From Teredinibacter turnerae (GTDB lineage Bacteria; Pseudomonadota; Gammaproteobacteria; Pseudomonadales; Cellvibrionaceae), in the NCBI RefSeq assembly GCF_037935975.1, contig NZ_CP149817.1, positions 5,022,001-5,086,000 on the forward strand: a stretch of DNA of 64,000 nucleotides. The letters are read 5' to 3'. The notes under the pieces are model-generated. The model ran no database searches, had not been told where the DNA came from, and saw only the letters and a program-made list of their open reading frames with translations. Shown here piece by piece: positions 1 through 64,000 of the stretch. The translations under genes and the position numbers were made by a program. The first letter of the stretch is position 1, and each line of letters begins with the position of its first letter.

Positions 1-1
1 T

Positions 2-2467
2 ACCCAATTAGCGAGCCAGGCTCGACAATTTAAAGCCTGGCCCGCGTTGGCACAAATACAATTTATGCAATTGCACGCGGCACTCGCACAGGACGACACT
101 GCGCTCACCCAACAGTATCTGCACGAACTTGAGCAAACCCTTGCCGCGGTTCAGACTACCGCTTCACACGTGTTTTACACACTCAGCGCACAAGCCGAGC
201 TGGTCCGCGCCGAACTTTTTTTGCATACAGAGCAACTGGAAAAGCACGCAGCCGCAATAGTGCGCGCAAGTGCTATGCTGGACAAAATTGACGACGTGGT
301 GCAGGTTGCCCGCGTACTCAACGGCATCGGCTTTCTCCACCGCATCAACAAACATCTCGATCAGGCAGCGGCAAGCCATCAACTCGCGCTTAGCTTCAGC
401 ACTGAAACGACTGACCTTGCCCTGCAGATGCAATCCGCATACTACCTCGGCGTCGTCAGCGCTTTGCGCGGCCGCTATTTCTATGCGCAATCACTGCTTG
501 CACGCGCCGAGCAGGAAGCGCTAGCGCTGAAGGCGCCCATTTGGCAGGCACACATTACAGCAGCGTTAGCGCGTATCGCTATGGAACTTGGCAGCGTGCA
601 GGAAAGCGAAGCGCTCTACCAACAAGCGCAAACCCTGTATCGACTGAGCGGCGCCAGCCGGGAGCTGAAAACCGTCTACTTAAATCAGGCGCGGTTGTTC
701 TCACTGCAGGGCAAACCCGACACCAGTGAAGAATTTTTACGCCTTGCTCAACGACATTTAAGTGATGCTCCCCTGGATCGTCGCCATTACTCGGAAACGC
801 TGGCCGAGGCTCACCTGAACGCCGGCCAGTGTGCGGATGCACAACATGCGCTGACAAGCCTCACTGATTCCGGCAGCGTGAATGGCGCCCCACTTCTGAC
901 AGCAAAGATTCACCTCTGCCTGCAAAACTGGCGCGCGGCTGCCGCATCTGCGAGTGCAGCGGTGAACCAATTCACCCGCGACCAGGACGATCTGGGTATG
1001 CTCAGCGCCCGTTTTGTATTGGCAAACGCCCGCTGGAAGGAAGGTTTTGCAAGCGAAGCTCTGGTTATCATTGCAGCCGCGACTCACTCAATCGAAAGCT
1101 TACGGGATGACTTGCAACGTGACGACCTGCGCCGCCAGTTTTTAGCGCTACAGCGCTCATTTTACGACCTGCAATTGCATATCACCCGTGACGAGTCACC
1201 CTCCAATATCCTTGCCGCACTCCAGGTCGCCGAGCGCTTTAAGGCTCGCACACTCTTCGATGCACTGCTCAGAAGAAATACACCCGTGCGCAATACCGAG
1301 GTCAAGGTTGCGCAACTGCCCTTTGCCGACCTGATGGCGACAACACTTGCACGCTTACAGGCAACGCCAGCAAATGCTGTTCCCTCCGGCGAGCAGGAAT
1401 CACGTTCACTCAAAGACGCTCTCTCGCAGTTACCGGAAGGTACAGCCCTACTGTATTTTTTTTTGGGCAGCCGACAAAGCTACTTATGGGAACTGAGCGC
1501 AGGACACCAGCAAGTGTATTCCCTGCCAGCAGAACCGGAACTCCATGACGCAATCGATGCTTATCTCGCGCAGCTCAACCCGCAAACCGGAAATCGCGAT
1601 GCACTTTACCAGTCAGGTATCAGACTTTCGGAACATCTCCTCGGATCTGTGGCACCACAACTGGATCAATACCAAAATCTGGTAATTGTGCCGGATGGGG
1701 CGCTTCACCGGGTTCCTTTCGCCGCACTCTTTAACCCCCAGAGCGAAAGCCGTCTGCTGCTGACGCACAACATCAGCTACGCCCGATCTCTGAGTACATT
1801 TAATTACTTCAGCGAACACCCGTCGAATCCGCAAGCCCCTACCCTGTCACCAGAACACATATTATTGGTAGCGCCCGATTTGGCCGGCGGGGAGCTAGCG
1901 GCACGTGAAGCAGAGCTTGCCGCAATAACCCGCGCTTGGCCTACTACTCGACCACCGCGCGTGCTCGCAGGCCCCGCCGCCGACCTCGCGGGTGTAACAG
2001 CTGCGCTCACTCAGCCATTCGACATTGTGCACTTCGCAAGTCACACCCGACTGGATTGGGATTACCCCTCGCGCTCACTGATCGCGCTGAATGGCGATTT
2101 CGCATCCCAGCCCGATAGCCAACTCGGTATACAAACCATCCGAGACGCATCGCTAGTTGCCGAACTGGTGGTGCTCAGCGCCTGCGCTACGGCGGCAGGG
2201 AAGAATCTCGCCGGAGAAGGACCTATGGGCTTGTCGCGGGCATTCTTCGAAGCCGGCGCCAAACGGGTGTTAGCAACACTCTGGCCAGTGGAAGACAGGG
2301 CGACCGCGCAAGTCATGGCACAGTTTTACCAAAACCTTCTCACCGAACACGATGAGCCAACCTCGGCCTTGCGCAAAGCGCAGCTCTCGCTCGCACGCAA
2401 TCCCCGCTGGAACCACCCTTATTACTGGGCAGCGTTTGCATTTTACGGTAACCCCCATGCTTTCTAA
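2..2467 (+). CDS. TPR-CHAT caspase-like protease, 5'-truncated by window edge
   Basis: The reading frame is open to the left edge, so the true start lies outside the window; a TTG at 47 is only the first internal start-like codon. The N-terminal half is alpha-helical with repeated A/L-rich pairs typical of TPR arrays. The C-terminal third is a CHAT domain (clan CD, caspase/separase-like protease). The putative catalytic His is in the HFASH motif (codon 2042-2044) and the Cys in LSACATAAG (codon 2183-2185), followed by the usual GLSRAFFEAGAKRVLATLW segment. CHAT proteins of this type cleave partner proteins; the TPRs probably bind the partner. The gene overlaps the sigma-factor gene by 11 bp, which suggests translational coupling. 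Substrate and trigger are unknown. The domain call is firm, the role inferred. Confidence 0.88.
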   Translation, partial: TQLASQARQFKAWPALAQIQFMQLHAALAQDDTALTQQYLHELEQTLAAVQTTASHVFYTLSAQAELVRAELFLHTEQLEKHAAAIVRASAMLDKIDDVVQVARVLNGIGFLHRINKHLDQAAASHQLALSFSTETTDLALQMQSAYYLGVVSALRGRYFYAQSLLARAEQEALALKAPIWQAHITAALARIAMELGSVQESEALYQQAQTLYRLSGASRELKTVYLNQARLFSLQGKPDTSEEFLRLAQRHLSDAPLDRRHYSETLAEAHLNAGQCADAQHALTSLTDSGSVNGAPLLTAKIHLCLQNWRAAAASASAAVNQFTRDQDDLGMLSARFVLANARWKEGFASEALVIIAAATHSIESLRDDLQRDDLRRQFLALQRSFYDLQLHITRDESPSNILAALQVAERFKARTLFDALLRRNTPVRNTEVKVAQLPFADLMATTLARLQATPANAVPSGEQESRSLKDALSQLPEGTALLYFFLGSRQSYLWELSAGHQQVYSLPAEPELHDAIDAYLAQLNPQTGNRDALYQSGIRLSEHLLGSVAPQLDQYQNLVIVPDGALHRVPFAALFNPQSESRLLLTHNISYARSLSTFNYFSEHPSNPQAPTLSPEHILLVAPDLAGGELAAREAELAAITRAWPTTRPPRVLAGPAADLAGVTAALTQPFDIVHFASHTRLDWDYPSRSLIALNGDFASQPDSQLGIQTIRDASLVAELVVLSACATAAGKNLAGEGPMGLSRAFFEAGAKRVLATLWPVEDRATAQVMAQFYQNLLTEHDEPTSALRKAQLSLARNPRWNHPYYWAAFAFYGNPHAF

Positions 2468-3041
2468 CTCTTCGCCTGGCGCACCCCTTGTGATCCCACC
2501 GGAACAATTGGTCACCCGCATCGAACAGGGCGATACGGCCGCCGAACATCAATTGGTCACACAATATCAGCGCGGCCTGATGCTTGCGCTCAGTCGCAAA
2601 AGCAGTATCGATGTGGCGGAAGATGTGTGTCAGGAGACATGGCGCGTGGTACTGGAAAATATTCGCGCAGGCAAAGTGCGAGAGCCCGAACGACTTGCAG
2701 CCTATGTGGTACAAACTGGTCGCAATCAGTTACTGATGCACTTTCGCAAATATCCGCCACATACCGGTGTACCCCACGAGGCTGACAGCGACCCGACCAC
2801 CGACGAAACCCCGGAGACACTGCTGCGAAACCAGCGCCTTCGCGCCGCGATTGGAGCCCTGCTCAACGAACTGCCGCAGGAGCGTGACCGGGAATTGTTG
2901 CGGCGCTTCTACCTCCAGGAGCAGGAAAAAGCGGACATATGCAAATCGCTCACGCTCACTGAACGCCATTTCCACCGGGTACTACACCGCGCCAGGCAAC
3001 GCTTTCGCGAACTGTGGGAGCAAGCGGAAATGCATTGGTAA
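2457..3041 (+). CDS. ECF-type sigma-70 family RNA polymerase sigma factor
   Basis: A 194-residue protein with a sigma region 2 (about residues 15-85, including the DVAEDVCQETWRVVL segment) and a region 4 helix-turn-helix near the C terminus (TLTERHFHRVLHRARQRFRELW). It would direct RNA polymerase to a specific promoter set. The ATG at 2457 was chosen over an upstream in-frame start at 2352 because it places region 2 at the usual distance from the N terminus and the upstream extension only duplicates CHAT coding sequence. It overlaps the CHAT gene by 11 bp and precedes a membrane protein with an anti-sigma-like layout, so the three probably form one regulatory operon. The family is clear; the regulon is unknown. 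Confidence 0.87.
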   Translation: MLSNSSPGAPLVIPPEQLVTRIEQGDTAAEHQLVTQYQRGLMLALSRKSSIDVAEDVCQETWRVVLENIRAGKVREPERLAAYVVQTGRNQLLMHFRKYPPHTGVPHEADSDPTTDETPETLLRNQRLRAAIGALLNELPQERDRELLRRFYLQEQEKADICKSLTLTERHFHRVLHRARQRFRELWEQAEMHW

Positions 3042-3137
3042 TATCCTACTGAGAGAAAAACGGCTGACCACGCACAACACAGATGAACAACACGGCAACC
3101 CATGGCGCGAATTTTCCGCCGTTGCCTGGAGACACCC

Positions 3138-3794
3138 ATGACGCATAACTCAGTGACAGACGACCAGATCGACAACTACGTCAACGGCCGGATGTCGGAA
3201 GAGGATGAAATCACTTTTGAGGCGCACTACCTGGAAAACCCGGCGCTCCTGGCCCGAGTGGAAAGCGCGCAAGCGTTGAAAGACAGTTTGAAGCTGGTGC
3301 CCTCAGCGGGACCTGAACGCCGCTCAGCAGTGACAGGCGTTAACAGCGCCTGGCTGCGTTATATCCTGGCGCCTCAAACAGCAATTGGTGCGATTGCGGC
3401 CAGCCTACTGCTCATTCCGCTAATCCTGAAACACGACCCGGCCGTTTCCCCTGAAGCAATCACCACGACCCAGTTTTACCTGGTTGCCAACGATGTCTAT
3501 CGCAATGAATCAGCCGCACCAGAAACCCACCGCATTTCGCTCGACAAACGCGCGCTGGCACTGGGCTTCGAGGTTCCTCCCGCACTGGGCAAACCGCAAT
3601 CCTGGACGGTCAGTATCCATGATGCTGAGGGCGCCTTACTGTTTTCCAGCGAGCCCTTGGCGCCAAACCTGCAATCGGTGATCGCGCTGACACTCGCACC
3701 CGACTTTTTAGTACAAAACCAAATCTATCACTACTCGCTTGCGCCCGAGAATTCGCAAGCTTTATTAACAGGTGAATTTATTATTCAGCATTAA
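3138..3794 (+). CDS. Membrane protein resembling an anti-sigma factor
   Basis: A 218-residue protein with a short acidic helical N-terminal domain (residues about 1-60, beginning DDQIDNYVNGRMSEEDE), one membrane segment (about 74-97) and a roughly 120-residue C-terminal beta-rich domain expected in the periplasm. The N-terminal part has the form of an anti-sigma domain (D-IDNYVNGRMSEEDEI-FE-HYLENP) but lacks the His-Cys-Cys zinc motif of zf-HC2/ZAS members. The ATG at 3138 follows GGAG at about 3128-3131 and is preferred to the upstream start at 3102. Position after the sigma gene supports a role in holding the sigma factor at the membrane, but that is inference. It could also be a sensor or substrate of the CHAT protease. 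Confidence 0.65.
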   Translation: MTHNSVTDDQIDNYVNGRMSEEDEITFEAHYLENPALLARVESAQALKDSLKLVPSAGPERRSAVTGVNSAWLRYILAPQTAIGAIAASLLLIPLILKHDPAVSPEAITTTQFYLVANDVYRNESAAPETHRISLDKRALALGFEVPPALGKPQSWTVSIHDAEGALLFSSEPLAPNLQSVIALTLAPDFLVQNQIYHYSLAPENSQALLTGEFIIQH

Positions 3795-3830
3795 GCTCGC
3801 CGCCCGCCCCCAAAACAACAAGGAGCCGTT

Positions 3831-4820
3831 ATGCCTTTTCTGATTATTGCTATTAGCAACTCGAGCCTGCCCGGTCTGGAGCGTCACGACCGGCTAATCG
3901 TTGAAGATCCGCTTCCACAAGCAAAGCTCATTGTGCGCCGCCGCAACCAAGCAGAGCGCGAATTGGGCGCTATCAAAACCGTGTACGTCAACACCACCGA
4001 GCCCGATGGGCTGATGACATTCACCGCCCTGGCGGTTATCGCTCAGAAGACATTTGTCCTGACAATAATCGCGCAGACAGTCGCCAATAAAGACGATAAA
4101 GCCTGCGACATCAATGTGGTACGCACCGCCCCTAATGTGAACCAAACACGTGCGGCGCTACCGCCGACCATGGTGAGCTACAGTGCGCACGGCACTATCA
4201 TCGACTCGCCGACAGGCCGCTTAAGCGGTACCCGCACAGCACAAGACCGCCTGCGCGCGCAGGGCATGGTTAATTTTATTATTGATAAAATCAACCAGGG
4301 TACGATTAAGGCACCGCTCCATCACGACCCGTTCGCGGAGGGCGATGAATTTATTCTCGACCAGGTTATTACCGCAGACCCTGGCCGCGATCGCTGGGGA
4401 GAGTTACGCAAAAACGATCGTATTATGGAAAATACCGATGGCGTTAAGCGCTGCCGAATTCAAAGCCTGGCAGGCGACAGGTTTCGTTATTGGTATCTGG
4501 TTTTCGCCACCGAACACCACGCTGAAGACACTCAGATTCAGGTTGACACGACTAACGACTCTCACCCCCACACGCTTGTGGTAGAGCAATATCCGCAAAC
4601 GCCACCAGCGCCCGGGTCGTCAAGATTAAATTTTTACTTCCGGTTTATCGGCCTTGAGGACATTACAACCTGCACTGAATTGCGCACATATATAGAAAAC
4701 CTGCCACCTGACACAAGTAGCTGGGAGGGGCTCATGGATTACTTCGACAACCACAACAAAATTGTGAACAGATTTCTGAGCCACTTACAGGGCAGCGGCG
4801 GCGGTTATATTAATATTTAG
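3831..4820 (+). CDS. Unrecognised 329-residue protein of the CHAT-sigma cluster
   Basis: I do not recognise a family. The gene has a strong AAGGAG ribosome site 5-6 bases before its ATG and follows the anti-sigma-like gene by 36 bp on the same strand, so it is likely co-transcribed. There is no signal peptide and no clear membrane segment. The first half is mixed alpha/beta and includes a hydrophobic strand stretch around residues 63-85 (LMTFTALAVIAQKTFVLTII). The centre is charged (about residues 160-200) and the second half includes a YWYLVF strand and a Pro-rich turn near residue 255. The C terminus is Gly-rich (GSGGGY). Given its place it could be an effector or a protease substrate, but nothing in the sequence proves either. 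Confidence 0.7.
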   Translation: MPFLIIAISNSSLPGLERHDRLIVEDPLPQAKLIVRRRNQAERELGAIKTVYVNTTEPDGLMTFTALAVIAQKTFVLTIIAQTVANKDDKACDINVVRTAPNVNQTRAALPPTMVSYSAHGTIIDSPTGRLSGTRTAQDRLRAQGMVNFIIDKINQGTIKAPLHHDPFAEGDEFILDQVITADPGRDRWGELRKNDRIMENTDGVKRCRIQSLAGDRFRYWYLVFATEHHAEDTQIQVDTTNDSHPHTLVVEQYPQTPPAPGSSRLNFYFRFIGLEDITTCTELRTYIENLPPDTSSWEGLMDYFDNHNKIVNRFLSHLQGSGGGYINI

Positions 4821-5064
4821 GAAATATCTGATTTTATTCACTGGGCGATTAAATAGAAGATCCTGGCTATTTAATTGCCGACTCATGACATTTCTGCCTA
4901 AGCGGATAACTTATTATTTTTTTGCGAAAGCGGCTAAAAACGCATTTAACCAATGAGGTTTCAGAAAAACGGAAACGCATTAACGGCACAGAAGCTTAGA
5001 GCGAGGCGACGTCAATAGCGCACGCCTCTAGGAGAAGATTGGGCTGGAGCCCATACATAAAGCG

Positions 5065-5766
5065 CTAATCGAAAAATTTAAAATCCTGTGCGCGGAAGTA
5101 ATCCCCGTTCGGACCGTTGTCTGCAACAATAACCGGCGCGAGCATGCCCGGCAGGGTGGATTCTACGGAATCCCAGGCATCCGGCCCACCGAGATCCGTG
5201 CGGATCCAGCCGGGATCGACAGCATTAACTCTGACCGCGGTATCTTTAAATTCAAACGCCAGATCTTGCGTTAATTTATCAACGGCGGCTTTCGATACAC
5301 TGTACGGCGCAAGGTTTGGTTGATCAGCAATACCCGACGATACATTGACAATACGCCCCCAGTTACGGGCTTTCATGCCCGGGCCAAACGCGTTCACAAG
5401 TTTTACCATAGCGAAAACATTCACCTGAAAAACCGACATCCAGGTGGCCATATCGAATTCGAACACAGGCGTGGACGGGCAGCTGATGGCTGCATTGTTA
5501 TAGAGAATATCCACTTGCGGCGCCACCTTGTTAACCTGGTCAATAACAGCGTTGATCGGCGCTTCGCCATCCAGTTCACCGGCAACCGGATGCACTGTTA
5601 CATCGAAGTCGGCGAGCATATCCAGCGTCGCCGTCAAATTTTCCTGAGTGCGGCCGTGGACAACCAGATTACACCCCAGTTGTGCCAGCCCGAGTGCGAT
5701 CTGTTGACCAATGCCGCGACTGGAGCCTGTCACTAATGCCCATTTTCCTTTAAGATTTTTTTTCAT
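5065..5766 (-). CDS. Short-chain dehydrogenase/reductase (SDR)
   Basis: A 233-residue classical SDR. The Rossmann cofactor motif TGSSRGIG lies near residue 14, NNAA near residue 91, and the catalytic Ser-Tyr-Lys group appears as VSSGIADQPNLAPYSVSK around residues 143-160. It would carry out NAD(P)-dependent oxidoreduction of a small carbonyl or hydroxyl substrate in the cytoplasm; the substrate cannot be read from the sequence. Its start overlaps the hemY stop as ATGA, so it is probably translated with hemY at the end of the hem operon. A link to tetrapyrrole metabolism is suggested only by position. Confidence 0.88.
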   Translation of the reverse strand: MKKNLKGKWALVTGSSRGIGQQIALGLAQLGCNLVVHGRTQENLTATLDMLADFDVTVHPVAGELDGEAPINAVIDQVNKVAPQVDILYNNAAISCPSTPVFEFDMATWMSVFQVNVFAMVKLVNAFGPGMKARNWGRIVNVSSGIADQPNLAPYSVSKAAVDKLTQDLAFEFKDTAVRVNAVDPGWIRTDLGGPDAWDSVESTLPGMLAPVIVADNGPNGDYFRAQDFKFFD

Positions 5767-6968
5767 TTTTTCTCCTGTTGGTGAGTCGTGAGTTGCAACA
5801 GCCCCAACTGATACAACTCCGTACTTTTTTGATGATCGCCCAATTGCGCCAGCAGCGCGGCGAACTCCGCATACGCCTGCGGATTTTTTTGTAATTGCAG
5901 GCTGCTTTCAAAATAACTGCGCGCTTTACCCCAAAGCTGATTACGCATGGCAATACGCGCGAGCGCCAAGAGTAAATCCGGGTCGCCGGGCCGTTCACGG
6001 AGCCACTGCTCAGCCACCAGTAACTGTTCATTGTCGCTACCACCGCGCACGCGTCCATACAATTCCACCAAGCGCGCATCCCACTGTTTGGTGAGTATGC
6101 GACGCAACTGTTGCTCGGCGGTTTCTTCTGCCCCCAAACGCTGTAAGTGGCCGCAATACTGCAACACTAAAACCTGAGACTGTTTGAGCGACTTATCGAG
6201 CTTTTGCCAGTAGGACTTCAGCTCGTCCAAATTAAATTTATGCGTATCCAGAACTGCGCTAACGGCATCCACTTCGAGACTGTGCAACTGCTCGGGGGTG
6301 TAAGCTTTACTTTTTTTCAACTCAGGTAGCAGGGCTTGCACGGCGGCCCAATCGTTTACCCGTTGATATACGGTCAATAGCAAATCGAGCACCACCGGAT
6401 GCCGTGGCGCGACACTGCGGGCGCGCTCCAGTGTTGCCAGGCACTGCTCGCACTGTTGGTTTGCCAGTTGCATTTTAGCTTGACTCAGCAACACCGCGAG
6501 TTCGTTTTCCGGGGCGACTTCTTCCGCTTTGGACAGTAACGCCTGACAGGTCTCCATATCGCCCAATTGATGCGCACTGTGCGCCGCCGCCAGGTAGTGC
6601 ACTAACGGCTGATCCGCGTACTTAGCCACACTCAACAAATCTTTTTTTGCCGCTTGCCAATTGCCTTCAATATAGTGAATCAGGCCGCGCTGGGTTCGGG
6701 CGTTCAACTGTCGAGAACGGCCTTCGGCAAAGAATGCCCAACTCACGCCCAGCGAGCGCAATATTGCGCGAAGCAAAATATAGCTCCAGCGCATTACCAA
6801 TATGCCAAATACCACGGCAAAAACAGCGAACCAGAAACTGGTTTCAATGGTCGTGCTGCCGAGGCTAATTAAAATGTAGCCAGTGTCAGCTTTAATTAAC
6901 TCGAGAATCAAAGGTGCCGCAACAATTGCGCACAGCGTTAATATTCCAAGCAGGTGGAGGCGCTTCAT
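5763..6968 (-). CDS. hemY: HemY-type inner-membrane TPR protein
   Basis: A 401-residue protein with two membrane segments at the N terminus (about residues 5-23 and 41-63) followed by helical TPR-like repeats. This is the layout of proteobacterial HemY, which sits beside hemCDX and is linked to protoheme synthesis or coproporphyrinogen handling, though its exact biochemical role is unsettled. It is not the Bacillus protoporphyrinogen oxidase that shares the name. It starts one base after hemX ends and overlaps the following SDR gene by four bases. The TPRs suggest that it scaffolds other late heme enzymes at the membrane, which is inference. Confidence 0.9.
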   Translation of the reverse strand: MKRLHLLGILTLCAIVAAPLILELIKADTGYILISLGSTTIETSFWFAVFAVVFGILVMRWSYILLRAILRSLGVSWAFFAEGRSRQLNARTQRGLIHYIEGNWQAAKKDLLSVAKYADQPLVHYLAAAHSAHQLGDMETCQALLSKAEEVAPENELAVLLSQAKMQLANQQCEQCLATLERARSVAPRHPVVLDLLLTVYQRVNDWAAVQALLPELKKSKAYTPEQLHSLEVDAVSAVLDTHKFNLDELKSYWQKLDKSLKQSQVLVLQYCGHLQRLGAEETAEQQLRRILTKQWDARLVELYGRVRGGSDNEQLLVAEQWLRERPGDPDLLLALARIAMRNQLWGKARSYFESSLQLQKNPQAYAEFAALLAQLGDHQKSTELYQLGLLQLTTHQQEKK

Positions 6969-6969
6969 G

Positions 6970-8235
6970 TTAGTTGCCTCCTGCGCTTGGCTTGCCAGCC
7001 CCTTTCAAGTTGTGAAGATCTTCGATATAGCTGTGCAGTAACTCGAGCGACCCACTGATATCCGGCAGCTCAACAACGATATCGCGTTCCGCAAGCGCGT
7101 TTAGTTCCTGGCGGTAGCGCTCCACCGGAGCCGACGCAGGGTAAAACTGTGCCAGATAGCCCTCGGCCTGTTCCAGACTGTTGGTATAAATAGATTGTTG
7201 TTCACGCAGGAGTGCGAGCTGCGCACGCTCGAGCATTAAACGCACATTTTGCTGCAGGTACTGGGCAGATTCAGCCGACATCAACGGTGCAGGTTTTTCC
7301 GCGTGGTTGTTAATATTGATGTAATTACTCAGGCTTTTACCAAATGCGCGCAGGCTTTTTTTCATCGCCGCCCACCAGTTGTCGGTGGTAAGGTTTTCGT
7401 CAAGCGTTTCCCCCTCAGGGTTCTTGCCACGCCCTAATACCTGCTCGCGGTCCGGTCGCACTGGCAACATCACCACTTGGGTTATTAACCCGTTAATTTG
7501 CAGGTAGAGCCCCTCGCGATCTATTTTGTTTATTAACCTTAAGGCCGCCAGGTCGTTATTCACGGCTTTGCGTAAAGCAAATAAATCGGGGTCGTCCAGA
7601 TCGCGCAAGATGGCATCGGCTTCGGTAAGCAATGCATCGGCGCCTTCAGCGCTGCGCTCAATCAAAATACGCTGATTAGCGAGTTTCAGAAGATACTCCG
7701 CTTCAGCCAGCAACCAGTCTTCACGGGTAATGGTAGACATCGCCAACAGGCGTTTATTCTGCGCTTGCAGCCGTTGTTCCGCCGCGGTGAGACGGTCACC
7801 GATGGTGCCCACTGCCTGTTCGCGTTCGCGTCCGACCGTGCTCAACGCCTGTCGCAGCTGGTTCAATTGCTGGCTTTGTGCGGCCAGTTGTTGTTGCAGT
7901 TCGGCCAGTTCCCCCGCCTTACTTTGCGTCTGCTGATAGTAGCCATAGCCATACCAACCGAGGCCCGCCACAGCGCCCGCGACCAGTAAAATAAGCAGCA
8001 GCAACAACAGCGAAAACCAGGGAATGCCTGAACCCTTGCGTGGTTCTGTTGGGGGTTCAGATGGTGGCCACTGTTCAGCTTCCGGGTCTGGCGTCTGCTC
8101 CGCTGCCTTATCCGCTGTTGAGTCAGACCCGTCCGGCGCGGGCGCAACAATAATCGCCGTTTGCTCTGATGGTTGATCCGATTCAGGTTTGGATTGAGAT
8201 TCTTCCTGTGGCGAGGGCATCTTGTCGTCGGTCAT
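6970..8235 (-). CDS. hemX: HemX family membrane protein
   Basis: A 421-residue protein with a long acidic, Pro/Glu-rich cytoplasmic N terminus (residues 1-70), one strongly hydrophobic membrane segment (about 72-97) and a coiled-coil (about 103-145) leading into a conserved periplasmic HemX domain. HemX proteins are often annotated as uroporphyrinogen-III C-methyltransferase, but they lack the SAM-binding methyltransferase fold and none is seen here. The gene overlaps hemD by four bases (ATGA) and is followed at once by hemY, giving the standard hemC-hemD-hemX-hemY order. It probably helps organise heme enzymes at the inner membrane. Confidence 0.92.
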   Translation of the reverse strand: MTDDKMPSPQEESQSKPESDQPSEQTAIIVAPAPDGSDSTADKAAEQTPDPEAEQWPPSEPPTEPRKGSGIPWFSLLLLLLILLVAGAVAGLGWYGYGYYQQTQSKAGELAELQQQLAAQSQQLNQLRQALSTVGREREQAVGTIGDRLTAAEQRLQAQNKRLLAMSTITREDWLLAEAEYLLKLANQRILIERSAEGADALLTEADAILRDLDDPDLFALRKAVNNDLAALRLINKIDREGLYLQINGLITQVVMLPVRPDREQVLGRGKNPEGETLDENLTTDNWWAAMKKSLRAFGKSLSNYININNHAEKPAPLMSAESAQYLQQNVRLMLERAQLALLREQQSIYTNSLEQAEGYLAQFYPASAPVERYRQELNALAERDIVVELPDISGSLELLHSYIEDLHNLKGAGKPSAGGN

Positions 8236-9032
8236 AAATCCGTCTTGTCCAAAGTTGCAATAAATTCGTGAATCGCGGCAAGCATGGCCGCTTCACCGGC
8301 ATTGCGAGCAATCTGTATATGTTGGAAACCCCGTTCTGCAGCCAGTGCAGCCACCCGCTCACCAGGTACAACAAGCGCAAACGCCGATAGATCTGCGCCC
8401 GCAGTGGTTGCGACATACAACAGGTTCTGCAAGGTTTCGCCACTGAACACGCAAAGCACATCCTGCGCTGGATTGAGGTTCGCGTGCGTAAACTGTGCTA
8501 CCGCCTCGGCTGGCAGCGTGCGCTGGTAAAGTTCGCAATAGGTAACTGCCGCACCCCGATTTTCCAATTCGTCGCCAAGGCGAGGCCGACCACCCACACC
8601 GCGACATATCAGTATTCGCTGGTGTGCCACCTGCTGCAACCCGGGCAGGGCAAGCAGCTCTTCGGTATTCATCGCCGCGAGCGCAGCGTGCACTGTCGCT
8701 TCGCTGCCGAGAAACTGCTGAACCTGGGCCGCCGTTTTGTTGCCGACCGCGTAGTAGGTTATTCCTTGTGGCAGCTGTGGCCAGTACTGGTCCAGCCAGT
8801 GCCAAGTTGCTTCCACGGCATTCTGGCTGACAAAAATCACGGCATCATAGTGATCGAAATCCAGAATACAGTTTTTGATGCGTTGTACGTGCGCGGGTTC
8901 CTGTACGGGCGTAATTGCCAGTAAAGGCAGCGCCAGAACCCGGTAGCCGGCCCCCTGGAGTTTACTGCTCCAATTGCTGTTTTGCGCAAGCGGGCGACTG
9001 GCAAGAATGCGCCAATTATGCGGGTGCGTCAC
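8232..9032 (-). CDS. hemD: Uroporphyrinogen-III synthase HemD
   Basis: HemD closes and inverts ring D of hydroxymethylbilane to give uroporphyrinogen III, the branch point to heme, siroheme and cobalamin. The protein begins [13 protein letters not shown] after the start residue and shows the two-lobed HemD pattern, including [11 protein letters not shown] near residue 63 and a conserved C-terminal VPGERVAA segment. I prefer the GTG at 9032, which gives an N terminus of family length and a 17-base overlap with hemC. An ATG at 9056 would add eight residues; the longest open frame, from 9125, would run deep into hemC. Ribosome sites are weak for all choices, consistent with translational coupling to hemC. 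Confidence 0.9.
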
Positions 9033-9951
9033 CGTACACTCGCTTGAGAATGGCATCGGCGCCGGCCGCCAGAAGTTTTTCTGCCAGCACAACACCCAGT
9101 GTTTCTGCATCTGCCGGGTCGCCAATCACTTGATCGTACAGCACCTCGCTGCCATCCGGGTCGGCGACCAGGCCGCGCACCCAGAGCTGGTTGTCCTGAT
9201 GAATGGCGAAGCCGCCAATCGGCACCTGGCATCCGCCTTCGAGTTTGCGATTCATCGCGCGCTCGGCGAGCACCGCCTGCTCCGTTACACCGTGGTGCAG
9301 CGGCTGCAGCAGCGCCAGCGTCTCTTGGTCGTCGGTGCGGCATTCAATGCCAACTGCACCCTGGCCGCCAGCGGGCAACATTACTTCCGGCGCAATAAAT
9401 TCAGCGATACGGTCGACCATTTCCAGGCGCTTTAATCCGGCAGAAGCCAGAATAATTGCATCGTATTCACCCGCGTCCAACTTCGCCAGGCGGGTATTAA
9501 CATTGCCGCGCAAAAATGTGACTTCGAGATCCGGGCGCATTGCCAGCAGCTGGCTCTGGCGGCGCAGACTGGACGTGCCGATGACGGCGCCGGCAGGGAT
9601 CGCATCGAGGTTGGCGTATTTATTAGACACCAGCGCATCGCGCGGGTCTTCGCGTTCACAAATGACGGCAAGGCCGAGACCTTGCGGGAACTCCATGGGG
9701 ACATCTTTCATCGAGTGCACCGCAATATCGGCCTCACCGGCAATCATCGCCTGCTCCAGCTCCTTCACAAACAGGCCTTTACCGCCGACTTTTGCCAGCG
9801 GAACATCGAGTATTTTGTCGCCACGGCTGGTTAGCGGTACCAGCTCCACCGCGAGTTCCGGGTGGTGCCTGCACAGTTCAGACTTAACGAATTCGGCTTG
9901 CCAAAGGGCCAGCGCACTTTTGCGCGTGGCGATGCGAAGAGTGTGTTTCAC
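9016..9951 (-). CDS. hemC: Hydroxymethylbilane synthase (porphobilinogen deaminase) HemC
   Basis: HemC joins four porphobilinogen units into hydroxymethylbilane using a dipyrromethane cofactor. Signature motifs are [12 protein letters not shown] at the N terminus, [36 protein letters not shown] and the cofactor-binding Cys in [10 protein letters not shown]. The likely start is the GTG at 9951, giving [12 protein letters not shown] as expected for the family, with AAGG upstream; the open frame reaches back to 9990 but adds only unrelated residues. It is the first gene of the hemC-hemD-hemX-hemY-SDR operon. A 19-bp tandem repeat lies in its upstream region (10063-10100). Confidence 0.97.
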
Positions 9952-10062
9952 GGAGGGACCTTGGTGGTTTTTGGATCTGGCGGCAATCATACCAGACCCG
10001 TCCCACGAGCGCCGAGCTACGGTGGTAGCTCAACATTTTTTGCAGAGGGTGTGCAGGCTGAA

Positions 10063-10105
10063 ATCCACAATCACAGTATATATCCACAATCACAGTATCT
10101 ATCCA
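10063..10105. repeat. 19-bp-period tandem repeat between hemC and algR
   Basis: The 17-base word ATCCACAATCACAGTAT occurs at 10063-10079 and again at 10082-10098. A third partial copy (ATCCA) begins at 10101, giving a period of 19 bases. It lies in the roughly 200-base gap between the end of algR and the start of hemC, upstream of hemC. Direct repeats of about two helical turns are the form used by LytTR-class regulators such as the neighbouring AlgR, but their usual period is nearer 21-22 bases and the word does not match the AlgR consensus I know. Function is unproven. Confidence 0.75.
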
Positions 10106-10152
10106 AAACCAGAGTTGCGGCTGCGAGAACCTTCTGTGAACGCCAGCCAGAA

Positions 10153-10884
10153 TCAGAGTCGTGACAGTAATTCGCGCACGTTAGATACGTGACGGCGGCT
10201 TACCACAGGACGATATTCCACAGATTTTAAACGCAGTTCAAACTGGCCACTGCTGTTGCGTTCCATGGCTTCGATTTCATTGATCGACACCAGTGCGTTG
10301 CGATGAACCCGTAAAAAACGGTCCGGAAACTCCTGCTCGAGCTCTTTGAGCGTGTCGTCAATCAGCGTTTCGCCTGCCGAATGTCGCACGGTGACATACT
10401 TTTGATCGGCGATAAAACACTGGATTGAGGCGATGGGAATCAGCTCCATGCCTTTGCGGGTTTTAGCGGTGATGTGCTGGCGCTGCCCCTCGGGCGCGGT
10501 ATTGCTGACCGCGTTGCGCTGCACCTTATTTAGCCGCATCGCATTCTGCAGCGTGTCCACCAATTGTTGCTGCTGCACCGGTTTTAACAGGTAGCCCACC
10601 GCAAGCGTCTGAAACGCCTCCAGCGCATATTCATCGTAGGCAGTACAAAAGATAATCGCCGGCGGCTCGGGCAGCTGAGCAATTTTGCGCGCAGTCTCCA
10701 GGCCATCTTCCCCGGGCATTCGGATATCCAACAGTACAATATCCGGATCGAACTTATCCACTGCTGCCACCGCGTCTATCCCGTTGCTGGCTTCGCCCAC
10801 CACCTCGTAGCCGTCCAACTGTTCGATCATCCGAATCAGGCGTTGGCGGGCCAGCGGCTCGTCGTCGACAATTAACATATGCAT
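10153..10884 (-). CDS. algR: LytTR-family response regulator AlgR
   Basis: A 243-residue response regulator. The receiver domain (residues 1-120) has the acidic pair DDE at 7-9, the phospho-acceptor Asp in VLLDIRMPG (near residue 54), the Thr in FCTAYDEYA and Lys in LLKPVQ. A LytTR DNA-binding domain follows (about 140-243), with the conserved FLRVHRNALVSI motif. In pseudomonads AlgR controls alginate, type IV pili and other surface traits and is encoded next to its sensor AlgZ and hemC, exactly as here. The gene lies 14 bases after algZ on the same strand, so the two are co-transcribed. Target genes in this organism cannot be read from the window. Confidence 0.94.
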   Translation of the reverse strand: MHMLIVDDEPLARQRLIRMIEQLDGYEVVGEASNGIDAVAAVDKFDPDIVLLDIRMPGEDGLETARKIAQLPEPPAIIFCTAYDEYALEAFQTLAVGYLLKPVQQQQLVDTLQNAMRLNKVQRNAVSNTAPEGQRQHITAKTRKGMELIPIASIQCFIADQKYVTVRHSAGETLIDDTLKELEQEFPDRFLRVHRNALVSINEIEAMERNSSGQFELRLKSVEYRPVVSRRHVSNVRELLSRL

Positions 10885-10898
10885 TACAAAAGCGTCCT

Positions 10899-11987
10899 CT
10901 AACTCATCCTGGGCCGCGCCGGGAACCGCAAATAAATAATATATTCGCCCTCCGGCTGCTCGACCTTTAATTCTGCGTTCTTCTCATAATAAGCCATCAA
11001 ACGGTGGCGTATATTTTCCAGAGCCATACCATTACCCTCAGCGGTCGATTTTGCCTCCCCGGCGGAGGGGTTGAGCAGCACCGGGTTGCGCACACATATC
11101 TCCACCCGCTGCTTGTCGAGCGCGATACTCACTTCAATCCTGCCGCCTTCTGGCAGTGGTTGAATACCGTGGTAGATGGCGTTTTCAACCAATGGCTGCA
11201 GCAAAAAACTGGGGATGATTATCAGCCCCATACGCGTTTCCTCCAGCGACGATGGCTGACCATCGCACCAGTAGCGCCACTCACTCTGCAGGCGCGCGCC
11301 CATGCGGATCTGCTCGATGCCGATATAACTTTCGCACAAGGCGATCTCCTCGCGCAGCGGAGTCAAACCAGCCTCTTTCAAGCTCGCGCGAAACAATTGC
11401 GACAAATCCACCACCATGCGCTCTGCCGCTTCCGGGTCAAACCCAATCAGACTGGCGATAGAATTCATGCTGTTGAACAAGAAGTGCGGCCGAATACGCG
11501 ATTGCAGCGCCTGAATGCGCGCCATCATCTCAGCTTTTTGCTGATTGCGTAACTGCTGTTGCAGGTACAGATAGCGCAAAGTGATACCAGCGATAACACC
11601 GGCCACCATCAAGTGGCTAAAAGTTACATCGCTCTGGATTGGCACCTGTAAAATAAAATGCTGGTAACTCACCGAAAAAACGCCGGTGGATACCAGGGTA
11701 ATTGAGTAGCTCAGGATCCCCGCCGCCAGCGGCGCCATGCGCGCGAGCACCGGTCGCATGCGGCAAAGGCCTGCAGCGCTGGTGAGCACGATCCACAGCA
11801 CCAGCATAGACACCACGCCAAATTCTGACCAGTTGAATTCGGTGAGTCCGGTATCGGACACGAGCAGCGCCATCACCAGCAGCTCGCTCACCAACACCAG
11901 CCCGAGTACACTTTGCACGCCGCATAAATCGGGCAGAAAATCCCCGCCGGCAAGGGGCTTTTCGGTGTTAGGACGCTTCTCTGCCAA
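10899..11987 (-). CDS. algZ: LytS-type sensor histidine kinase AlgZ/FimS
   Basis: A 362-residue membrane kinase. The N-terminal half carries several hydrophobic segments (about residues 30-150). The cytoplasmic half has the His_kinase motif RPHFLFNSMNSIASLI, in which the His is the expected phosphorylation site, and an atypical HATPase region with LLQPLVENAIYHGI near residue 265. It is expected to phosphorylate AlgR, encoded just downstream. The gene is divergent from argH with only about 73 bases between the two starts, the same arrangement as in Pseudomonas, so both promoters share that gap. Confidence 0.92.
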   Translation of the reverse strand: MAEKRPNTEKPLAGGDFLPDLCGVQSVLGLVLVSELLVMALLVSDTGLTEFNWSEFGVVSMLVLWIVLTSAAGLCRMRPVLARMAPLAAGILSYSITLVSTGVFSVSYQHFILQVPIQSDVTFSHLMVAGVIAGITLRYLYLQQQLRNQQKAEMMARIQALQSRIRPHFLFNSMNSIASLIGFDPEAAERMVVDLSQLFRASLKEAGLTPLREEIALCESYIGIEQIRMGARLQSEWRYWCDGQPSSLEETRMGLIIIPSFLLQPLVENAIYHGIQPLPEGGRIEVSIALDKQRVEICVRNPVLLNPSAGEAKSTAEGNGMALENIRHRLMAYYEKNAELKVEQPEGEYIIYLRFPARPRMS

Positions 11988-12060
11988 TGGGTTTTCCTGC
12001 TCAGGTATAATGCGCGGTTAAAAATTTCAGCAACTTGATCACTGCAACGGCGGTATAACT

Positions 12061-13458
12061 ATGAGCCACGATGAGAATTCTGTAAAACCCTGGGGTGGGC
12101 GCTTCAGCGAAGCGACCGACGCATTTGTGGAACGCTTCACGGCCTCGGTAAATTTCGACCAGCGCCTCTACCACCACGACATCAATGGCTCCATCGCTCA
12201 CGCCACTATGCTAGCCAGCGTCGGGGTACTCAGCGATGATGAAAAAAATGCCATTATTGAAGGCCTGGAGGGGATTCGCAAGGATATTGAAAGCGGTGCC
12301 TTTACCTGGTCGGTGAGTTTGGAAGACGTTCACATGAATATCGAGGCAGAACTCACCAAACGCATCGGCATCACGGGTAAAAAGCTGCACACCGGGCGTT
12401 CGCGCAACGATCAGGTCGCCACTGATATCCGTCTGTATCTGCGTGACGAAATCGATGTAATTGGCAAGGAACTGACGCGTTTGCAGCAGGGGTTACTGTT
12501 CCTCGCGGAGCGCGAAGCTCATACCATAATGCCTGGATTCACCCACCTGCAGACCGCGCAACCGGTGACCTTTGGCCATCATTTGCTGGCCTGGTATGAA
12601 ATGCTGAGCCGCGACTACGGCCGCTTGATGGGTTGCCGCAAGCGCCTCAATCAATCGCCGCTGGGTGCCGCAGCGCTGGCCGGTACCACCTATCCGATTG
12701 ATCGAGAACAGACCGCCGCATTACTCGGATTTAACCACCCCACCCGCAATTCACTGGACTCCGTCAGCGACCGCGACTTTGCCATCGAATTTTCAGCGTT
12801 TGCTGCCTTGCTAATGACCCACCTCTCCCGCGCCAGCGAAGAGCTGGTACTGTGGACCTCGGCGCAATTCAATTTTATCGACCTGCCAGACCGCTTCTGT
12901 ACCGGTTCTTCGATTATGCCGCAAAAGAAAAACCCGGACGTGCCTGAGCTTGTGCGCGGCAAAACCGGTCGCGTCAACGGCCACCTTATCGCCCTGCTCA
13001 CATTAATGAAGTCACAACCACTGGCCTACAACAAAGACAACCAAGAAGATAAAGAGCCATTGTTCGATACGGTCGATACCGTGAAAGACTGCCTGCGCGC
13101 ATTTGCCGACATGGTGCCCGCCTTGAATGCCAATAAGGCAGCGATGCTCGAGGCCGCCAAGCGCGGCTTTTCTACCGCGACGGATCTCGCCGATTATCTG
13201 GTTCGCAAAGGCATTCCATTCCGCGATTCGCATGAAATTGTTGGCAAATCAGTCGCTTTCGGCATAGAACAGAACAAGGACTTATCTGAAATGACGCTGG
13301 CGGAATTGCAGCAGTTTTCTGACGCCATCGAGAATGATGTGTTTGAGGTACTTACCCTGGAGGGGTCGGTTGCAGCGCGCGATCATATCGGCGGCACAGC
13401 GCCAGCACAGGTGCTGAAAGCGGTTGAGCTGGCAAAAGCGGAGCTTGCGGCGCGCTAA
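12061..13458 (+). CDS. argH: Argininosuccinate lyase ArgH
   Basis: ArgH splits argininosuccinate into arginine and fumarate, the last step of arginine synthesis. The 465-residue product has family-standard length. It shows the N-terminal [12 protein letters not shown], the HTGRSRNDQ substrate motif, [13 protein letters not shown] containing the general acid/base region, and the fumarase/aspartase superfamily signature [12 protein letters not shown] with its mobile catalytic Ser loop. It is divergent from algZ. It ends 54 bases before the convergent crc-like gene, with a perfect hairpin between them. Confidence 0.98.
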
Positions 13459-13469
13459 ACGCCGGGCGC

Positions 13470-13490
13470 GAGTCGCCCGTGCGGCGACTC
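13470..13490. terminator. Hairpin between convergent argH and crc-like gene
   Basis: GAGTCGCC at 13470-13477 pairs perfectly with GGCGACTC at 13483-13490 across a five-base loop. It lies 12 bases after the argH stop and 23 bases before the stop of the convergent gene. There is no U tract on either strand, so it may mark RNA 3' ends without being a classical intrinsic terminator. Confidence 0.45.
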
Positions 13491-13512
13491 ATACTTCGCA
13501 GTGAAATATCCG

Positions 13513-14286
13513 TTATAAGTCGTCGATATCGTAATCGACAATTACCGGCAAATGGCTGGAGAAGTGGCGGGTTTTATACATGGCTGCATACTCAACTTTG
13601 CGAGTCAGCGCTTCGGACACCACCTGATAGTCCGTTCGCCAGCCGTCGCCCTCACCGATTTTGCCGGAGGGCCACCACGAGTATTCACCACCTTCGGGCA
13701 CCGCAACCCGGAACGCATCCGCATAGCCAAGCTGGCGGAACAACTGGTTCATCCACTGCTGTTCGTGCGGCAGATAGCCGGATTGATTGGTGTTATTTTG
13801 CCAGTTCTCCACATCTTTTTTGCCGTGTGCCATTGCCCAGTTTCCGCAAAAAATAAAGTGGCGGCGCTTGCGTGTCACCTTGTGGAGCAACGCCTGGAAA
13901 TCGTCAAAAAACTTGATTTTGACTTCCTGGGATTCAGTTTCGGAAAACGCGGTCGGCGCCAGAAGCGAGCCAATGGAGTAACGCTCGAAATCAACCTGAA
14001 GGTAACGGCCCTCCATATCCACACCACTCGCAAACCCCAGCCCATAGATCAACGCCTTCGGCTGGTGACGGGTGTAGATGGCCACTCCGTTGTAATGTTT
14101 TACACCGGAGTCAAAAAAATACGCAAAGTAGCCGTCCGGATGAAAAATATCATCATCCAGCTCATATTCCAGTGCCCGGAGATCTTGCAAGCAAATAATG
14201 TCAGCATCCTGCTCTTCTATCCAATCGAACAAGCCCCGCTGAGCCGCCTGATGAATACCATCGACGCACAGACTGATTACTCTCAT
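13513..14286 (-). CDS. crc: Crc-like catabolite repression control protein
   Basis: A 257-residue member of the endonuclease/exonuclease/phosphatase fold that aligns along its length with Pseudomonas Crc (DADIICLQDLRA, GRYLQVDFE, DDFQALL, SWWPSG, WRTDYQV, VIVDYD). Active-site residues of true nucleases are altered: the E of LQE is D, the GDFN metal/catalytic motif reads GNWAMAH, and SDH reads SSH, as in Crc. In pseudomonads Crc is not a nuclease but helps Hfq to repress translation of catabolic mRNAs. It is divergent from pyrE, the classic crc/pyrE pairing. A role in carbon-source hierarchy is likely but inferred from orthology. Confidence 0.88.
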   Translation of the reverse strand: MRVISLCVDGIHQAAQRGLFDWIEEQDADIICLQDLRALEYELDDDIFHPDGYFAYFFDSGVKHYNGVAIYTRHQPKALIYGLGFASGVDMEGRYLQVDFERYSIGSLLAPTAFSETESQEVKIKFFDDFQALLHKVTRKRRHFIFCGNWAMAHGKKDVENWQNNTNQSGYLPHEQQWMNQLFRQLGYADAFRVAVPEGGEYSWWPSGKIGEGDGWRTDYQVVSEALTRKVEYAAMYKTRHFSSHLPVIVDYDIDDL

Positions 14287-14601
14287 ACCAACCCCTTTAT
14301 AACACCTTGGTATGATACAGATTCTTTTATTTTGTTGTCATTATTTATGAGGTAATTCATCTCGCGTTCATTTAGGTTCTGGTTTAATTGTCACAGTTGC
14401 GATTTGTGCGAAGTATTTTCCTATAATAGCCAGATATCTTGAGTTCGCTGGCCGGATTTACAGGGAATAGCCGCCACCTCAGGCCGTTTTGTGCGGCCGA
14501 CTCAGCCTGACAGCTCGTAAACAATGTATGTCGGCGCTTGCACCCCGCGAGGGGGCGGCAGGCCACCTCGTTTTTTCAATCGCACTATTTCGGAGTACCC
14601 C
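14287..14601 (+). promoter_or_regulatory. crc/pyrE divergent region with pyrE leader
   Basis: This 315-base gap holds no gene of its own. A TATAAT at 14422-14427, with a possible TTGCGA at 14397-14402 (19-base spacing), is a candidate pyrE promoter. It would leave a leader of about 160 bases before the pyrE ATG at 14602, which contains the terminator-like hairpin listed separately. An in-frame ATG at 14524 reads through the hairpin into pyrE and may represent leader translation, but it lacks a good ribosome site. Confidence 0.45.
14548..14576 (+). terminator. Terminator-like hairpin in the pyrE leader (possible attenuator)
   Basis: CGAGG at 14548-14552 pairs with CCTCG at 14566-14570, with additional GC pairing possible inside the stem, and six T residues follow directly (14571-14576). 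It ends 25 bases before the pyrE ATG. Pyrimidine genes such as E. coli pyrE and pyrBI use exactly this kind of leader hairpin for UTP-sensitive attenuation. The structure is seen; the regulatory role is inferred. Confidence 0.6.
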
Positions 14602-15243
14602 ATGCACGCCTATCAGCAACAGTTTATTGAGATGGCCATTGCCAGCCAGGCTCTCAAGTTTGGCGAGTTTACGCTCAAGTCGGGGCGTGTAAGCCCGTAT
14701 TTTTTCAACGCGGGCATGTTGCATATGGGCAGCAATATCGCTCATTTGGGGCGGGCATACGCGCAAGCATTAGTGGATTCCGGGCATTCAGTCGATATGA
14801 TTTTTGGCCCGGCGTACAAAGGCATTCCACTCGCCGCAGCCACGGCTAGTGCCCTGGCAGACCACCACAATCGCGATCTACCCTATGCGTACAACCGTAA
14901 AGAAGCCAAAGATCACGGCGAAGGCGGCACTCTGGTAGGCGCACCGCTCGCAGGCAAAGTCGCCATCGTCGACGATGTTATCACCGCTGGAACGGCTATT
15001 CGTGAGGTACTCACGCTTTTAAAGCAAGCAAAGGCTGAACCAGCAGCGATTGTTATTGGTCTAAACCGGAAAGAACGCGGCCAGGGTTCGCTCTCGGCCA
15101 TTGATGAACTTCAGCAATCTACCGGTGTGCCGGTGGTCAGCATTATCGACCTCGATCACATCATGATGTACCTGGAAAAAGCCGGCGATCAGCAAACAAG
15201 CGAAAAGATTGCGCTTTACCGCGAGCAATATGGATTAGATTAA
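14602..15243 (+). CDS. pyrE: Orotate phosphoribosyltransferase PyrE
   Basis: PyrE transfers phosphoribose from PRPP to orotate to make OMP in pyrimidine synthesis. The 213-residue product from the ATG at 14602 (CGGAG upstream at 14591-14595) begins [13 protein letters not shown], the usual family start. It has [41 protein letters not shown] and the PRPP-binding [16 protein letters not shown]. The longer frame from 14524 would add 26 unlikely residues spanning the leader hairpin. Its stop overlaps the start of the next gene by one base (TAATG), so the two are probably translated together. Confidence 0.97.
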
Positions 15244-15881
15244 TGCACAGTAAAACCACGTTAAGGGGCGTCAATGCCTTTTTATCTGTACTACTTTTTG
15301 TGCTGGGTTGCAGCTTCGCTGTAAACGCCAGCGCTCAGCATGTTTACTACCGCTACGTTAATAAGGACGGAGTCAAAGTACTCGAACATTCAATACCACC
15401 GGAATACGCACAATTGGGCTATGAAGTGCTGAACGCATCCGGCCAGGTTGTCAAAGTTGTACCACCGGCACCCACCGACGAAGAGGTTGCCAAAAATGCC
15501 CAGGAACGTGAAGCGCGGGAAATTTATGCGCGGCTCAAACGCCGCTACTCTTCGGCAGCCGAAATCGAATCAGCCAAACGGCGCAGGCTCGCCAATATCG
15601 ATACGAATATCGCTATTTTGAAAGGCAACATCTCCACCGTAACCAATGAAATTCAAAAGATTATGGGAAAGGCCGCTGATTACGAGCGGCGCAACCAGAA
15701 AGTACCAGCGCCAATACTGCAAAGCTTGAACGACGCCAAAGCAGAATTGGAAATTGCGCAAGAATTATTAAAAAGCCGACAGGAAGAGTATCAGGAAGTT
15801 ATCGAAAAATACGACAGCGATAAGGACGCGTTTGTGCGCGGCGAAACACTAGAAGCCAAAGAAGACGCGCGCATTCAGTAA
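15243..15881 (+). CDS. Exported coiled-coil protein with DUF4124-like N terminus
   Basis: A 212-residue protein with a signal peptide (about residues 1-31, cleavage near NASAQ) and a short DUF4124-like segment, YYRYVNKDGVKVLEHSIPPEYA. A long charged helical region (about 80-205) rich in Lys, Glu and Ala probably forms a coiled coil. It is likely periplasmic. It overlaps pyrE by one base, so expression is tied to pyrimidine synthesis or merely to a shared transcript. No enzyme motif is present and no function can be assigned. Confidence 0.75.
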   Translation: MHSKTTLRGVNAFLSVLLFVLGCSFAVNASAQHVYYRYVNKDGVKVLEHSIPPEYAQLGYEVLNASGQVVKVVPPAPTDEEVAKNAQEREAREIYARLKRRYSSAAEIESAKRRRLANIDTNIAILKGNISTVTNEIQKIMGKAADYERRNQKVPAPILQSLNDAKAELEIAQELLKSRQEEYQEVIEKYDSDKDAFVRGETLEAKEDARIQ

Positions 15882-15900
15882 TGTATGCGCCTTCCGATTA

Positions 15901-15956
15901 GGACCTCAGAAAATACAAGCTCCAGCAGAGCAAATCGAATTAGTGTTAACAGGTCT
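15901..15956. repeat. Miniature TA-flanked element, copy A (56 bp)
   Basis: A 56-base element flanked by TA (15899-15900 and 15957-15958). Its right end, read on the minus strand, is AGACCTGTTAACACTAATTC followed by GATTTGCTCTGCTGGAGC, nearly the same as the left end of copy B at 25158. Its own left end retains only a short inverted match (GGACCT). It stops four bases from the slmA stop codon. The relation to copies B and C is direct from the sequence; classification as a transposon relic is inferred. Confidence 0.75.
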
Positions 15957-15960
15957 TAAA

Positions 15961-16554
15961 TCAGCGGGGCTCCAACCCTTCAATCATTCCGCGCCAATGG
16001 TTAGGCCAGGCTTCGGTCGGTAAGCGTTTAAACTCGCTGCGCACATACTGCACCATTTTACCTTCCACAACAGCCGTCAGCAGCGCAACCGTTTCGTTAA
16101 CACTCAACACCAGCTTCAACCCTTCCTCCAACTCAGCCGTGCGAAACATTTGCCGCAACTGGGTCTCGAGACGATCAAATAGTTGGATCACCCGCTGGCG
16201 TAAGCGGTCGGTTTCACCGGCCAGCGCATCGCCCGTCAGAATGCGGGTAATACCGGGATTGCGCTCTGAAAATGCGAGCAACAAGTGAATAATTTTCTGG
16301 CAACGATCCAGGGCTGTGCCCTCTTCATCGTTGATCATACTGATGCGGGTGAACAGGGTCTGCTCAATAAATTCAATCAGACCTTCGAACATTTTCGATT
16401 TACTGGGAAAGTGGCGATACAAAGCGGCTTCTGAAACACCGACTTCTTTTGCCAAAGCAGCGGTGGTTATGCGAGCCCCAGGGCTCACTTCCAACATGTG
16501 GGCGAGCGCTTCTAATATTTGTTGTTTGCGGGGTTTCTTATTATTTGTCGTCAT
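15961..16554 (-). CDS. slmA: Nucleoid occlusion factor SlmA (TetR family)
   Basis: A 197-residue TetR-type protein. The N-terminal helix-turn-helix reads ITTAALAKEVGVSEAALYRHFPSK, and the C-terminal part matches the SlmA dimer/FtsZ-binding domain (LIEFIEQTLFTRI, LLLAFSERNPGITRILTGDAL). SlmA binds DNA away from the terminus and blocks FtsZ ring assembly over the nucleoid. Its place between pyrE and argB/coaBC agrees with the conserved pyrE-slmA-dut-coaBC neighbourhood of gammaproteobacteria, although dut is missing here and the orientation relative to pyrE is convergent. Confidence 0.95.
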   Translation of the reverse strand: MTTNNKKPRKQQILEALAHMLEVSPGARITTAALAKEVGVSEAALYRHFPSKSKMFEGLIEFIEQTLFTRISMINDEEGTALDRCQKIIHLLLAFSERNPGITRILTGDALAGETDRLRQRVIQLFDRLETQLRQMFRTAELEEGLKLVLSVNETVALLTAVVEGKMVQYVRSEFKRLPTEAWPNHWRGMIEGLEPR

Positions 16555-16797
16555 GCGGTCTAATCATGCTGTGCTTATCAAGGGTAACCCAGAGTGGCGC
16601 AGGCCACAGTGGGACAACTTTTTAGTGGATAGAGAAGAGAACAGCAATTTCCCCGCCAGGCTTCCCGCCAGGGCGAAAGTCTCTTGGAGATATGGCACCA
16701 GACCTCTCCCGCATCCATGCCTATGCAGCCCCCGATTGCGTCGTTTTTCTATCCTAGCGACTCGACTCGGGGTCAGCAACAGGAAATTGCGGCTAAA

Positions 16798-20261
<3,464 letters not shown>

Positions 20262-20345
20262 GCCGGGCGACTCCTTATTCTTACAATCTTTTTCAGCATT
20301 AAGTATCGCTTGCCTGCATTGGCAAACAAACGTTTCAAAGCGAAG

Positions 20346-21575
20346 TTAATCGCACGGTTTTTCCGCTAGCGCCGCAGCAATCCACTTGATCAGTCCGCGC
20401 GCTAATTGTTTTTTACCGCTCCTGGCAAAGCTCACACTGCTGCCATCACGGCTGAAAACAGTCACCTCATTCTCATCCTGTTCGAATACCCCACCATCGG
20501 CAACACTATTCGCGATAATCGCATGGAGTCTTTTGCGCTTAAGTTTAGCCTGCGCATACTCCTCCAGATACTGGGTTTCCGCTGCGAAGCCCACCACAAA
20601 CCGAACACCGGGGAGTGCCGCGACATCGGCAATAATGTCCGGGTTTTCTACCAGGGTAAGCTGCATAGGCTCGCCAGCGTGCTTCTTTAATTTGTCTTGT
20701 GCCGCCACCTGAGGGCGATAGTCCGCCACGGCTGCTGCGCCTATCACCACATCGGCACTTTCTGCAGCGGCGAGCGTTGCCGCATGCATTTCAAGCGCGC
20801 TCTCCACTGCCACCAGTCGCACGTTTGGCGGGGGCGGCAAATTTACAGGCCCGCTCACTAGCGTCACCTGGGCGCCCGCGTCCAAGGCCGCCTCTGCCAG
20901 GGCATAGCCCATTTTGCCGGAACTGCGATTGGTCAAGTAGCGCACGGGGTCTATCGCTTCCCGAGTCGGCCCCGCGGTAATAAGTACCTGTCGGCCGGCC
21001 AGTGAACCGAGCTGAAATTGCGCAGCAACACATTCCGTGAGCGCCTCGACCTGCAGCATTCTTCCCGGCCCAACATCCCCACACGCCTGGATACCTTCAT
21101 CCGGGCCACAGACGATAACGCCACGCGCTATCAGCCTGGCCACGTTCTCCTGGGTAATATCTTTGCGCCACATTTCCTGATTCATCGCCGGCGCGATCAT
21201 GACCGGCGCTGCCGTCGCCAAACACAGCGCCAGCAGTAATTCATTGCCTTCACCATGCGCGAGGCGCGCGATAAAATCCGCAGTTGCAGGGGCAATGACC
21301 AGAACATCGGCCCAACGTGCCAGCTCAATATGCCCCATTCCCGCTTCGGCGGCAGGGTCGAGCATGGACGTGTGCACCGGATTGCCCGACAATGCCTGCA
21401 ATGTTAACGGCGTGATAAACTCCGTGGCGGCCGCTGTCATAACCACATGAACCTCGGCACCGGCATTTTGTAGCTGGCGCACGAACTCGGCACTTTTATA
21501 AGCAGCTATCCCCCCTGTCACACCTAAAACGATATTCTTATTCGCCAGGGAAAGAGTTGAATCTGGTACCGACAT
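20346..21575 (-). CDS. coaBC: Bifunctional phosphopantothenoylcysteine decarboxylase/synthetase CoaBC
   Basis: CoaBC adds cysteine to 4'-phosphopantothenate and then decarboxylates the product, two steps of coenzyme A synthesis. The N-terminal flavoprotein CoaC domain has VLGVTGGIAAYKSAE, the catalytic-region HIELARWAD and the APAMNQEMW clamp. The C-terminal CoaB domain begins VLITAGPTREAIDPVRYLTNRSSGKMG and ends with the IIANSVADGG region. The ATG at 21575 (MSVPDSTLSL) fits the family; the frame extends to 21626 without similarity. In many gammaproteobacteria dut follows coaBC, but here only 84 bases separate it from algC. Confidence 0.96.
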   Translation of the reverse strand: MSVPDSTLSLANKNIVLGVTGGIAAYKSAEFVRQLQNAGAEVHVVMTAAATEFITPLTLQALSGNPVHTSMLDPAAEAGMGHIELARWADVLVIAPATADFIARLAHGEGNELLLALCLATAAPVMIAPAMNQEMWRKDITQENVARLIARGVIVCGPDEGIQACGDVGPGRMLQVEALTECVAAQFQLGSLAGRQVLITAGPTREAIDPVRYLTNRSSGKMGYALAEAALDAGAQVTLVSGPVNLPPPPNVRLVAVESALEMHAATLAAAESADVVIGAAAVADYRPQVAAQDKLKKHAGEPMQLTLVENPDIIADVAALPGVRFVVGFAAETQYLEEYAQAKLKRKRLHAIIANSVADGGVFEQDENEVTVFSRDGSSVSFARSGKKQLARGLIKWIAAALAEKPCD

Positions 21576-21766
21576 AGAGCAGCTCGCTGATAGCGCGACC
21601 GGGATATGGCGTGTGGAACACGGCAATGGCGTGAATAAGCCTCACCTGGCACGGATTATAAGGTTTGTAAGATAACATTTTAACGGAATTGAATGCACTC
21701 GCCCGCTGAGTGAATATTCACCTACATGGCGGCGACTTTCTACCAAACAACACACAAGGATGTGAT

Positions 21767-22441
21767 ATGGCGATTTCTGACTGGCCCGCCAGCGAGCGGC
21801 CGCGTGAAAAACTTCTCGAGCGCGGCCCAGATGCACTTTCCGACGCTGAACTCCTCGCTATCTTCTTACGCACTGGCTGCAAAGGCCGTTCGGCGGTAGA
21901 TCTCGCGCGCGAGCTATTGTCCACGTTCGGTGGTTTGCGTGCACTTCTCGCCGCTGATTGCAAGGCATTCTGCCAGGGCCTCGGCCTCGGAGAGGCCAAA
22001 TATGTGCAACTCCAGGCAGTCCTTGAAATGTCGAAACGCCACCTGGGCGAAACTCTGCAGCGGCAAACTCAGTTTGCCAATAGCCAGTCGGTTAAGGACT
22101 TCCTCACCAGTCAATTGCGCCACCGCCGCAGCGAAGTGTTCGCAGCGCTGTTTCTCGACAGCCAGCACCGGCTGCTCAGTTTTGACACTCTGTTTAACGG
22201 AACAATCGATGGCGCTGCGGTTTACCCACGCGAGGTTGCCAAAAAGTGCCTCGATCACAATGCCGCCGCCGTGATTTTCGCCCACAATCACCCCTCTGGC
22301 GTCGCCGAACCCAGCGAGGCTGACCGCCAGATTACCGACCGCCTTTGCCGCGCGCTGGGGCTGCTGGACATACGCACGCTCGATCATATAGTGATTGGCG
22401 ATGGGGATGCAGTCTCATTCGCGGATCGGGGTTGGCTGTAA
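21767..22441 (+). CDS. radC: RadC family JAMM-domain protein
   Basis: A 224-residue RadC protein. The N-terminal helix-hairpin-helix-like part begins [18 protein letters not shown], and the C-terminal MPN/JAMM metal site reads [18 protein letters not shown] (HxHPSG plus Asp). RadC was once linked to DNA repair, but the role is unsettled; JAMM chemistry suggests a metal-dependent hydrolase. The ATG at 21767 has AAGGA seven bases upstream and is preferred to the frame start at 21710. It is divergent from coaBC, the usual neighbour. Confidence 0.95.
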
Positions 22442-22563
22442 TTGCTGATTGCCCACACGCTACCACTTGCGCAAAATGCTCCCTGAGCAGCTCGCGAGTG
22501 CGGCCTGTCAACAAGGAATAACAATAATAACGCCAGAAAAACGCCAAATTAAGAGATAACAAC

Positions 22564-23670
22564 ATGCCTTTTAACCTGCTTAAACACGCTTTCACCCTAC
22601 TTTTTATTGCCCTGTCCCTCTGCCTGAGCCAGCCCGGTAGCACCGCCACCCACGAAGCGGCGAAACCCGGAGAGTGGTGGAATCTGCCCTACCCTGAACC
22701 GTTCGACGCAACCAGCCTCAGCCGCCAGCAAAGCACCATTCGCGTTTCAGGCAATCGCCTGGTGGATAACAAGGGCGAAACAATCACCTTGCGCGGGGTC
22801 AATATCAGCGACCCGGATAAACTCCTAAAAAACGGCCACTGGGCAAAAGCCCATTTCGCCGCCGTCAAAAACTTTGGTGCAAATGTCATACGCGTACCGG
22901 TTCACCCTATTGCCTGGCGCTCCCGTGGCGGCGAGCACTACCTCGCGCTGCTGGACCAGGCTGTGCACTGGGCAAACGCGCTGGATATGTATTTGATTAT
23001 CGACTGGCACTCCATCGGCAACCTGCACACCGGCCTGTTTCAGCACCCGATGTACGACACCAACCTGCAGGAGACGCGGGCATTCTGGCGCACCATCGCT
23101 GCCCGCTACAAAGATGTCCCCACGATTGCCGTATACGAGCTCTTTAACGAGCCCACAAAAATGGGCGGGCAACTGGGAGAGTTGAGCTGGACAACATGGA
23201 AAGCCATAAATGAAGACCTGATCGACATTATCTTCGCTCACGACCCTAGTGCCATTCCCCTGGTTGCCGGTTTTAACTGGGCTTACGATCTACGCTCAGC
23301 ACGCGACAACCCGATTGCACGCAAAGGTATCGCTTATGCCGCGCACCCCTACCCGGAAAAAACTCGGGCGCCGGTAGCGCAAAAAGCCGCAGACTGGGAG
23401 CAAACCTGGGGATTTATCGCTAAACGCGCCCCGCTGATCGCCACCGAGCTCGGCTGGATGCGCGAGGGCAAGCCAGGTGCGCATGTGCCAGTCAGGGATG
23501 ACGGCAGTTACGGACCTGCGATTGTGGAGTACCTGGAAAAGATCGGCGCCTCGTGGACCGTTTGGTGCTTCGACCCGGACTGGCCGCCGCAAATGATTGC
23601 CGACTGGCAGTACACCCCTACCGAACAAGGGAAATTTTTCCGCAAGGAAATGCTGCGCTTGAACAAATAA
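22564..23670 (+). CDS. Secreted GH5-family glycoside hydrolase
   Basis: A 368-residue protein with a signal peptide (about residues 1-28) and a single (beta/alpha)8 GH5 domain. GH5 landmarks are LRGVNISDP, NVIRVPVHP, LIIDWHS, the acid/base Glu in YELFNEP (Glu196) and the nucleophile Glu in ATELGW (Glu295). It should cleave a beta-1,4-glucan or a related beta-glycan outside the cell; the precise substrate cannot be fixed from the sequence. There is no carbohydrate-binding module. It lies between radC and rpmB, an unusual place because these housekeeping genes are normally adjacent. Confidence 0.9.
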   Translation: MPFNLLKHAFTLLFIALSLCLSQPGSTATHEAAKPGEWWNLPYPEPFDATSLSRQQSTIRVSGNRLVDNKGETITLRGVNISDPDKLLKNGHWAKAHFAAVKNFGANVIRVPVHPIAWRSRGGEHYLALLDQAVHWANALDMYLIIDWHSIGNLHTGLFQHPMYDTNLQETRAFWRTIAARYKDVPTIAVYELFNEPTKMGGQLGELSWTTWKAINEDLIDIIFAHDPSAIPLVAGFNWAYDLRSARDNPIARKGIAYAAHPYPEKTRAPVAQKAADWEQTWGFIAKRAPLIATELGWMREGKPGAHVPVRDDGSYGPAIVEYLEKIGASWTVWCFDPDWPPQMIADWQYTPTEQGKFFRKEMLRLNK

Positions 23671-23734
23671 CCACACAATGGGCATTGAAGGCGCACACCA
23701 ACCATCTATTTTGTAATTTTCTAACAGCAAAACG

Positions 23735-23763
23735 TTGCTATTGAAAATGGTTTTTGGTATAAA
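23735..23763 (+). promoter_or_regulatory. Promoter of rpmB-rpmG
   Basis: TTGCTA at 23735-23740 and TATAAA at 23758-23763 are spaced by 17 bases, close to the sigma-70 consensus. They lie about 125 bases before rpmB, in a stretch with no gene, and are the only good promoter pair in that gap. Confidence 0.7.
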
Positions 23764-23888
23764 ACGCGCCTCTTTTCGGCCACCCTTGCTAATTGCGCAA
23801 ATATTAGACGATCTGGCTGAGTTTAAACCCTATTTCTGACTGCTGGCATCGAGCCGTAGTCCTAAACCTACGAAAGAGAGGCAAGACA

Positions 23889-24125
23889 ATGGCTAAGGTT
23901 TGTCAGGTTACTGGAAAACGCCCGGTAACAGGCCACAACGTATCCCACGCAAAAAACCACACCAAGCGTCGTTTTTTGCCGAATTTGCATACACACCGCT
24001 TTTGGGTTGAATCTGAAAAGCGTTTTGTAAAACTGCGCGTATCCAGCAAAGGCATGCGTATTATCGATAAGAACGGTATCGAAACTGTTCTGTCTGATAT
24101 CCGCGCCCGCGGCGAAAAAATTTAA
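23889..24125 (+). CDS. rpmB: 50S ribosomal protein L28
   Basis: A 78-residue protein matching bacterial L28 from end to end: [48 protein letters not shown] and a C-terminal [13 protein letters not shown]. It is a component of the large ribosomal subunit. A GAGAGGC-type ribosome site precedes the ATG. It is followed 25 bases later by rpmG in the usual two-gene operon, with a consensus-like promoter at 23735-23763. Confidence 0.98.
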
Positions 24126-24150
24126 GCCCTGGATTTAAGGAGACTTACTC

Positions 24151-24306
24151 ATGCGTGACAAGATTCGATTGAACTCAACTGCTGGCACTGGTCACTTCTA
24201 CACCACTGACAAAAACAAGCGCACCATGCCCGGCAAAATGGAAATCAAAAAGTACGACCCCGTTGTGCGCAAGCACGTGGTCTACAAAGAAGGCAAAATC
24301 AAGTAA
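24151..24306 (+). CDS. rpmG: 50S ribosomal protein L33
   Basis: A 51-residue protein starting [19 protein letters not shown] and ending YKEGKIK, the standard bacterial L33 of the Cys-free type (no zinc ribbon). AAGGAG at 24138-24143 precedes the ATG. It sits directly after rpmB and is followed by a strong intrinsic terminator. The zinc-free form is the common one in gammaproteobacteria. Confidence 0.97.
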
Positions 24307-24322
24307 ATTTGCCTGTATTGCG

Positions 24323-24350
24323 AAAAACCCGGCCAAAGCCGGGTTTTTTT
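24323..24350. terminator. Intrinsic terminator after rpmG, shared with the convergent lipoprotein gene
   Basis: A-rich lead, then ACCCGGC paired with GCCGGGT around a CAAA loop, then seven T residues on the plus strand. A run of A on the other side gives a U tract on the minus strand too, so the hairpin can end both rpmB-rpmG and the convergent lipoprotein gene, whose stop codon overlaps its right edge. Confidence 0.9.
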
Positions 24351-25014
24351 ATGTCTGCAGATCAGCAACCGCCGCGTCCAAACGCCGCAACCACACCCCG
24401 AGACCCTGCTCGAATCGACGTGCATTATTGACGCGATTATCCTCTTCCCACTCCTGACCCAGCTCGCGATCATCTTCAAGCAGCGCCAGTAACTCGCCAC
24501 TCACGCTGTCGCGCACTCGCGCCTGCATATAAAGGCGGCCTGCCCCCTCCGTGATATAGGTGCTCCCAATTGGCCGGTCTCGCAGTGCATCTTTGGGTGC
24601 ATTGGGTTTATAGCGCGTGAGCGCAAACTCGATAGTCAGCACGCCGGTACCAGGGCCAGCTGCCTGCTTCAGATGCACGCTTTTGCCAGCAAAGAGAAGC
24701 GCCAACTGCTCGGCAAATTGCTCCTCCATACGCTGCCGGTCTCGTCGCTCAAAGCGCCACTTTTCCGAATTCGCCCGCAACCGTGAGCGATCAATCTCCA
24801 GATTCGTGAGATCCAGATCCGCGAACATCGCGGCCGAGTAGCCCTGTAACGCGTCGCTCGATCGGATAAATACGGAGTCGAACTGACGCAAGTTCAGCAC
24901 CTCATAAAACCCTTCTATGTCACCCTCGGAAACCGGTATTGATGTCACCGTTGGCGACGAACTGCAGCCACTCATTAACAAGGCGGCCAGCAACCCGCTG
25001 ATTATTTTTTTCAT
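24349..25014 (-). CDS. DUF3313-like lipoprotein
   Basis: A 221-residue predicted lipoprotein. The ATG at 25014 gives MKKIISGLLAALLMSGCSS, a signal peptide with a lipobox-like LMSGC; the frame extends to 25131 but only with a basic, unrelated leader. The mature part resembles the DUF3313 family: an early FDSVFIRSSDALQGY segment, a central region of paired charged helices and a C-terminal YMQARVRDSVSGELLALLED strand region. It is probably anchored in the outer membrane facing the periplasm. Function is not known for the family. Confidence 0.75.
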   Translation of the reverse strand: MKKIISGLLAALLMSGCSSSPTVTSIPVSEGDIEGFYEVLNLRQFDSVFIRSSDALQGYSAAMFADLDLTNLEIDRSRLRANSEKWRFERRDRQRMEEQFAEQLALLFAGKSVHLKQAAGPGTGVLTIEFALTRYKPNAPKDALRDRPIGSTYITEGAGRLYMQARVRDSVSGELLALLEDDRELGQEWEEDNRVNNARRFEQGLGVWLRRLDAAVADLQT

Positions 25015-25157
25015 ATAGTCCTCCGCTGCGCTCCGAGAGGTGAGTAGACGCGCAATCGCGTGGAGCGCCCTCACATGGTGTTCATTTGACACTACAATTG
25101 CAATCTTTACGCGACACTGCCCCGTAACCACAACCCGACCAACTGTTAATAGAACTA
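25015..25157. other. Leader between lipoprotein gene and repeat element B
   Basis: Upstream region of the minus-strand lipoprotein gene. No consensus promoter pair or other structure stands out. The stretch from here to mutM at 25509 contains no gene; most of it is repeat element B. Confidence 0.4.
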
Positions 25158-25500
25158 GGGCCTGTTAACACTAATTCAATTCGCTCTGCTGGAGCCTGTA
25201 TTTTCAGGATGAAAGGCATTTTTGGCGTTGTTTAGCGGGCTAAACGAGCGAAAAATAACGCATCAGCCTGGAAATACAGGCCCAGCCCTGCGGGTTGCGG
25301 CTAAAATCCCGCTCTCAGCGTTGTTTCTCGCTCATTTGGAACAACCACTAAAACGCCGGGAGCGTTTTAGCGTGTAACCCCGTAGGGGTGAGGCATAGGG
25401 ATATGCCGAACAACCTGCACTCCAAACGTCGGGGTGCCGCATCACTCGATAGCGAAATTTTAGCCGCAACAGAATGAATCGAATTAGTGTTAACAGGCCC
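25158..25500. mobile_element. Miniature inverted-repeat element, copy B (343 bp), upstream of mutM
   Basis: The ends are inverted copies of GGGCCTGTTAACACTAATTC, with further similarity inward (left continues AATTCGCTCTG, right on the other strand GATTCATTCTG). The element is flanked by TA on both sides (25156-25157 and 25501-25502), as expected for a TA target duplication. Inside there is a second perfect 14-base inverted repeat: GTTGCGGCTAAAAT at 25294-25307 with its complement at 25457-25470. No transposase reading frame is present, so this is a non-autonomous MITE-like element. It ends eight bases before the mutM ATG. Confidence 0.8.
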
Positions 25501-25508
25501 TAGCATCC

Positions 25509-26327
25509 ATGCCCGAACTTCCCGAAGTTGAAACGACCCGCCGCGGTATTGCGCCACACATACTCCATCACCCCATTACCGCGCTGACCATTCGGCATCC
25601 ACAGCTTCGCTGGCCGATTGACAAATCGCTCAGTCGCACCCTCCCTGGCCGCATACTGGTTCGCGCAGATCGCCGCGGAAAGTACTTGCTGCTGGCCGTC
25701 GACGACGGCCGCACACTGATCTGGCACCTCGGCATGTCCGGCAGCTTGCGTATTGTTGAGCCAACGGAGCCGCCAGATAAACACGATCACATCGATCTGA
25801 ATTTCGCCCACGGCAGAGTGCTTCGCTACCATGATCCGCGGCGCTTCGGCGCATTTTTGGTTACGGCGGACGATCCCGCGCAGCACGCACTGATTCGCCA
25901 CCTGGGGCCAGAACCCTTAAGTGACGATTTTAATGGTGAGTACCTTTACGAACGCTCGCGCAAGCGTTTAACTGCGGTAAAGAGCTGGATTATGGACAGC
26001 CGGGTTGTAGTGGGCGTAGGTAATATCTACGCCAACGAATCGCTGTTTTTGGCAAAGATTCATCCCTTGCTCGCGGCGGGAAAACTGACGAGACCGGCGT
26101 GCTATCGACTGGCTGACATCATCAAAGCTGTGCTCTCACGCTCGATTACCCAAGGGGGTACAACCTTGCGTGACTTTGTCGGCGGTGATGGCAAGCCCGG
26201 GTATTTTGCCCAGCAACTCAACGTATACGGACGCGGTGGCGAGCCCTGCCCGGTCTGCACCAAACCGCTAACAGAAAAGACGTTAAGCCAGAGAACTACC
26301 GTGTACTGCACCCAGTGCCAAAGATAG
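25509..26327 (+). CDS. mutM: Formamidopyrimidine-DNA glycosylase MutM
   Basis: MutM removes 8-oxoguanine and formamidopyrimidines from oxidised DNA. The 272-residue product starts MPELPEVETTRRG, with the catalytic N-terminal Pro2 and Glu3. It has the H2TH region and the conserved GVGNIYANESLF segment, and ends with a four-Cys zinc finger (CPVC...CTQC). The ATG is fixed by the need for Pro2. The repeat element B stops eight bases before it, so any ribosome site (only a weak ACAGG is seen) and promoter must lie within the element. Confidence 0.97.
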   Translation: MPELPEVETTRRGIAPHILHHPITALTIRHPQLRWPIDKSLSRTLPGRILVRADRRGKYLLLAVDDGRTLIWHLGMSGSLRIVEPTEPPDKHDHIDLNFAHGRVLRYHDPRRFGAFLVTADDPAQHALIRHLGPEPLSDDFNGEYLYERSRKRLTAVKSWIMDSRVVVGVGNIYANESLFLAKIHPLLAAGKLTRPACYRLADIIKAVLSRSITQGGTTLRDFVGGDGKPGYFAQQLNVYGRGGEPCPVCTKPLTEKTLSQRTTVYCTQCQR

Positions 26328-26388
26328 GCGGTGTGTAGCTATGTTCCGCAACACACCACAGGCATGCAGCCAAAGCAACACGCGAGTG

Positions 26389-26838
26389 TTAGGGGGTACG
26401 CGCACTTGGTCCGGCAATCGCGTTAATACTGACAATGCGATCTTTGCGGGGCGGAATTATGCGTTTTACAGCGGAGGAAACTTTGATAAATACAGGAGAA
26501 CTGAACTCACTGGCAGATTTATCGACCTGTTGGCCATCGGGTGACAGCCAACGCGCCTTGTAACCGTAAACACCATTCTCAAGCACCAGCTCAGAAAGCG
26601 CCGAACAGGCTGGCCCTAACAGCAAGCGCTTAAACTCGCCACCATCTTTGTTACGCAGTATCTCCAAACTCAGTCCCTTACGGCCCATGTCAGATGCAAA
26701 CTGCTCATTTTCAATACGCAGCACAAAACTGCCATCAGACGAATTGGCTGGTACGGAGAGCTCCACCGTATCTGCTAGTGCCTGCCCCGCCATTGCGAGA
26801 ACCCACAGTGCTCCTGCAGACAGTAATTTTTTGTTCAT
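26389..26838 (-). CDS. Small exported protein of unknown function
   Basis: A 149-residue protein with a clear signal peptide (MNKKLLSAGALWVLAMAGQALA, cleavage near residue 22). The mature part is about 125 residues, beta-rich, and begins with a strand pattern like a fibronectin or immunoglobulin fold (TVELSVPANSSDGSFVLRIENEQF). It ends with a basic PPRKDR segment. It has a single Cys and no enzyme motif. I do not recognise a family. It is convergent with mutM, about 60 bases apart. Confidence 0.7.
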   Translation of the reverse strand: MNKKLLSAGALWVLAMAGQALADTVELSVPANSSDGSFVLRIENEQFASDMGRKGLSLEILRNKDGGEFKRLLLGPACSALSELVLENGVYGYKARWLSPDGQQVDKSASEFSSPVFIKVSSAVKRIIPPRKDRIVSINAIAGPSARTP

Positions 26839-27285
26839 CGATTATTCACTCACTTTCCTGTTGAGTCTGCTAGTCTTACTAATAGTCGTTTTGTGCTTAA
26901 AAAAGGAATAAACGACAAAGCATTAAAAAGGTTAGCTTGAGACTCATGACTAGTTGCTGACGGTTAATCCTTAACAGTCGAATACGACTCCCATCCGGGC
27001 TGACAAACCCAACGGCGTTTTTTATCAGAATCGGCTGTAAAAATCGCTGTTAATCAGCAATTCTCACTCAGTCCGGAAAATTACAAAAAACGACACGTAG
27101 CAACGTGCGCCAAATCAACTTTGGTGCATTAACACCACTCGACAATTGGCCCCCGCACGAAGCGTCAAGTGCATTCCAAGAGAACGCACTCCTTGTAGTC
27201 TTCACTTATTACTTTTATGACAGCAAGTTTAACGCCATAGATATGCATGTCTCCATGCTACCTTTGTACTACTTTGTAACAATTT
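26839..27285. other. 447-base gap between exported-protein gene and rph
   Basis: AT-rich sequence with no convincing coding region; a plus-strand frame at 27105-27350 overlaps the rph end and has no ribosome site. The part next to 26838 should hold the promoter of the exported-protein gene. No strong hairpin for rph termination was found. Confidence 0.4.
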
Positions 27286-28005
27286 TTAATCTGTTAACGA
27301 TTGACGTTGAAATTCACACAATTCACTTATGCCTTCTTTCGCCAAGGTAAACATTTGAATGAATTCATCCTCAGTAAATGGTGCTTGTTCCGCCGTCCCT
27401 TGAATTTCAATCAGACCGCCCTGCTCAGTCATTACCATGTTCATGTCCGTATCGGCATTTGAATCCTCTGGATAATCCAGGTCCAGAACGGCTTCGCCTT
27501 GATACATACCTACCGAAACCGATGCGACAAGGTGGCGCAGCGGATCAGTCTGAATCATTTTCGAGCGCTGCATAAAACGCAGGGCATCCACCAGGGCAAC
27601 ACAGGCACCGGTAATCGATGCGGTACGCGTGCCGCCATCCGCTTGAATAACATCGCAATCAATCGTAATACTGTGCTCGCCCAACAGAGTCAGATCCACA
27701 GCGGCGCGTAATGAACGACCGATAAGACGTTGGATCTCCACCGTGCGACCCCCTTGCTTGCCGCGGGCAGCTTCCCGCCCCATGCGAGAACCGGTAGAGC
27801 GTGGCAACATCCCATATTCCGCGGTAACCCAGCCCTGCCCCTCACCTTTCAGGAATCGGGGAACCCCTTCTTCTACGGTTGCGGTGCAAATCACTTTGGT
27901 GTCACCAAAACAGACAAGTACGGAACCCTCCGCGTGACGGGTGTAGTGACGAGTAATAGAAATATCCCGCAATTGATTCGCGGCGCGACCACTGGGCCTT
28001 AACAT
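27286..28005 (-). CDS. rph: Ribonuclease PH
   Basis: RNase PH is a phosphate-dependent 3'-5' exoribonuclease that trims tRNA precursors. The 239-residue product has the family's [15 protein letters not shown] start, the [15 protein letters not shown] core, the [19 protein letters not shown] helix and [20 protein letters not shown] phosphate site. The ATG at 28005 has AGGAGA upstream; the frame extends to 28035 without a ribosome site. It is divergent from yicC, the same order found in pseudomonads. Confidence 0.97.
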
Positions 28006-28134
28006 AAAACTTCTCCTGGCAAATGGGCGTGCCATTATGAGGGAGAAATGTCAGCCTGTGGTAACATTCGACCCCCGGCCGCAGTATCCGGTGCCTTTTT
28101 TCATAATTACAACAATTTGCCAGGATCCACTTTT

Positions 28135-29687
<1,553 letters not shown>

Positions 29688-29780
29688 TTGCCTGTTTTGC
29701 GTACACTTCCCGGCCTTTTCTTTGTGCCGGTATCGTTGTTCCCTCACCGGCAAGTCGGAAATCACAATTGGAATAGTTAA

Positions 29781-30062
29781 ATGGCACGTATTACCGTAGA
29801 AGATTGTCTCGATCACGTGGATAACCGTTTTGAACTGGTTATCGTCGGCACCAAACGCGCCCGTCAGCTGGCGGTGCAGGGTAAAACTCCGATGGTTCCG
29901 GAAGAAAATGACAAGCCAACCGTAATTGCCTTGCGTGAAATTGAAGAAGGTTTTGTCGACGCGAGCATTCTCGACGAAAAAGACGAGCCACAAGACACCC
30001 TGATCGTAGGCGATGGCGACAACAGCCTCGACCTGGGTATGCACAACTCACCTGAGGCTTAA
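29781..30062 (+). CDS. rpoZ: RNA polymerase omega subunit
   Basis: A 93-residue omega subunit: [20 protein letters not shown], then [12 protein letters not shown] and [10 protein letters not shown], all matching RpoZ. Omega helps assemble the core enzyme and forms part of one ppGpp site, which fits its position directly before spoT. The acidic C-terminal tail is usual. There is a gap of about 90 bases after gmk. Confidence 0.97.
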
Positions 30063-30080
30063 TTTGTATGGGGGATCGCC

Positions 30081-32195
30081 TTGCTCACCATTGATTCACT
30101 CAGCCACAGGCTATCCTCCTACCTAGAGCCGGTTCAGGTTAACTGCGTCAAACGCGCCTACTACTATGCGGAACAAGCCCACACTGGGCAGTTTCGACGC
30201 AGCGGCGAACCCTATATTACCCACCCCCTGGCCGTTGCCAATATTCTCGCGTCTATCCATATGGACCATCAAAGCCTGATGGCCGCCATGCTACACGACG
30301 TGATAGAAGACACCGGTATCGGCAAGTCCGCTATCAGCCATCAGTTTGGTGATCAGGTGGCGGAAATCGTCGATGGAGTGAGTAAGCTCGCCAAGATCGA
30401 CTACGAATCTCAGGCCGAAAAGCAGGCCAAAAACTTTCAGAAAATGGCCATGGCCATGGCCCGCGACTTGCGCGTTATCGTCGTCAAGCTCTCCGACCGC
30501 CTGCACAATATGCGCACCCTAGGCGCATTGCCGCCGGAAAAGAAACGTCGCATCGCCAAAGAAACCCTCGAAATTTACGCGCCTATTGCCCACCGGCTCG
30601 GCATGAACGACTGGCGTATTGAGTTTGAAGACCGGGGCTTCGCCGCCATGCATCCGCTGCGCGCGACGCGCCTGCACGCCTCGCTGCAGCAGGTGCGCGG
30701 CAACCGCAAAGCCATCGTTGAGAAAATTCAGTCCTCAATCGAGATGCGCTTGCAGCGCGAAACCATCGAAGGCCTGGTGATCGGGCGCGAGAAGCACTTG
30801 TACAGCATCTACAACAAGATGCGCGGCAAACATAAATCGTTTGAAGAAATCATGGATGTTTATGCATTCCGCATTATTGTGGAAAACATTGACACCTGTT
30901 ACCGGGCGTTGGGCGCAATTCACAACCTTTACAAACCCAAACCCAACGAGTTCAAAGACTATATCGCCATCCCCAAAGAAAATGGCTACCAATCGCTGCA
31001 CACCGTGGTGGTTGGCACTCAGGGTGTGCCCATTGAGGTGCAGATTCGCACAAAGGAAATGGACGAGCTGGCCAGCCGCGGTATTGCCGCCCACTGGCTG
31101 TACAAGTCTAACGGCGACGAAGAAAGCAAAAACGGCAGTTACGACCGGGCCAACCGCTGGATCAAGCGCTTGCTAGAGATTCAACAGCACACCAACAGCT
31201 CAGTGGAGTTCGTCGAGAATGTAAAGATCGACCTGTTCCGCGACGAAGTGTATGTATTTACGCCCAAGGGCGAGATTATCGAGTTGCCAGCAGGCGCTAC
31301 TGCGGTGGATTTTGCCTACGCGGTGCACACCCAGGTGGGTAACAGCTGCGTCGCCTGTCGCGTCAACGACCGCCCTGCGCCACTGTCCCAGGCGCTGGAA
31401 AGCGGGCAGAAAATCAAAATTATCACCTCCAGTGGCTCGCAGCCGAACCCCAATTGGCTCAACTTTGTTATCACAGCAAAAGCCCGAGCGGCGATTCGGC
31501 ACTATCTGAAAAACCAGCGCCATACGGAATCAGTGGAGCTCGGCAAGCGAATGTTGCAGCGTGCGCTGAGCAATCAGGAGCTGCAACTGGACAAGCTCTC
31601 CGACGCGCAGATACAAAACGTATTGGACACCACCTCCCGGGAATCCATGGAAAAACTGTTTGAGGACATTGGCCTCGGACAGATTACCGCGATGGCGATC
31701 ACCAATATTCTGTCGCCAGGCTCCGAGGCCGATACCAACCGCAATAGCCATGCGCCGATTTCCATTGAATCGCCGGACGGTCTGCTTATCAGCTTCGCAC
31801 GCTGTTGCCGCCCCATTCCCGGCGACCCTGTGCTGGCGCACCTCAGCACCGGCAAGGGCGTGGTTGTCCACCGCGAAACCTGCAAGAACATCAACGACTT
31901 GCGCAACAAACGCGGCAGCTTGTCGGAAATCAACTGGTCGCCCAAGGTTGAAGGCGAGTTCCGCTCAGAAATTCGCGTAGAAGTGAAATCTGAACGCGGC
32001 ATTATTGCGTCGCTGGCAACACGAATCGCCAATACCAAGACCAGTATCGAAGGTATTCAGGTGGATGAGCGGGATGCCGAACACAGCGTCATCACCCTGA
32101 CAGTGGCAGTTACCAACCGCGTCCACCTGGCAAACGTCATGCGATCGATCCGCAATATGCGTTCGGTCGCCAGTGTTTCGCGTGCTAAAACATAA
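30081..32195 (+). CDS. spoT: Bifunctional (p)ppGpp synthetase/hydrolase SpoT
   Basis: A 704-residue long RelA/SpoT protein. The HD hydrolase domain has AMLHDVIEDTG and LSDRLHNMRTL, so hydrolase residues are intact. The synthetase domain has YSIYNKMRGKH and KDYIAIPKENGYQSLHT. A TGS domain (VFTPKGEIIELPAGATAVDFAY), a helical and zinc-finger-like region (FARCCRPIPGD) and a C-terminal ACT domain follow. It sets alarmone levels in starvation. The only start fitting the family N terminus (MLTIDSL) is TTG at 30081, with GGGGGA seven bases upstream, an uncommon codon that may keep expression low. Confidence 0.96.
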   Translation: MLTIDSLSHRLSSYLEPVQVNCVKRAYYYAEQAHTGQFRRSGEPYITHPLAVANILASIHMDHQSLMAAMLHDVIEDTGIGKSAISHQFGDQVAEIVDGVSKLAKIDYESQAEKQAKNFQKMAMAMARDLRVIVVKLSDRLHNMRTLGALPPEKKRRIAKETLEIYAPIAHRLGMNDWRIEFEDRGFAAMHPLRATRLHASLQQVRGNRKAIVEKIQSSIEMRLQRETIEGLVIGREKHLYSIYNKMRGKHKSFEEIMDVYAFRIIVENIDTCYRALGAIHNLYKPKPNEFKDYIAIPKENGYQSLHTVVVGTQGVPIEVQIRTKEMDELASRGIAAHWLYKSNGDEESKNGSYDRANRWIKRLLEIQQHTNSSVEFVENVKIDLFRDEVYVFTPKGEIIELPAGATAVDFAYAVHTQVGNSCVACRVNDRPAPLSQALESGQKIKIITSSGSQPNPNWLNFVITAKARAAIRHYLKNQRHTESVELGKRMLQRALSNQELQLDKLSDAQIQNVLDTTSRESMEKLFEDIGLGQITAMAITNILSPGSEADTNRNSHAPISIESPDGLLISFARCCRPIPGDPVLAHLSTGKGVVVHRETCKNINDLRNKRGSLSEINWSPKVEGEFRSEIRVEVKSERGIIASLATRIANTKTSIEGIQVDERDAEHSVITLTVAVTNRVHLANVMRSIRNMRSVASVSRAKT

Positions 32196-32207
32196 GGAAA
32201 ACAACCC

Positions 32208-32591
32208 ATGCCTAACAAAGCCATTATCCATTCCGACAAGGCACCTAAAGCCATTGGCACCTATTCTCAGGCCGTCAAGGTCAGTAATACCGTCTATTTG
32301 TCCGGTCAGATCCCTCTGATTCCAGAAACCATGGAAATGGTCGACGGTGATTTCCGCGCACAGGCGGAGCAGGTATTCAAGAATTTGAGTGCGGTGTGCG
32401 AAGCGGCCGACGGCTCGTTGCAGAACATCGTCAAACTCAATATCTATCTCACTGACTTAAGCAACTTCCCGGTAGTCAACGAAGTGATGAGCCAGTTCTT
32501 CCAGCAACCCTACCCAGCTCGTGCAGCGATTGGGGTAAAAGAACTGCCAAAAGGTGCCCAGGTAGAAGCTGACGGTATTGCCGTGGTCTAA
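32208..32591 (+). CDS. ridA: RidA family enamine/imine deaminase
   Basis: A 127-residue RidA (YjgF/UK114) protein. The conserved blocks are [21 protein letters not shown], the [15 protein letters not shown] segment and the substrate-binding Arg region [19 protein letters not shown]. It hydrolyses reactive enamine/imine intermediates from PLP enzymes. It is 12 bases after spoT, the typical spoT-ridA neighbour pair, and ends before a strong terminator. Confidence 0.97.
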
Positions 32592-32593
32592 CG

Positions 32594-32622
32594 AAAAACG
32601 CCCGCAGTAGCGGGCGTTTTTT
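32594..32622 (+). terminator. Intrinsic terminator after ridA
   Basis: AAAACGCCCGC and GCGGGCGTTTT form a perfect stem of eleven base pairs around an AGTA loop, ending in a run of T. It begins three bases after the ridA stop and closes the gmk-rpoZ-spoT-ridA unit. The A-rich left arm may let it also serve the convergent nhaA. Confidence 0.93.
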
Positions 32623-32642
32623 CTCTACAGAAAGCAGCTAAA

Positions 32643-33890
32643 TCAGTGCTGCGCGCCGCTTATTCCCGGGGCCGGTGCGCTCGTAGCCGCCTGCTGGGGC
32701 AGACATTTACGCAATACCCAATACCCGGCAATTGCCGATACAAACGACCCGACCAGAATACCGGTGCGCTCATCGAATACCAGCATTGAATCCGGCATGG
32801 GGAATGCCAGGGAACCGATAAACAAGCTCATGGTAAAGCCGATGCCGCATAGCAACGATACCCCGTAAAGCTGGCTGTAACCCATACCCTGAGGGAGTTT
32901 CGCAGCGCCCAGCTTGACCGCCACCCAGGAAAAGAAGAACACCCCAATCTGCTTGCCGAAGAACAGACCCACAGCGATCCCCAAAGGCACAGAATGCAGA
33001 AACGCCTCGGAGCCGGAGCCCAGTAAATCTACCCCAGCATTGGCAAACGCAAATACAGGAAGTACAAAAAAGGCCACTGGCGAGTGTAATTCGTGTTCCA
33101 GGTAGCGCAGAGGCGACTTGATATAGACCTTGCCGAACTCTTTCGCCTTTTCTCGTACCGGCGCTTTAAGGGGAATAAAGAACGCCAGCAGTACCCCCGC
33201 CAGAGTTGCGTGCACGCTCGACTTCAGCAGCGCAACCCACATAATCAAGCCCACCAGGCCATACACCCGGATGCTGGTAACACCGCGCCAGTTCATCACG
33301 CCCAATATCACCAGGCACACCGCAGCAAACCCGAGTGCGGTAAAGGAAATATCGCTGGTATAAAACAGCGCGATTACAATTATCGCGCCCACATCATCGA
33401 AGATCGCGACAGATGTAAGGAAGATCTTTAATGAAACCGGCACCCGCGACCCGAGCAGGCTGAGGATACCCAGGGCGAACGCAATGTCCGTTGCGGCGGG
33501 AATTGCCCAACCATTGATCGCCAGTGGATCGTGCCAGTTAATCGCCGCGTACATGGCGGAGGGTATCGCCATCCCCCCCAGCGCGGCCACCGCAGGCAAC
33601 GCGATGTTGCGCGGGTTGGCAAGCTCGCCTTCCAAAAACTCGCGCTTCAGTTCGAGCCCCACTAGCAGGAAAAAGACTGTCATTAATCCATCGTTGACCC
33701 ACAACAAGAGCGCTTTCTTGATCTCGAACGTACCTATGGCGACTGTGATTGGGGTACTTAGAAGAAGGTCGTAGATGTGGCTAAGAGGGGTATTGGCCAT
33801 AATCATCGCCAGTATGGCGGCAATGATCAGCAAAATGCCGCCAGCAGCCTCGTGGTGAAACCAGCCGGTGAAACGTTCAGACAGTGTCAT
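32643..33890 (-). CDS. nhaA: NhaA Na+/H+ antiporter
   Basis: A 415-residue, roughly 12-helix membrane protein of the NhaA family, which exchanges internal Na+ for external protons. It begins near the membrane with FTGWFHHEAAGGILLIIAAILAMI. It contains the conserved DIAFALGILSLLG and IFDDVGAIIVIALFY segments, which carry the ion-binding aspartates, and the GFTMSLFIG helix. It overlaps the comB-like gene by four bases on the same strand. Sodium handling suits a marine bacterium. Confidence 0.96.
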   Translation of the reverse strand: MTLSERFTGWFHHEAAGGILLIIAAILAMIMANTPLSHIYDLLLSTPITVAIGTFEIKKALLLWVNDGLMTVFFLLVGLELKREFLEGELANPRNIALPAVAALGGMAIPSAMYAAINWHDPLAINGWAIPAATDIAFALGILSLLGSRVPVSLKIFLTSVAIFDDVGAIIVIALFYTSDISFTALGFAAVCLVILGVMNWRGVTSIRVYGLVGLIMWVALLKSSVHATLAGVLLAFFIPLKAPVREKAKEFGKVYIKSPLRYLEHELHSPVAFFVLPVFAFANAGVDLLGSGSEAFLHSVPLGIAVGLFFGKQIGVFFFSWVAVKLGAAKLPQGMGYSQLYGVSLLCGIGFTMSLFIGSLAFPMPDSMLVFDERTGILVGSFVSAIAGYWVLRKCLPQQAATSAPAPGISGAQH

Positions 33891-34591
33891 AAGTCTCCTT
33901 GTGGACTACACATTGTTAATTCGCAGGCACCATCCGGCATGGGGTTCGCCTGCAGCGCGAAATCAAATCGGTCGATATCCAGACAGCACTCAAAGTCGGC
34001 TGCGGGACTCCATGGCTGAGCGTCGTCAAAAAAGCGGGCGGCGTACGGGGACGCGCGCAACTGCTGATACATATCCTGATGTGCGATGGTCTCTCCACGC
34101 AACAACGCCGCGAGGTAATCGGCGCACAGCCAGTCTTCGTCGCTGGCCTCGTTCGCATTCAGTCCCATACGTACCAGTGTAACCTGCGTGGGCTGCAGTG
34201 CCTTAACCGCTTGCACCGTGGCAGCGGCATTGACCAGGGCACCTGTAAACACCCGATCCGCACAAATAGCATTCACCAGACCCTGAGTACCGGCATGGGT
34301 GGTGTGCACCACGGTTTTACCGTGCAAATCGACCTCGCTTATTTCTGAGGGCGAATTGCCAAAATCAAACCCTGGCAAACATTTTCCAAAGCGTTCTCCA
34401 AGTAATACTGTATCCGGCAGCAGGTTACGGTAGGCCAGCGCCTGATCGCTGTCACCTACGGCTAGAATTCGCGCGGCGCCTTGCTGAACGCAATAGCAGG
34501 CGGTGGTAAAAGCGCGAAACACATCGATGACGATCGCGATCCCGGCCGCTTTTTTCGCCCCTGCCACAAAATCGACAAACTCTATCTGCAT
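33887..34591 (-). CDS. ComB family 2-phosphosulfolactate phosphatase-like protein
   Basis: A 234-residue protein with ComB motifs: IVIDVFRAFTTACY near the N terminus, LLGERFGKCLPGFDFGNSPSEI and a later HTTHAGTQGL. Archaeal ComB hydrolyses 2-phospho-3-sulfolactate for coenzyme M synthesis; bacterial homologues occur without that pathway, so the substrate here is uncertain. It is translated just ahead of nhaA (four-base overlap), so they share a transcript. It is divergent from oxyR across about 240 bases. Confidence 0.82.
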   Translation of the reverse strand: MQIEFVDFVAGAKKAAGIAIVIDVFRAFTTACYCVQQGAARILAVGDSDQALAYRNLLPDTVLLGERFGKCLPGFDFGNSPSEISEVDLHGKTVVHTTHAGTQGLVNAICADRVFTGALVNAAATVQAVKALQPTQVTLVRMGLNANEASDEDWLCADYLAALLRGETIAHQDMYQQLRASPYAARFFDDAQPWSPAADFECCLDIDRFDFALQANPMPDGACELTMCSPQGDL

Positions 34592-34835
34592 GATAAAAAC
34601 TCAGTCCTAATGGATAAAAAGAATAACTCAAAGCGCGACACTTTTCCGTCACCGGCCGCGATCAGATCAGATAAAAATTCCCTGCGCCATATTTCCCGGT
34701 TTTGTGAGAATATTCGAATAACATCGATTCATGTGGCGCTGCGTACACAATCTCGAATTCCGTACAAAAGAAGGATTGTCCAATTACACCCCTTAGTGTA
34801 GGGTTATTAAATTACAACAATTAATAGATTTGATC
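34592..34835. promoter_or_regulatory. comB-like/oxyR divergent region
   Basis: About 240 bases between divergent starts, AT-rich toward oxyR. No gene. OxyR usually binds its own upstream region, so an operator is likely, but I could not confirm a full four-repeat OxyR site by eye. Confidence 0.35.
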
Positions 34836-35768
34836 ATGACTTTAACAGAACTGCGTTACATCGTTACCCTGGCACAAGAACAGCACTTTGGGCGCGCAGC
34901 GGATCGCTGTCATGTTTCTCAACCAACTTTGAGTATTGCGGTAAAGAAACTTGAAGAAGAGTTGAATGTATCTATATTTGAGCGCTCAAAAACCCGGGTA
35001 TCGCCTACCCCACTGGGCGACACCATTATTCAGCAAGCGCAAAAAGTGTTGGAAGAAGCGGCTGCAATTAAAGATATTGCAAGCTCAGGAAAAAACCAGC
35101 TCACCAGCCCGTTCCATATTGGCGCTATTTTCACCATCGGGCCCTACCTCTTCCCCCGTTTGATCCCAGAACTACAGCGACAAGCGCCGCAAATGCCACT
35201 CTATGTGGAGGAAAGCTACACTGCCACCCTGCGTCGACGGATTCGCCACGGAGATCTGGACGCCATCGTAATTGCGCTGCCCTTTACCGAGGCGGACGTC
35301 GTGACCCAACCGCTCTATGAAGAGCCGTTCGTGGTACTAATGGGCAAAAATCACCCATTGGCGGGTGCGAAAGCGATACATCCGGATGAGCTGACTCAGT
35401 GTAACGTCTTGTTGTTGGGAGAAGGGCATTGCTTCCGCGACCAGGTGCTGGAAGCCTGCCCAAACTTGAAACCCTCGCTGGATGATCCGCGTGGCAACAT
35501 TCGTACAGCCGCCGAAGGCAGCTCGCTGGAAACGCTAAAATATATGGTGGCCTCGGGACTGGGTGTCACTATTTTGCCGCAGTCCGCTGCGATGATCGGC
35601 CACTATTCCGCCGACGATTTACTCATTAAGCCGTTCGCCGACCCGGTACCCTACCGCACAGTCGCCCTTGCCTGGCGCGCCAGCTTCCCCCGATTGCAGG
35701 CGATTGATGTGATCCGGGAGTCCATCAAGCATTGCAAGGTCGGGGAAAGTTTTCTCACCAAAGCGTAA
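34836..35768 (+). CDS. oxyR: Hydrogen peroxide sensor/regulator OxyR
   Basis: A 310-residue LysR-type regulator. The winged helix-turn-helix covers residues 1-60 (TELRYIVTLAQEQHFGRAA, CHVSQPTLSIAVKKLEEEL). The redox pair lies in GEGHCFRDQVLEAC; counted from the ATG at 34836 these are Cys199 and Cys208, the same positions as the disulfide-forming pair of E. coli OxyR. This places it firmly as OxyR rather than a generic LysR protein. It would induce peroxide defence genes. An upstream TTG at 34830 is less likely as the start. Confidence 0.96.
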   Translation: MTLTELRYIVTLAQEQHFGRAADRCHVSQPTLSIAVKKLEEELNVSIFERSKTRVSPTPLGDTIIQQAQKVLEEAAAIKDIASSGKNQLTSPFHIGAIFTIGPYLFPRLIPELQRQAPQMPLYVEESYTATLRRRIRHGDLDAIVIALPFTEADVVTQPLYEEPFVVLMGKNHPLAGAKAIHPDELTQCNVLLLGEGHCFRDQVLEACPNLKPSLDDPRGNIRTAAEGSSLETLKYMVASGLGVTILPQSAAMIGHYSADDLLIKPFADPVPYRTVALAWRASFPRLQAIDVIRESIKHCKVGESFLTKA

Positions 35769-35795
35769 TTCAGGGTTTTTCGCCAGTTAAGCCCA

Positions 35796-36608
35796 CTAGG
35801 GGTTAACAATGCGATATCCGAGCGATGCCTTCTGGTCGAGCTCCACGTCGGATTCTTTATGCAGGCCATAGCGGTCGCGCTCCAGATCGTAGCGTGGTTG
35901 CGCCAGCGATATAACGAGCTTTTCCATTTCGCCATCTGCGACGTCAAACAGGTTGGCGGGCACGGTATATCCGAGCGCGTCTTTGTCCATATCCCGAGTA
36001 AACTCGCGCTCGCAAGGCGCATCCAGCGGACAAACCGACGCGTCCATGGTCCAGCGGAATTCGAATTCTGCGTCACGATCCAAGGTGCGCCAGCTGACAT
36101 TAAGCGACTCCTCGGTGTGGTCGTAACTCCAGACGTCGTTGTCCGAAACATACAATTCCAAAAAGGTCGGCACATTAAATGTAAGCGTGCGCTCTTTGGC
36201 GTGAAAGAATGAAACCTTCATTTCGCAGTTGTCGTAAGTAGGCGGCACAACCAACTCGTAGTACTCGGGGTCGCCATCATCGTAGACCAGGTTGTCGCCA
36301 ATGAAATATTGCGAGCCGCAATAATCGACCTGCAGCTGATCATCTTCATCGGCAACCACGAATATGCCGAAGTTCGTTTCTTTCAATTCCACGCGCACCC
36401 AGAGCTCCTCAGACCCTGTCGCCGAGATTTGTTCTGCAGCGATATAGCGTGTCTTGTTTTCTTCCGACCGATAGACGAGGTCCACGTGCATCACAAACTG
36501 GTCGTTGTCGTGCCGGTTCTCAATAAACGAGTCCGCGTCCCGCTCATTGCATCCTGCCAAACCCACCACTACCGCCAGAACCACGCCGGCCAGCATTCTG
36601 TTTTCCAT
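35796..36608 (-). CDS. Predicted lipoprotein of unknown function
   Basis: A 270-residue product from the ATG at 36608, with a signal peptide and lipobox (MENRMLAGVVLAVVVGLAGC). An ATG four codons upstream at 36620 is also possible; the longest frame, to 36698, is not credible. The mature protein is very acidic and beta-rich, with paired Cys residues (DYCGSQY, DNCEMK, VCPLDAPCE) that may form disulfides in the periplasm. I recognise no family. It is convergent with oxyR, 27 bases apart. Confidence 0.72.
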   Translation of the reverse strand: MENRMLAGVVLAVVVGLAGCNERDADSFIENRHDNDQFVMHVDLVYRSEENKTRYIAAEQISATGSEELWVRVELKETNFGIFVVADEDDQLQVDYCGSQYFIGDNLVYDDGDPEYYELVVPPTYDNCEMKVSFFHAKERTLTFNVPTFLELYVSDNDVWSYDHTEESLNVSWRTLDRDAEFEFRWTMDASVCPLDAPCEREFTRDMDKDALGYTVPANLFDVADGEMEKLVISLAQPRYDLERDRYGLHKESDVELDQKASLGYRIVNP

Positions 36609-36886
36609 AATTTTTTCCATTGGTTGAGATGATGTCGGTCTGCAACCGCCCCTAAGCGCGCTCGAACCTGTATGACGGGTACCGAGGTGTGAGAACACGC
36701 ATTGGATTCCCCTCGAGTAAGCTGTCGGCTGAGTCGACCTGTGAGTTACCGCCTGTTAGCGATTGGGTTGCTTGAAGCGCATTGTAAGATGAGTGGCATG
36801 TCATGAGTGTTGCGGTTTGTAAAGATCCACCAGGGCAGTGCACAATGTTTGTTAGTATCAAACTCCCAGCCCGAGGAAAAGACGCT

Positions 36887-37555
36887 ATGGACGTTCGCAA
36901 CGCACTAACCAAACGTAAATCCGTGCGCGCTTTTACCAACGAATCTGTATCACGCGAGCAGGTGGAGCGCATCCTCTGCGCCGCTCGCCACGCGCCGTCC
37001 GGTACCAACACCCAGCCTTGGCAGGTGGTTGCCGTCAGCGGCGATGCAAAAACAAAACTTGATGCACAGTTGGAAGCGGCGTTTGACGCGGCTACCGAAG
37101 AAAATATGGACTATATCTACTACCCACTGGAATGGGTCGAGCCCTACAAATCCCGCCGCCGCGCATGCGGCCTGCAAATGTACACCACCCTTCATATCAC
37201 CCGCGAAGACAAAGCCCGCCAACGCGCCCAATGGCGGTTAAATTACTCCGCTTTCGGCGCTCCGGTCGCCCTGTATTTTTTTATTGATCCTGTCATGAAA
37301 ACAGGCTCATTTATGGATTACGGTATGTTTTTACAATCGATCATGCTGGCCGCCGTTGAAGAAGGACTTGCTACCTGCGCTCAGGCAGCGCTCGGGCAGT
37401 ACCCGGACATCGTCAAATCGGCGCTCAACATGCCAGCAGAAACCACCTTACTTTGCGGTATGGCGCTGGGGTACGAAGACATCGACGCAGATGTCAACAG
37501 CTACCGCACCCCCCGTGAACCGGTCGAGGTTTTTACCCAATTTTTTGGCTTTTAA
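36887..37555 (+). CDS. Nitroreductase family flavoprotein
   Basis: A 222-residue FMN-dependent nitroreductase fold protein. It starts MDVRNALTKRKSVRAFTNE, with RKSVRAF as the FMN phosphate-binding motif. It has APSGTNTQPWQVVAVSG near residue 41, and a C-terminal GMALGYED. Members reduce nitro compounds, quinones or enones with NAD(P)H. GAGGAAAA at 36872 fits the ATG at 36887, while the frame start at 36803 has no ribosome site. The beta-lactamase-like gene follows only seven bases later. Confidence 0.9.
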   Translation: MDVRNALTKRKSVRAFTNESVSREQVERILCAARHAPSGTNTQPWQVVAVSGDAKTKLDAQLEAAFDAATEENMDYIYYPLEWVEPYKSRRRACGLQMYTTLHITREDKARQRAQWRLNYSAFGAPVALYFFIDPVMKTGSFMDYGMFLQSIMLAAVEEGLATCAQAALGQYPDIVKSALNMPAETTLLCGMALGYEDIDADVNSYRTPREPVEVFTQFFGF

Positions 37556-37562
37556 TAACGCT

Positions 37563-38693
37563 ATGAAAAACTTTGCCCTGCTTTTAGCACCAATCGTGTT
37601 GCTCACCGCCTGCGGCGGTCAGGGGCAAATGACGCAAACGCCGGCCCTGACGTCGCTGGCCGAGCCTTCACCATCGGCAGAATGCTCTCGCTTAACGTTC
37701 GAGAGTTCTATCGATTCCACCTTGCAATCGATCGTCACCGATGTGAACGATTTCAGTTTTTACGTGGAAGATATCAACGGTGACTTCTATGAGTTCAACC
37801 GGGGTAATTCCACGTTGCAAACGCCTTATGAGTCTGCGTCCACATCCAAGTGGGTGACTGCCGCCGTGATTATGCAATTGGTGGACACCGGCCTGTTAAG
37901 CTTGACTGATACGCCCAATACGTTTCTCAGTCAGGACGAGTGGCCAATGCCCGCGCGCGACCCGCTCAGCGGGCTGACGCTGGCTCAGTTGCTCAGTTTC
38001 ACCTCAGGGCTCAACCGCACGCCCCTATGCACCAATGCGCCCAACTCAGATTTCTTTGCCTGTATCAACAACATTGCCCGCAACAACCGCCTGTTTAACA
38101 GCACCCCAGGAGCGGAGTTTTATTACGGCAGTTCGCACCTGCAGGTTGCAGGCGCGATGGCGATTAAAACGCTGGGCGGCGACGATGCCGATTATGGCTG
38201 GAACGATGTATTTGCCAACTTTAAGAGCCTGACCGGCCTGTTTCCTACATCGACCTATAATCTGCCCTCAGCGGAGAATCCACGCCTGGCTGGCGGCATG
38301 ACCTGGACCGGCGAAGAGTACATCAATTTCATTCGCGCCTTCCGTGACCTGGATTTTTACACCTCGCCAACCATTGTGGACCAGATGACCAGTGACCAGC
38401 TTAACGGCGCGGTAGTGGCAAATTCCCCTGCGCTCGATGGTATCGGCGAAGACTGGCACTATGGGTTTGGCCTGTGGGTCGAGTGTCATCAATCCAGCTT
38501 TAGCGACGCGTGCCTGCCCACAGAGCAGGTTTCAAGCCCTGGGGCCTATGGTGCTTACCCGTTCCTGAATATTGCAGAAGGCTATTTCGGACTGGTTGCC
38601 CGCCAGGGCGAGTTGGGAACCTTCAGCGAAGGTTATGCGATATACGACGCAATACGCGACGATGTAGAAGCCTGGGCCGCCTGCCCAAATTAA
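37563..38693 (+). CDS. Beta-lactamase-fold serine hydrolase, lipoprotein
   Basis: A 376-residue protein with a lipobox-containing signal (LLAPIVLLTACGG). The penicillin-binding/class C beta-lactamase fold is supported by an SxxK motif (SASTSKWVTAA, Ser-Thr-Ser-Lys), a YxS-type motif (FYYGSSHLQVAG) and the LAQLLSFTSGL segment. A clear KTG motif is not seen. Such proteins are often esterases or peptidases rather than antibiotic-resistance enzymes. Several Cys residues suggest disulfides. The start at 37563 is seven bases after the nitroreductase stop, so the genes are probably one operon; the frame from 37356 overlaps it and is not used. Confidence 0.85.
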   Translation: MKNFALLLAPIVLLTACGGQGQMTQTPALTSLAEPSPSAECSRLTFESSIDSTLQSIVTDVNDFSFYVEDINGDFYEFNRGNSTLQTPYESASTSKWVTAAVIMQLVDTGLLSLTDTPNTFLSQDEWPMPARDPLSGLTLAQLLSFTSGLNRTPLCTNAPNSDFFACINNIARNNRLFNSTPGAEFYYGSSHLQVAGAMAIKTLGGDDADYGWNDVFANFKSLTGLFPTSTYNLPSAENPRLAGGMTWTGEEYINFIRAFRDLDFYTSPTIVDQMTSDQLNGAVVANSPALDGIGEDWHYGFGLWVECHQSSFSDACLPTEQVSSPGAYGAYPFLNIAEGYFGLVARQGELGTFSEGYAIYDAIRDDVEAWAACPN

Positions 38694-38825
38694 TTGGCTC
38701 TGCAGCACCTGTGCGTAGAAAGGAAGGTAGAAAAAATCACGCGCGCCGCTTGGTCTGCCAGCCCGCGTGACCTAAACCAGATCCAACGCCGATGTTTGTG
38801 AATGCCCACTCCTGGCGAACATCAA

Positions 38826-39674
38826 TCAGCCGGCGAGTACTCCCGCCTGATAATCCTCGATAGCCTGCTCAATTTCGGCGACCGAATTCATCACGAAAGG
38901 CCCGTGTTGGACGATGGGTTCTCGCAAAGGCTCGCCCGCCAAGATCAGTAAACGCGCTTCTTCCGTGCTGTCGTTAGTCACCTGCAATGCGCCTTCGCCC
39001 GTCATGCGGCTCAGTGTCTGCTGACGCGCTGGCACTTTATCCTCACCAAGCGCAACCGCTCCGTCGTAGGTATACACCAACGATGTCATCGAGCTTTGCA
39101 ACGGCAGCTCAACAACAGACCCCGGCGCCAGATGGATGTCCAGCATCATGGCCTGGGTGTCAGGCACATCGAAGTATCCTTTTACCACGGTATCGCCGAG
39201 TGTAATCTGCCCGGCAATCGCCTTAATAGAAAAATTACCGAATGTGTAAACAGGTATGTCGTCACCAGGAATATCCTGATACTGAGCGGGCTTCATCTTA
39301 TTAGCCGCGGGCAAATTTACCCACAGTTGAAAACCGCGCATCCGACCTTCTGTCTGGCGTGGCATTTCCGAGTGGATAATACCTCGCCCGGCGGTCATCC
39401 ACTGGACATCTGAATCGTTCAGCAGACCGACATTTCCCATATGGTCACGGTGTTCCATTTTGCCCTGCAGCATATAGGTCACCGTTTCAAAGCCACGATG
39501 CGGGTGTGGCGGAAACCCGCCGATGTAATCGCTGGCTACATCTGAACCAAACTCATCCAACATCAGAAATGGGTCGAACCGTTCCGGACGAGCGCCACCA
39601 AACACCCGTAGTAATTTAACGCCGTCGCCGTCGGAAGCCTGCTGTGCTCGAATTTGTTCAACAACCTTGCGCAT
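38826..39674 (-). CDS. Pirin family protein
   Basis: A 282-residue pirin: two cupin domains, the first with the metal-binding pattern FPPHPHRGFETVTYMLQG...HRD and the product-site GRGIIHSEMP, and a C-terminal pirin domain ending with GEPLREPIVQHGPFVMN. Some bacterial pirins have quercetin dioxygenase activity; others modulate partner enzymes. It lies 14 bases after azoR on the same strand, a frequent pairing in proteobacteria, and may act with it in quinone or flavonoid metabolism. Confidence 0.93.
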   Translation of the reverse strand: MRKVVEQIRAQQASDGDGVKLLRVFGGARPERFDPFLMLDEFGSDVASDYIGGFPPHPHRGFETVTYMLQGKMEHRDHMGNVGLLNDSDVQWMTAGRGIIHSEMPRQTEGRMRGFQLWVNLPAANKMKPAQYQDIPGDDIPVYTFGNFSIKAIAGQITLGDTVVKGYFDVPDTQAMMLDIHLAPGSVVELPLQSSMTSLVYTYDGAVALGEDKVPARQQTLSRMTGEGALQVTNDSTEEARLLILAGEPLREPIVQHGPFVMNSVAEIEQAIEDYQAGVLAG

Positions 39675-39688
39675 CGTTCACCTCTCTC

Positions 39689-40279
39689 TTAAGCGATTGT
39701 CAAAGACTCAACGGCAGCAGCGATTGCCGCTTCAGCTTCAGTTAACGTGTTAGCCCGAGCCTCTTCACCCATAGCGAGACCTTCCGCGTAAATAAACTCC
39801 ACGTCGGATATGCCCAAAAAGCCCAAAAATGATTTCAGGTAGGGTGTGTGGGTATCCAGCGGAGTATCGCGGTAAGCGCCGCCGCGAGCCGCCAGCACGA
39901 ATACTTTTTTACCCGATACCAGGCCGACCGGGCCTTCAGAGGTGTACTTGAACGTGGTTCCGGCCCGCGCCAGATGGTCCAGCCAGCTCTTTAACTGCGC
40001 GGGGATGCCGAAGTTGTACATGGGGGCGCCGATCACAATAATGTCTGCAGCCAGCAGCTCTTCAATAAGCTGATTGCTCAGCTCCGCTTTGCCTTCGCCC
40101 ATGGCGGCAAACGTTGCGCCATCAAGGTAGGGTACTGGGTCCTGGCCGAGATCGCGATGAATGATAGAAACGTCAACCAGCTTTTCGCTCAAGGCGTCGG
40201 TCAATGTCTTGCCCAGTGCGCCAGAAACGCTGTTATCACCCAAAATGCTGGAATCTATGTGTAGAACCTGTGTGCTCAT
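39689..40279 (-). CDS. azoR: FMN-dependent NADH-azoreductase AzoR
   Basis: A 196-residue flavodoxin-like azoreductase/quinone reductase. FMN contacts are expected at IDSSILGDNSVS (N terminus), APMYNFGIPAQLKSWLDHLARAGTTF-type segment (read as APMYNFGIPAQLKSWLD then HLARAGTTF) and ARGGAYRD. It performs two-electron reduction of quinones and azo dyes with NADH. The ATG at 40279 follows AGGAGA; the frame to 40360 is an unlikely extension. It is divergent from a LysR gene, which is likely its regulator, and is followed by pirin. Confidence 0.95.
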   Translation of the reverse strand: MSTQVLHIDSSILGDNSVSGALGKTLTDALSEKLVDVSIIHRDLGQDPVPYLDGATFAAMGEGKAELSNQLIEELLAADIIVIGAPMYNFGIPAQLKSWLDHLARAGTTFKYTSEGPVGLVSGKKVFVLAARGGAYRDTPLDTHTPYLKSFLGFLGISDVEFIYAEGLAMGEEARANTLTEAEAAIAAAVESLTIA

Positions 40280-40381
40280 GTGCTTCTCCTGTTCGCATAT
40301 TTGTTTAACTGCACGCATTTTATACCTAATATTTTGATAGAATACACGCATATTTAGCACAAACTGATCGAATTATTAAAT

Positions 40382-41269
40382 ATGAAAACCACTCTGGAGC
40401 AATGGCAAACCTTTAAAACCGTTATCGACGAAGGCTCGTTTGCAAAAGCGGCCGAAGTGCTCAACAAGAGCCAGTCGAGCGTGAGCTACATTATCGCGCG
40501 TCTGCAAGAGCAGTTGCCGGTACCGCCACTGGTACAAAAAGGCCGCAAAGCCGAGCTGACGGAAGCAGGTAAACTCCTATACCGTCACGCCAGTGATCTC
40601 TTAGCGCAAGCGGAGCAGCTGGAAGAAACAGCGAGTCATTTAGCGAAGGGGTGGGAAGCGGAGGTATCAATTGCCGCGGATGCGTTGGTGCCTATAAACA
40701 AAGTCTTTTGCGGCCTGCAGGCGTTCTCGAGTTTCTGCCCCAATACCCGCATCCGCATCATCGAAACCACCTTATCTGGCACCGACGAAGCCCTGCTCAC
40801 CAAACAGGCGGATATCGCACTGTCCGGGCGAGTACCGCCGGGGTTTCTCGCCAAGCCGCTAACCGATGTCAGCATGCTGCCGGTCGCAGGGGCGCAGCAT
40901 CCGCTGGCAAAACTGGACATAGTCACAGAGCAGGATCTCAAGCAGCATCGGCAGATAGTGGTGCGTGATTCCGGCACAAAACGCAGCCAGGATGCAGGCT
41001 GGTTGGAAGCGGAGCAGCGCTGGACAGTCTCCTGGTTTTCCACCAGCATCGAAGCCTTAAAATCCGGTTTAGGGTTCGCGTTTGTCCCCCACCACCGCGC
41101 CCAACCCTATCTCGAAAACGGGGAATTATGCGCATTGCCGCTGGAAGGAGGCGGAACCCGACGGATCCCACTTTATTTAATCGTTGCCGCGCAGAGCTAC
41201 GCCGGCCCTGCGGTAAAAGCTGTAGCAGAGCGACTGCTGGCTGCGTTTAACACAGAACACAAAGTTTGA
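40382..41269 (+). CDS. LysR family transcriptional regulator
   Basis: A 295-residue LysR protein with an N-terminal winged helix-turn-helix (residues about 1-60: WQTFKTVIDEGSFAKAAEVLNKSQSSVSYIIARLQ) and a C-terminal periplasmic-binding-like effector domain. It is divergent from azoR, with about 100 bases between the starts. By the usual LysR rule it regulates azoR-pirin in response to a small, probably quinone-like, molecule; this is inference. It lacks the paired Cys of OxyR. Confidence 0.92.
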   Translation: MKTTLEQWQTFKTVIDEGSFAKAAEVLNKSQSSVSYIIARLQEQLPVPPLVQKGRKAELTEAGKLLYRHASDLLAQAEQLEETASHLAKGWEAEVSIAADALVPINKVFCGLQAFSSFCPNTRIRIIETTLSGTDEALLTKQADIALSGRVPPGFLAKPLTDVSMLPVAGAQHPLAKLDIVTEQDLKQHRQIVVRDSGTKRSQDAGWLEAEQRWTVSWFSTSIEALKSGLGFAFVPHHRAQPYLENGELCALPLEGGGTRRIPLYLIVAAQSYAGPAVKAVAERLLAAFNTEHKV

Positions 41270-41372
41270 GTTTCCAGGCTTTGCGCCAAATTATTAACCC
41301 GGCCCATCGGCGAATGGCGGTGCTTCCCTGCCCCGCCTAATAACTTCGCAATTTTCATTGCCAAGTTAATAG

Positions 41373-41993
41373 TTAAAAATAGACTCGCATAAAAATTAAC
41401 GAGAACGAATTCCACTGAGACACATCGACATCTTCTTTCGCGTCGCGATATGTCTCTGGGGGTTCATCATCATAATAACTAACGTGAACCTCCGTTACAT
41501 CACCGCTCAAGTTTTGATACGTGTACCCAACATCTATACCCAGGTTGACCTTGTCATTGATAGAGTAAAACACACCAATTCGCGGCGAAACCAGGTAGCC
41601 CGAGAGTTTCTCCTCTGAATACAAGGTCTGGTAGTTTTGCTCGATATTCGTCCCATATACGGCGCTTAACTCACCATCACGCTGCAAGTAACCCGCTCGG
41701 ATGCCATACTGCCAGAATAAAGAATCCTGCAGTGCGCGCACTCGCAACACACTGAGGCCAACAGAAAACGATTGATCGTCTGATTTTCTCGACTCGAATA
41801 ATTCATCAGAATTGTAGGATATGGACGCAAAACTTACGTAAGGTTCGTAAATTGTATTTTGCGACCTTATCGGCAGTCGTATCTCAGCACTGTCGTCCGA
41901 CGAAATCCCTGCCGCCAACCCCATGTCCGCGAAAGCGGACCCAGACAAAAACGCCATTAAACCTGCCGCGACCGGCATCATTTTTTTTAACAC
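41373..41993 (-). CDS. Outer-membrane beta-barrel-like protein
   Basis: A 206-residue protein with a signal peptide (MLKKMMPVAAGLMAFLSGSAFA) and alternating amphipathic strands throughout (YVSFASISY, GIRAGYLQRDG, GYLVSPRIGVFYSI, GIDVGYTYQNL). It ends in ...FMRVYF, the terminal Phe typical of BAM-inserted barrels. The size suggests about an eight-strand barrel like the OmpA/OmpW class. No specific function can be assigned. It is transcribed alone, convergent to the LysR gene. Confidence 0.75.
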   Translation of the reverse strand: MLKKMMPVAAGLMAFLSGSAFADMGLAAGISSDDSAEIRLPIRSQNTIYEPYVSFASISYNSDELFESRKSDDQSFSVGLSVLRVRALQDSLFWQYGIRAGYLQRDGELSAVYGTNIEQNYQTLYSEEKLSGYLVSPRIGVFYSINDKVNLGIDVGYTYQNLSGDVTEVHVSYYDDEPPETYRDAKEDVDVSQWNSFSLIFMRVYF

Positions 41994-42152
41994 GCGACTC
42001 TCCTTGATATTTCCTTCCTAATTAGTTAGTCGCGACAAAATACACGGATCTCAAACCTGGCGGAATGCATTATTCACATATTCACGCACTAATTAATGTA
42101 ACAATTTAATCGAGCAAAAAAATTAATTTTGATGATAAATGCGCGAGCAAAT

Positions 42153-42755
42153 CTAAACGACACCCAGCATCGGCACCACGGATGCCGCAAGCAATAGTCC
42201 CATCGCAATATTAAATCGCGTTAAAACTTTATCATTATGGATTAATCGATTTAGCAAAGCGCCAAAAAACAACCAAACCAACATACTCGCGGTACCAACC
42301 GTAAAAAATACCACCAGCAAGCGCAGAAACTGCGCAATAAATTCCCCTACCTGGGTAAACGACGCTACAGCGCCGACGGAGATAATCCAGGCTTTGGGAT
42401 TCAGCCATTGAAATAACACAGCTTGCCAAAAAGTCAGTGGCTCGCTTCGGCTTTTTTCTTCGTTTAATCCGCTTGAAGTAGCAATTTTCCAGGCGAGGTA
42501 TAACAAATACGCACCCCCCAAAATTTTAATGATTTGATGGGCCATGGGATAAGCCGTAAACACCGCGCCCAGGCCAAGAGCGATGGTGGCAAGCATAAAA
42601 TTAAAACCGAGAATAACCCCCCAGAAGTGCGGCCAACTGCGGGCCACACCGTGATTGAGACTTGAGGTCATTAACATTAAGGTATTCGGGCCTGGGGTAA
42701 TGGAGGCTGCCAGGCAGAACGTTAGCATGGAAATCAATTCGTGGGAGACGTACAA
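42153..42755 (-). CDS. LysE family amino-acid exporter
   Basis: A 200-residue membrane protein with about six helices and the LysE/RhtB signature FCLAASITPGPNTLMLM near the N terminus. The family exports amino acids or related small molecules. The GAYLLYLAWKIA segment and FWQAVLFQWLNPKAW are also typical. It lies 23 bases after the GST gene on the same strand and is probably co-transcribed with it. Confidence 0.93.
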   Translation of the reverse strand: MYVSHELISMLTFCLAASITPGPNTLMLMTSSLNHGVARSWPHFWGVILGFNFMLATIALGLGAVFTAYPMAHQIIKILGGAYLLYLAWKIATSSGLNEEKSRSEPLTFWQAVLFQWLNPKAWIISVGAVASFTQVGEFIAQFLRLLVVFFTVGTASMLVWLFFGALLNRLIHNDKVLTRFNIAMGLLLAASVVPMLGVV

Positions 42756-42778
42756 CGTAATACCGCCTTTTATTAAGA

Positions 42779-43381
42779 TTAGCCTTCCATTGCGATGTAG
42801 TTAGGGTGTGCTTCAATCCGCGCAAACCAGTCGCTGATAAACTTGTAAGGCGCCAAATCGAATCCGCCCTCTTCCGCCACGTGGGTGTAGGCATACAGAC
42901 TGATATCCGCTATGGTTAGCCTTTCGCCTACAAAAAACTGGTGCGTCGCCAAATGTGTGTTCATCAGTTGTAGGGCCGTGACACCGCCGGCTTGAGCGCG
43001 ATTGTAATCGGCGCGACGATGTTCCGGCATACCCAGATAACGCTGAATATAGCGCGCAACCGCAATAAAGGGTTCGTGACTATACTGCTCATAAAACTGC
43101 CATTGCAAAACCTGCGCTCGCTGTAAACGATCATTTGGCAGATAGGCCGAGCCCTCAGCAAAATAATTCAGGATCGCATTAGACTCAGCGAGGTACTCAC
43201 CACTGTCTAATTCAACCAGCGGTATTTTACCGTTACTGTTCTTTTGTAAAAATTCCGGCGTCCGGGTTTCTCCCGCGAGAATGTCCATATGCTGCCAGGT
43301 GTGGGGAATATTCAGAAATGACAACAGCAACTTTATTTTGTAACAGTTGCCGGAATAAATATCACCGTAAACCTTGATCAC
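42779..43381 (-). CDS. Glutathione S-transferase family protein
   Basis: A 200-residue GST. The thioredoxin-like N-terminal domain has YSGNCYKIKLLLSFL with a Ser/Cys active-site region, NSNGKIPLVELDSG and the glutathione-binding LAESNAILNYFAEGS. The helical C-terminal domain has LTIADISLYAYTHVA. The GTG at 43381 has AAGGAG nine bases upstream; the longer ATG start at 43405 includes that ribosome site in its coding region and is unlikely. It could detoxify electrophiles. A small membrane-protein gene is divergent from it. Confidence 0.92.
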   Translation of the reverse strand: MIKVYGDIYSGNCYKIKLLLSFLNIPHTWQHMDILAGETRTPEFLQKNSNGKIPLVELDSGEYLAESNAILNYFAEGSAYLPNDRLQRAQVLQWQFYEQYSHEPFIAVARYIQRYLGMPEHRRADYNRAQAGGVTALQLMNTHLATHQFFVGERLTIADISLYAYTHVAEEGGFDLAPYKFISDWFARIEAHPNYIAMEG

Positions 43382-43527
43382 GTAGAGAACTCCTTTTATG
43401 GTCATTCACATTGATTGGCGAAGCGCCAGAGCGTGCTTTGCCGGGAAGCCAGCCGGGAAGAGAATCAGGCTGTCGAGCGCAGCTTGCGCAGCGCGAAAAT
43501 GAAAATGTAGACGAGGCGGGGGAGTTT

Positions 43528-43833
43528 ATGAGCAATTTTGGACGTGAGCAAGGCTATCGTGTACCCCTTACGCTCGGTGGTGTAATGATCACCAGCGCAG
43601 CCGGTTGGTTGCTGCTGCGTACCACCGGCATCACGAGCTCACCTGCGCTACTTCCTCTCGCGTTTTTTATGGTGTTTCAGATATTACTCGGCGGGTTTTT
43701 GCTTTACGCTGCGCACCTCAAAAAAAGTCACTCACTGCTCTCGCAAAAATTTTACCCGGCAAGTATCGCCGCCACCATACTGTATCTTTTGATGCTCTGG
43801 TACTGGCTCCAATCGCTGTCACTACACGCTTAG
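43528..43833 (+). CDS. Small membrane protein of unknown function
   Basis: A 101-residue protein with three predicted membrane segments (about residues 12-28, 36-58 and 72-92). GGGGGAG just upstream supports the ATG at 43528; the frame start at 43411 gives an unlikely hydrophilic leader. A MAPEG-type or other small membrane family is possible from size, but no motif confirms it. Its last 12 bases overlap the end of the convergent LuxR-type gene. Confidence 0.6.
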   Translation: MSNFGREQGYRVPLTLGGVMITSAAGWLLLRTTGITSSPALLPLAFFMVFQILLGGFLLYAAHLKKSHSLLSQKFYPASIAATILYLLMLWYWLQSLSLHA

Positions 43834-44940
43834 GGTCAGAATTCGCGCAATAAGCTGTGCCTGCGAGTGACAGCCAACCTTTTGCATGGCCGATTTCAGT
43901 TGCTGTCTGACGGTACCCAGGCTAACGTTGCGCAAATCCGCAATTTGCGCCAAGCCGGTACCCTCACACAAATGTGCCACCACTTCCGCTTCAGCCGCAC
44001 TCAGTGCAGTCCAACACATGATCAAGCCCGGTGATATCTGGGTGGCCGTACGCAAGGGTTGAATTTGTACCAGCAGCGCTCCTTGTTGATTTCCCGACAG
44101 ATTTACCCCGGTGTACAACCAAGGACTGACCTTAACCCGGTAACCCACACCGCCGGCAACCACGGAAAAACTATCACCGCTATCAAACGTCGCCATCCGG
44201 AAGCCCGCGATGCAGGCCTCCAATTGCGTCTGGTTGCGCTCATCGACAAATCTCAACTTTCTTTCCCGGCTGATCGCCAGCAAGCCGCCATTGCGAACCA
44301 AACCATCAAGCGCATGATTTTGCTCATGCACCCGAAAGTGGTAGTCACAAATGAGCGCCGGTTGCGTCTGAGCGGCAAACAGGCCCGAAAATGCCCGCTG
44401 CTGAGCTGTTAGCTGCTGCATTTGCCGCCCGAGCTGCAACGCCTGCTCAAAATGGGACACGTAGTGCTGTGCGCGCCGCTTCACAGGTTCGTCGAAGTGC
44501 TTCTGATCGGCGCCGCGCATCAATGCCAGCTCAGTCATCATCGGCGGATCAAAACTATCGTCCGACACCAGGAGACACCCCAAGCCGTGACGGATATCCG
44601 CGGGGCGCGCGAAGTCGTGGTAGATCTCGGAGTTCAGGAAGGCGCGGTCATCATAAACCTCGTGACTGCTTCGGAATTGATTGGGGTCGTGCTGGGCCAG
44701 CGCTTTGGTCCACACATCGACCTTGTAATAATGCTGGTGATATTGGTCAAAATGACCGTGACTGAAGCCATGCTCGATAAATGCAAACGGCTGAGCGTCA
44801 ACACTCGCGCGCGCCGCAATAAAAAAATGGCTCGCGCCCAGATCAGTAGCCACATCCGCCAGCACCTCTTGCCAGGTGTCCGGTGCGTTTACCGTATTGT
44901 ATATACGGTAGATCAGCTCGCTACAGCGCTCATCCGGCAT
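43822..44940 (-). CDS. LuxR-type transcriptional regulator
   Basis: A 372-residue protein. The C-terminal about 65 residues form a LuxR/GerE helix-turn-helix (LSAAEAEVVAHLCEGTGLAQIADLR and SLGTVRQQLKSAMQKVGCHSQAQL). The N-terminal 170 residues look like a sensory GAF/PAS-type region; a middle segment (about 190-300) is a second PAS-like domain. No receiver Asp is present, so it is not a classical response regulator. The signal is unknown. It ends in a 12-base convergent overlap with the small membrane protein gene. Confidence 0.87.
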   Translation of the reverse strand: MPDERCSELIYRIYNTVNAPDTWQEVLADVATDLGASHFFIAARASVDAQPFAFIEHGFSHGHFDQYHQHYYKVDVWTKALAQHDPNQFRSSHEVYDDRAFLNSEIYHDFARPADIRHGLGCLLVSDDSFDPPMMTELALMRGADQKHFDEPVKRRAQHYVSHFEQALQLGRQMQQLTAQQRAFSGLFAAQTQPALICDYHFRVHEQNHALDGLVRNGGLLAISRERKLRFVDERNQTQLEACIAGFRMATFDSGDSFSVVAGGVGYRVKVSPWLYTGVNLSGNQQGALLVQIQPLRTATQISPGLIMCWTALSAAEAEVVAHLCEGTGLAQIADLRNVSLGTVRQQLKSAMQKVGCHSQAQLIARILTLSV

Positions 44941-45343
44941 GGGCTATACCCCCACCAGTGCACGGCTGTACACACTTCCCTGCCAGTAACCCGATCAACC
45001 TCTCCCGCCGTTGCTTCATTAACACCCCCATCCCTTCGCTCACGCATAGTTTTTATCTACTGCTCTTATTGGCGAGTTTTATAGTTGCCTATTGGCGCGC
45101 ATATTTCTCTCTATCCTCAGCATAAACGGCTTTTGTGTCAACGTATTGAACGTTAAATCGAGCGGGCCAGAGTCAGAAACGAAACTGAGAATACGTGCTG
45201 GAAGAGCGAGAAGAGCTGGAGAGGTAAGGATTATTCGCGTGGGGCGCCCTGAAGCCCTATGGCCGCAGAGCTTTAGCTAGGGCCTGTTGACACTAATTCG
45301 ATTCATTCTGTTGAATTAGTGTCGATAGGCCCTACGTGTGCAT
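44941..45343. other. Gene-free gap between LuxR-type gene and carbonic anhydrase gene
   Basis: About 400 bases with no credible gene. It holds the upstream region of the LuxR-type gene and, at 45280-45332, the TA-flanked palindromic element C. Confidence 0.5.
45280..45332. repeat. Miniature TA-flanked palindromic element, copy C (53 bp)
   Basis: The left end GGGCCTGTTGACACTAATTC is followed by GATTCATTCTGTTG, matching the right end of copy B read inward. It then meets the inverted arm AATTAGTGTCGATAGGCCC. The whole is a near-palindrome of 53 bases flanked by TA (45278-45279 and 45333-45334). It lies 11 bases past the stop of the carbonic anhydrase gene and as RNA would fold into one long hairpin. 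It is in effect two ends of the family joined with no interior. Confidence 0.8.
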
Positions 45344-45955
45344 TCAATCGAAAAAGGTCACTTCGCCGGTTTCCAATGAATATTCTGCACCCACTATTTT
45401 AAGCTTGCCCTGCTGAACGAGCTGCTCAAGAATTTCAGAGCCATGACTCAGGTGATTGGTAGACGCCATAATATTGGCGTGAATACAGGCAGGCACTAAT
45501 TTTTCCCGGTCATTGCGCAGCTCCGTGTGAAATAACGGTTCCACGGCGGGCCGAATTCTGTTCACGATAGACATCACATTGGACGACTGCTCACCAGCGG
45601 GCTTTTCCAGTACATCTAGCGTGGCGTTGATTGCACCACAGCGGGTGTGGCCGAGCACAACAACCAATGGTGTACCAAAGGTTTCGGCTGCAAACTCGAC
45701 GCTACCCACTTGCGAGGGGGCGACGATATTGCCAGCAACGCGAATAACAAATAAATCCCCCAGGCTTTGATCGAAAATAATTTCTGCAGGCACGCGTGAA
45801 TCGGAACAACCCAGAACAATCGCAAAAGGTGCTTGCCCTTGGGCATGATCCGCGAGATTCATTTGCTTCACTATCGCATCGACACTGCGTACACCGGCTA
45901 CAAATCGTTGGTTACCTTCTTTCAGCCGGGTTAGGGCTTCGTCTGCACTGATCAT
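45344..45955 (-). CDS. Beta-class carbonic anhydrase
   Basis: A 203-residue beta-carbonic anhydrase, which interconverts CO2 and bicarbonate. Zinc ligands and the Asp/Arg dyad are visible in LGCSDSRVPAE and LGHTRCGA (Cys, Asp-Arg, His, Cys). The N-terminal ALTRLKEGNQRFVAG is typical. The start is set at 45955 because GAGGAG lies seven bases before it; an upstream ATG at 45973 lacks one. No signal peptide is seen from the chosen start, so it is cytoplasmic. Element C follows its 3' end and could act as a terminator. Confidence 0.95.
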   Translation of the reverse strand: MISADEALTRLKEGNQRFVAGVRSVDAIVKQMNLADHAQGQAPFAIVLGCSDSRVPAEIIFDQSLGDLFVIRVAGNIVAPSQVGSVEFAAETFGTPLVVVLGHTRCGAINATLDVLEKPAGEQSSNVMSIVNRIRPAVEPLFHTELRNDREKLVPACIHANIMASTNHLSHGSEILEQLVQQGKLKIVGAEYSLETGEVTFFD

Positions 45956-46167
45956 CGCATTACTCCTCTGCAAAAACCCTATAATGTTAAGGCTTTTATG
46001 GTCGTTTTATATCGGCGCAGAAGTATAAAGACAGCGACCCGCAGAGGAAAGCATTTGCCGGAAACCTAACCCCGCTGGCCGCAGATCTAAATAATGCGCG
46101 CAGACGGGCGACACACAACTGTGCCGCCCGTACTGCTACTCGGCCAGGGCCCGCTAAAACCAGGTCC

Positions 46168-46653
46168 CTAATAACTGCGCAGATAAATCACGCCGACCGC
46201 ATCCAGTTTGCTACCACTGCGACCCGCAAAACCGGCTATTTGAAACTGATCATTCGCGGTGTATTTAAAATCGCCACCACCGCCGTTTCCACCCTTGCTC
46301 AAGGTGCGGCCATAATTGGTTGTAATCACCATACGGTCTACCCGGCTGCCGTACCGACCGGTTACAGAAGTGATATATTCACCCGAGTAAAAATACAAGG
46401 TACTGCAGCTGCCACCGTTACCACCTTTTTTACCATAGCTTTGAACGTTGCCGTACACGTCTTCAATATTGGTAGAAATGGAATCGACAACTGAACCGCC
46501 GCAAAGAGTGATATCGTGAATTTGCGAAAAATCCGTTGGCGGGTTATCAGCGAACGGCGTACCGCCCCACCCACCAGATACACCCGCTTCAAACTTTTGT
46601 GCGCCCGCCACCATGGAAGACAACATCAAAACGCCGGCAATTATTTTTTTCAT
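46168..46653 (-). CDS. Secreted jacalin-like lectin
   Basis: A 161-residue protein with a signal peptide (MKKIIAGVLMLSSMVAGA) followed by a single jacalin-related lectin domain. Beta-prism landmarks are the N-terminal GVSGGWGGTPFAD, repeated Gly-rich strands (GKKGGNGG, SKGGNGGGG) and the C-terminal carbohydrate-loop pattern GRSGSKLDAVGVIYL. It should bind mannose- or galactose-type glycans outside the cell. No catalytic domain is attached. Jacalin lectins are mainly plant proteins and sparse in bacteria. It stands alone next to a gene-poor AT-rich stretch, which fits acquisition. Confidence 0.83.
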   Translation of the reverse strand: MKKIIAGVLMLSSMVAGAQKFEAGVSGGWGGTPFADNPPTDFSQIHDITLCGGSVVDSISTNIEDVYGNVQSYGKKGGNGGSCSTLYFYSGEYITSVTGRYGSRVDRMVITTNYGRTLSKGGNGGGGDFKYTANDQFQIAGFAGRSGSKLDAVGVIYLRSY

Positions 46654-48274
46654 GAAACAATCCTTATAAACAATTGATTATTGCTGATCTATCAGCGCTA
46701 CGAGGTTTCGCAAAAAACGATTAAAAATAGGGACTTTTCTAAACACCCCATTTTCGCTTGCACAACCCCGTAAAAATTATGCCGACAACAACAAGGTATG
46801 TTAAGTGAAAAAATAATCGCCACAGCCACACTGTTACCTTGTTAACACAAAATAAACATAACAATTTTTATTATTCAATATAGTGTCTGCGTTCCAACCA
46901 GACTGTCACAACAAAAAATCCGCTTATATAAAAAAGAAAGGATTTTTGATATTTACCAATGTCAAATCGGGACTCCGCGCCTGCGGATGCGTTCACGCAT
47001 ACACACCACATCCGAAGCGTTGCTCCAATTACAGGCTCGCTTGGATCAACCAACACCTATTCAACTCGCCTACAACCCTTCGCAATATCGAATAGTTTTC
47101 GGCTACCACAAGAGAAAGCCACAGGATTGACCGAGCGTCGAACTAGGCGTGATTTTCAACATCTCAGATGTGATATTGAATAGGCGAGTGAATGAATCCA
47201 AAGCCTTCAGAATGGAAACGGAAAATACAGACAAGTCGTTCTATTATTGAAAAGATCTCAAAAGCGCCTTATACCTATTCGAAACTACAGTATATTTTTA
47301 TATTTCTATTTTAAATTTACTTGCAGATTCTTAGTCAGGTTTTAACTTCAAAGGATGAATTTAAAGGCGCGCCAGGCGCCTAAAAGACGCTAAAAATGTA
47401 GACTTATTAAAAACACTGTTTTAAGCGACACTCATTGAACAGAGTTTTGATATTTGTCACTCAGATGCCATATTTCGAAGCCTATACTCCCTCCCGTTGT
47501 TCAGCACAACAACAATAAGTTCGTCGCTTCCTCTAATCGATCACCAGAAATAATAATAACGAAATACGCGACCAACTATTGGGTGCCAGAAAACAATGCG
47601 ACAGGTTGCTTTTTTCTCAACATTACAGCATCAGGCTGATAGCAAAGACGATATATTGCTGAACGATACCCCAGCGGCAAAAGCAACCCATAATTGGCAA
47701 CCCAGCCTTCAGTCCGCAGTGAAAGCCAGCCCAGAAGCGGCGGTGCCAGTAACGGCATCGCCGCCGACTGGTGGCATACGCGACGAGTCTACGGCCCCAT
47801 TCGCCGGCTTTTGAGCGGCGACCTTACTCACCTACGCTTCGTAAAATACAGAATTAAAATACAGAAATATTCGCGCAAAACCGCTGTACATCTGATGCAG
47901 CCCATGAACAGTGAGACGCATAACGTAATTATTACGTTAATTTAATCATCCAATATACAAAGTTTGATGCCAAAATATCGATAAAAGCAATTTTATTTGT
48001 ACACAATGCACAGAATAAATTTATTATTGAGCCTAATATTCAAGTATTCCACTCTCTCCTCCTCGGGCCTCTTTTGAGGCTCATTTTGTTTTCAAGTCGA
48101 CTCCCTCTTTTTTAGAACCAGACTCAATAGCTCTGTGCGTTCCACCGAGAAGGAACGTTGCGTTAAACCAATAAACACAAATGGATCGATTAAAAAAATA
48201 ATTCTCAGCACTTGGTGAACCGACACGAGCGGAACTATTGGATAGCGAACACTACGGTTAACCTATTGACCCAC
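46654..48274. other. 1.6-kb AT-rich stretch without a recognisable gene
   Basis: Only short frames without ribosome sites occur here (for example around 47596-47814), and none resembles a known protein. Visible structure is slight: an imperfect inverted repeat, ATTCAACTCGCCTA at 47059-47072 against TAGGCGAGTGAAT at 47181-47193, and a small GCCTC/GAGGC hairpin with T-rich sequence after it at 48067-48088. The part next to 46653 should hold the lectin promoter. It may be decayed mobile DNA or contain an unrecognised RNA. Confidence 0.5.
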
Positions 48275-49048
48275 CTACAAAATTACATATTCCCTTACCA
48301 GCCATCGCGCAACGACATCCGCAAGCCACTCAGGATTATCAATTGGCAAGTCGTGGCCAGCGGACGGATGCACTTCAAGAGGCCAATTTAAATAGTGCGC
48401 CAATTCACCAGAACACCTGGCGTCCACTAATCGATCCCGTTGGCTAGCGATCACCAACCCCTTTTGGGCGATAGTTTCGTTCAATGTGAACCCCGCCGCC
48501 GCTAACAGCAGACGCACCAGATTCAAACGCGATACCGGGCGTGCGCGTTGAATCTGCCACCAATGCTGTCGCGCATGCTCGGGTTGTGTATTACTGACCA
48601 GGTTAAAAATGCAGTTTTCCCGCTGCCGAAGTGGCAGCGCAAGTGCAGTGAGCGCGGTCAATAATGCCTGCGGACACATACGTCTAAACCAGGGTTGATT
48701 GCCGGTGCTACTGTTAATAACCACTGCGCCGTCCACTAGCGATTCATACCGTTTTGCCAAGTCCAGCGCGATCAGCCCGCCCATCGACAGACCCACCACC
48801 ACCGTGCAGGCGTCTTTAGTTTTTGTAGGTAAGCGACGCACCAGATCATCGGTCAGTTCCGTAAGGCGGTGGCTGGCATCGCGCTGATGTTCGGTTCCGC
48901 AGCCGGCGGTATCCGGTGTGGCGAAGGTAAAATAGATGTAGGGTGCTATCTCCGTACAGCGACGTTTTAACAGTTCGGCGAACCCCAACCAGTGTTCCGA
49001 TTCGCGCCCCAACCCCCGCAACAAGATAACGTTAATTCCACAGGACAT
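48275..49048 (-). CDS. Alpha/beta hydrolase
   Basis: A 257-residue alpha/beta-hydrolase. The nucleophile elbow GLSMGG is near residue 88, the oxyanion region is LLRGLGRESEHW and the His is probably in PSAGHDLPIDNPEW near the C terminus, with the acid in QRDRLVDAR. No signal peptide is seen. Substrate is unknown. Its start overlaps the end of the M14 peptidase gene by 17 bases, so the two are co-translated and may act in one peptide or ester breakdown path. Confidence 0.88.
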   Translation of the reverse strand: MSCGINVILLRGLGRESEHWLGFAELLKRRCTEIAPYIYFTFATPDTAGCGTEHQRDASHRLTELTDDLVRRLPTKTKDACTVVVGLSMGGLIALDLAKRYESLVDGAVVINSSTGNQPWFRRMCPQALLTALTALALPLRQRENCIFNLVSNTQPEHARQHWWQIQRARPVSRLNLVRLLLAAAGFTLNETIAQKGLVIASQRDRLVDARCSGELAHYLNWPLEVHPSAGHDLPIDNPEWLADVVARWLVREYVIL

Positions 49049-50135
49049 GTGCAGCCTGCTTTAATAGTTTGATTTGTTCATCCGCCGGCAACCATTCGCG
49101 ATGATCAATTGCCGCAGAGAGCAGAAAATCCAGCAACGAGAGATGTCGGCGCAATACCCGCGAATGGCGGTGCGCTTTCTGAGGATTAAACATGCCGGCA
49201 AAATTAAAAATTTGTGCGGGGCGCTTCTTTACCCAGGCCCAGGAGCCCATCTCCAACGTGAGTGGAATAAACGTATGATTTTCCCTTTTTTTTGCCTGTA
49301 AATAAAAGTCGTCCCAAATATCCCCGTGCGATAAATAATGGATGGATTGCGGTTCGAAAATATAATTGTGGTGCGGAAAACAGCGCTCCCACAGCAGTTT
49401 CAGTGCGAGATAGTTTTCGATGCTGCCAATAAGTTTCTTCCGATAGGCATAAGGAAACCACAACCGATCGTGGGTACCAAAACCGGAGTGTAAATCGAGC
49501 GCCATTGCCATCGTGCGGGGGTACACCTCGCGCTCAACTACCTGCTGGAGTAACCGGTATTCCAGTTCCTGAACCTGACCGGCACTGCCGCGATACCAGG
49601 GCAACCACGAACCTATTCGATGCCCCCCCACAAGGAACGGCACCTTATCTTCTGCGGTAACCGGGCCGTTGCGATTCAAATCCACACCGTTGCCGTTCGC
49701 CCGCCGGTTGGCGAACATCCCCACAGGATTAACAATCGGCACTATAACCAGGCGCAAGCGCGACAGCTTTTGCTGCATGGCGCTGTCCCACTCGAGCCGG
49801 CTGAGCAGGCTCGACAACCACGCCAGAATCACCTGGCTGCCAATGCGTTCAATGCCGTGGACACCCCCGGTAATCAGCAGTACTGGCGTTTTTTTATCGG
49901 CAGCCGAACCGCCCAGCGTAAGACAGTAAAAAGGGAGTTGCAGCCCCTGCCAGGGAAGCAAATCTTCGCAGCTTGCATCCAGGGTGGATGAATAGGTGTT
50001 GATCAACCGTTCCAACCACAACAATTCCGGCAGTGCTTTTTTAAGCCGTTTACGCTCTTGCGGTGGACGCTTGGGAAGGGCTGACTTTATGCTGCGCGAC
50101 GGTGCTAGGTTCTGTACAGGTGGTACCGATTTCAT
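49032..50135 (-). CDS. M14-type zinc carboxypeptidase/deacylase-like protein
   Basis: A 367-residue protein of the zinc carboxypeptidase (M14) superfamily. The HxxE zinc ligands are in GGVHGIERIGS and the third His in MALDLHSGFGTHD; VDLNRNG supplies substrate-binding Asn-Arg. The basic N terminus has no signal peptide, so it is likely cytoplasmic. Members cleave C-terminal residues or amide-linked acyl groups, as in murein peptide amidases and aspartoacylases. The exact substrate is uncertain. The hydrolase gene follows with a 17-base overlap. Confidence 0.87.
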   Translation of the reverse strand: MKSVPPVQNLAPSRSIKSALPKRPPQERKRLKKALPELLWLERLINTYSSTLDASCEDLLPWQGLQLPFYCLTLGGSAADKKTPVLLITGGVHGIERIGSQVILAWLSSLLSRLEWDSAMQQKLSRLRLVIVPIVNPVGMFANRRANGNGVDLNRNGPVTAEDKVPFLVGGHRIGSWLPWYRGSAGQVQELEYRLLQQVVEREVYPRTMAMALDLHSGFGTHDRLWFPYAYRKKLIGSIENYLALKLLWERCFPHHNYIFEPQSIHYLSHGDIWDDFYLQAKKRENHTFIPLTLEMGSWAWVKKRPAQIFNFAGMFNPQKAHRHSRVLRRHLSLLDFLLSAAIDHREWLPADEQIKLLKQAAHVLWN

Positions 50136-50768
50136 AAGTTATCCAACAGTCCTGATGGCATCTGGCGGGTAGAGGACGGCACGTTTTAATTCGGCCAAGC
50201 CTGCACCAGGCTAAACAAACGCACACACCCCACATACACAAGCGCCAATAATGCATTTCACTCATTGAAGTATAGTGACAAGCCAAGTGCGCGCAGTGTT
50301 GCTAACTACCGTGTTCCCACACGCCTCACTGGCATTGATTTCGTTGAGATTCGCAAAAATCACGCCGTCACCAATCAATTGGAGAGGCTGTTTTCATCGG
50401 TGAAAGCGCCCGACTACGCATTTTATTCAAGCAACATCAAAGCGACTCCCGCACGGCTTCTTACAAAAAGGCTTATTAAAACGTCTTATATAACCCATAT
50501 AAATGTATGAGTTTTTAATGCGCTCACGAAGAGATACCCACAACCTGCCTGCCGACATGTTTTTAAACTCACTGATTTGCCAAACATTTGTGATGAACGA
50601 AATATTTTTTTCGCTTTTTGTGTGAGAATCTCACCGCCATCCATTTAGCACGTTAATAATTCTTACAGCAGCGGCGATGGATTTTACAGGCACGCTATCC
50701 CTTCCGCGGCATCGCTCAATCGCCGCATTTTATATGTAAAAAAATAATGATTTAGCACGGAGTAAACT
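50136..50768. other. Gap upstream of the mannanase gene
   Basis: 633 bases between divergent genes. A plus-strand frame at 50265-50510 has no ribosome site or family resemblance and is not called. The region should hold the promoters of both the GH26 gene and the M14 gene; no clear consensus pair or operator was identified by eye. Confidence 0.4.
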
Positions 50769-52931
50769 ATGAATAACAACTGGTTAAACAAACTTTGGCG
50801 AGGTGCGGCATGCTCCGCTCTCGCCGTGTTTGCGAGCACTAGCTTAGCGAACACGGTGACCTCGGCTGGCGGTACCGCAGCCGCGACCATTAACGTCAAT
50901 AACGACTGGGGCGCAGGCTATTGCGCAACCGTTGCCATTAGTAATCAAGGTTCAGCACCGGTAACAGGCTGGCAGGTCGAGCTGGCGCTGAGCGGCGCGA
51001 CCATATCTAACCTTTGGAACGGTTCGCTGACGGGTAATCTGGTGAGCAACCTCAGCTACAACGGCACCATTAATGTGAACGGCAGTAGTGAGTTTGGCTA
51101 TTGCGCCAACGGCAGCGGCGGAAATTACCTGCCGTCACTGACCAGCCTCACCGTTCAGGGTGGTGGCACCACTTCGAGCTCGAGTTCAAGCTCCTCCAGT
51201 TCAAGTTCGTCGAGCTCGAGTTCGTCAAGCTCAAGCTCCTCCAGCTCAAATTCCAGCTCGTCTAGCTCTAGCTCATCAAGCAGCTCGAGTTCGTCGGGTG
51301 GCGCGTGCCAGGTGTGCAACTGGTACGGTGAAATTCGCCCACTGTGCGTTAACCAGGACAGCGGCTGGGGCTGGGAAAACAGCCAGAGCTGTATTGGCGC
51401 CAACACCTGTAACAGCCAGTGGGGCGGCGGCGGTGTGGTGGATAACTGCGGCTCTACCAGCAGCTCCAGTTCATCCTCCAGCAGCTCGAGCTCATCCAGC
51501 TCCAGCTCGTCCAGTTCATCGTCTTCCGGTGCGTCTTCGAGCAGCAGTTCCTCATCGAGCAGCTCGTCATCCTCAAGTAGTTCATCAAGTAGTTCGTCGT
51601 CAAGCAGCTCATCTTCGTCCTCGAGTAGCTCATCCTCTTCGTCCAGCAGTTCCAGTGGCGGTATCCCTAACGCGGCGAGTAACGGCTGGCCGTACTGCCG
51701 CTCAGCCGATTCCGATCCGGACGGCGACGGCTGGGGCTGGGAAAACAGCTACTCCTGTATCGTATTCGGCTCTGCCGCAGACCCAGGTCCAGGTGACTTT
51801 GACTACTGCCTGATTGGTGACAGCGAGTTGACACTGTGCAGCACAGACAACGGTAGCTGGGGCGCCGAAAACGGTGAAATCTGCCTGTCCGCCAGCATGT
51901 GCCCCGGTATGGGGTCGGGTGTCCAAGGCGCTATGCGCGATACACCGGTAAACCCGAACGCCAGTGCCAAAACCCAGTCGCTCTACAGCTACCTGCAATC
52001 GATCTGGGGTAACCATATGCTCGCAGGCCAGATGGATCTCACCTGGCAAGATGCTATCGACCAGTACCAGCGGTGCATCAACGATACCGGTCGCGCGCCT
52101 GCGATGATGGGATACGACTTCCTCAACTACGGTTTGTACTGGAACGGTATCTCGGGCATCACGCAAACCGAAGAGGCTATCGAACACTGGAATCGCGGCG
52201 GTATCGTGTCCTTCACCTGGCACTGGCGTGATCCAGACGCGGCTGACGGCACGATTGGTGAGTTCTACACCGAAGACACCAGCTTCACTATCCCCATCGC
52301 CAACGGCGAACTGGACACGTCCAGCCCGTCCTACGCCAACATCCAGTCCGATATCGCAATGATTGCTGCCGAGCTGCAAACGCTGGAAGACGAAAACATC
52401 CCAGTGCTGTGGCGCCCATTGCACGAAGCGTCCGGCGGTTGGTTCTGGTGGGGACGTTCAGACCGCACTGATGGGGTCCCAGCGGCCTACGCGCAGGTTG
52501 TCCTCTGGCGTCACTTGTACGAAACACTCACCAACGAGTACGGTCTGGATAACCTTATCTGGGTGTGGAATGGTCAGAGCGGTGCCTGGTACCCAGGAGA
52601 CGACTACGCGGATATCGTGAGCGTGGACATTTACGACGGCGAACAAAACTATGAGTCGCAGATAGGACCTTACGCGCTCACCGCCAATTATCCGCAACAG
52701 GTAAAAATGGTTGCGCTGAGTGAAAACAGCAATATACCAGACCCGGATCTGATGGCAGCAGACGGTGCCTGGTGGCTCTGGTTTATGGTGTGGAACGATT
52801 CAGATACAGACGAAGGCGTGAGCAGCTCCGGGAATTTCTGGACTGGCGAGTACTACAACACCAATGCGCACAAAACCCACGTCTACAATCACGAGTATGT
52901 TATCACTCTGGATGAACTGCCCGCGTTCTAA
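50769..52931 (+). CDS. Secreted multimodular beta-mannanase (CBM2-CBM10-CBM10-like-GH26)
   Basis: A 720-residue secreted enzyme. After a signal peptide (about 1-27) comes a CBM2-type cellulose-binding module (about 28-132). Next is a polyserine linker (136-176), a CBM10 (about 177-230, with [10 protein letters not shown] and [10 protein letters not shown]), a second polyserine linker (231-296 with one Gly-Ala break), and a second CBM10-like, Cys-rich region (about 297-385). A GH26 domain (about 390-720) ends the protein. Catalytic residues are expected at Glu553 ([10 protein letters not shown]) and Glu652 (VALSENSN). It should cut beta-1,4-mannan while binding cellulose. Serine codons in the linkers are mixed. 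Polyserine linkers and CBM10 point to the Cellvibrionaceae. Confidence 0.94.
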
Positions 52932-52964
52932 GCGCGTGCACTAGCAGTACGTAGCTCAACGATT

Positions 52965-52991
52965 AATGCCCGCTCTCGCGGGCATTTTTTT
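52965..52991 (+). terminator. Intrinsic terminator after the mannanase gene
   Basis: AATGCCCGC at 52965-52973 pairs perfectly with GCGGGCATT at 52978-52986 around TCTC, and T residues run to 52991. It lies 33 bases after the mannanase stop. Confidence 0.92.
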
Positions 52992-53067
52992 GTGCGTACT
53001 ACCCGTGTATAACTAATCTGTCACGCAGTGGCAATGGTGTTCAAACGTCTCGCTGTTGTTACACGAC

Positions 53068-54750
53068 TCACAAGACAAACCTGTCCACTATACCGTTTAG
53101 CTCGCGGGTTTTTTGCCGCAACTTCGCGGCAGCCGAACCGTTTTTAGCGGCGATTTCACTGGAAATATTGGTCTGATTGGAAATTGAAACAATGCGTTCG
53201 CTAATATCCGACCCCACCACACTCTGCTCTTCTGCGGCGGTGGCAATTTGCGAGTTCATATTGTTAATAACCGAAATCGCATCGGAAATTTCCGACAGTA
53301 GACTCGCAGTTTGAGAAATACTCGCTTCGGTCAAATCGCTGCGCTTGCGGCTTTCCGCCATCACCGATACGGCGCTGCGCGAACCGCTCTGTAATTTGGC
53401 AATCATCTGCTGAATTTCTTCCGTACTGCCCTGCGTTTTACTGGCCAGGTTACGCACCTCATCCGCCACGACCGCAAACCCGCGCCCCTGCTCACCGGCG
53501 CGCGCCGCTTCAATCGCCGCGTTCAGGGCAAGCAGGTTGGTTTGCTCCGCAATACTCTCGATCACCTGGAGCACCGCGCTGATATTTTCCACATCGGCCC
53601 CCACCTGGGTAATCACCTCGCTGGTACGCGCAATATCTTCACCCAGCATCCGCATGGAGTTGCAGCTTTCATTCACCGAGTTGGCAATGCTGATACTCGC
53701 CTTGTTGGCGGCTTTTGCCGAAGCCGCTGCCTCATTGGCATTTTGCGCAGTTTCGCGCGAGGTGTGGGACATTTCTGTCATCGCCGAAGCCACCTGATCT
53801 ACCTCCTCGTGTTGCTGGTGGCTCACCTGCTGCGTTTCCCCCACCGTGCGCGCCAGGGATTCCGTTTCCGCGCTCACTTCGTTGGTAATGCCTTTGATAT
53901 CACTCACCATACGGTGCAGGCTGTCGAGTAGCGCATTCAAGTGTGAGGACACCAGCCCGACTTCGTCCTTACCGTGCACTTCCAGGCGCCGGGTTAAATC
54001 CCCTTTCCCGGTAGCGATTTCGTAGAGTGAATCACCAATACTGCTCAGCGGCCCAACAATCGACTGCGTCAGAAACAGCGCGACAATCGTGAGAACGATG
54101 GCCAACACCAAAGCCACAATACCCAACGTGGTCACCAGCCCATTACGGGCAGACTGTAAATACGACGCCAGATTTTTCAGCTGTGCATCGATGGTATCGA
54201 TATAAATACCGGTGCCGATCATCATGTTCCAGCGCGGCAGATAAATAGCGTAAGACAATTTCGGCGAGGCGACGTCTTCGCCAAGGCGGGGAAAGTGGTA
54301 GGTCACAAAGTGATTGCCTTCCGCGAAGCCATTTTTACGGCCCGCATCAATCAATTCGCGGATAAGGTAAACCCCGTTGACGTCTTTAAAGTCGTAGTAG
54401 CTTTTACCGATACTGGCATCGCTACTGCCGCTAAATATTCGCACCGCATCGCCGTCGTAGCCAAAAATATAGCCGTCCTTGCCATACGACATTCGGCGTA
54501 ACAGCTCCACCGCTTCATCTCTGTCGGCACCAGACTGGTAAAGCGGACGCACCGTAGTCCAGGCAAGTTCAACCAGGTCTTTGATCTCCTCGCGCTTCGC
54601 TTCCACAAACATGTCTTCCGACGAAGCCAGCTGACCCTTCGCTGCGGAGTTCACTTCGCCGACAATCACCACCAGAATAATTGCAGACAACACCAACAAT
54701 GGCAGGATGGCAACGGCCATCACACGCGTTTTCACGGACAATTCGAGCAT
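53068..54750 (-). CDS. Methyl-accepting chemotaxis protein with a Cache sensor
   Basis: A 560-residue chemoreceptor. A membrane segment (about 12-32) is followed by a periplasmic single-Cache (sCache_2-like) domain of about 155 residues, with the [17 protein letters not shown] and [17 protein letters not shown] motifs. A second membrane segment (about 195-220), a HAMP domain and a long coiled-coil signalling domain follow. Its tip carries the invariant [20 protein letters not shown] and [12 protein letters not shown]. sCache domains often sense small organic acids. It is convergent with the GH26 gene. Confidence 0.95.
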
Positions 54751-54879
54751 AGTTACAAACCTGATAAATCACGACACTCGATTAAGTGTAGATGGAACAC
54801 TAGGCCGTCGGCGGGTTTTTGACTGCACATCTCGCTCTCGCAGTGCAGGTTGTTCCACGCCCGGCGGGTTAGCAACCAC

Positions 54880-54905
54880 AAAAAAGCCGACCCTAAGGCC
54901 GGCTC
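54880..54905 (-). terminator. Intrinsic terminator after the mscS-like gene
   Basis: Read on the minus strand: AGCCGGCC, a TTAG loop, then GGTCGGCT and a run of at least five U residues. All eight pairs form, with one G-U wobble. It is about 30 bases after the stop of the mechanosensitive channel gene. Confidence 0.85.
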
Positions 54906-54933
54906 TCGTACTTCTGGATAGACTTGCATAGAC

Positions 54934-56493
54934 TCAGTCTTCTACTGCACTCTCGACGTCGTCATCGTCCTTGTAGCCGTCCGAGTTTACCCCGTCTTTA
55001 CTGCGATCGCGTTTTTGCGAAGCATCGTCAGCGCTGTCGTTCGCCGGTTCCGCCTTGCTAAGCAGTAAATTGGCAGGCGGCGCTTTGCCGTTTTTGTCCT
55101 CGCCAAAGTAGATGGTTTGGTGCGGGAATGGAATTTCGATACCCGCCTCGTCGAAACGGTATTTCATGCGGCGATTGAATTCGCGGCCCACCATCCACTG
55201 TTTGATTGGAACAGTTTTGATGCGCGCTTTAATAATAACCGCGCTGTCCGCGAAGGAGTCCACCCCCAGAATTTCAATCGGCGCGAGAATGAGGTCTTTA
55301 TAGTCCTCTTCGTTTTGCATCTCCTCGCCGATGGCCTGCAGGTGCTCAATAACTTCATCGGTGCTCTCGCGGTAGGCCACACCCACGTTCATCAGGTAGT
55401 AGCTGAACTCTTTGGTCATGTTTTCAACAATCGCGATCTCGCTGAACGGTACGGTAAACACCGTGCCATCAAGCCCGCGTAACTGTATCTTGCGTATGGT
55501 TATTTTTTCCACCAGACCAGATTTGTCGCCCACGGTGACCACATCACCCACCTGCACCAAATCTTCAAAAATAATAATAAAGCCGGTGATTAAATCTTTA
55601 ATCAGCGTTTGTGCACCGAAACCGACGGCAAAGCCAATAACACCTGCGCCAGCAAGCAACGGCATGACGTCTATCCCCAGCTCAGAGATCAACGTAATGC
55701 CCAGCATCAGAAACAGCGCGACATTAACCACGTTACGCGCAATCGGCAGCAGGGTTTGCACGCGCGCACTGTTTGCGCTGCTCCAGCGATGGAACACCCT
55801 GTCCATTACGCCAGAGACCACCTCAAATACCAGCGCACCCAATGCCAGTAAAAAACCCAGCGTTGCAATAAATTCAAAAGCCACACTGGACTTAGCGTAA
55901 ATAAACGTTTGGGTGGGGTTTTCCGCCCAGATTCCGGTGAGAACCATCAGGTAAACGCACACCATCATCAACACCACAATCTTGTTCAGCGTCGATAAAT
56001 AGGTGCCAGTGCGACGAAAAGAGATACTGATGGAGTCCACCGAGGTTTGCAGCTTATGCAACAGTTTGCGCAACACTTTTTCCAGGATAAAAAACACCAG
56101 AAAGAAAACCAGTGCCAAACCAACTGTTGCCACCAACTTCCCTGCCAGCGATGTTGAAAGCCCGTATTCATCCAGCAATTCCGTCACAGACCCCGCCCAG
56201 TCTTCGCTGCTGACGGCCGTATCCACTAACTCACTGATGCCCAGTTCCAACCCGGAGTCCTCTTGCTCTGCGCTCTCCGCTTCGCCAGCCTGACCGCTGT
56301 CGTCCACTTGCTCTGCGCTGTCATTGTTGACCGCCGGATTCATCACCTGCGCCTGCACGCCTATGGGAATCGCCGTTAAACACAAGGTTAATAACATCAT
56401 CATAAAAGCAGGCGTTGATGAGCGATAACGACGCGCAGACGCCGCCCGGGCGCCGCGGCGGGACGACAGAAAATTGACAATCATAAACAGCAT
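54934..56493 (-). CDS. MscS family mechanosensitive channel
   Basis: A 519-residue protein with a signal-peptide-like N terminus (about residues 28-49), an acidic periplasmic segment (50-120) and several membrane helices. The conserved MscS core includes a pore helix rich in Gly and Ala (VMPLLAGAGVIGFAVGFGAQTLI), then LITGFIIIFEDLVQVGDVVTVG and the cytoplasmic beta/vestibule domain (IRKIQLRGLDGTVFTVPFSEI). It would release solutes on hypo-osmotic shock. It is longer than E. coli MscS (about 286 residues), with extra N-terminal and C-terminal acidic regions. A terminator follows. Confidence 0.94.
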   Translation of the reverse strand: MLFMIVNFLSSRRGARAASARRYRSSTPAFMMMLLTLCLTAIPIGVQAQVMNPAVNNDSAEQVDDSGQAGEAESAEQEDSGLELGISELVDTAVSSEDWAGSVTELLDEYGLSTSLAGKLVATVGLALVFFLVFFILEKVLRKLLHKLQTSVDSISISFRRTGTYLSTLNKIVVLMMVCVYLMVLTGIWAENPTQTFIYAKSSVAFEFIATLGFLLALGALVFEVVSGVMDRVFHRWSSANSARVQTLLPIARNVVNVALFLMLGITLISELGIDVMPLLAGAGVIGFAVGFGAQTLIKDLITGFIIIFEDLVQVGDVVTVGDKSGLVEKITIRKIQLRGLDGTVFTVPFSEIAIVENMTKEFSYYLMNVGVAYRESTDEVIEHLQAIGEEMQNEEDYKDLILAPIEILGVDSFADSAVIIKARIKTVPIKQWMVGREFNRRMKYRFDEAGIEIPFPHQTIYFGEDKNGKAPPANLLLSKAEPANDSADDASQKRDRSKDGVNSDGYKDDDDVESAVED

Positions 56494-56964
56494 TCAAGAC
56501 TCCATGACTTGCAGCATTTTGAAGGGATAAAAAGTTTATAACTCGCACATTGCAATAATGGGGCCTTGTAAGTTTCCCGAACTTATTGCAAAAGCGGGGT
56601 TAGAAAACGCGGATTCTATGTGATGGCGGTAGCTGCATTGTAAAAATTACAGTGCAGAACGTACATTTATTCATAATGCGCAGGTAATTACCCAAGGGCT
56701 TAGACCAGTTACTCATATATACAGCAACAGCAAACCCGATGACTAAACTGACAAAAGAATAACACCTAAAGTGACTCGCGAGACTCCGCTCAAAACGGAA
56801 AAGGCGAGGAACTGGATGAGCAGAAAGCGCGGCGTGGTATGAGAAGCGCAACTCGTCAGGTGTGTATTCCAAAACTGCTCGACGACAGCCACTGAGTAAC
56901 GCCATCTTGCGGCGCCCGGTGTAAAGGCTCACCTGCCCCTTCGATAATATATGTTGGTGAATGA
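56494..56964. other. Gap between mscS-like gene and thioredoxin-like gene
   Basis: 471 bases between divergent genes without a recognisable coding region, repeat or RNA gene. The overlapping minus-strand frames at 56600-57293 have no ribosome sites and run into the plus-strand gene. Confidence 0.4.
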
Positions 56965-57537
56965 GTGTACGTGCAACATTGGAAAATTACCGCATTGCTC
57001 AGCCTGTGGGCGCTGCTCACCGCACTGACTTTCTGGTGGTACCAGTTCCGCCAGATCCAACCCTTCGCCCAGACAAATGCATTTTTCGCTGCCGCAGACC
57101 TGCCAGCGCCGCCGGAATTTGCCAGCGCGCCGGGTTTGAAGCTGGTGCATTTCTGGCGAGAGGGTTGTCTGTGCAACCCAGCCAACCTGCAACATTTGCG
57201 CGAATTACTCAGCGAATACCGCACCGCAGATCTACAACTGTTTGTGGTAGCGAGAGGGAAATTGCCCTCTCGCTGGCTGAATACCGCGTACACAACACTC
57301 GACGAAACCGCAAACGCGGGGCTCTTTTCCGCAATACCCAGCGCACCAGGCCTGGCGATTTGGGACGCGAATAATCGCCTCGCCTATTTCGGGCCCTACA
57401 GCGTTGGGCCAACCTGTTCGGCTCGCAACAGCGTTATCGGGTTGGTGCTCGACAGCCTGCTCGCAGGACAAAACACACAGCTAACAACCATGGCAGGCAA
57501 CGGCTGCTTTTGCGACTGGAATACCAAACAAGGGTGA
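56965..57537 (+). CDS. Membrane-anchored thioredoxin-like protein (DUF6436-like)
   Basis: A 190-residue protein with an N-terminal membrane anchor (about residues 7-25) and a periplasmic part with a thioredoxin-like strand and a Cys pair ([19 protein letters not shown]). Two further Cys sites occur, PTCSARNS and NGCFCDWN. The CxC rather than CxxC pair resembles the DUF6436 family. A disulfide or metal-handling role in the periplasm is possible. The start is a GTG at 56965 (or a GTG two codons later) with weak ribosome signals. It is followed five bases on by a chemoreceptor gene. Confidence 0.68.
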
Positions 57538-57542
57538 CTACC

Positions 57543-59048
57543 GTGCTCGAAAAAAATCGTCTGTTCGCAGACTACCACCAAAAAGCAGATCGACTGATGG
57601 TTATGGTCAGCTATTTACTGGCCATATTCTCCCTTATCCTGGCTCCGAAATACGGCACGTGGGTTCCCGCCATTGTGGTCGGTGTCGGCACCGCCGTCAT
57701 GCTCACGGTGCTGCTCAAACTGGCGGCGGGAACCTGGATAATGCGCTGTGTGGTTGGGGGCGCTTTTATGGTACAGACCGCACTGCATATCCATCAGGGA
57801 CACGGCATGATCGAATATCACTTCGGCGTATTCGTGCTGATCGCGGTGCTGCTCTACTATCGCGATTGGCGACCGCCGCTGGTGGCCGGAGTCACCATCG
57901 CGGTTCACCATGTCAGCTTTTATGTTCTCCAGTCGCAGGGCGCAGGCGTGTATGTGTTAATACCGGAAAACAGCAGCTTTGCCATAATCCAACTCCACGC
58001 GCTCTACGTCATTGCAGAAACAGCACTGGTATGCTGGATGGCGAGAGACACCGAAAAAGATGCCTACGCGACGCTTGGCCTGGCCTATGCGATAAAACAG
58101 ATTACCCGCGACCCGGCGCATATGGATGTAACCTTCCGCACGGGGCAGGACGATGTTGAATCCAATCGTATTTTCGATAACTTTCTCAGCACCACCGACA
58201 ACTTTATTGGTGCTGTTCAAATTCTTACCCGCGACCTCAATGCCGCCGGGGTAGACCTCGGCAAAGTCACCACCAGCATGCGCAGCGCCCTGGACAGCCA
58301 ACAGCAGGAAACCAATCTCGCATCTACCGCCGTTGAACAAATGTCGGTGTCCATTCGTGAAGTCGCCGAAAATGCTAACCACGCCTCCAGCCTTACCGCC
58401 ACTATCAGCGAGGATGTGGATGCGGGCGTTTCCAGCAGTGATGCCGCACTCAGCGGCATTGAGCGCCTTTCACGTCAGATACAGGAAACCTCCGAAGCGG
58501 TGGAATGCCTCGCCGGTGAGTCCAGCAACATTGGCTCCGTGTCAGACGTCATTAAAGGGATCGCCGAGCAAACCAACTTACTTGCCCTTAACGCAGCGAT
58601 TGAAGCTGCGCGCGCGGGTGAACAAGGGCGCGGCTTCGCGGTGGTCGCCGATGAAGTGCGCACACTCGCGTCCAAAACCCAGGAATCCACAGGCGAAATT
58701 CAAAACATCATCAATAAACTGCAAAGCCTGAGCGAAACATCCGTCAACAATATGGCAAGCAGTCGGCAGTTAGTCGAAGAGTGCGTAACCTCAAACCGCA
58801 ACTCCAATAAAGCCCTGCAAAATATTCACGGCAACCTCTCCAAGGTACGCGACATGAACTACATGATCGCCCAGGCCACCCTCGAACAGGAAAATGTCTC
58901 CAATAACGTATCCGGCAACGTTTCCCAAATCAGCCACGTCGCAGCCACCACCGCCGAAGACGCCAAACATCTCGCAGAAAAAAGCCGCAACCTGATAACC
59001 CAGGCAGAAAAAATCAGCGCACAGATTGCAAAATTTAAGACGAGCTAG
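57543..59048 (+). CDS. Methyl-accepting chemotaxis protein with multi-helix membrane input domain
   Basis: A 501-residue receptor. Residues 1-180 contain about six membrane helices with conserved His and Glu ([32 protein letters not shown]-type as [12 protein letters not shown]), a sensor layout shared by a group of chemoreceptors and diguanylate cyclases. There is no periplasmic ligand domain, so it may sense a membrane or intracellular cue, perhaps via metal or heme at the His residues. The signalling tip is [19 protein letters not shown]. The GTG at 57543 follows AAGGG; the frame from 57510 overlaps the previous gene. Confidence 0.92.
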
Positions 59049-59301
59049 CGCTCAACATAGTTATTTTGAAAAACGTTTTTCTCATAACCTTGTAGAAAAA
59101 AACAGGCAGCGTGCTCAATTCATTAAAATCCGGTGGGCAGAAATTTTTGAGAATCAAACCACACACGAATAAGTTTTAAAAATTTTTCCGGCAATTTAAT
59201 GAAAACGCGATTTCTAAAATCGCGACCCGTCCGTTCGAGCATATTCAACTTTTTTAATTCGCATCTTCAACCCATCAGGTCGCAAAGCGACCGCCCCAGC
59301 A

Positions 59302-59340
59302 GCCGCCTTTGGCGGCATCCCAGAAGCGGGCCGTGCCCGC
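59302..59340. repeat. Twin extragenic GC hairpins
   Basis: GCCGCC-TTT-GGCGGC at 59302-59316 and GCGGGC-CGT-GCCCGC at 59326-59340: two perfect six-pair stems with three-base loops, ten bases apart. The arrangement is like a REP/BIME pair or an RNA 3'-end structure for the chemoreceptor transcript. No T run follows, so they are not typical intrinsic terminators. Confidence 0.55.
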
Positions 59341-59453
59341 GTTCCGGGCGAAGCCCTTCCCTCCCTATTCCCTTCCTGTTCCCTATTCCGACACCCTTTT
59401 GTCGCGTCACTTATTTTTATTGATGACTGTCACGCCAGAAAGATCATAAATGT

Positions 59454-59473
59454 TTATTTAAGCGCTTAAATAA
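59454..59473. promoter_or_regulatory. 20-base palindrome, LacI-type operator candidate
   Basis: TTATTTAAGCGCTTAAATAA is a perfect palindrome. The AAGCGCTT core is common in operators of LacI-family regulators of sugar and polysaccharide genes in gammaproteobacteria. It lies about 280 bases ahead of the dockerin-like gene. The palindrome is certain; the regulator is inferred. Confidence 0.6.
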
Positions 59474-59751
59474 GCGTTTTTAACGTCAAACGGAAGTAAA
59501 AAGAAGATTTTTGTCGAGCTTATTTACGACTTTATTCCATGGTGTGCCAGCGAAGGCTGTATTGGTAATGCCAATCGATCCAAGGCTCGCTTAATACGCC
59601 AGAGTTAGGTAATTTTTTCACAACGCATGCACACAGGGAACACTCCTTGCTCTCTCCCTTCGGGTTCGGTGTGTTTTAAATCCTCGTAAGAAAGGAAATA
59701 AAAACGCCATCCGAAGATGTAAATAAAACCTAAACTGGCAAGGAGAAAATC

Positions 59752-61638
59752 ATGGATCGAAAACGAAACCGGCCGCTAAAAGGCTGGATTGGACGAATCG
59801 CGACACTGTGTTTGTGTTTCGTCGTCGGCGCAATGGCAGCACGAAGTTATGCCGCCCAGGATAATTTCGGCAAAGAATTTTTGCTCCCCTTTTTACCGAA
59901 CGCCTATGGCGCAGTGACACTGCAAGTTCATCTTACCGGTAATACCACCACGGACGTGTCGCTGAGTTACCCGATGAACAGCCCGACTTTCACCACGACG
60001 GTAACAGTGCTCCCTGGCACTGTGACGGTAGTTGATATTCCGCTTAGCGCGAATGACTGGACCGATGGCGCAGTGGCAGACAATTTAGTATTCGCCGAGA
60101 GTGAGGAGGAATTCGTCGCATACCTCGTGAATCTATATCCGCAAAGTTCAGATGCTGCTCTCGCATTACCCGTGGATACAATGAACACGCAGTATATTGT
60201 TGCCAGTTATCCGTCGACCTTCAGCACTTACGGTTTTAACAGCCAAATGATGGTCTATGCCGCTTACGATGGCACTGTGGTAACGGTTACACCGAAAGTC
60301 GCTGCCGGTTCCCATAGCGCAGGCACGCCCTACACTGTCAACCTCGACCGCGGCCAAGCCTATTACATTACGGGCAACACCAACGGCGCAGGCGGTGATT
60401 TAAGCGGGACAGAAATTTCCTCCAGCCGCCCGGTCGGTGTGATCAATGGTAATCAATGTACCCAGATACCCAACGGAACGCCCGCGTGCGATCATATTTT
60501 TGAAGTCGCGCAACCGGTACAAAGCTGGGGACAAAGTGCGTTGGTCGCCAACCTGCCTAATCGTTCAGGCGGTTCAATTTATCGTATCTATGCGTCCGAG
60601 GATGGTACGGACATTGGCATGGACCAGGGAATTCTGGCAACGGGGCTCAACAAGGGGGAGTTTCACGAAACAGGAATACTCAATGGTAACTACCTAATTG
60701 AATCAAACAACCCGATCTTTGTTACCCAGCTAATGACCGGACAAAACTCTTACGGCGCGGACTTTGGCGACCCAGCAATGGGTAACATGGTTCCCTCAGC
60801 ACAATATTTATCAAGCTACACATTCTCAACCGTAGGCGCCAATCAATTTGCCGAGCATTACTTAACGCTGTTTGCTAGAGACAGTGATATTGGCAGTGTT
60901 TTACTGGACGGTGCACCCATTCCAGCGTCGCAATTTACGAGCATTATTTTCACTGGTTATTCCGTTGCGATTTTGCCGCTTTCTCAAGGCGTGCATTCCA
61001 CATGGTCACCTAACCCCCATGGAATTACGGTCGAGGGCTACAACGGCTATGACTCCTATATCTATCCGGGTGGCGCGCTGTTTAAATCCATAAACCCGAC
61101 GGGCGATGCATGGCAACCCGTGTGCAGTATTGCGGAAGTTAACGGCGTATATGAAGGCTTGGTCACCGACAACAAACCCAGCGAAGACGTAAACGGCAAT
61201 GGTGTTTTGGACCCCGGTGAGGACACGAACGGCAACAATGTTATCGACGTGGACAGCGGCGTGTTTCTGCTAGAAAGCCTCACGCTGGTCAACATGATAT
61301 TCGCGCCTGCCACCTTTGTGCCCGGCGATCCACAAACAAGTTTTGAATTGACTGTGCTGGACCCAACACTTGCTGCAAGTGCCAGTATTCGCGCAACGGA
61401 TGGTGCGGGTAATACCTGTCTCGCCGAAGTGGATGTCGCCCCAGCACCCATGATGTGCGATGTGGATGGTGACCGGGATGTCGACCGCGATGACGTGACG
61501 CTGATTCGCGCTGCCCGCAACACGCCCGCAACGGATGATTCAGATCCGCGCGACGTTGACGGCGACCAAATGATTACCCTGAACGATGCACGGGTGTGTG
61601 TCACTCAATGTACGCGCGCAAGCTGTGCCGTAAATTAA
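59752..61638 (+). CDS. Secreted IgGFc-binding-like protein with dockerin-type calcium repeats
   Basis: A 628-residue secreted protein. A signal peptide (about 1-35) is followed by a large beta-rich domain resembling the IgGFc-binding N-terminal domain (about 36-450; motifs FGKEFLLPFLPN, YYITGNTNGAGGDLSGTEI, SSRPVGVINGNQC). Then come an EF-hand-like DVNGNGVLDPGED (from 61186) and two canonical 12-residue calcium loops, DVDGDRDVDRDD at 61459-61494 and DVDGDQMITLND at 61552-61587. The paired loops form a type-I dockerin-like C-terminal domain of about 50 residues. AAGGAG precedes the ATG. The next gene encodes a cohesin-like protein, a likely partner. Confidence 0.83.
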   Translation: MDRKRNRPLKGWIGRIATLCLCFVVGAMAARSYAAQDNFGKEFLLPFLPNAYGAVTLQVHLTGNTTTDVSLSYPMNSPTFTTTVTVLPGTVTVVDIPLSANDWTDGAVADNLVFAESEEEFVAYLVNLYPQSSDAALALPVDTMNTQYIVASYPSTFSTYGFNSQMMVYAAYDGTVVTVTPKVAAGSHSAGTPYTVNLDRGQAYYITGNTNGAGGDLSGTEISSSRPVGVINGNQCTQIPNGTPACDHIFEVAQPVQSWGQSALVANLPNRSGGSIYRIYASEDGTDIGMDQGILATGLNKGEFHETGILNGNYLIESNNPIFVTQLMTGQNSYGADFGDPAMGNMVPSAQYLSSYTFSTVGANQFAEHYLTLFARDSDIGSVLLDGAPIPASQFTSIIFTGYSVAILPLSQGVHSTWSPNPHGITVEGYNGYDSYIYPGGALFKSINPTGDAWQPVCSIAEVNGVYEGLVTDNKPSEDVNGNGVLDPGEDTNGNNVIDVDSGVFLLESLTLVNMIFAPATFVPGDPQTSFELTVLDPTLAASASIRATDGAGNTCLAEVDVAPAPMMCDVDGDRDVDRDDVTLIRAARNTPATDDSDPRDVDGDQMITLNDARVCVTQCTRASCAVN

Positions 61639-61672
61639 TCCTTTTTCTGGAGCTTTACTCAAGGAGCAACCT

Positions 61673-62269
61673 ATGAAAAAAATGCACGTGATTCAATTGG
61701 TTTCGGCGCTACTGTTAGCGGCGCATCTAACATCGGCCAACGCGATTACCATCGATATTTTACCCACTGAACAAACAGTGCTTCTCGGCGATCAGGTGGG
61801 TGTGGATATTTGGGTATCCGATTTGGGCGATAATTTCGCACTCGGCGATTTCGACTTTGACCTGAGCTTCGACAGCAGCATAATCAGCTTCGACAGCGTT
61901 TCCTTCGGCTCCGGCCTCGGCGATAGCTGGCAGGACTATTCTGCTACGGGCGGGCTGCTCAACCTCAATGAACTCTCCTGGGAAACCGCGGGCTCGTTAC
62001 TCGCCAATCAGCCGATGAATTTTTCGCTGGCCACCATTCTGTTCAACACAGAGGCCATTGGCAGTACCCAGGTAAGCTTCAGCACGGTTTGGGCGCTGGG
62101 CGATCAATGGGGCAACCCGTTCGACTTCACCACCAGTGATGGCACCATCAATGTGATTGGCGGCGTGAATCCCGTACCCCTGCCCGGATCACTGCCGTTA
62201 ATGCTAAGCGGTCTAATCGCTGCGGGCTTTGTGCGCTATAAAAAACAGCTGCTCAGCCGGTTTAAATAA
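61673..62269 (+). CDS. Secreted cohesin-like protein with PEP-CTERM-type C terminus
   Basis: A 198-residue protein with a signal peptide (about 1-24) and a cohesin-like beta-sandwich (about 25-160: LLGDQVGVDIWVSDLGD, GDFDFDLSFDSSIISF and a closing SFSTVWALGDQW region). Its tail reads VPLPGSLPLMLSGLIAAG followed by a basic end (RYKKQLLSRFK). That tail has the order of a PEP-CTERM sorting signal (VPLP-type motif, hydrophobic helix, basic residues), expected to be handled by an exosortase, none of which is in this window. AAGGAG precedes the ATG. It is 34 bases after the dockerin-like gene and surely in the same operon. Confidence 0.83.
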   Translation: MKKMHVIQLVSALLLAAHLTSANAITIDILPTEQTVLLGDQVGVDIWVSDLGDNFALGDFDFDLSFDSSIISFDSVSFGSGLGDSWQDYSATGGLLNLNELSWETAGSLLANQPMNFSLATILFNTEAIGSTQVSFSTVWALGDQWGNPFDFTTSDGTINVIGGVNPVPLPGSLPLMLSGLIAAGFVRYKKQLLSRFK

Positions 62270-62665
62270 ACGCACCAGGCTGCGCAGTGCCAATTTCGAC
62301 GGCCTGCGTAGCCTTTATTCTTTACTCTTTACTCTTTATTCCTTATTCTTTAACACACAAACCGTGCCATTGAATGCTTGCTCACTACAGTGGTTAAGTA
62401 TTTTTATCTTCAGCTAGTTGTTGTGCAACTGTTAGCCTACCACCGCACTAAATTTCACTTCCCATTCCGTGCAAATTTATCCTCGTCTCGCAAAGTGCTA
62501 TACATACGCCGCGTTAGATCCACATTTTAGTTTTAGACTGGGGAATTCACCCGCTAGCGCTAACCGGCTATCGCAATCGGGCATTGGCCACTTATCAACT
62601 TTCAACATCCCTCGCCGCTGTGGAGGGCTTTCGATAAAGGGGCTTTCTATAAGCGCGAGCCAGTT
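62270..62665. other. Gap after the cohesin-like gene
   Basis: 396 bases between convergent genes with no coding region supported. It contains the heptamer tandem repeat at 62314-62348. No typical terminator was found for either gene. Confidence 0.45.
62314..62348. repeat. Five-copy heptamer tandem repeat
   Basis: Five seven-base units in a row: TTTATTC, TTTACTC, TTTACTC, TTTATTC, CTTATTC, followed by TTTAACA. It is a pyrimidine-rich microsatellite 45 bases after the cohesin-like gene. Such tracts can vary in length by slippage. A less regular polypyrimidine tract lies at about 59355-59400, on the other side of the same gene pair. Confidence 0.85.
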
Positions 62666-63343
62666 CTAGCTGCGAATTAATAACACGATGCCCACGCTGA
62701 GGATCAGGCCAATCAAAGCGGGCACCAGCACACTTTTTGACTCGGCACTTTCTGCTGCAGCGTGTTCAACGCTAAGCGCTTTTTTACCGGTAATCATTGC
62801 TCGCGCCAGCGGCTGCTTTTTCCAGGCCTGGTAATACACAATCGCCACCAGGTGTAGCGCTATGAGCGCGAGCAACAGATTAAAATTCCACTCATGCCAC
62901 TGGGCAAATGCACGCGCGGTATCAAAGTCCAGGTAGTCCGCGTAAGGACCACCCTCATAACCATCAACGTCGATAGCAAACAGCCCGAGCCCGGCTTGCA
63001 AGAGCGCACACAACAGCAATGCGATGGCGCTTAGCGCGCCCAGTGGATTGTGGCCAGGGCCGGCAGTGCTTTCCCGGTGGTGGAATTTTTTACTATAGGC
63101 AAGTACCGCAGCAGGCCCTTTGAGAAAATGGGCAAAGCGTGCGTGCGTGCCGCCAAAAAAGCCCCAGTAAATGCGAAAGATCACCACACCCAGTGCGGTG
63201 TAGCCTGCGTTTACGTGCCACACCATATTATGGTTTTCCGCCGACCACCAGCACACCGCAATGCTCGCCACCAACCCCCAATGACACAAACGCAGGGGTA
63301 AATCCCATACTGAGACTTTCGCTTCGGCTTTCGCTTTTTGCAT
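62666..63343 (-). CDS. Cytochrome b561-type membrane protein
   Basis: A 225-residue di-heme membrane cytochrome of the b561/Ni-hydrogenase b type. Four main helices carry likely heme-ligand His residues in LPLRLCHWGL, NMVWHVNAGY, AQWHEWNFNLLL and LIALHLVAIVYY. A fifth hydrophobic segment is at the C terminus. It would carry electrons between the quinone pool and a periplasmic partner. It overlaps the cytochrome c' gene by one base, so that protein is the likely electron partner. Confidence 0.92.
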   Translation of the reverse strand: MQKAKAEAKVSVWDLPLRLCHWGLVASIAVCWWSAENHNMVWHVNAGYTALGVVIFRIYWGFFGGTHARFAHFLKGPAAVLAYSKKFHHRESTAGPGHNPLGALSAIALLLCALLQAGLGLFAIDVDGYEGGPYADYLDFDTARAFAQWHEWNFNLLLALIALHLVAIVYYQAWKKQPLARAMITGKKALSVEHAAAESAESKSVLVPALIGLILSVGIVLLIRS

Positions 63344-63828
63344 TAATCTGCCCGGAAGCTTTTATGGCAGCCGGAACATTGGTCTTTAACGGCACCCAAC
63401 GCCGATTTAATTACCGCAGCGTCAGGTTGGTTTGCCACATTCATAAGCTTTGCTGTTGCGGGCACAAGTGCATCCGCGTAGCTCTTGAATTTCTCCGGCT
63501 TTTTCCAAATGTAAGGCAAGGCATCAGTGTCCGAAGCAGAATCCATATCGGTACCGGTGGGAAACCAGTCATGAATTTTGGGCGCGAGTTCAGCCAATTT
63601 GGTGGCCGCATCAACCACGGCGGCTGTGCCTAATTCATCGCGCTTCAGCGCTTTATGCAGTGTTTTCATGGCGCCGCCCATCGCTTTAAAACCCTCCTGA
63701 CGGGTTTTGATAATATCGGTCTCCGCCGCAACACTGTGCTGGCAGACAAACAGCACGGCAACACTCATGCCCAGCCGCAGGGATTTACGAAACGTGCGGT
63801 TAAACGCAAATAAACTAAATTTGTTCAT
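63343..63828 (-). CDS. Cytochrome c'
   Basis: A 161-residue exported protein: the signal peptide ends near residue 35 (HSVAAETD), followed by a four-helix bundle and the class II heme site CSGCH near the C terminus. Cytochromes c' bind NO and CO at a five-coordinate heme and are linked with NO tolerance. Its start overlaps the ankyrin gene stop (ATGA), and its stop overlaps the cytochrome b561 start by one base, so all three are tightly coupled. Confidence 0.93.
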   Translation of the reverse strand: MNKFSLFAFNRTFRKSLRLGMSVAVLFVCQHSVAAETDIIKTRQEGFKAMGGAMKTLHKALKRDELGTAAVVDAATKLAELAPKIHDWFPTGTDMDSASDTDALPYIWKKPEKFKSYADALVPATAKLMNVANQPDAAVIKSALGAVKDQCSGCHKSFRAD

Positions 63829-64000
63829 AGTTGAACACTCTCCTTGGTTGAATTGAAGGTGGCCAGGAACGCATCTTTTGCGCGGTACTGATCGCGGCTG
63901 CCAATATCATACGCGGTAGTGCCATTGTTATCGGCAATGTCCGTGCGCGCACCGGCGGCGGCTAACAGTTTGAACATTGCGGCCATATCGTCATTAGTGG
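63825..64000 (-). CDS. Ankyrin-repeat protein, C-terminal fragment cut by window edge
   Basis: The frame is open from the right edge to a TGA at 63825-63827, giving 57 C-terminal residues. They include MFKLLAAAGARTDIADNNG followed by TTAYDIGSRDQY, the helix-turn-helix and loop pattern of an ankyrin repeat, then a short tail (AFLATFNSTKESVQL). The start is outside the window. The TGA overlaps the cytochrome c' ATG by four bases. It probably forms a small exported or cytoplasmic partner of the cytochromes. It is called by reading the reverse strand directly. Confidence 0.85.
   Translation of the reverse strand, partial: TNDDMAAMFKLLAAAGARTDIADNNGTTAYDIGSRDQYRAKDAFLATFNSTKESVQL

Follow-up and report, generated by a model that had tools for sequence, protein, structure and literature searches.

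We analyzed a window, that is, a stretch of 64,000 nucleotides of DNA from Teredinibacter turnerae (contig NZ_CP149817.1, positions 5,022,001 to 5,086,000 of the forward strand), which carries two neighboring genes, referred to as ORF A and ORF B here. ORF B lies downstream of ORF A on the same strand, and 34 nt separate the stop of ORF A from the start of ORF B. The initial annotation had placed two genes side by side at this distance and had read their products as dockerin-like and cohesin-like partners; both the coordinates and the spacing were borne out, and strong indirect evidence supports matched modules in the two proteins and a sorting tail on ORF B. Signal peptides were seen by inspection in both, and ORF A is preceded by its own ribosome-binding site (AAGGAG, 59740 to 59745). 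The features, in window coordinates, are as follows.

59752 to 61638, plus strand: ORF A, 628 amino acids, with a signal peptide, an IgGFc_binding domain, and a C-terminal dockerin-like module (ORF list; PF17517)
60151 to 61035, plus strand: IgGFc_binding domain, residues 134 to 428, the cargo of the window pair (PF17517)
61438 to 61635, plus strand: dockerin-like module, residues 563 to 628 (family alignment; Dockerin_1 in 21/21 members; PDB dockerins)
61459 to 61494, plus strand: calcium loop 1, DVDGDRDVDRDD, residues 570 to 581 (sequence; invariant Asp columns in the family alignment)
61552 to 61587, plus strand: calcium loop 2, DVDGDQMITLND, residues 601 to 612 (sequence; invariant Asp columns in the family alignment)
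61597 to 61626, plus strand: C-terminal Cys616, Cys620, and Cys625 of ORF A, with Cys616 covarying with Cys569 (61456 to 61458)
61661 to 61666, plus strand: ribosome-binding site AAGGAG of ORF B (sequence)
61673 to 62269, plus strand: ORF B, 198 amino acids, with a signal peptide, a single cohesin domain, and a VPLP-type sorting tail (ORF list; PF00963)
61745 to 62164, plus strand: cohesin domain, about residues 25 to 164 (AlphaFold2 model; Foldseek; VIA)
62174 to 62236, plus strand: VPLP-type exosortase sorting tail, residues 168 to 188 (TIGR03370, below cut-off; XrtD elsewhere in the genome)

The central part of ORF A matches the IgGFc_binding model PF17517 in a Pfam profile search with an E value of 9.7e-69 (232.3 bits against a cut-off of 25.6). 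A second IgGFc_binding protein of about 3,650 amino acids is encoded elsewhere in the window genome (locus L078, G000:C1:448000-467000, ORF 4578 to 15539), and it has no dockerin at its end. Between the IgGFc_binding domain and the dockerin-like module, ORF A contains another pair of calcium-loop-like motifs, DVNGNGVLDPGE and DTNGNNVIDVDS (window 61186 to 61257), and this region partly matches the dockerin tail of a relative.

At the C terminus of ORF A, the acidic calcium-ligand positions are filled in both loops, as expected from the earlier description of two canonical 12-residue calcium loops; the usual Gly at position 6, however, has given way to R or Q, and the word “canonical” overstates the match a little. 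This missing Gly in both loops may be part of the reason for the weak score of the tail against Dockerin_1 (PF00404), which stays under the cut-off with 11.3 bits. The tail family as a whole scores better: Dockerin_1 matches every member of the family alignment (best E value, 2.3e-8), and several relatives exceed the Pfam cut-off (for example, those at loci L106 and L158, with 33.4 and 27.9 bits). Searched against the PDB, the family profile reaches the dockerins 2y3n_B, 5lxv_B, and 1ohz_B, and ordinary EF-hand proteins too. The AlphaFold2 model of the tail (pLDDT of ∼93 to 96) consists of two loop-helix units (F-hands), with no helix preceding loop 1, and the two loops and helices of a type I dockerin are present in the sequence, the family alignment, and the model. 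The lists from the structure searches were taken up by cohesins, and the comparison with solved dockerins is that of the sequence profile. Taken together, the C-terminal module of ORF A is most likely a dockerin. A PF00404 search of the window genome returned nothing over the cut-off and missed this module; therefore, the family alignment was needed, and Pfam alone is misleading for the window sequences.

The tail family is set apart by the last two cysteines, each of which is present in 43 of 44 loci. A further pair of cysteines flanks the loops, the first immediately ahead of loop 1 and the second beyond loop 2; both residues occur in 17 loci and neither in 27, and not a single locus has only one of them. 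Since the N- and C-terminal ends of a dockerin lie close together, the covarying pair Cys569/Cys616 fits a putative clasp joining the two ends.

The cohesin-like domain ascribed to the second protein was recovered from its predicted fold, although its score against the Pfam model PF00963 falls just under the curated cut-off (20.5 bits versus 24.1). The AlphaFold2 model (pLDDT mostly 86 to 97) shows the nine-stranded jelly roll of cohesins, its best Foldseek match is 1g1k_A (E value, 9.5e-11), followed by the OlpA cohesin 3ul4_A, and VIA-align superposes it on 2vn5_A with a Z score of 18.4 and a root mean square deviation of 1.8 over 136 residues. All of the top 50 chains found by VIA for this model are cohesins, and the best PDB match of the cohesin-family profile by sequence is the non-cellulosomal cohesin of NagJ. 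By predicted fold, then, the domain is clearly a cohesin. Regarding the check by profile search that had been proposed for the two modules, neither window domain reaches its cut-off (E values of 5.8e-4 for the cohesin and 0.41 for the dockerin), while relatives from the family match both profiles, PF00963 detecting 17 of 22 ORF B relatives with a best E value of 6.2e-8.

The C-terminal tail of ORF B, VPLPGSLPLMLSGLIAAGFVRYKK, scores under the cut-off of TIGR03370 (E value of 6.9e-4, 19.6 bits versus 25.35). ORF B nevertheless has the layout of an exosortase substrate, with a C-terminal motif, a hydrophobic stretch, a basic end, and a cognate exosortase in the genome. The PEP-CTERM-type tail proposed earlier holds as an exosortase sorting tail of the VPLP type, which suits the only exosortase of the window genome, the VPLPA-specific XrtD (599.9 bits against a cut-off of 400). 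The XrtD locus (L077, G000:C1:295000-312000) also contains sugar-nucleotide genes, a PrsT-like TPR protein, and an exosortase-dependent surface protein of the XDP1 family. Of the tested genomes, all 30 that carry the family have an exosortase, versus 21 of the 50 that lack it. No exosortase turned up in G027, G031, and G259, which are incomplete genomes that do carry the pair. Comparison of tails with the resident exosortases shows that the sorting tail tracks the exosortase type, VPLP going with XrtD and PEP with XrtA. Among the genomes with XrtD, the cohesin tail is of the VPLP type in the window genome, G136, and G032, and a same-genus ortholog of the cohesin (G133, 52% identical) has a PEP tail in a genome with XrtA. 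The rule is not absolute, because G388 has a VPVP tail and both exosortase types and G274 combines a VPVP tail with XrtA. In a Cellvibrio-like genome (L058, G032:C302), a VPLPA-tailed pair lies ∼12 kb from XrtD on the same contig, and most of its relatives have VPEP tails.

To gain an idea about the distribution of the two modules, we searched two genome samples with the family profiles. In the order-level sample of 391 genomes, the dockerin was found in 10 and the cohesin in 13, and all 10 dockerin genomes were among these 13. With the three training genomes of the profiles excluded, all 7 dockerin genomes of the remaining 388 fell within the 10 cohesin genomes (P = 4.8e-13; as for all co-occurrence values here, this is a simple hypergeometric test uncorrected for phylogeny). 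In the phylum-level sample, 12 genomes had the dockerin, 9 the cohesin, and 8 both (P = 2.8e-10 with two repeated genomes left out, again with no phylogenetic correction). These last counts are lower bounds, because the adjacent cohesin of one locus (L161) was seen only in a local search. The order-level profile search found no dockerin in three cohesin genomes (G175, G408, and G210), and no cohesin was found in two dockerin genomes (G769 and G780).

Adjacency was likewise conserved. Retrieval by the dockerin tail only gave 27 loci, of which 21 contain a cohesin gene, and the six without one are three from Bacteroidota or Clostridia, two from Accumulibacter, and one from a metagenome-assembled genome. 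Gaps between dockerin and cohesin genes on the same strand are mostly 8 to 44 nt; in L104, L106, L108, and L158, the cohesin gene is located upstream or a few kilobases off. The two Candidatus Accumulibacter loci (L136, 5084 to 5426; L138, 5839 to 6996) carry the dockerin-like module in two near-identical copies at the N terminus, right after the signal peptide, with a PEP-CTERM-like ORF upstream and no cohesin found. In another locus (L165, 5896 to 6609, G805), the gene for a dockerin-tailed protein precedes one for a PEP-CTERM protein, the body of which has no clear match to the cohesin profile; this second protein may be a cohesin that has diverged or another kind of socket.

Judging from sequence comparison, the pair of modules is conserved while cargoes change from one genus to another, the same dockerin tail being attached to at least nine unrelated types of cargo. 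In Cellvibrio, the ORF B homolog adjoins a protein of ∼850 amino acids whose similarity to ORF A lies mainly in the last 65 residues and which is an ExeM/NucH nuclease (NF033681; E value, 2.8e-194); in a second Cellvibrio pair, the cargo is a GH16 glucanase that also has CBM6 and CBM56. Loci from other families bring in endonuclease I plus ExeM, S8 subtilase, M9 collagenase, and M12B reprolysin, as well as GDSL lipase, glucuronyl esterase, and PKD proteins. Overall, the cargoes of the related pairs are mostly nucleases, proteases, lipases, and Ig/PKD proteins, and few are carbohydrate-active enzymes (CAZymes). Across dozens of loci, the calcium loops are conserved along with the cysteines of the tail and the order of the genes, which shows that the pair is more than a chance arrangement.

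Modeling and partner matching gave less uniform results. Both domains were folded as a single read-through chain whose linker included the signal peptide, and read-through pairs served as guides in the alignment used for folding. Reading the stop as G, and one four-letter step, served to join the chains and have no bearing on the code of the organism. The complex prediction called for earlier was not confident for the window pair, with a pTM of 0.59, which by our estimate is about the value of the cohesin alone; the linked Cellvibrio pair scored higher, at 0.71, above the estimated cohesin-alone value. As a sign of binding, both values are suggestive at most. Distances among dockerins correlate with those among cohesins (Mantel r of 0.83, or 0.55 when a single Cellvibrio ExeM pair is retained), which is weak evidence because shared ancestry alone could produce it. 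Swapping partners within a genome clearly lowered the fit in two Cellvibrio genomes, supporting the native pairing there, whereas G630 was equivocal, with a fit hardly lower, and G827 fitted slightly better when swapped.

Given these observations, we consider it likely that ORF A and ORF B form a private one-to-one cohesin-dockerin cassette for surface anchoring rather than a cellulosome. Both proteins would leave the cytoplasm via their signal peptides, and ORF B would be held by its hydrophobic C-terminal tail until processed by XrtD, which would pass it to the cell surface or the exopolysaccharide layer. There, its single cohesin would bind the dockerin of ORF A in a calcium-dependent manner and, therefore, the IgGFc_binding part would be displayed noncovalently at the surface, the role that we infer for ORF A. 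In other genera, the same cassette would display other cargo.

The closest rival, which we regard as unlikely, is that ORF B acts as a sorting adaptor through which a cargo lacking a tail of its own enters the exosortase route: ORF A would bind ORF B in the periplasm and ride along, and both would be released into the exopolysaccharide matrix or the medium. Co-occurrence, adjacency, and the presence of an exosortase are equally expected from such an escort, and delivery to a polysaccharide matrix would fit the company of XrtD, with its sugar-nucleotide and polysaccharide-type genes and its PrsT-like TPR protein. However, every cargo checked by eye either has a signal peptide or is of an enzyme type normally secreted unaided. 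Still less probable is that the two are simply cotranscribed extracellular proteins that do not bind each other, with other, separate functions for the cohesin-fold domain and for the EF-hand-like tail. The unconfident docking of the window pair and the matches of the dockerin profile to ordinary EF-hand proteins would agree with this; it leaves unexplained why the same tail is found on many unrelated cargoes with the same neighbor and why the cohesin is nearly always present in tail-bearing genomes.

Least credible of all is a minimal cellulosome-like complex for the breakdown of plant polysaccharides, to which a GH26 enzyme with CBM2 and CBM10 and the few related cargoes that are CAZymes (GH16 and glucuronyl esterase) might point, since ORF B has a single cohesin, family profile searches detect the dockerin and the cohesin once each in the window genome, Pfam searches of that genome gave no other Cohesin match (at an E value of 0.001) and nothing over the cut-off for Dockerin_1, and ORF A is no enzyme. 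We therefore rejected a cellulosome, as a multicohesin scaffoldin with several dockerin-bearing enzymes was not found at the search sensitivity used. The link to plant-polysaccharide enzymes drawn in the initial annotation was likewise not supported, and a complex of that kind was rejected for the window pair, whose cargo is the IgGFc_binding domain and no CAZyme. The nearest CAZyme found is the GH26 protein at 50769 to 52931, ∼7 kb upstream, and chemotaxis, MscS, and DUF6436 genes lie in between; the proximity of such enzymes is incidental. The GH26 protein itself is modular, with CBM2, three CBM10 stretches, and long poly-serine linkers.

Returning to surface anchoring, the recurrence of the cassette in many proteobacteria with differing secreted cargoes suggests an overlooked mode of holding proteins at the surface. 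We lean, somewhat less firmly than for the window pair itself, toward a widespread and as yet unnamed display module in proteobacteria, in which an exosortase-sorted single cohesin would be the dedicated socket for a neighboring dockerin-tailed cargo of nuclease, protease, lipase, glycanase, or adhesin-like type, with a tail suited to the exosortase and a dockerin that would often be clasped by the covarying cysteines. If true, exosortase sorting and cohesin-dockerin binding, which have been studied separately, would be joined, there would be an explanation for the way in which certain secreted enzymes without a sorting tail could remain cell associated, and naturally matched binding pairs would be on offer.

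Several known systems resemble parts of this arrangement. OlpA of Clostridium thermocellum likewise uses a single cohesin to hold a dockerin-bearing protein at the surface. OlpA-type attachment in Gram-positive bacteria relies on S-layer homology modules, whereas ORF B has an exosortase tail; moreover, OlpA serves cellulosomal enzymes, while ORF B probably has one partner. Cohesins and dockerins that occur singly or in small numbers apart from any cellulosome are also found in Archaeoglobus fulgidus, whose cohesin is among the top structural matches of ORF B, in NagJ of Clostridium perfringens, and in ANME archaea, and the main review of such modules is Peer 2009. The window cohesin differs from them in its exosortase tail, in the adjoining dockerin gene, and in the exchange of cargo between genera.

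Binding has been reported for non-cellulosomal cohesin/dockerin pairs of archaea (PMC9012536, PMC9705933), and ANME archaea have many such modules (PMC5244752, PMC9012536), including multicohesin proteins (PMC9012536). According to one review, the function of cohesins and dockerins outside cellulosomes is not known (PMC5244752); the cassette offers a concrete and testable role, namely, noncovalent surface display in Gram-negative bacteria. In Saccharophagus degradans 2-40, also a gammaproteobacterium, two dockerin-like and six cohesin-like ORFs were described with no classical cellulosome (Weiner 2008, PMC2386152), and that listing covered neither the pairing of genes nor sorting tails nor a test of binding. 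Our search of the open-access literature returned no paper combining PEP-CTERM with cohesin or with dockerin, nor did we find there a sorting-tailed cohesin, a fixed gene pairing, or the exchange of cargo. The surface proteins of the PEP-CTERM/exosortase system (Haft 2006, PMC1569441), including VPLPA-CTERM proteins with XrtD, share with ORF B the layout of signal peptide, domain, and sorting tail; ORF B differs in that what is sorted apparently serves a second protein as its docking adaptor.
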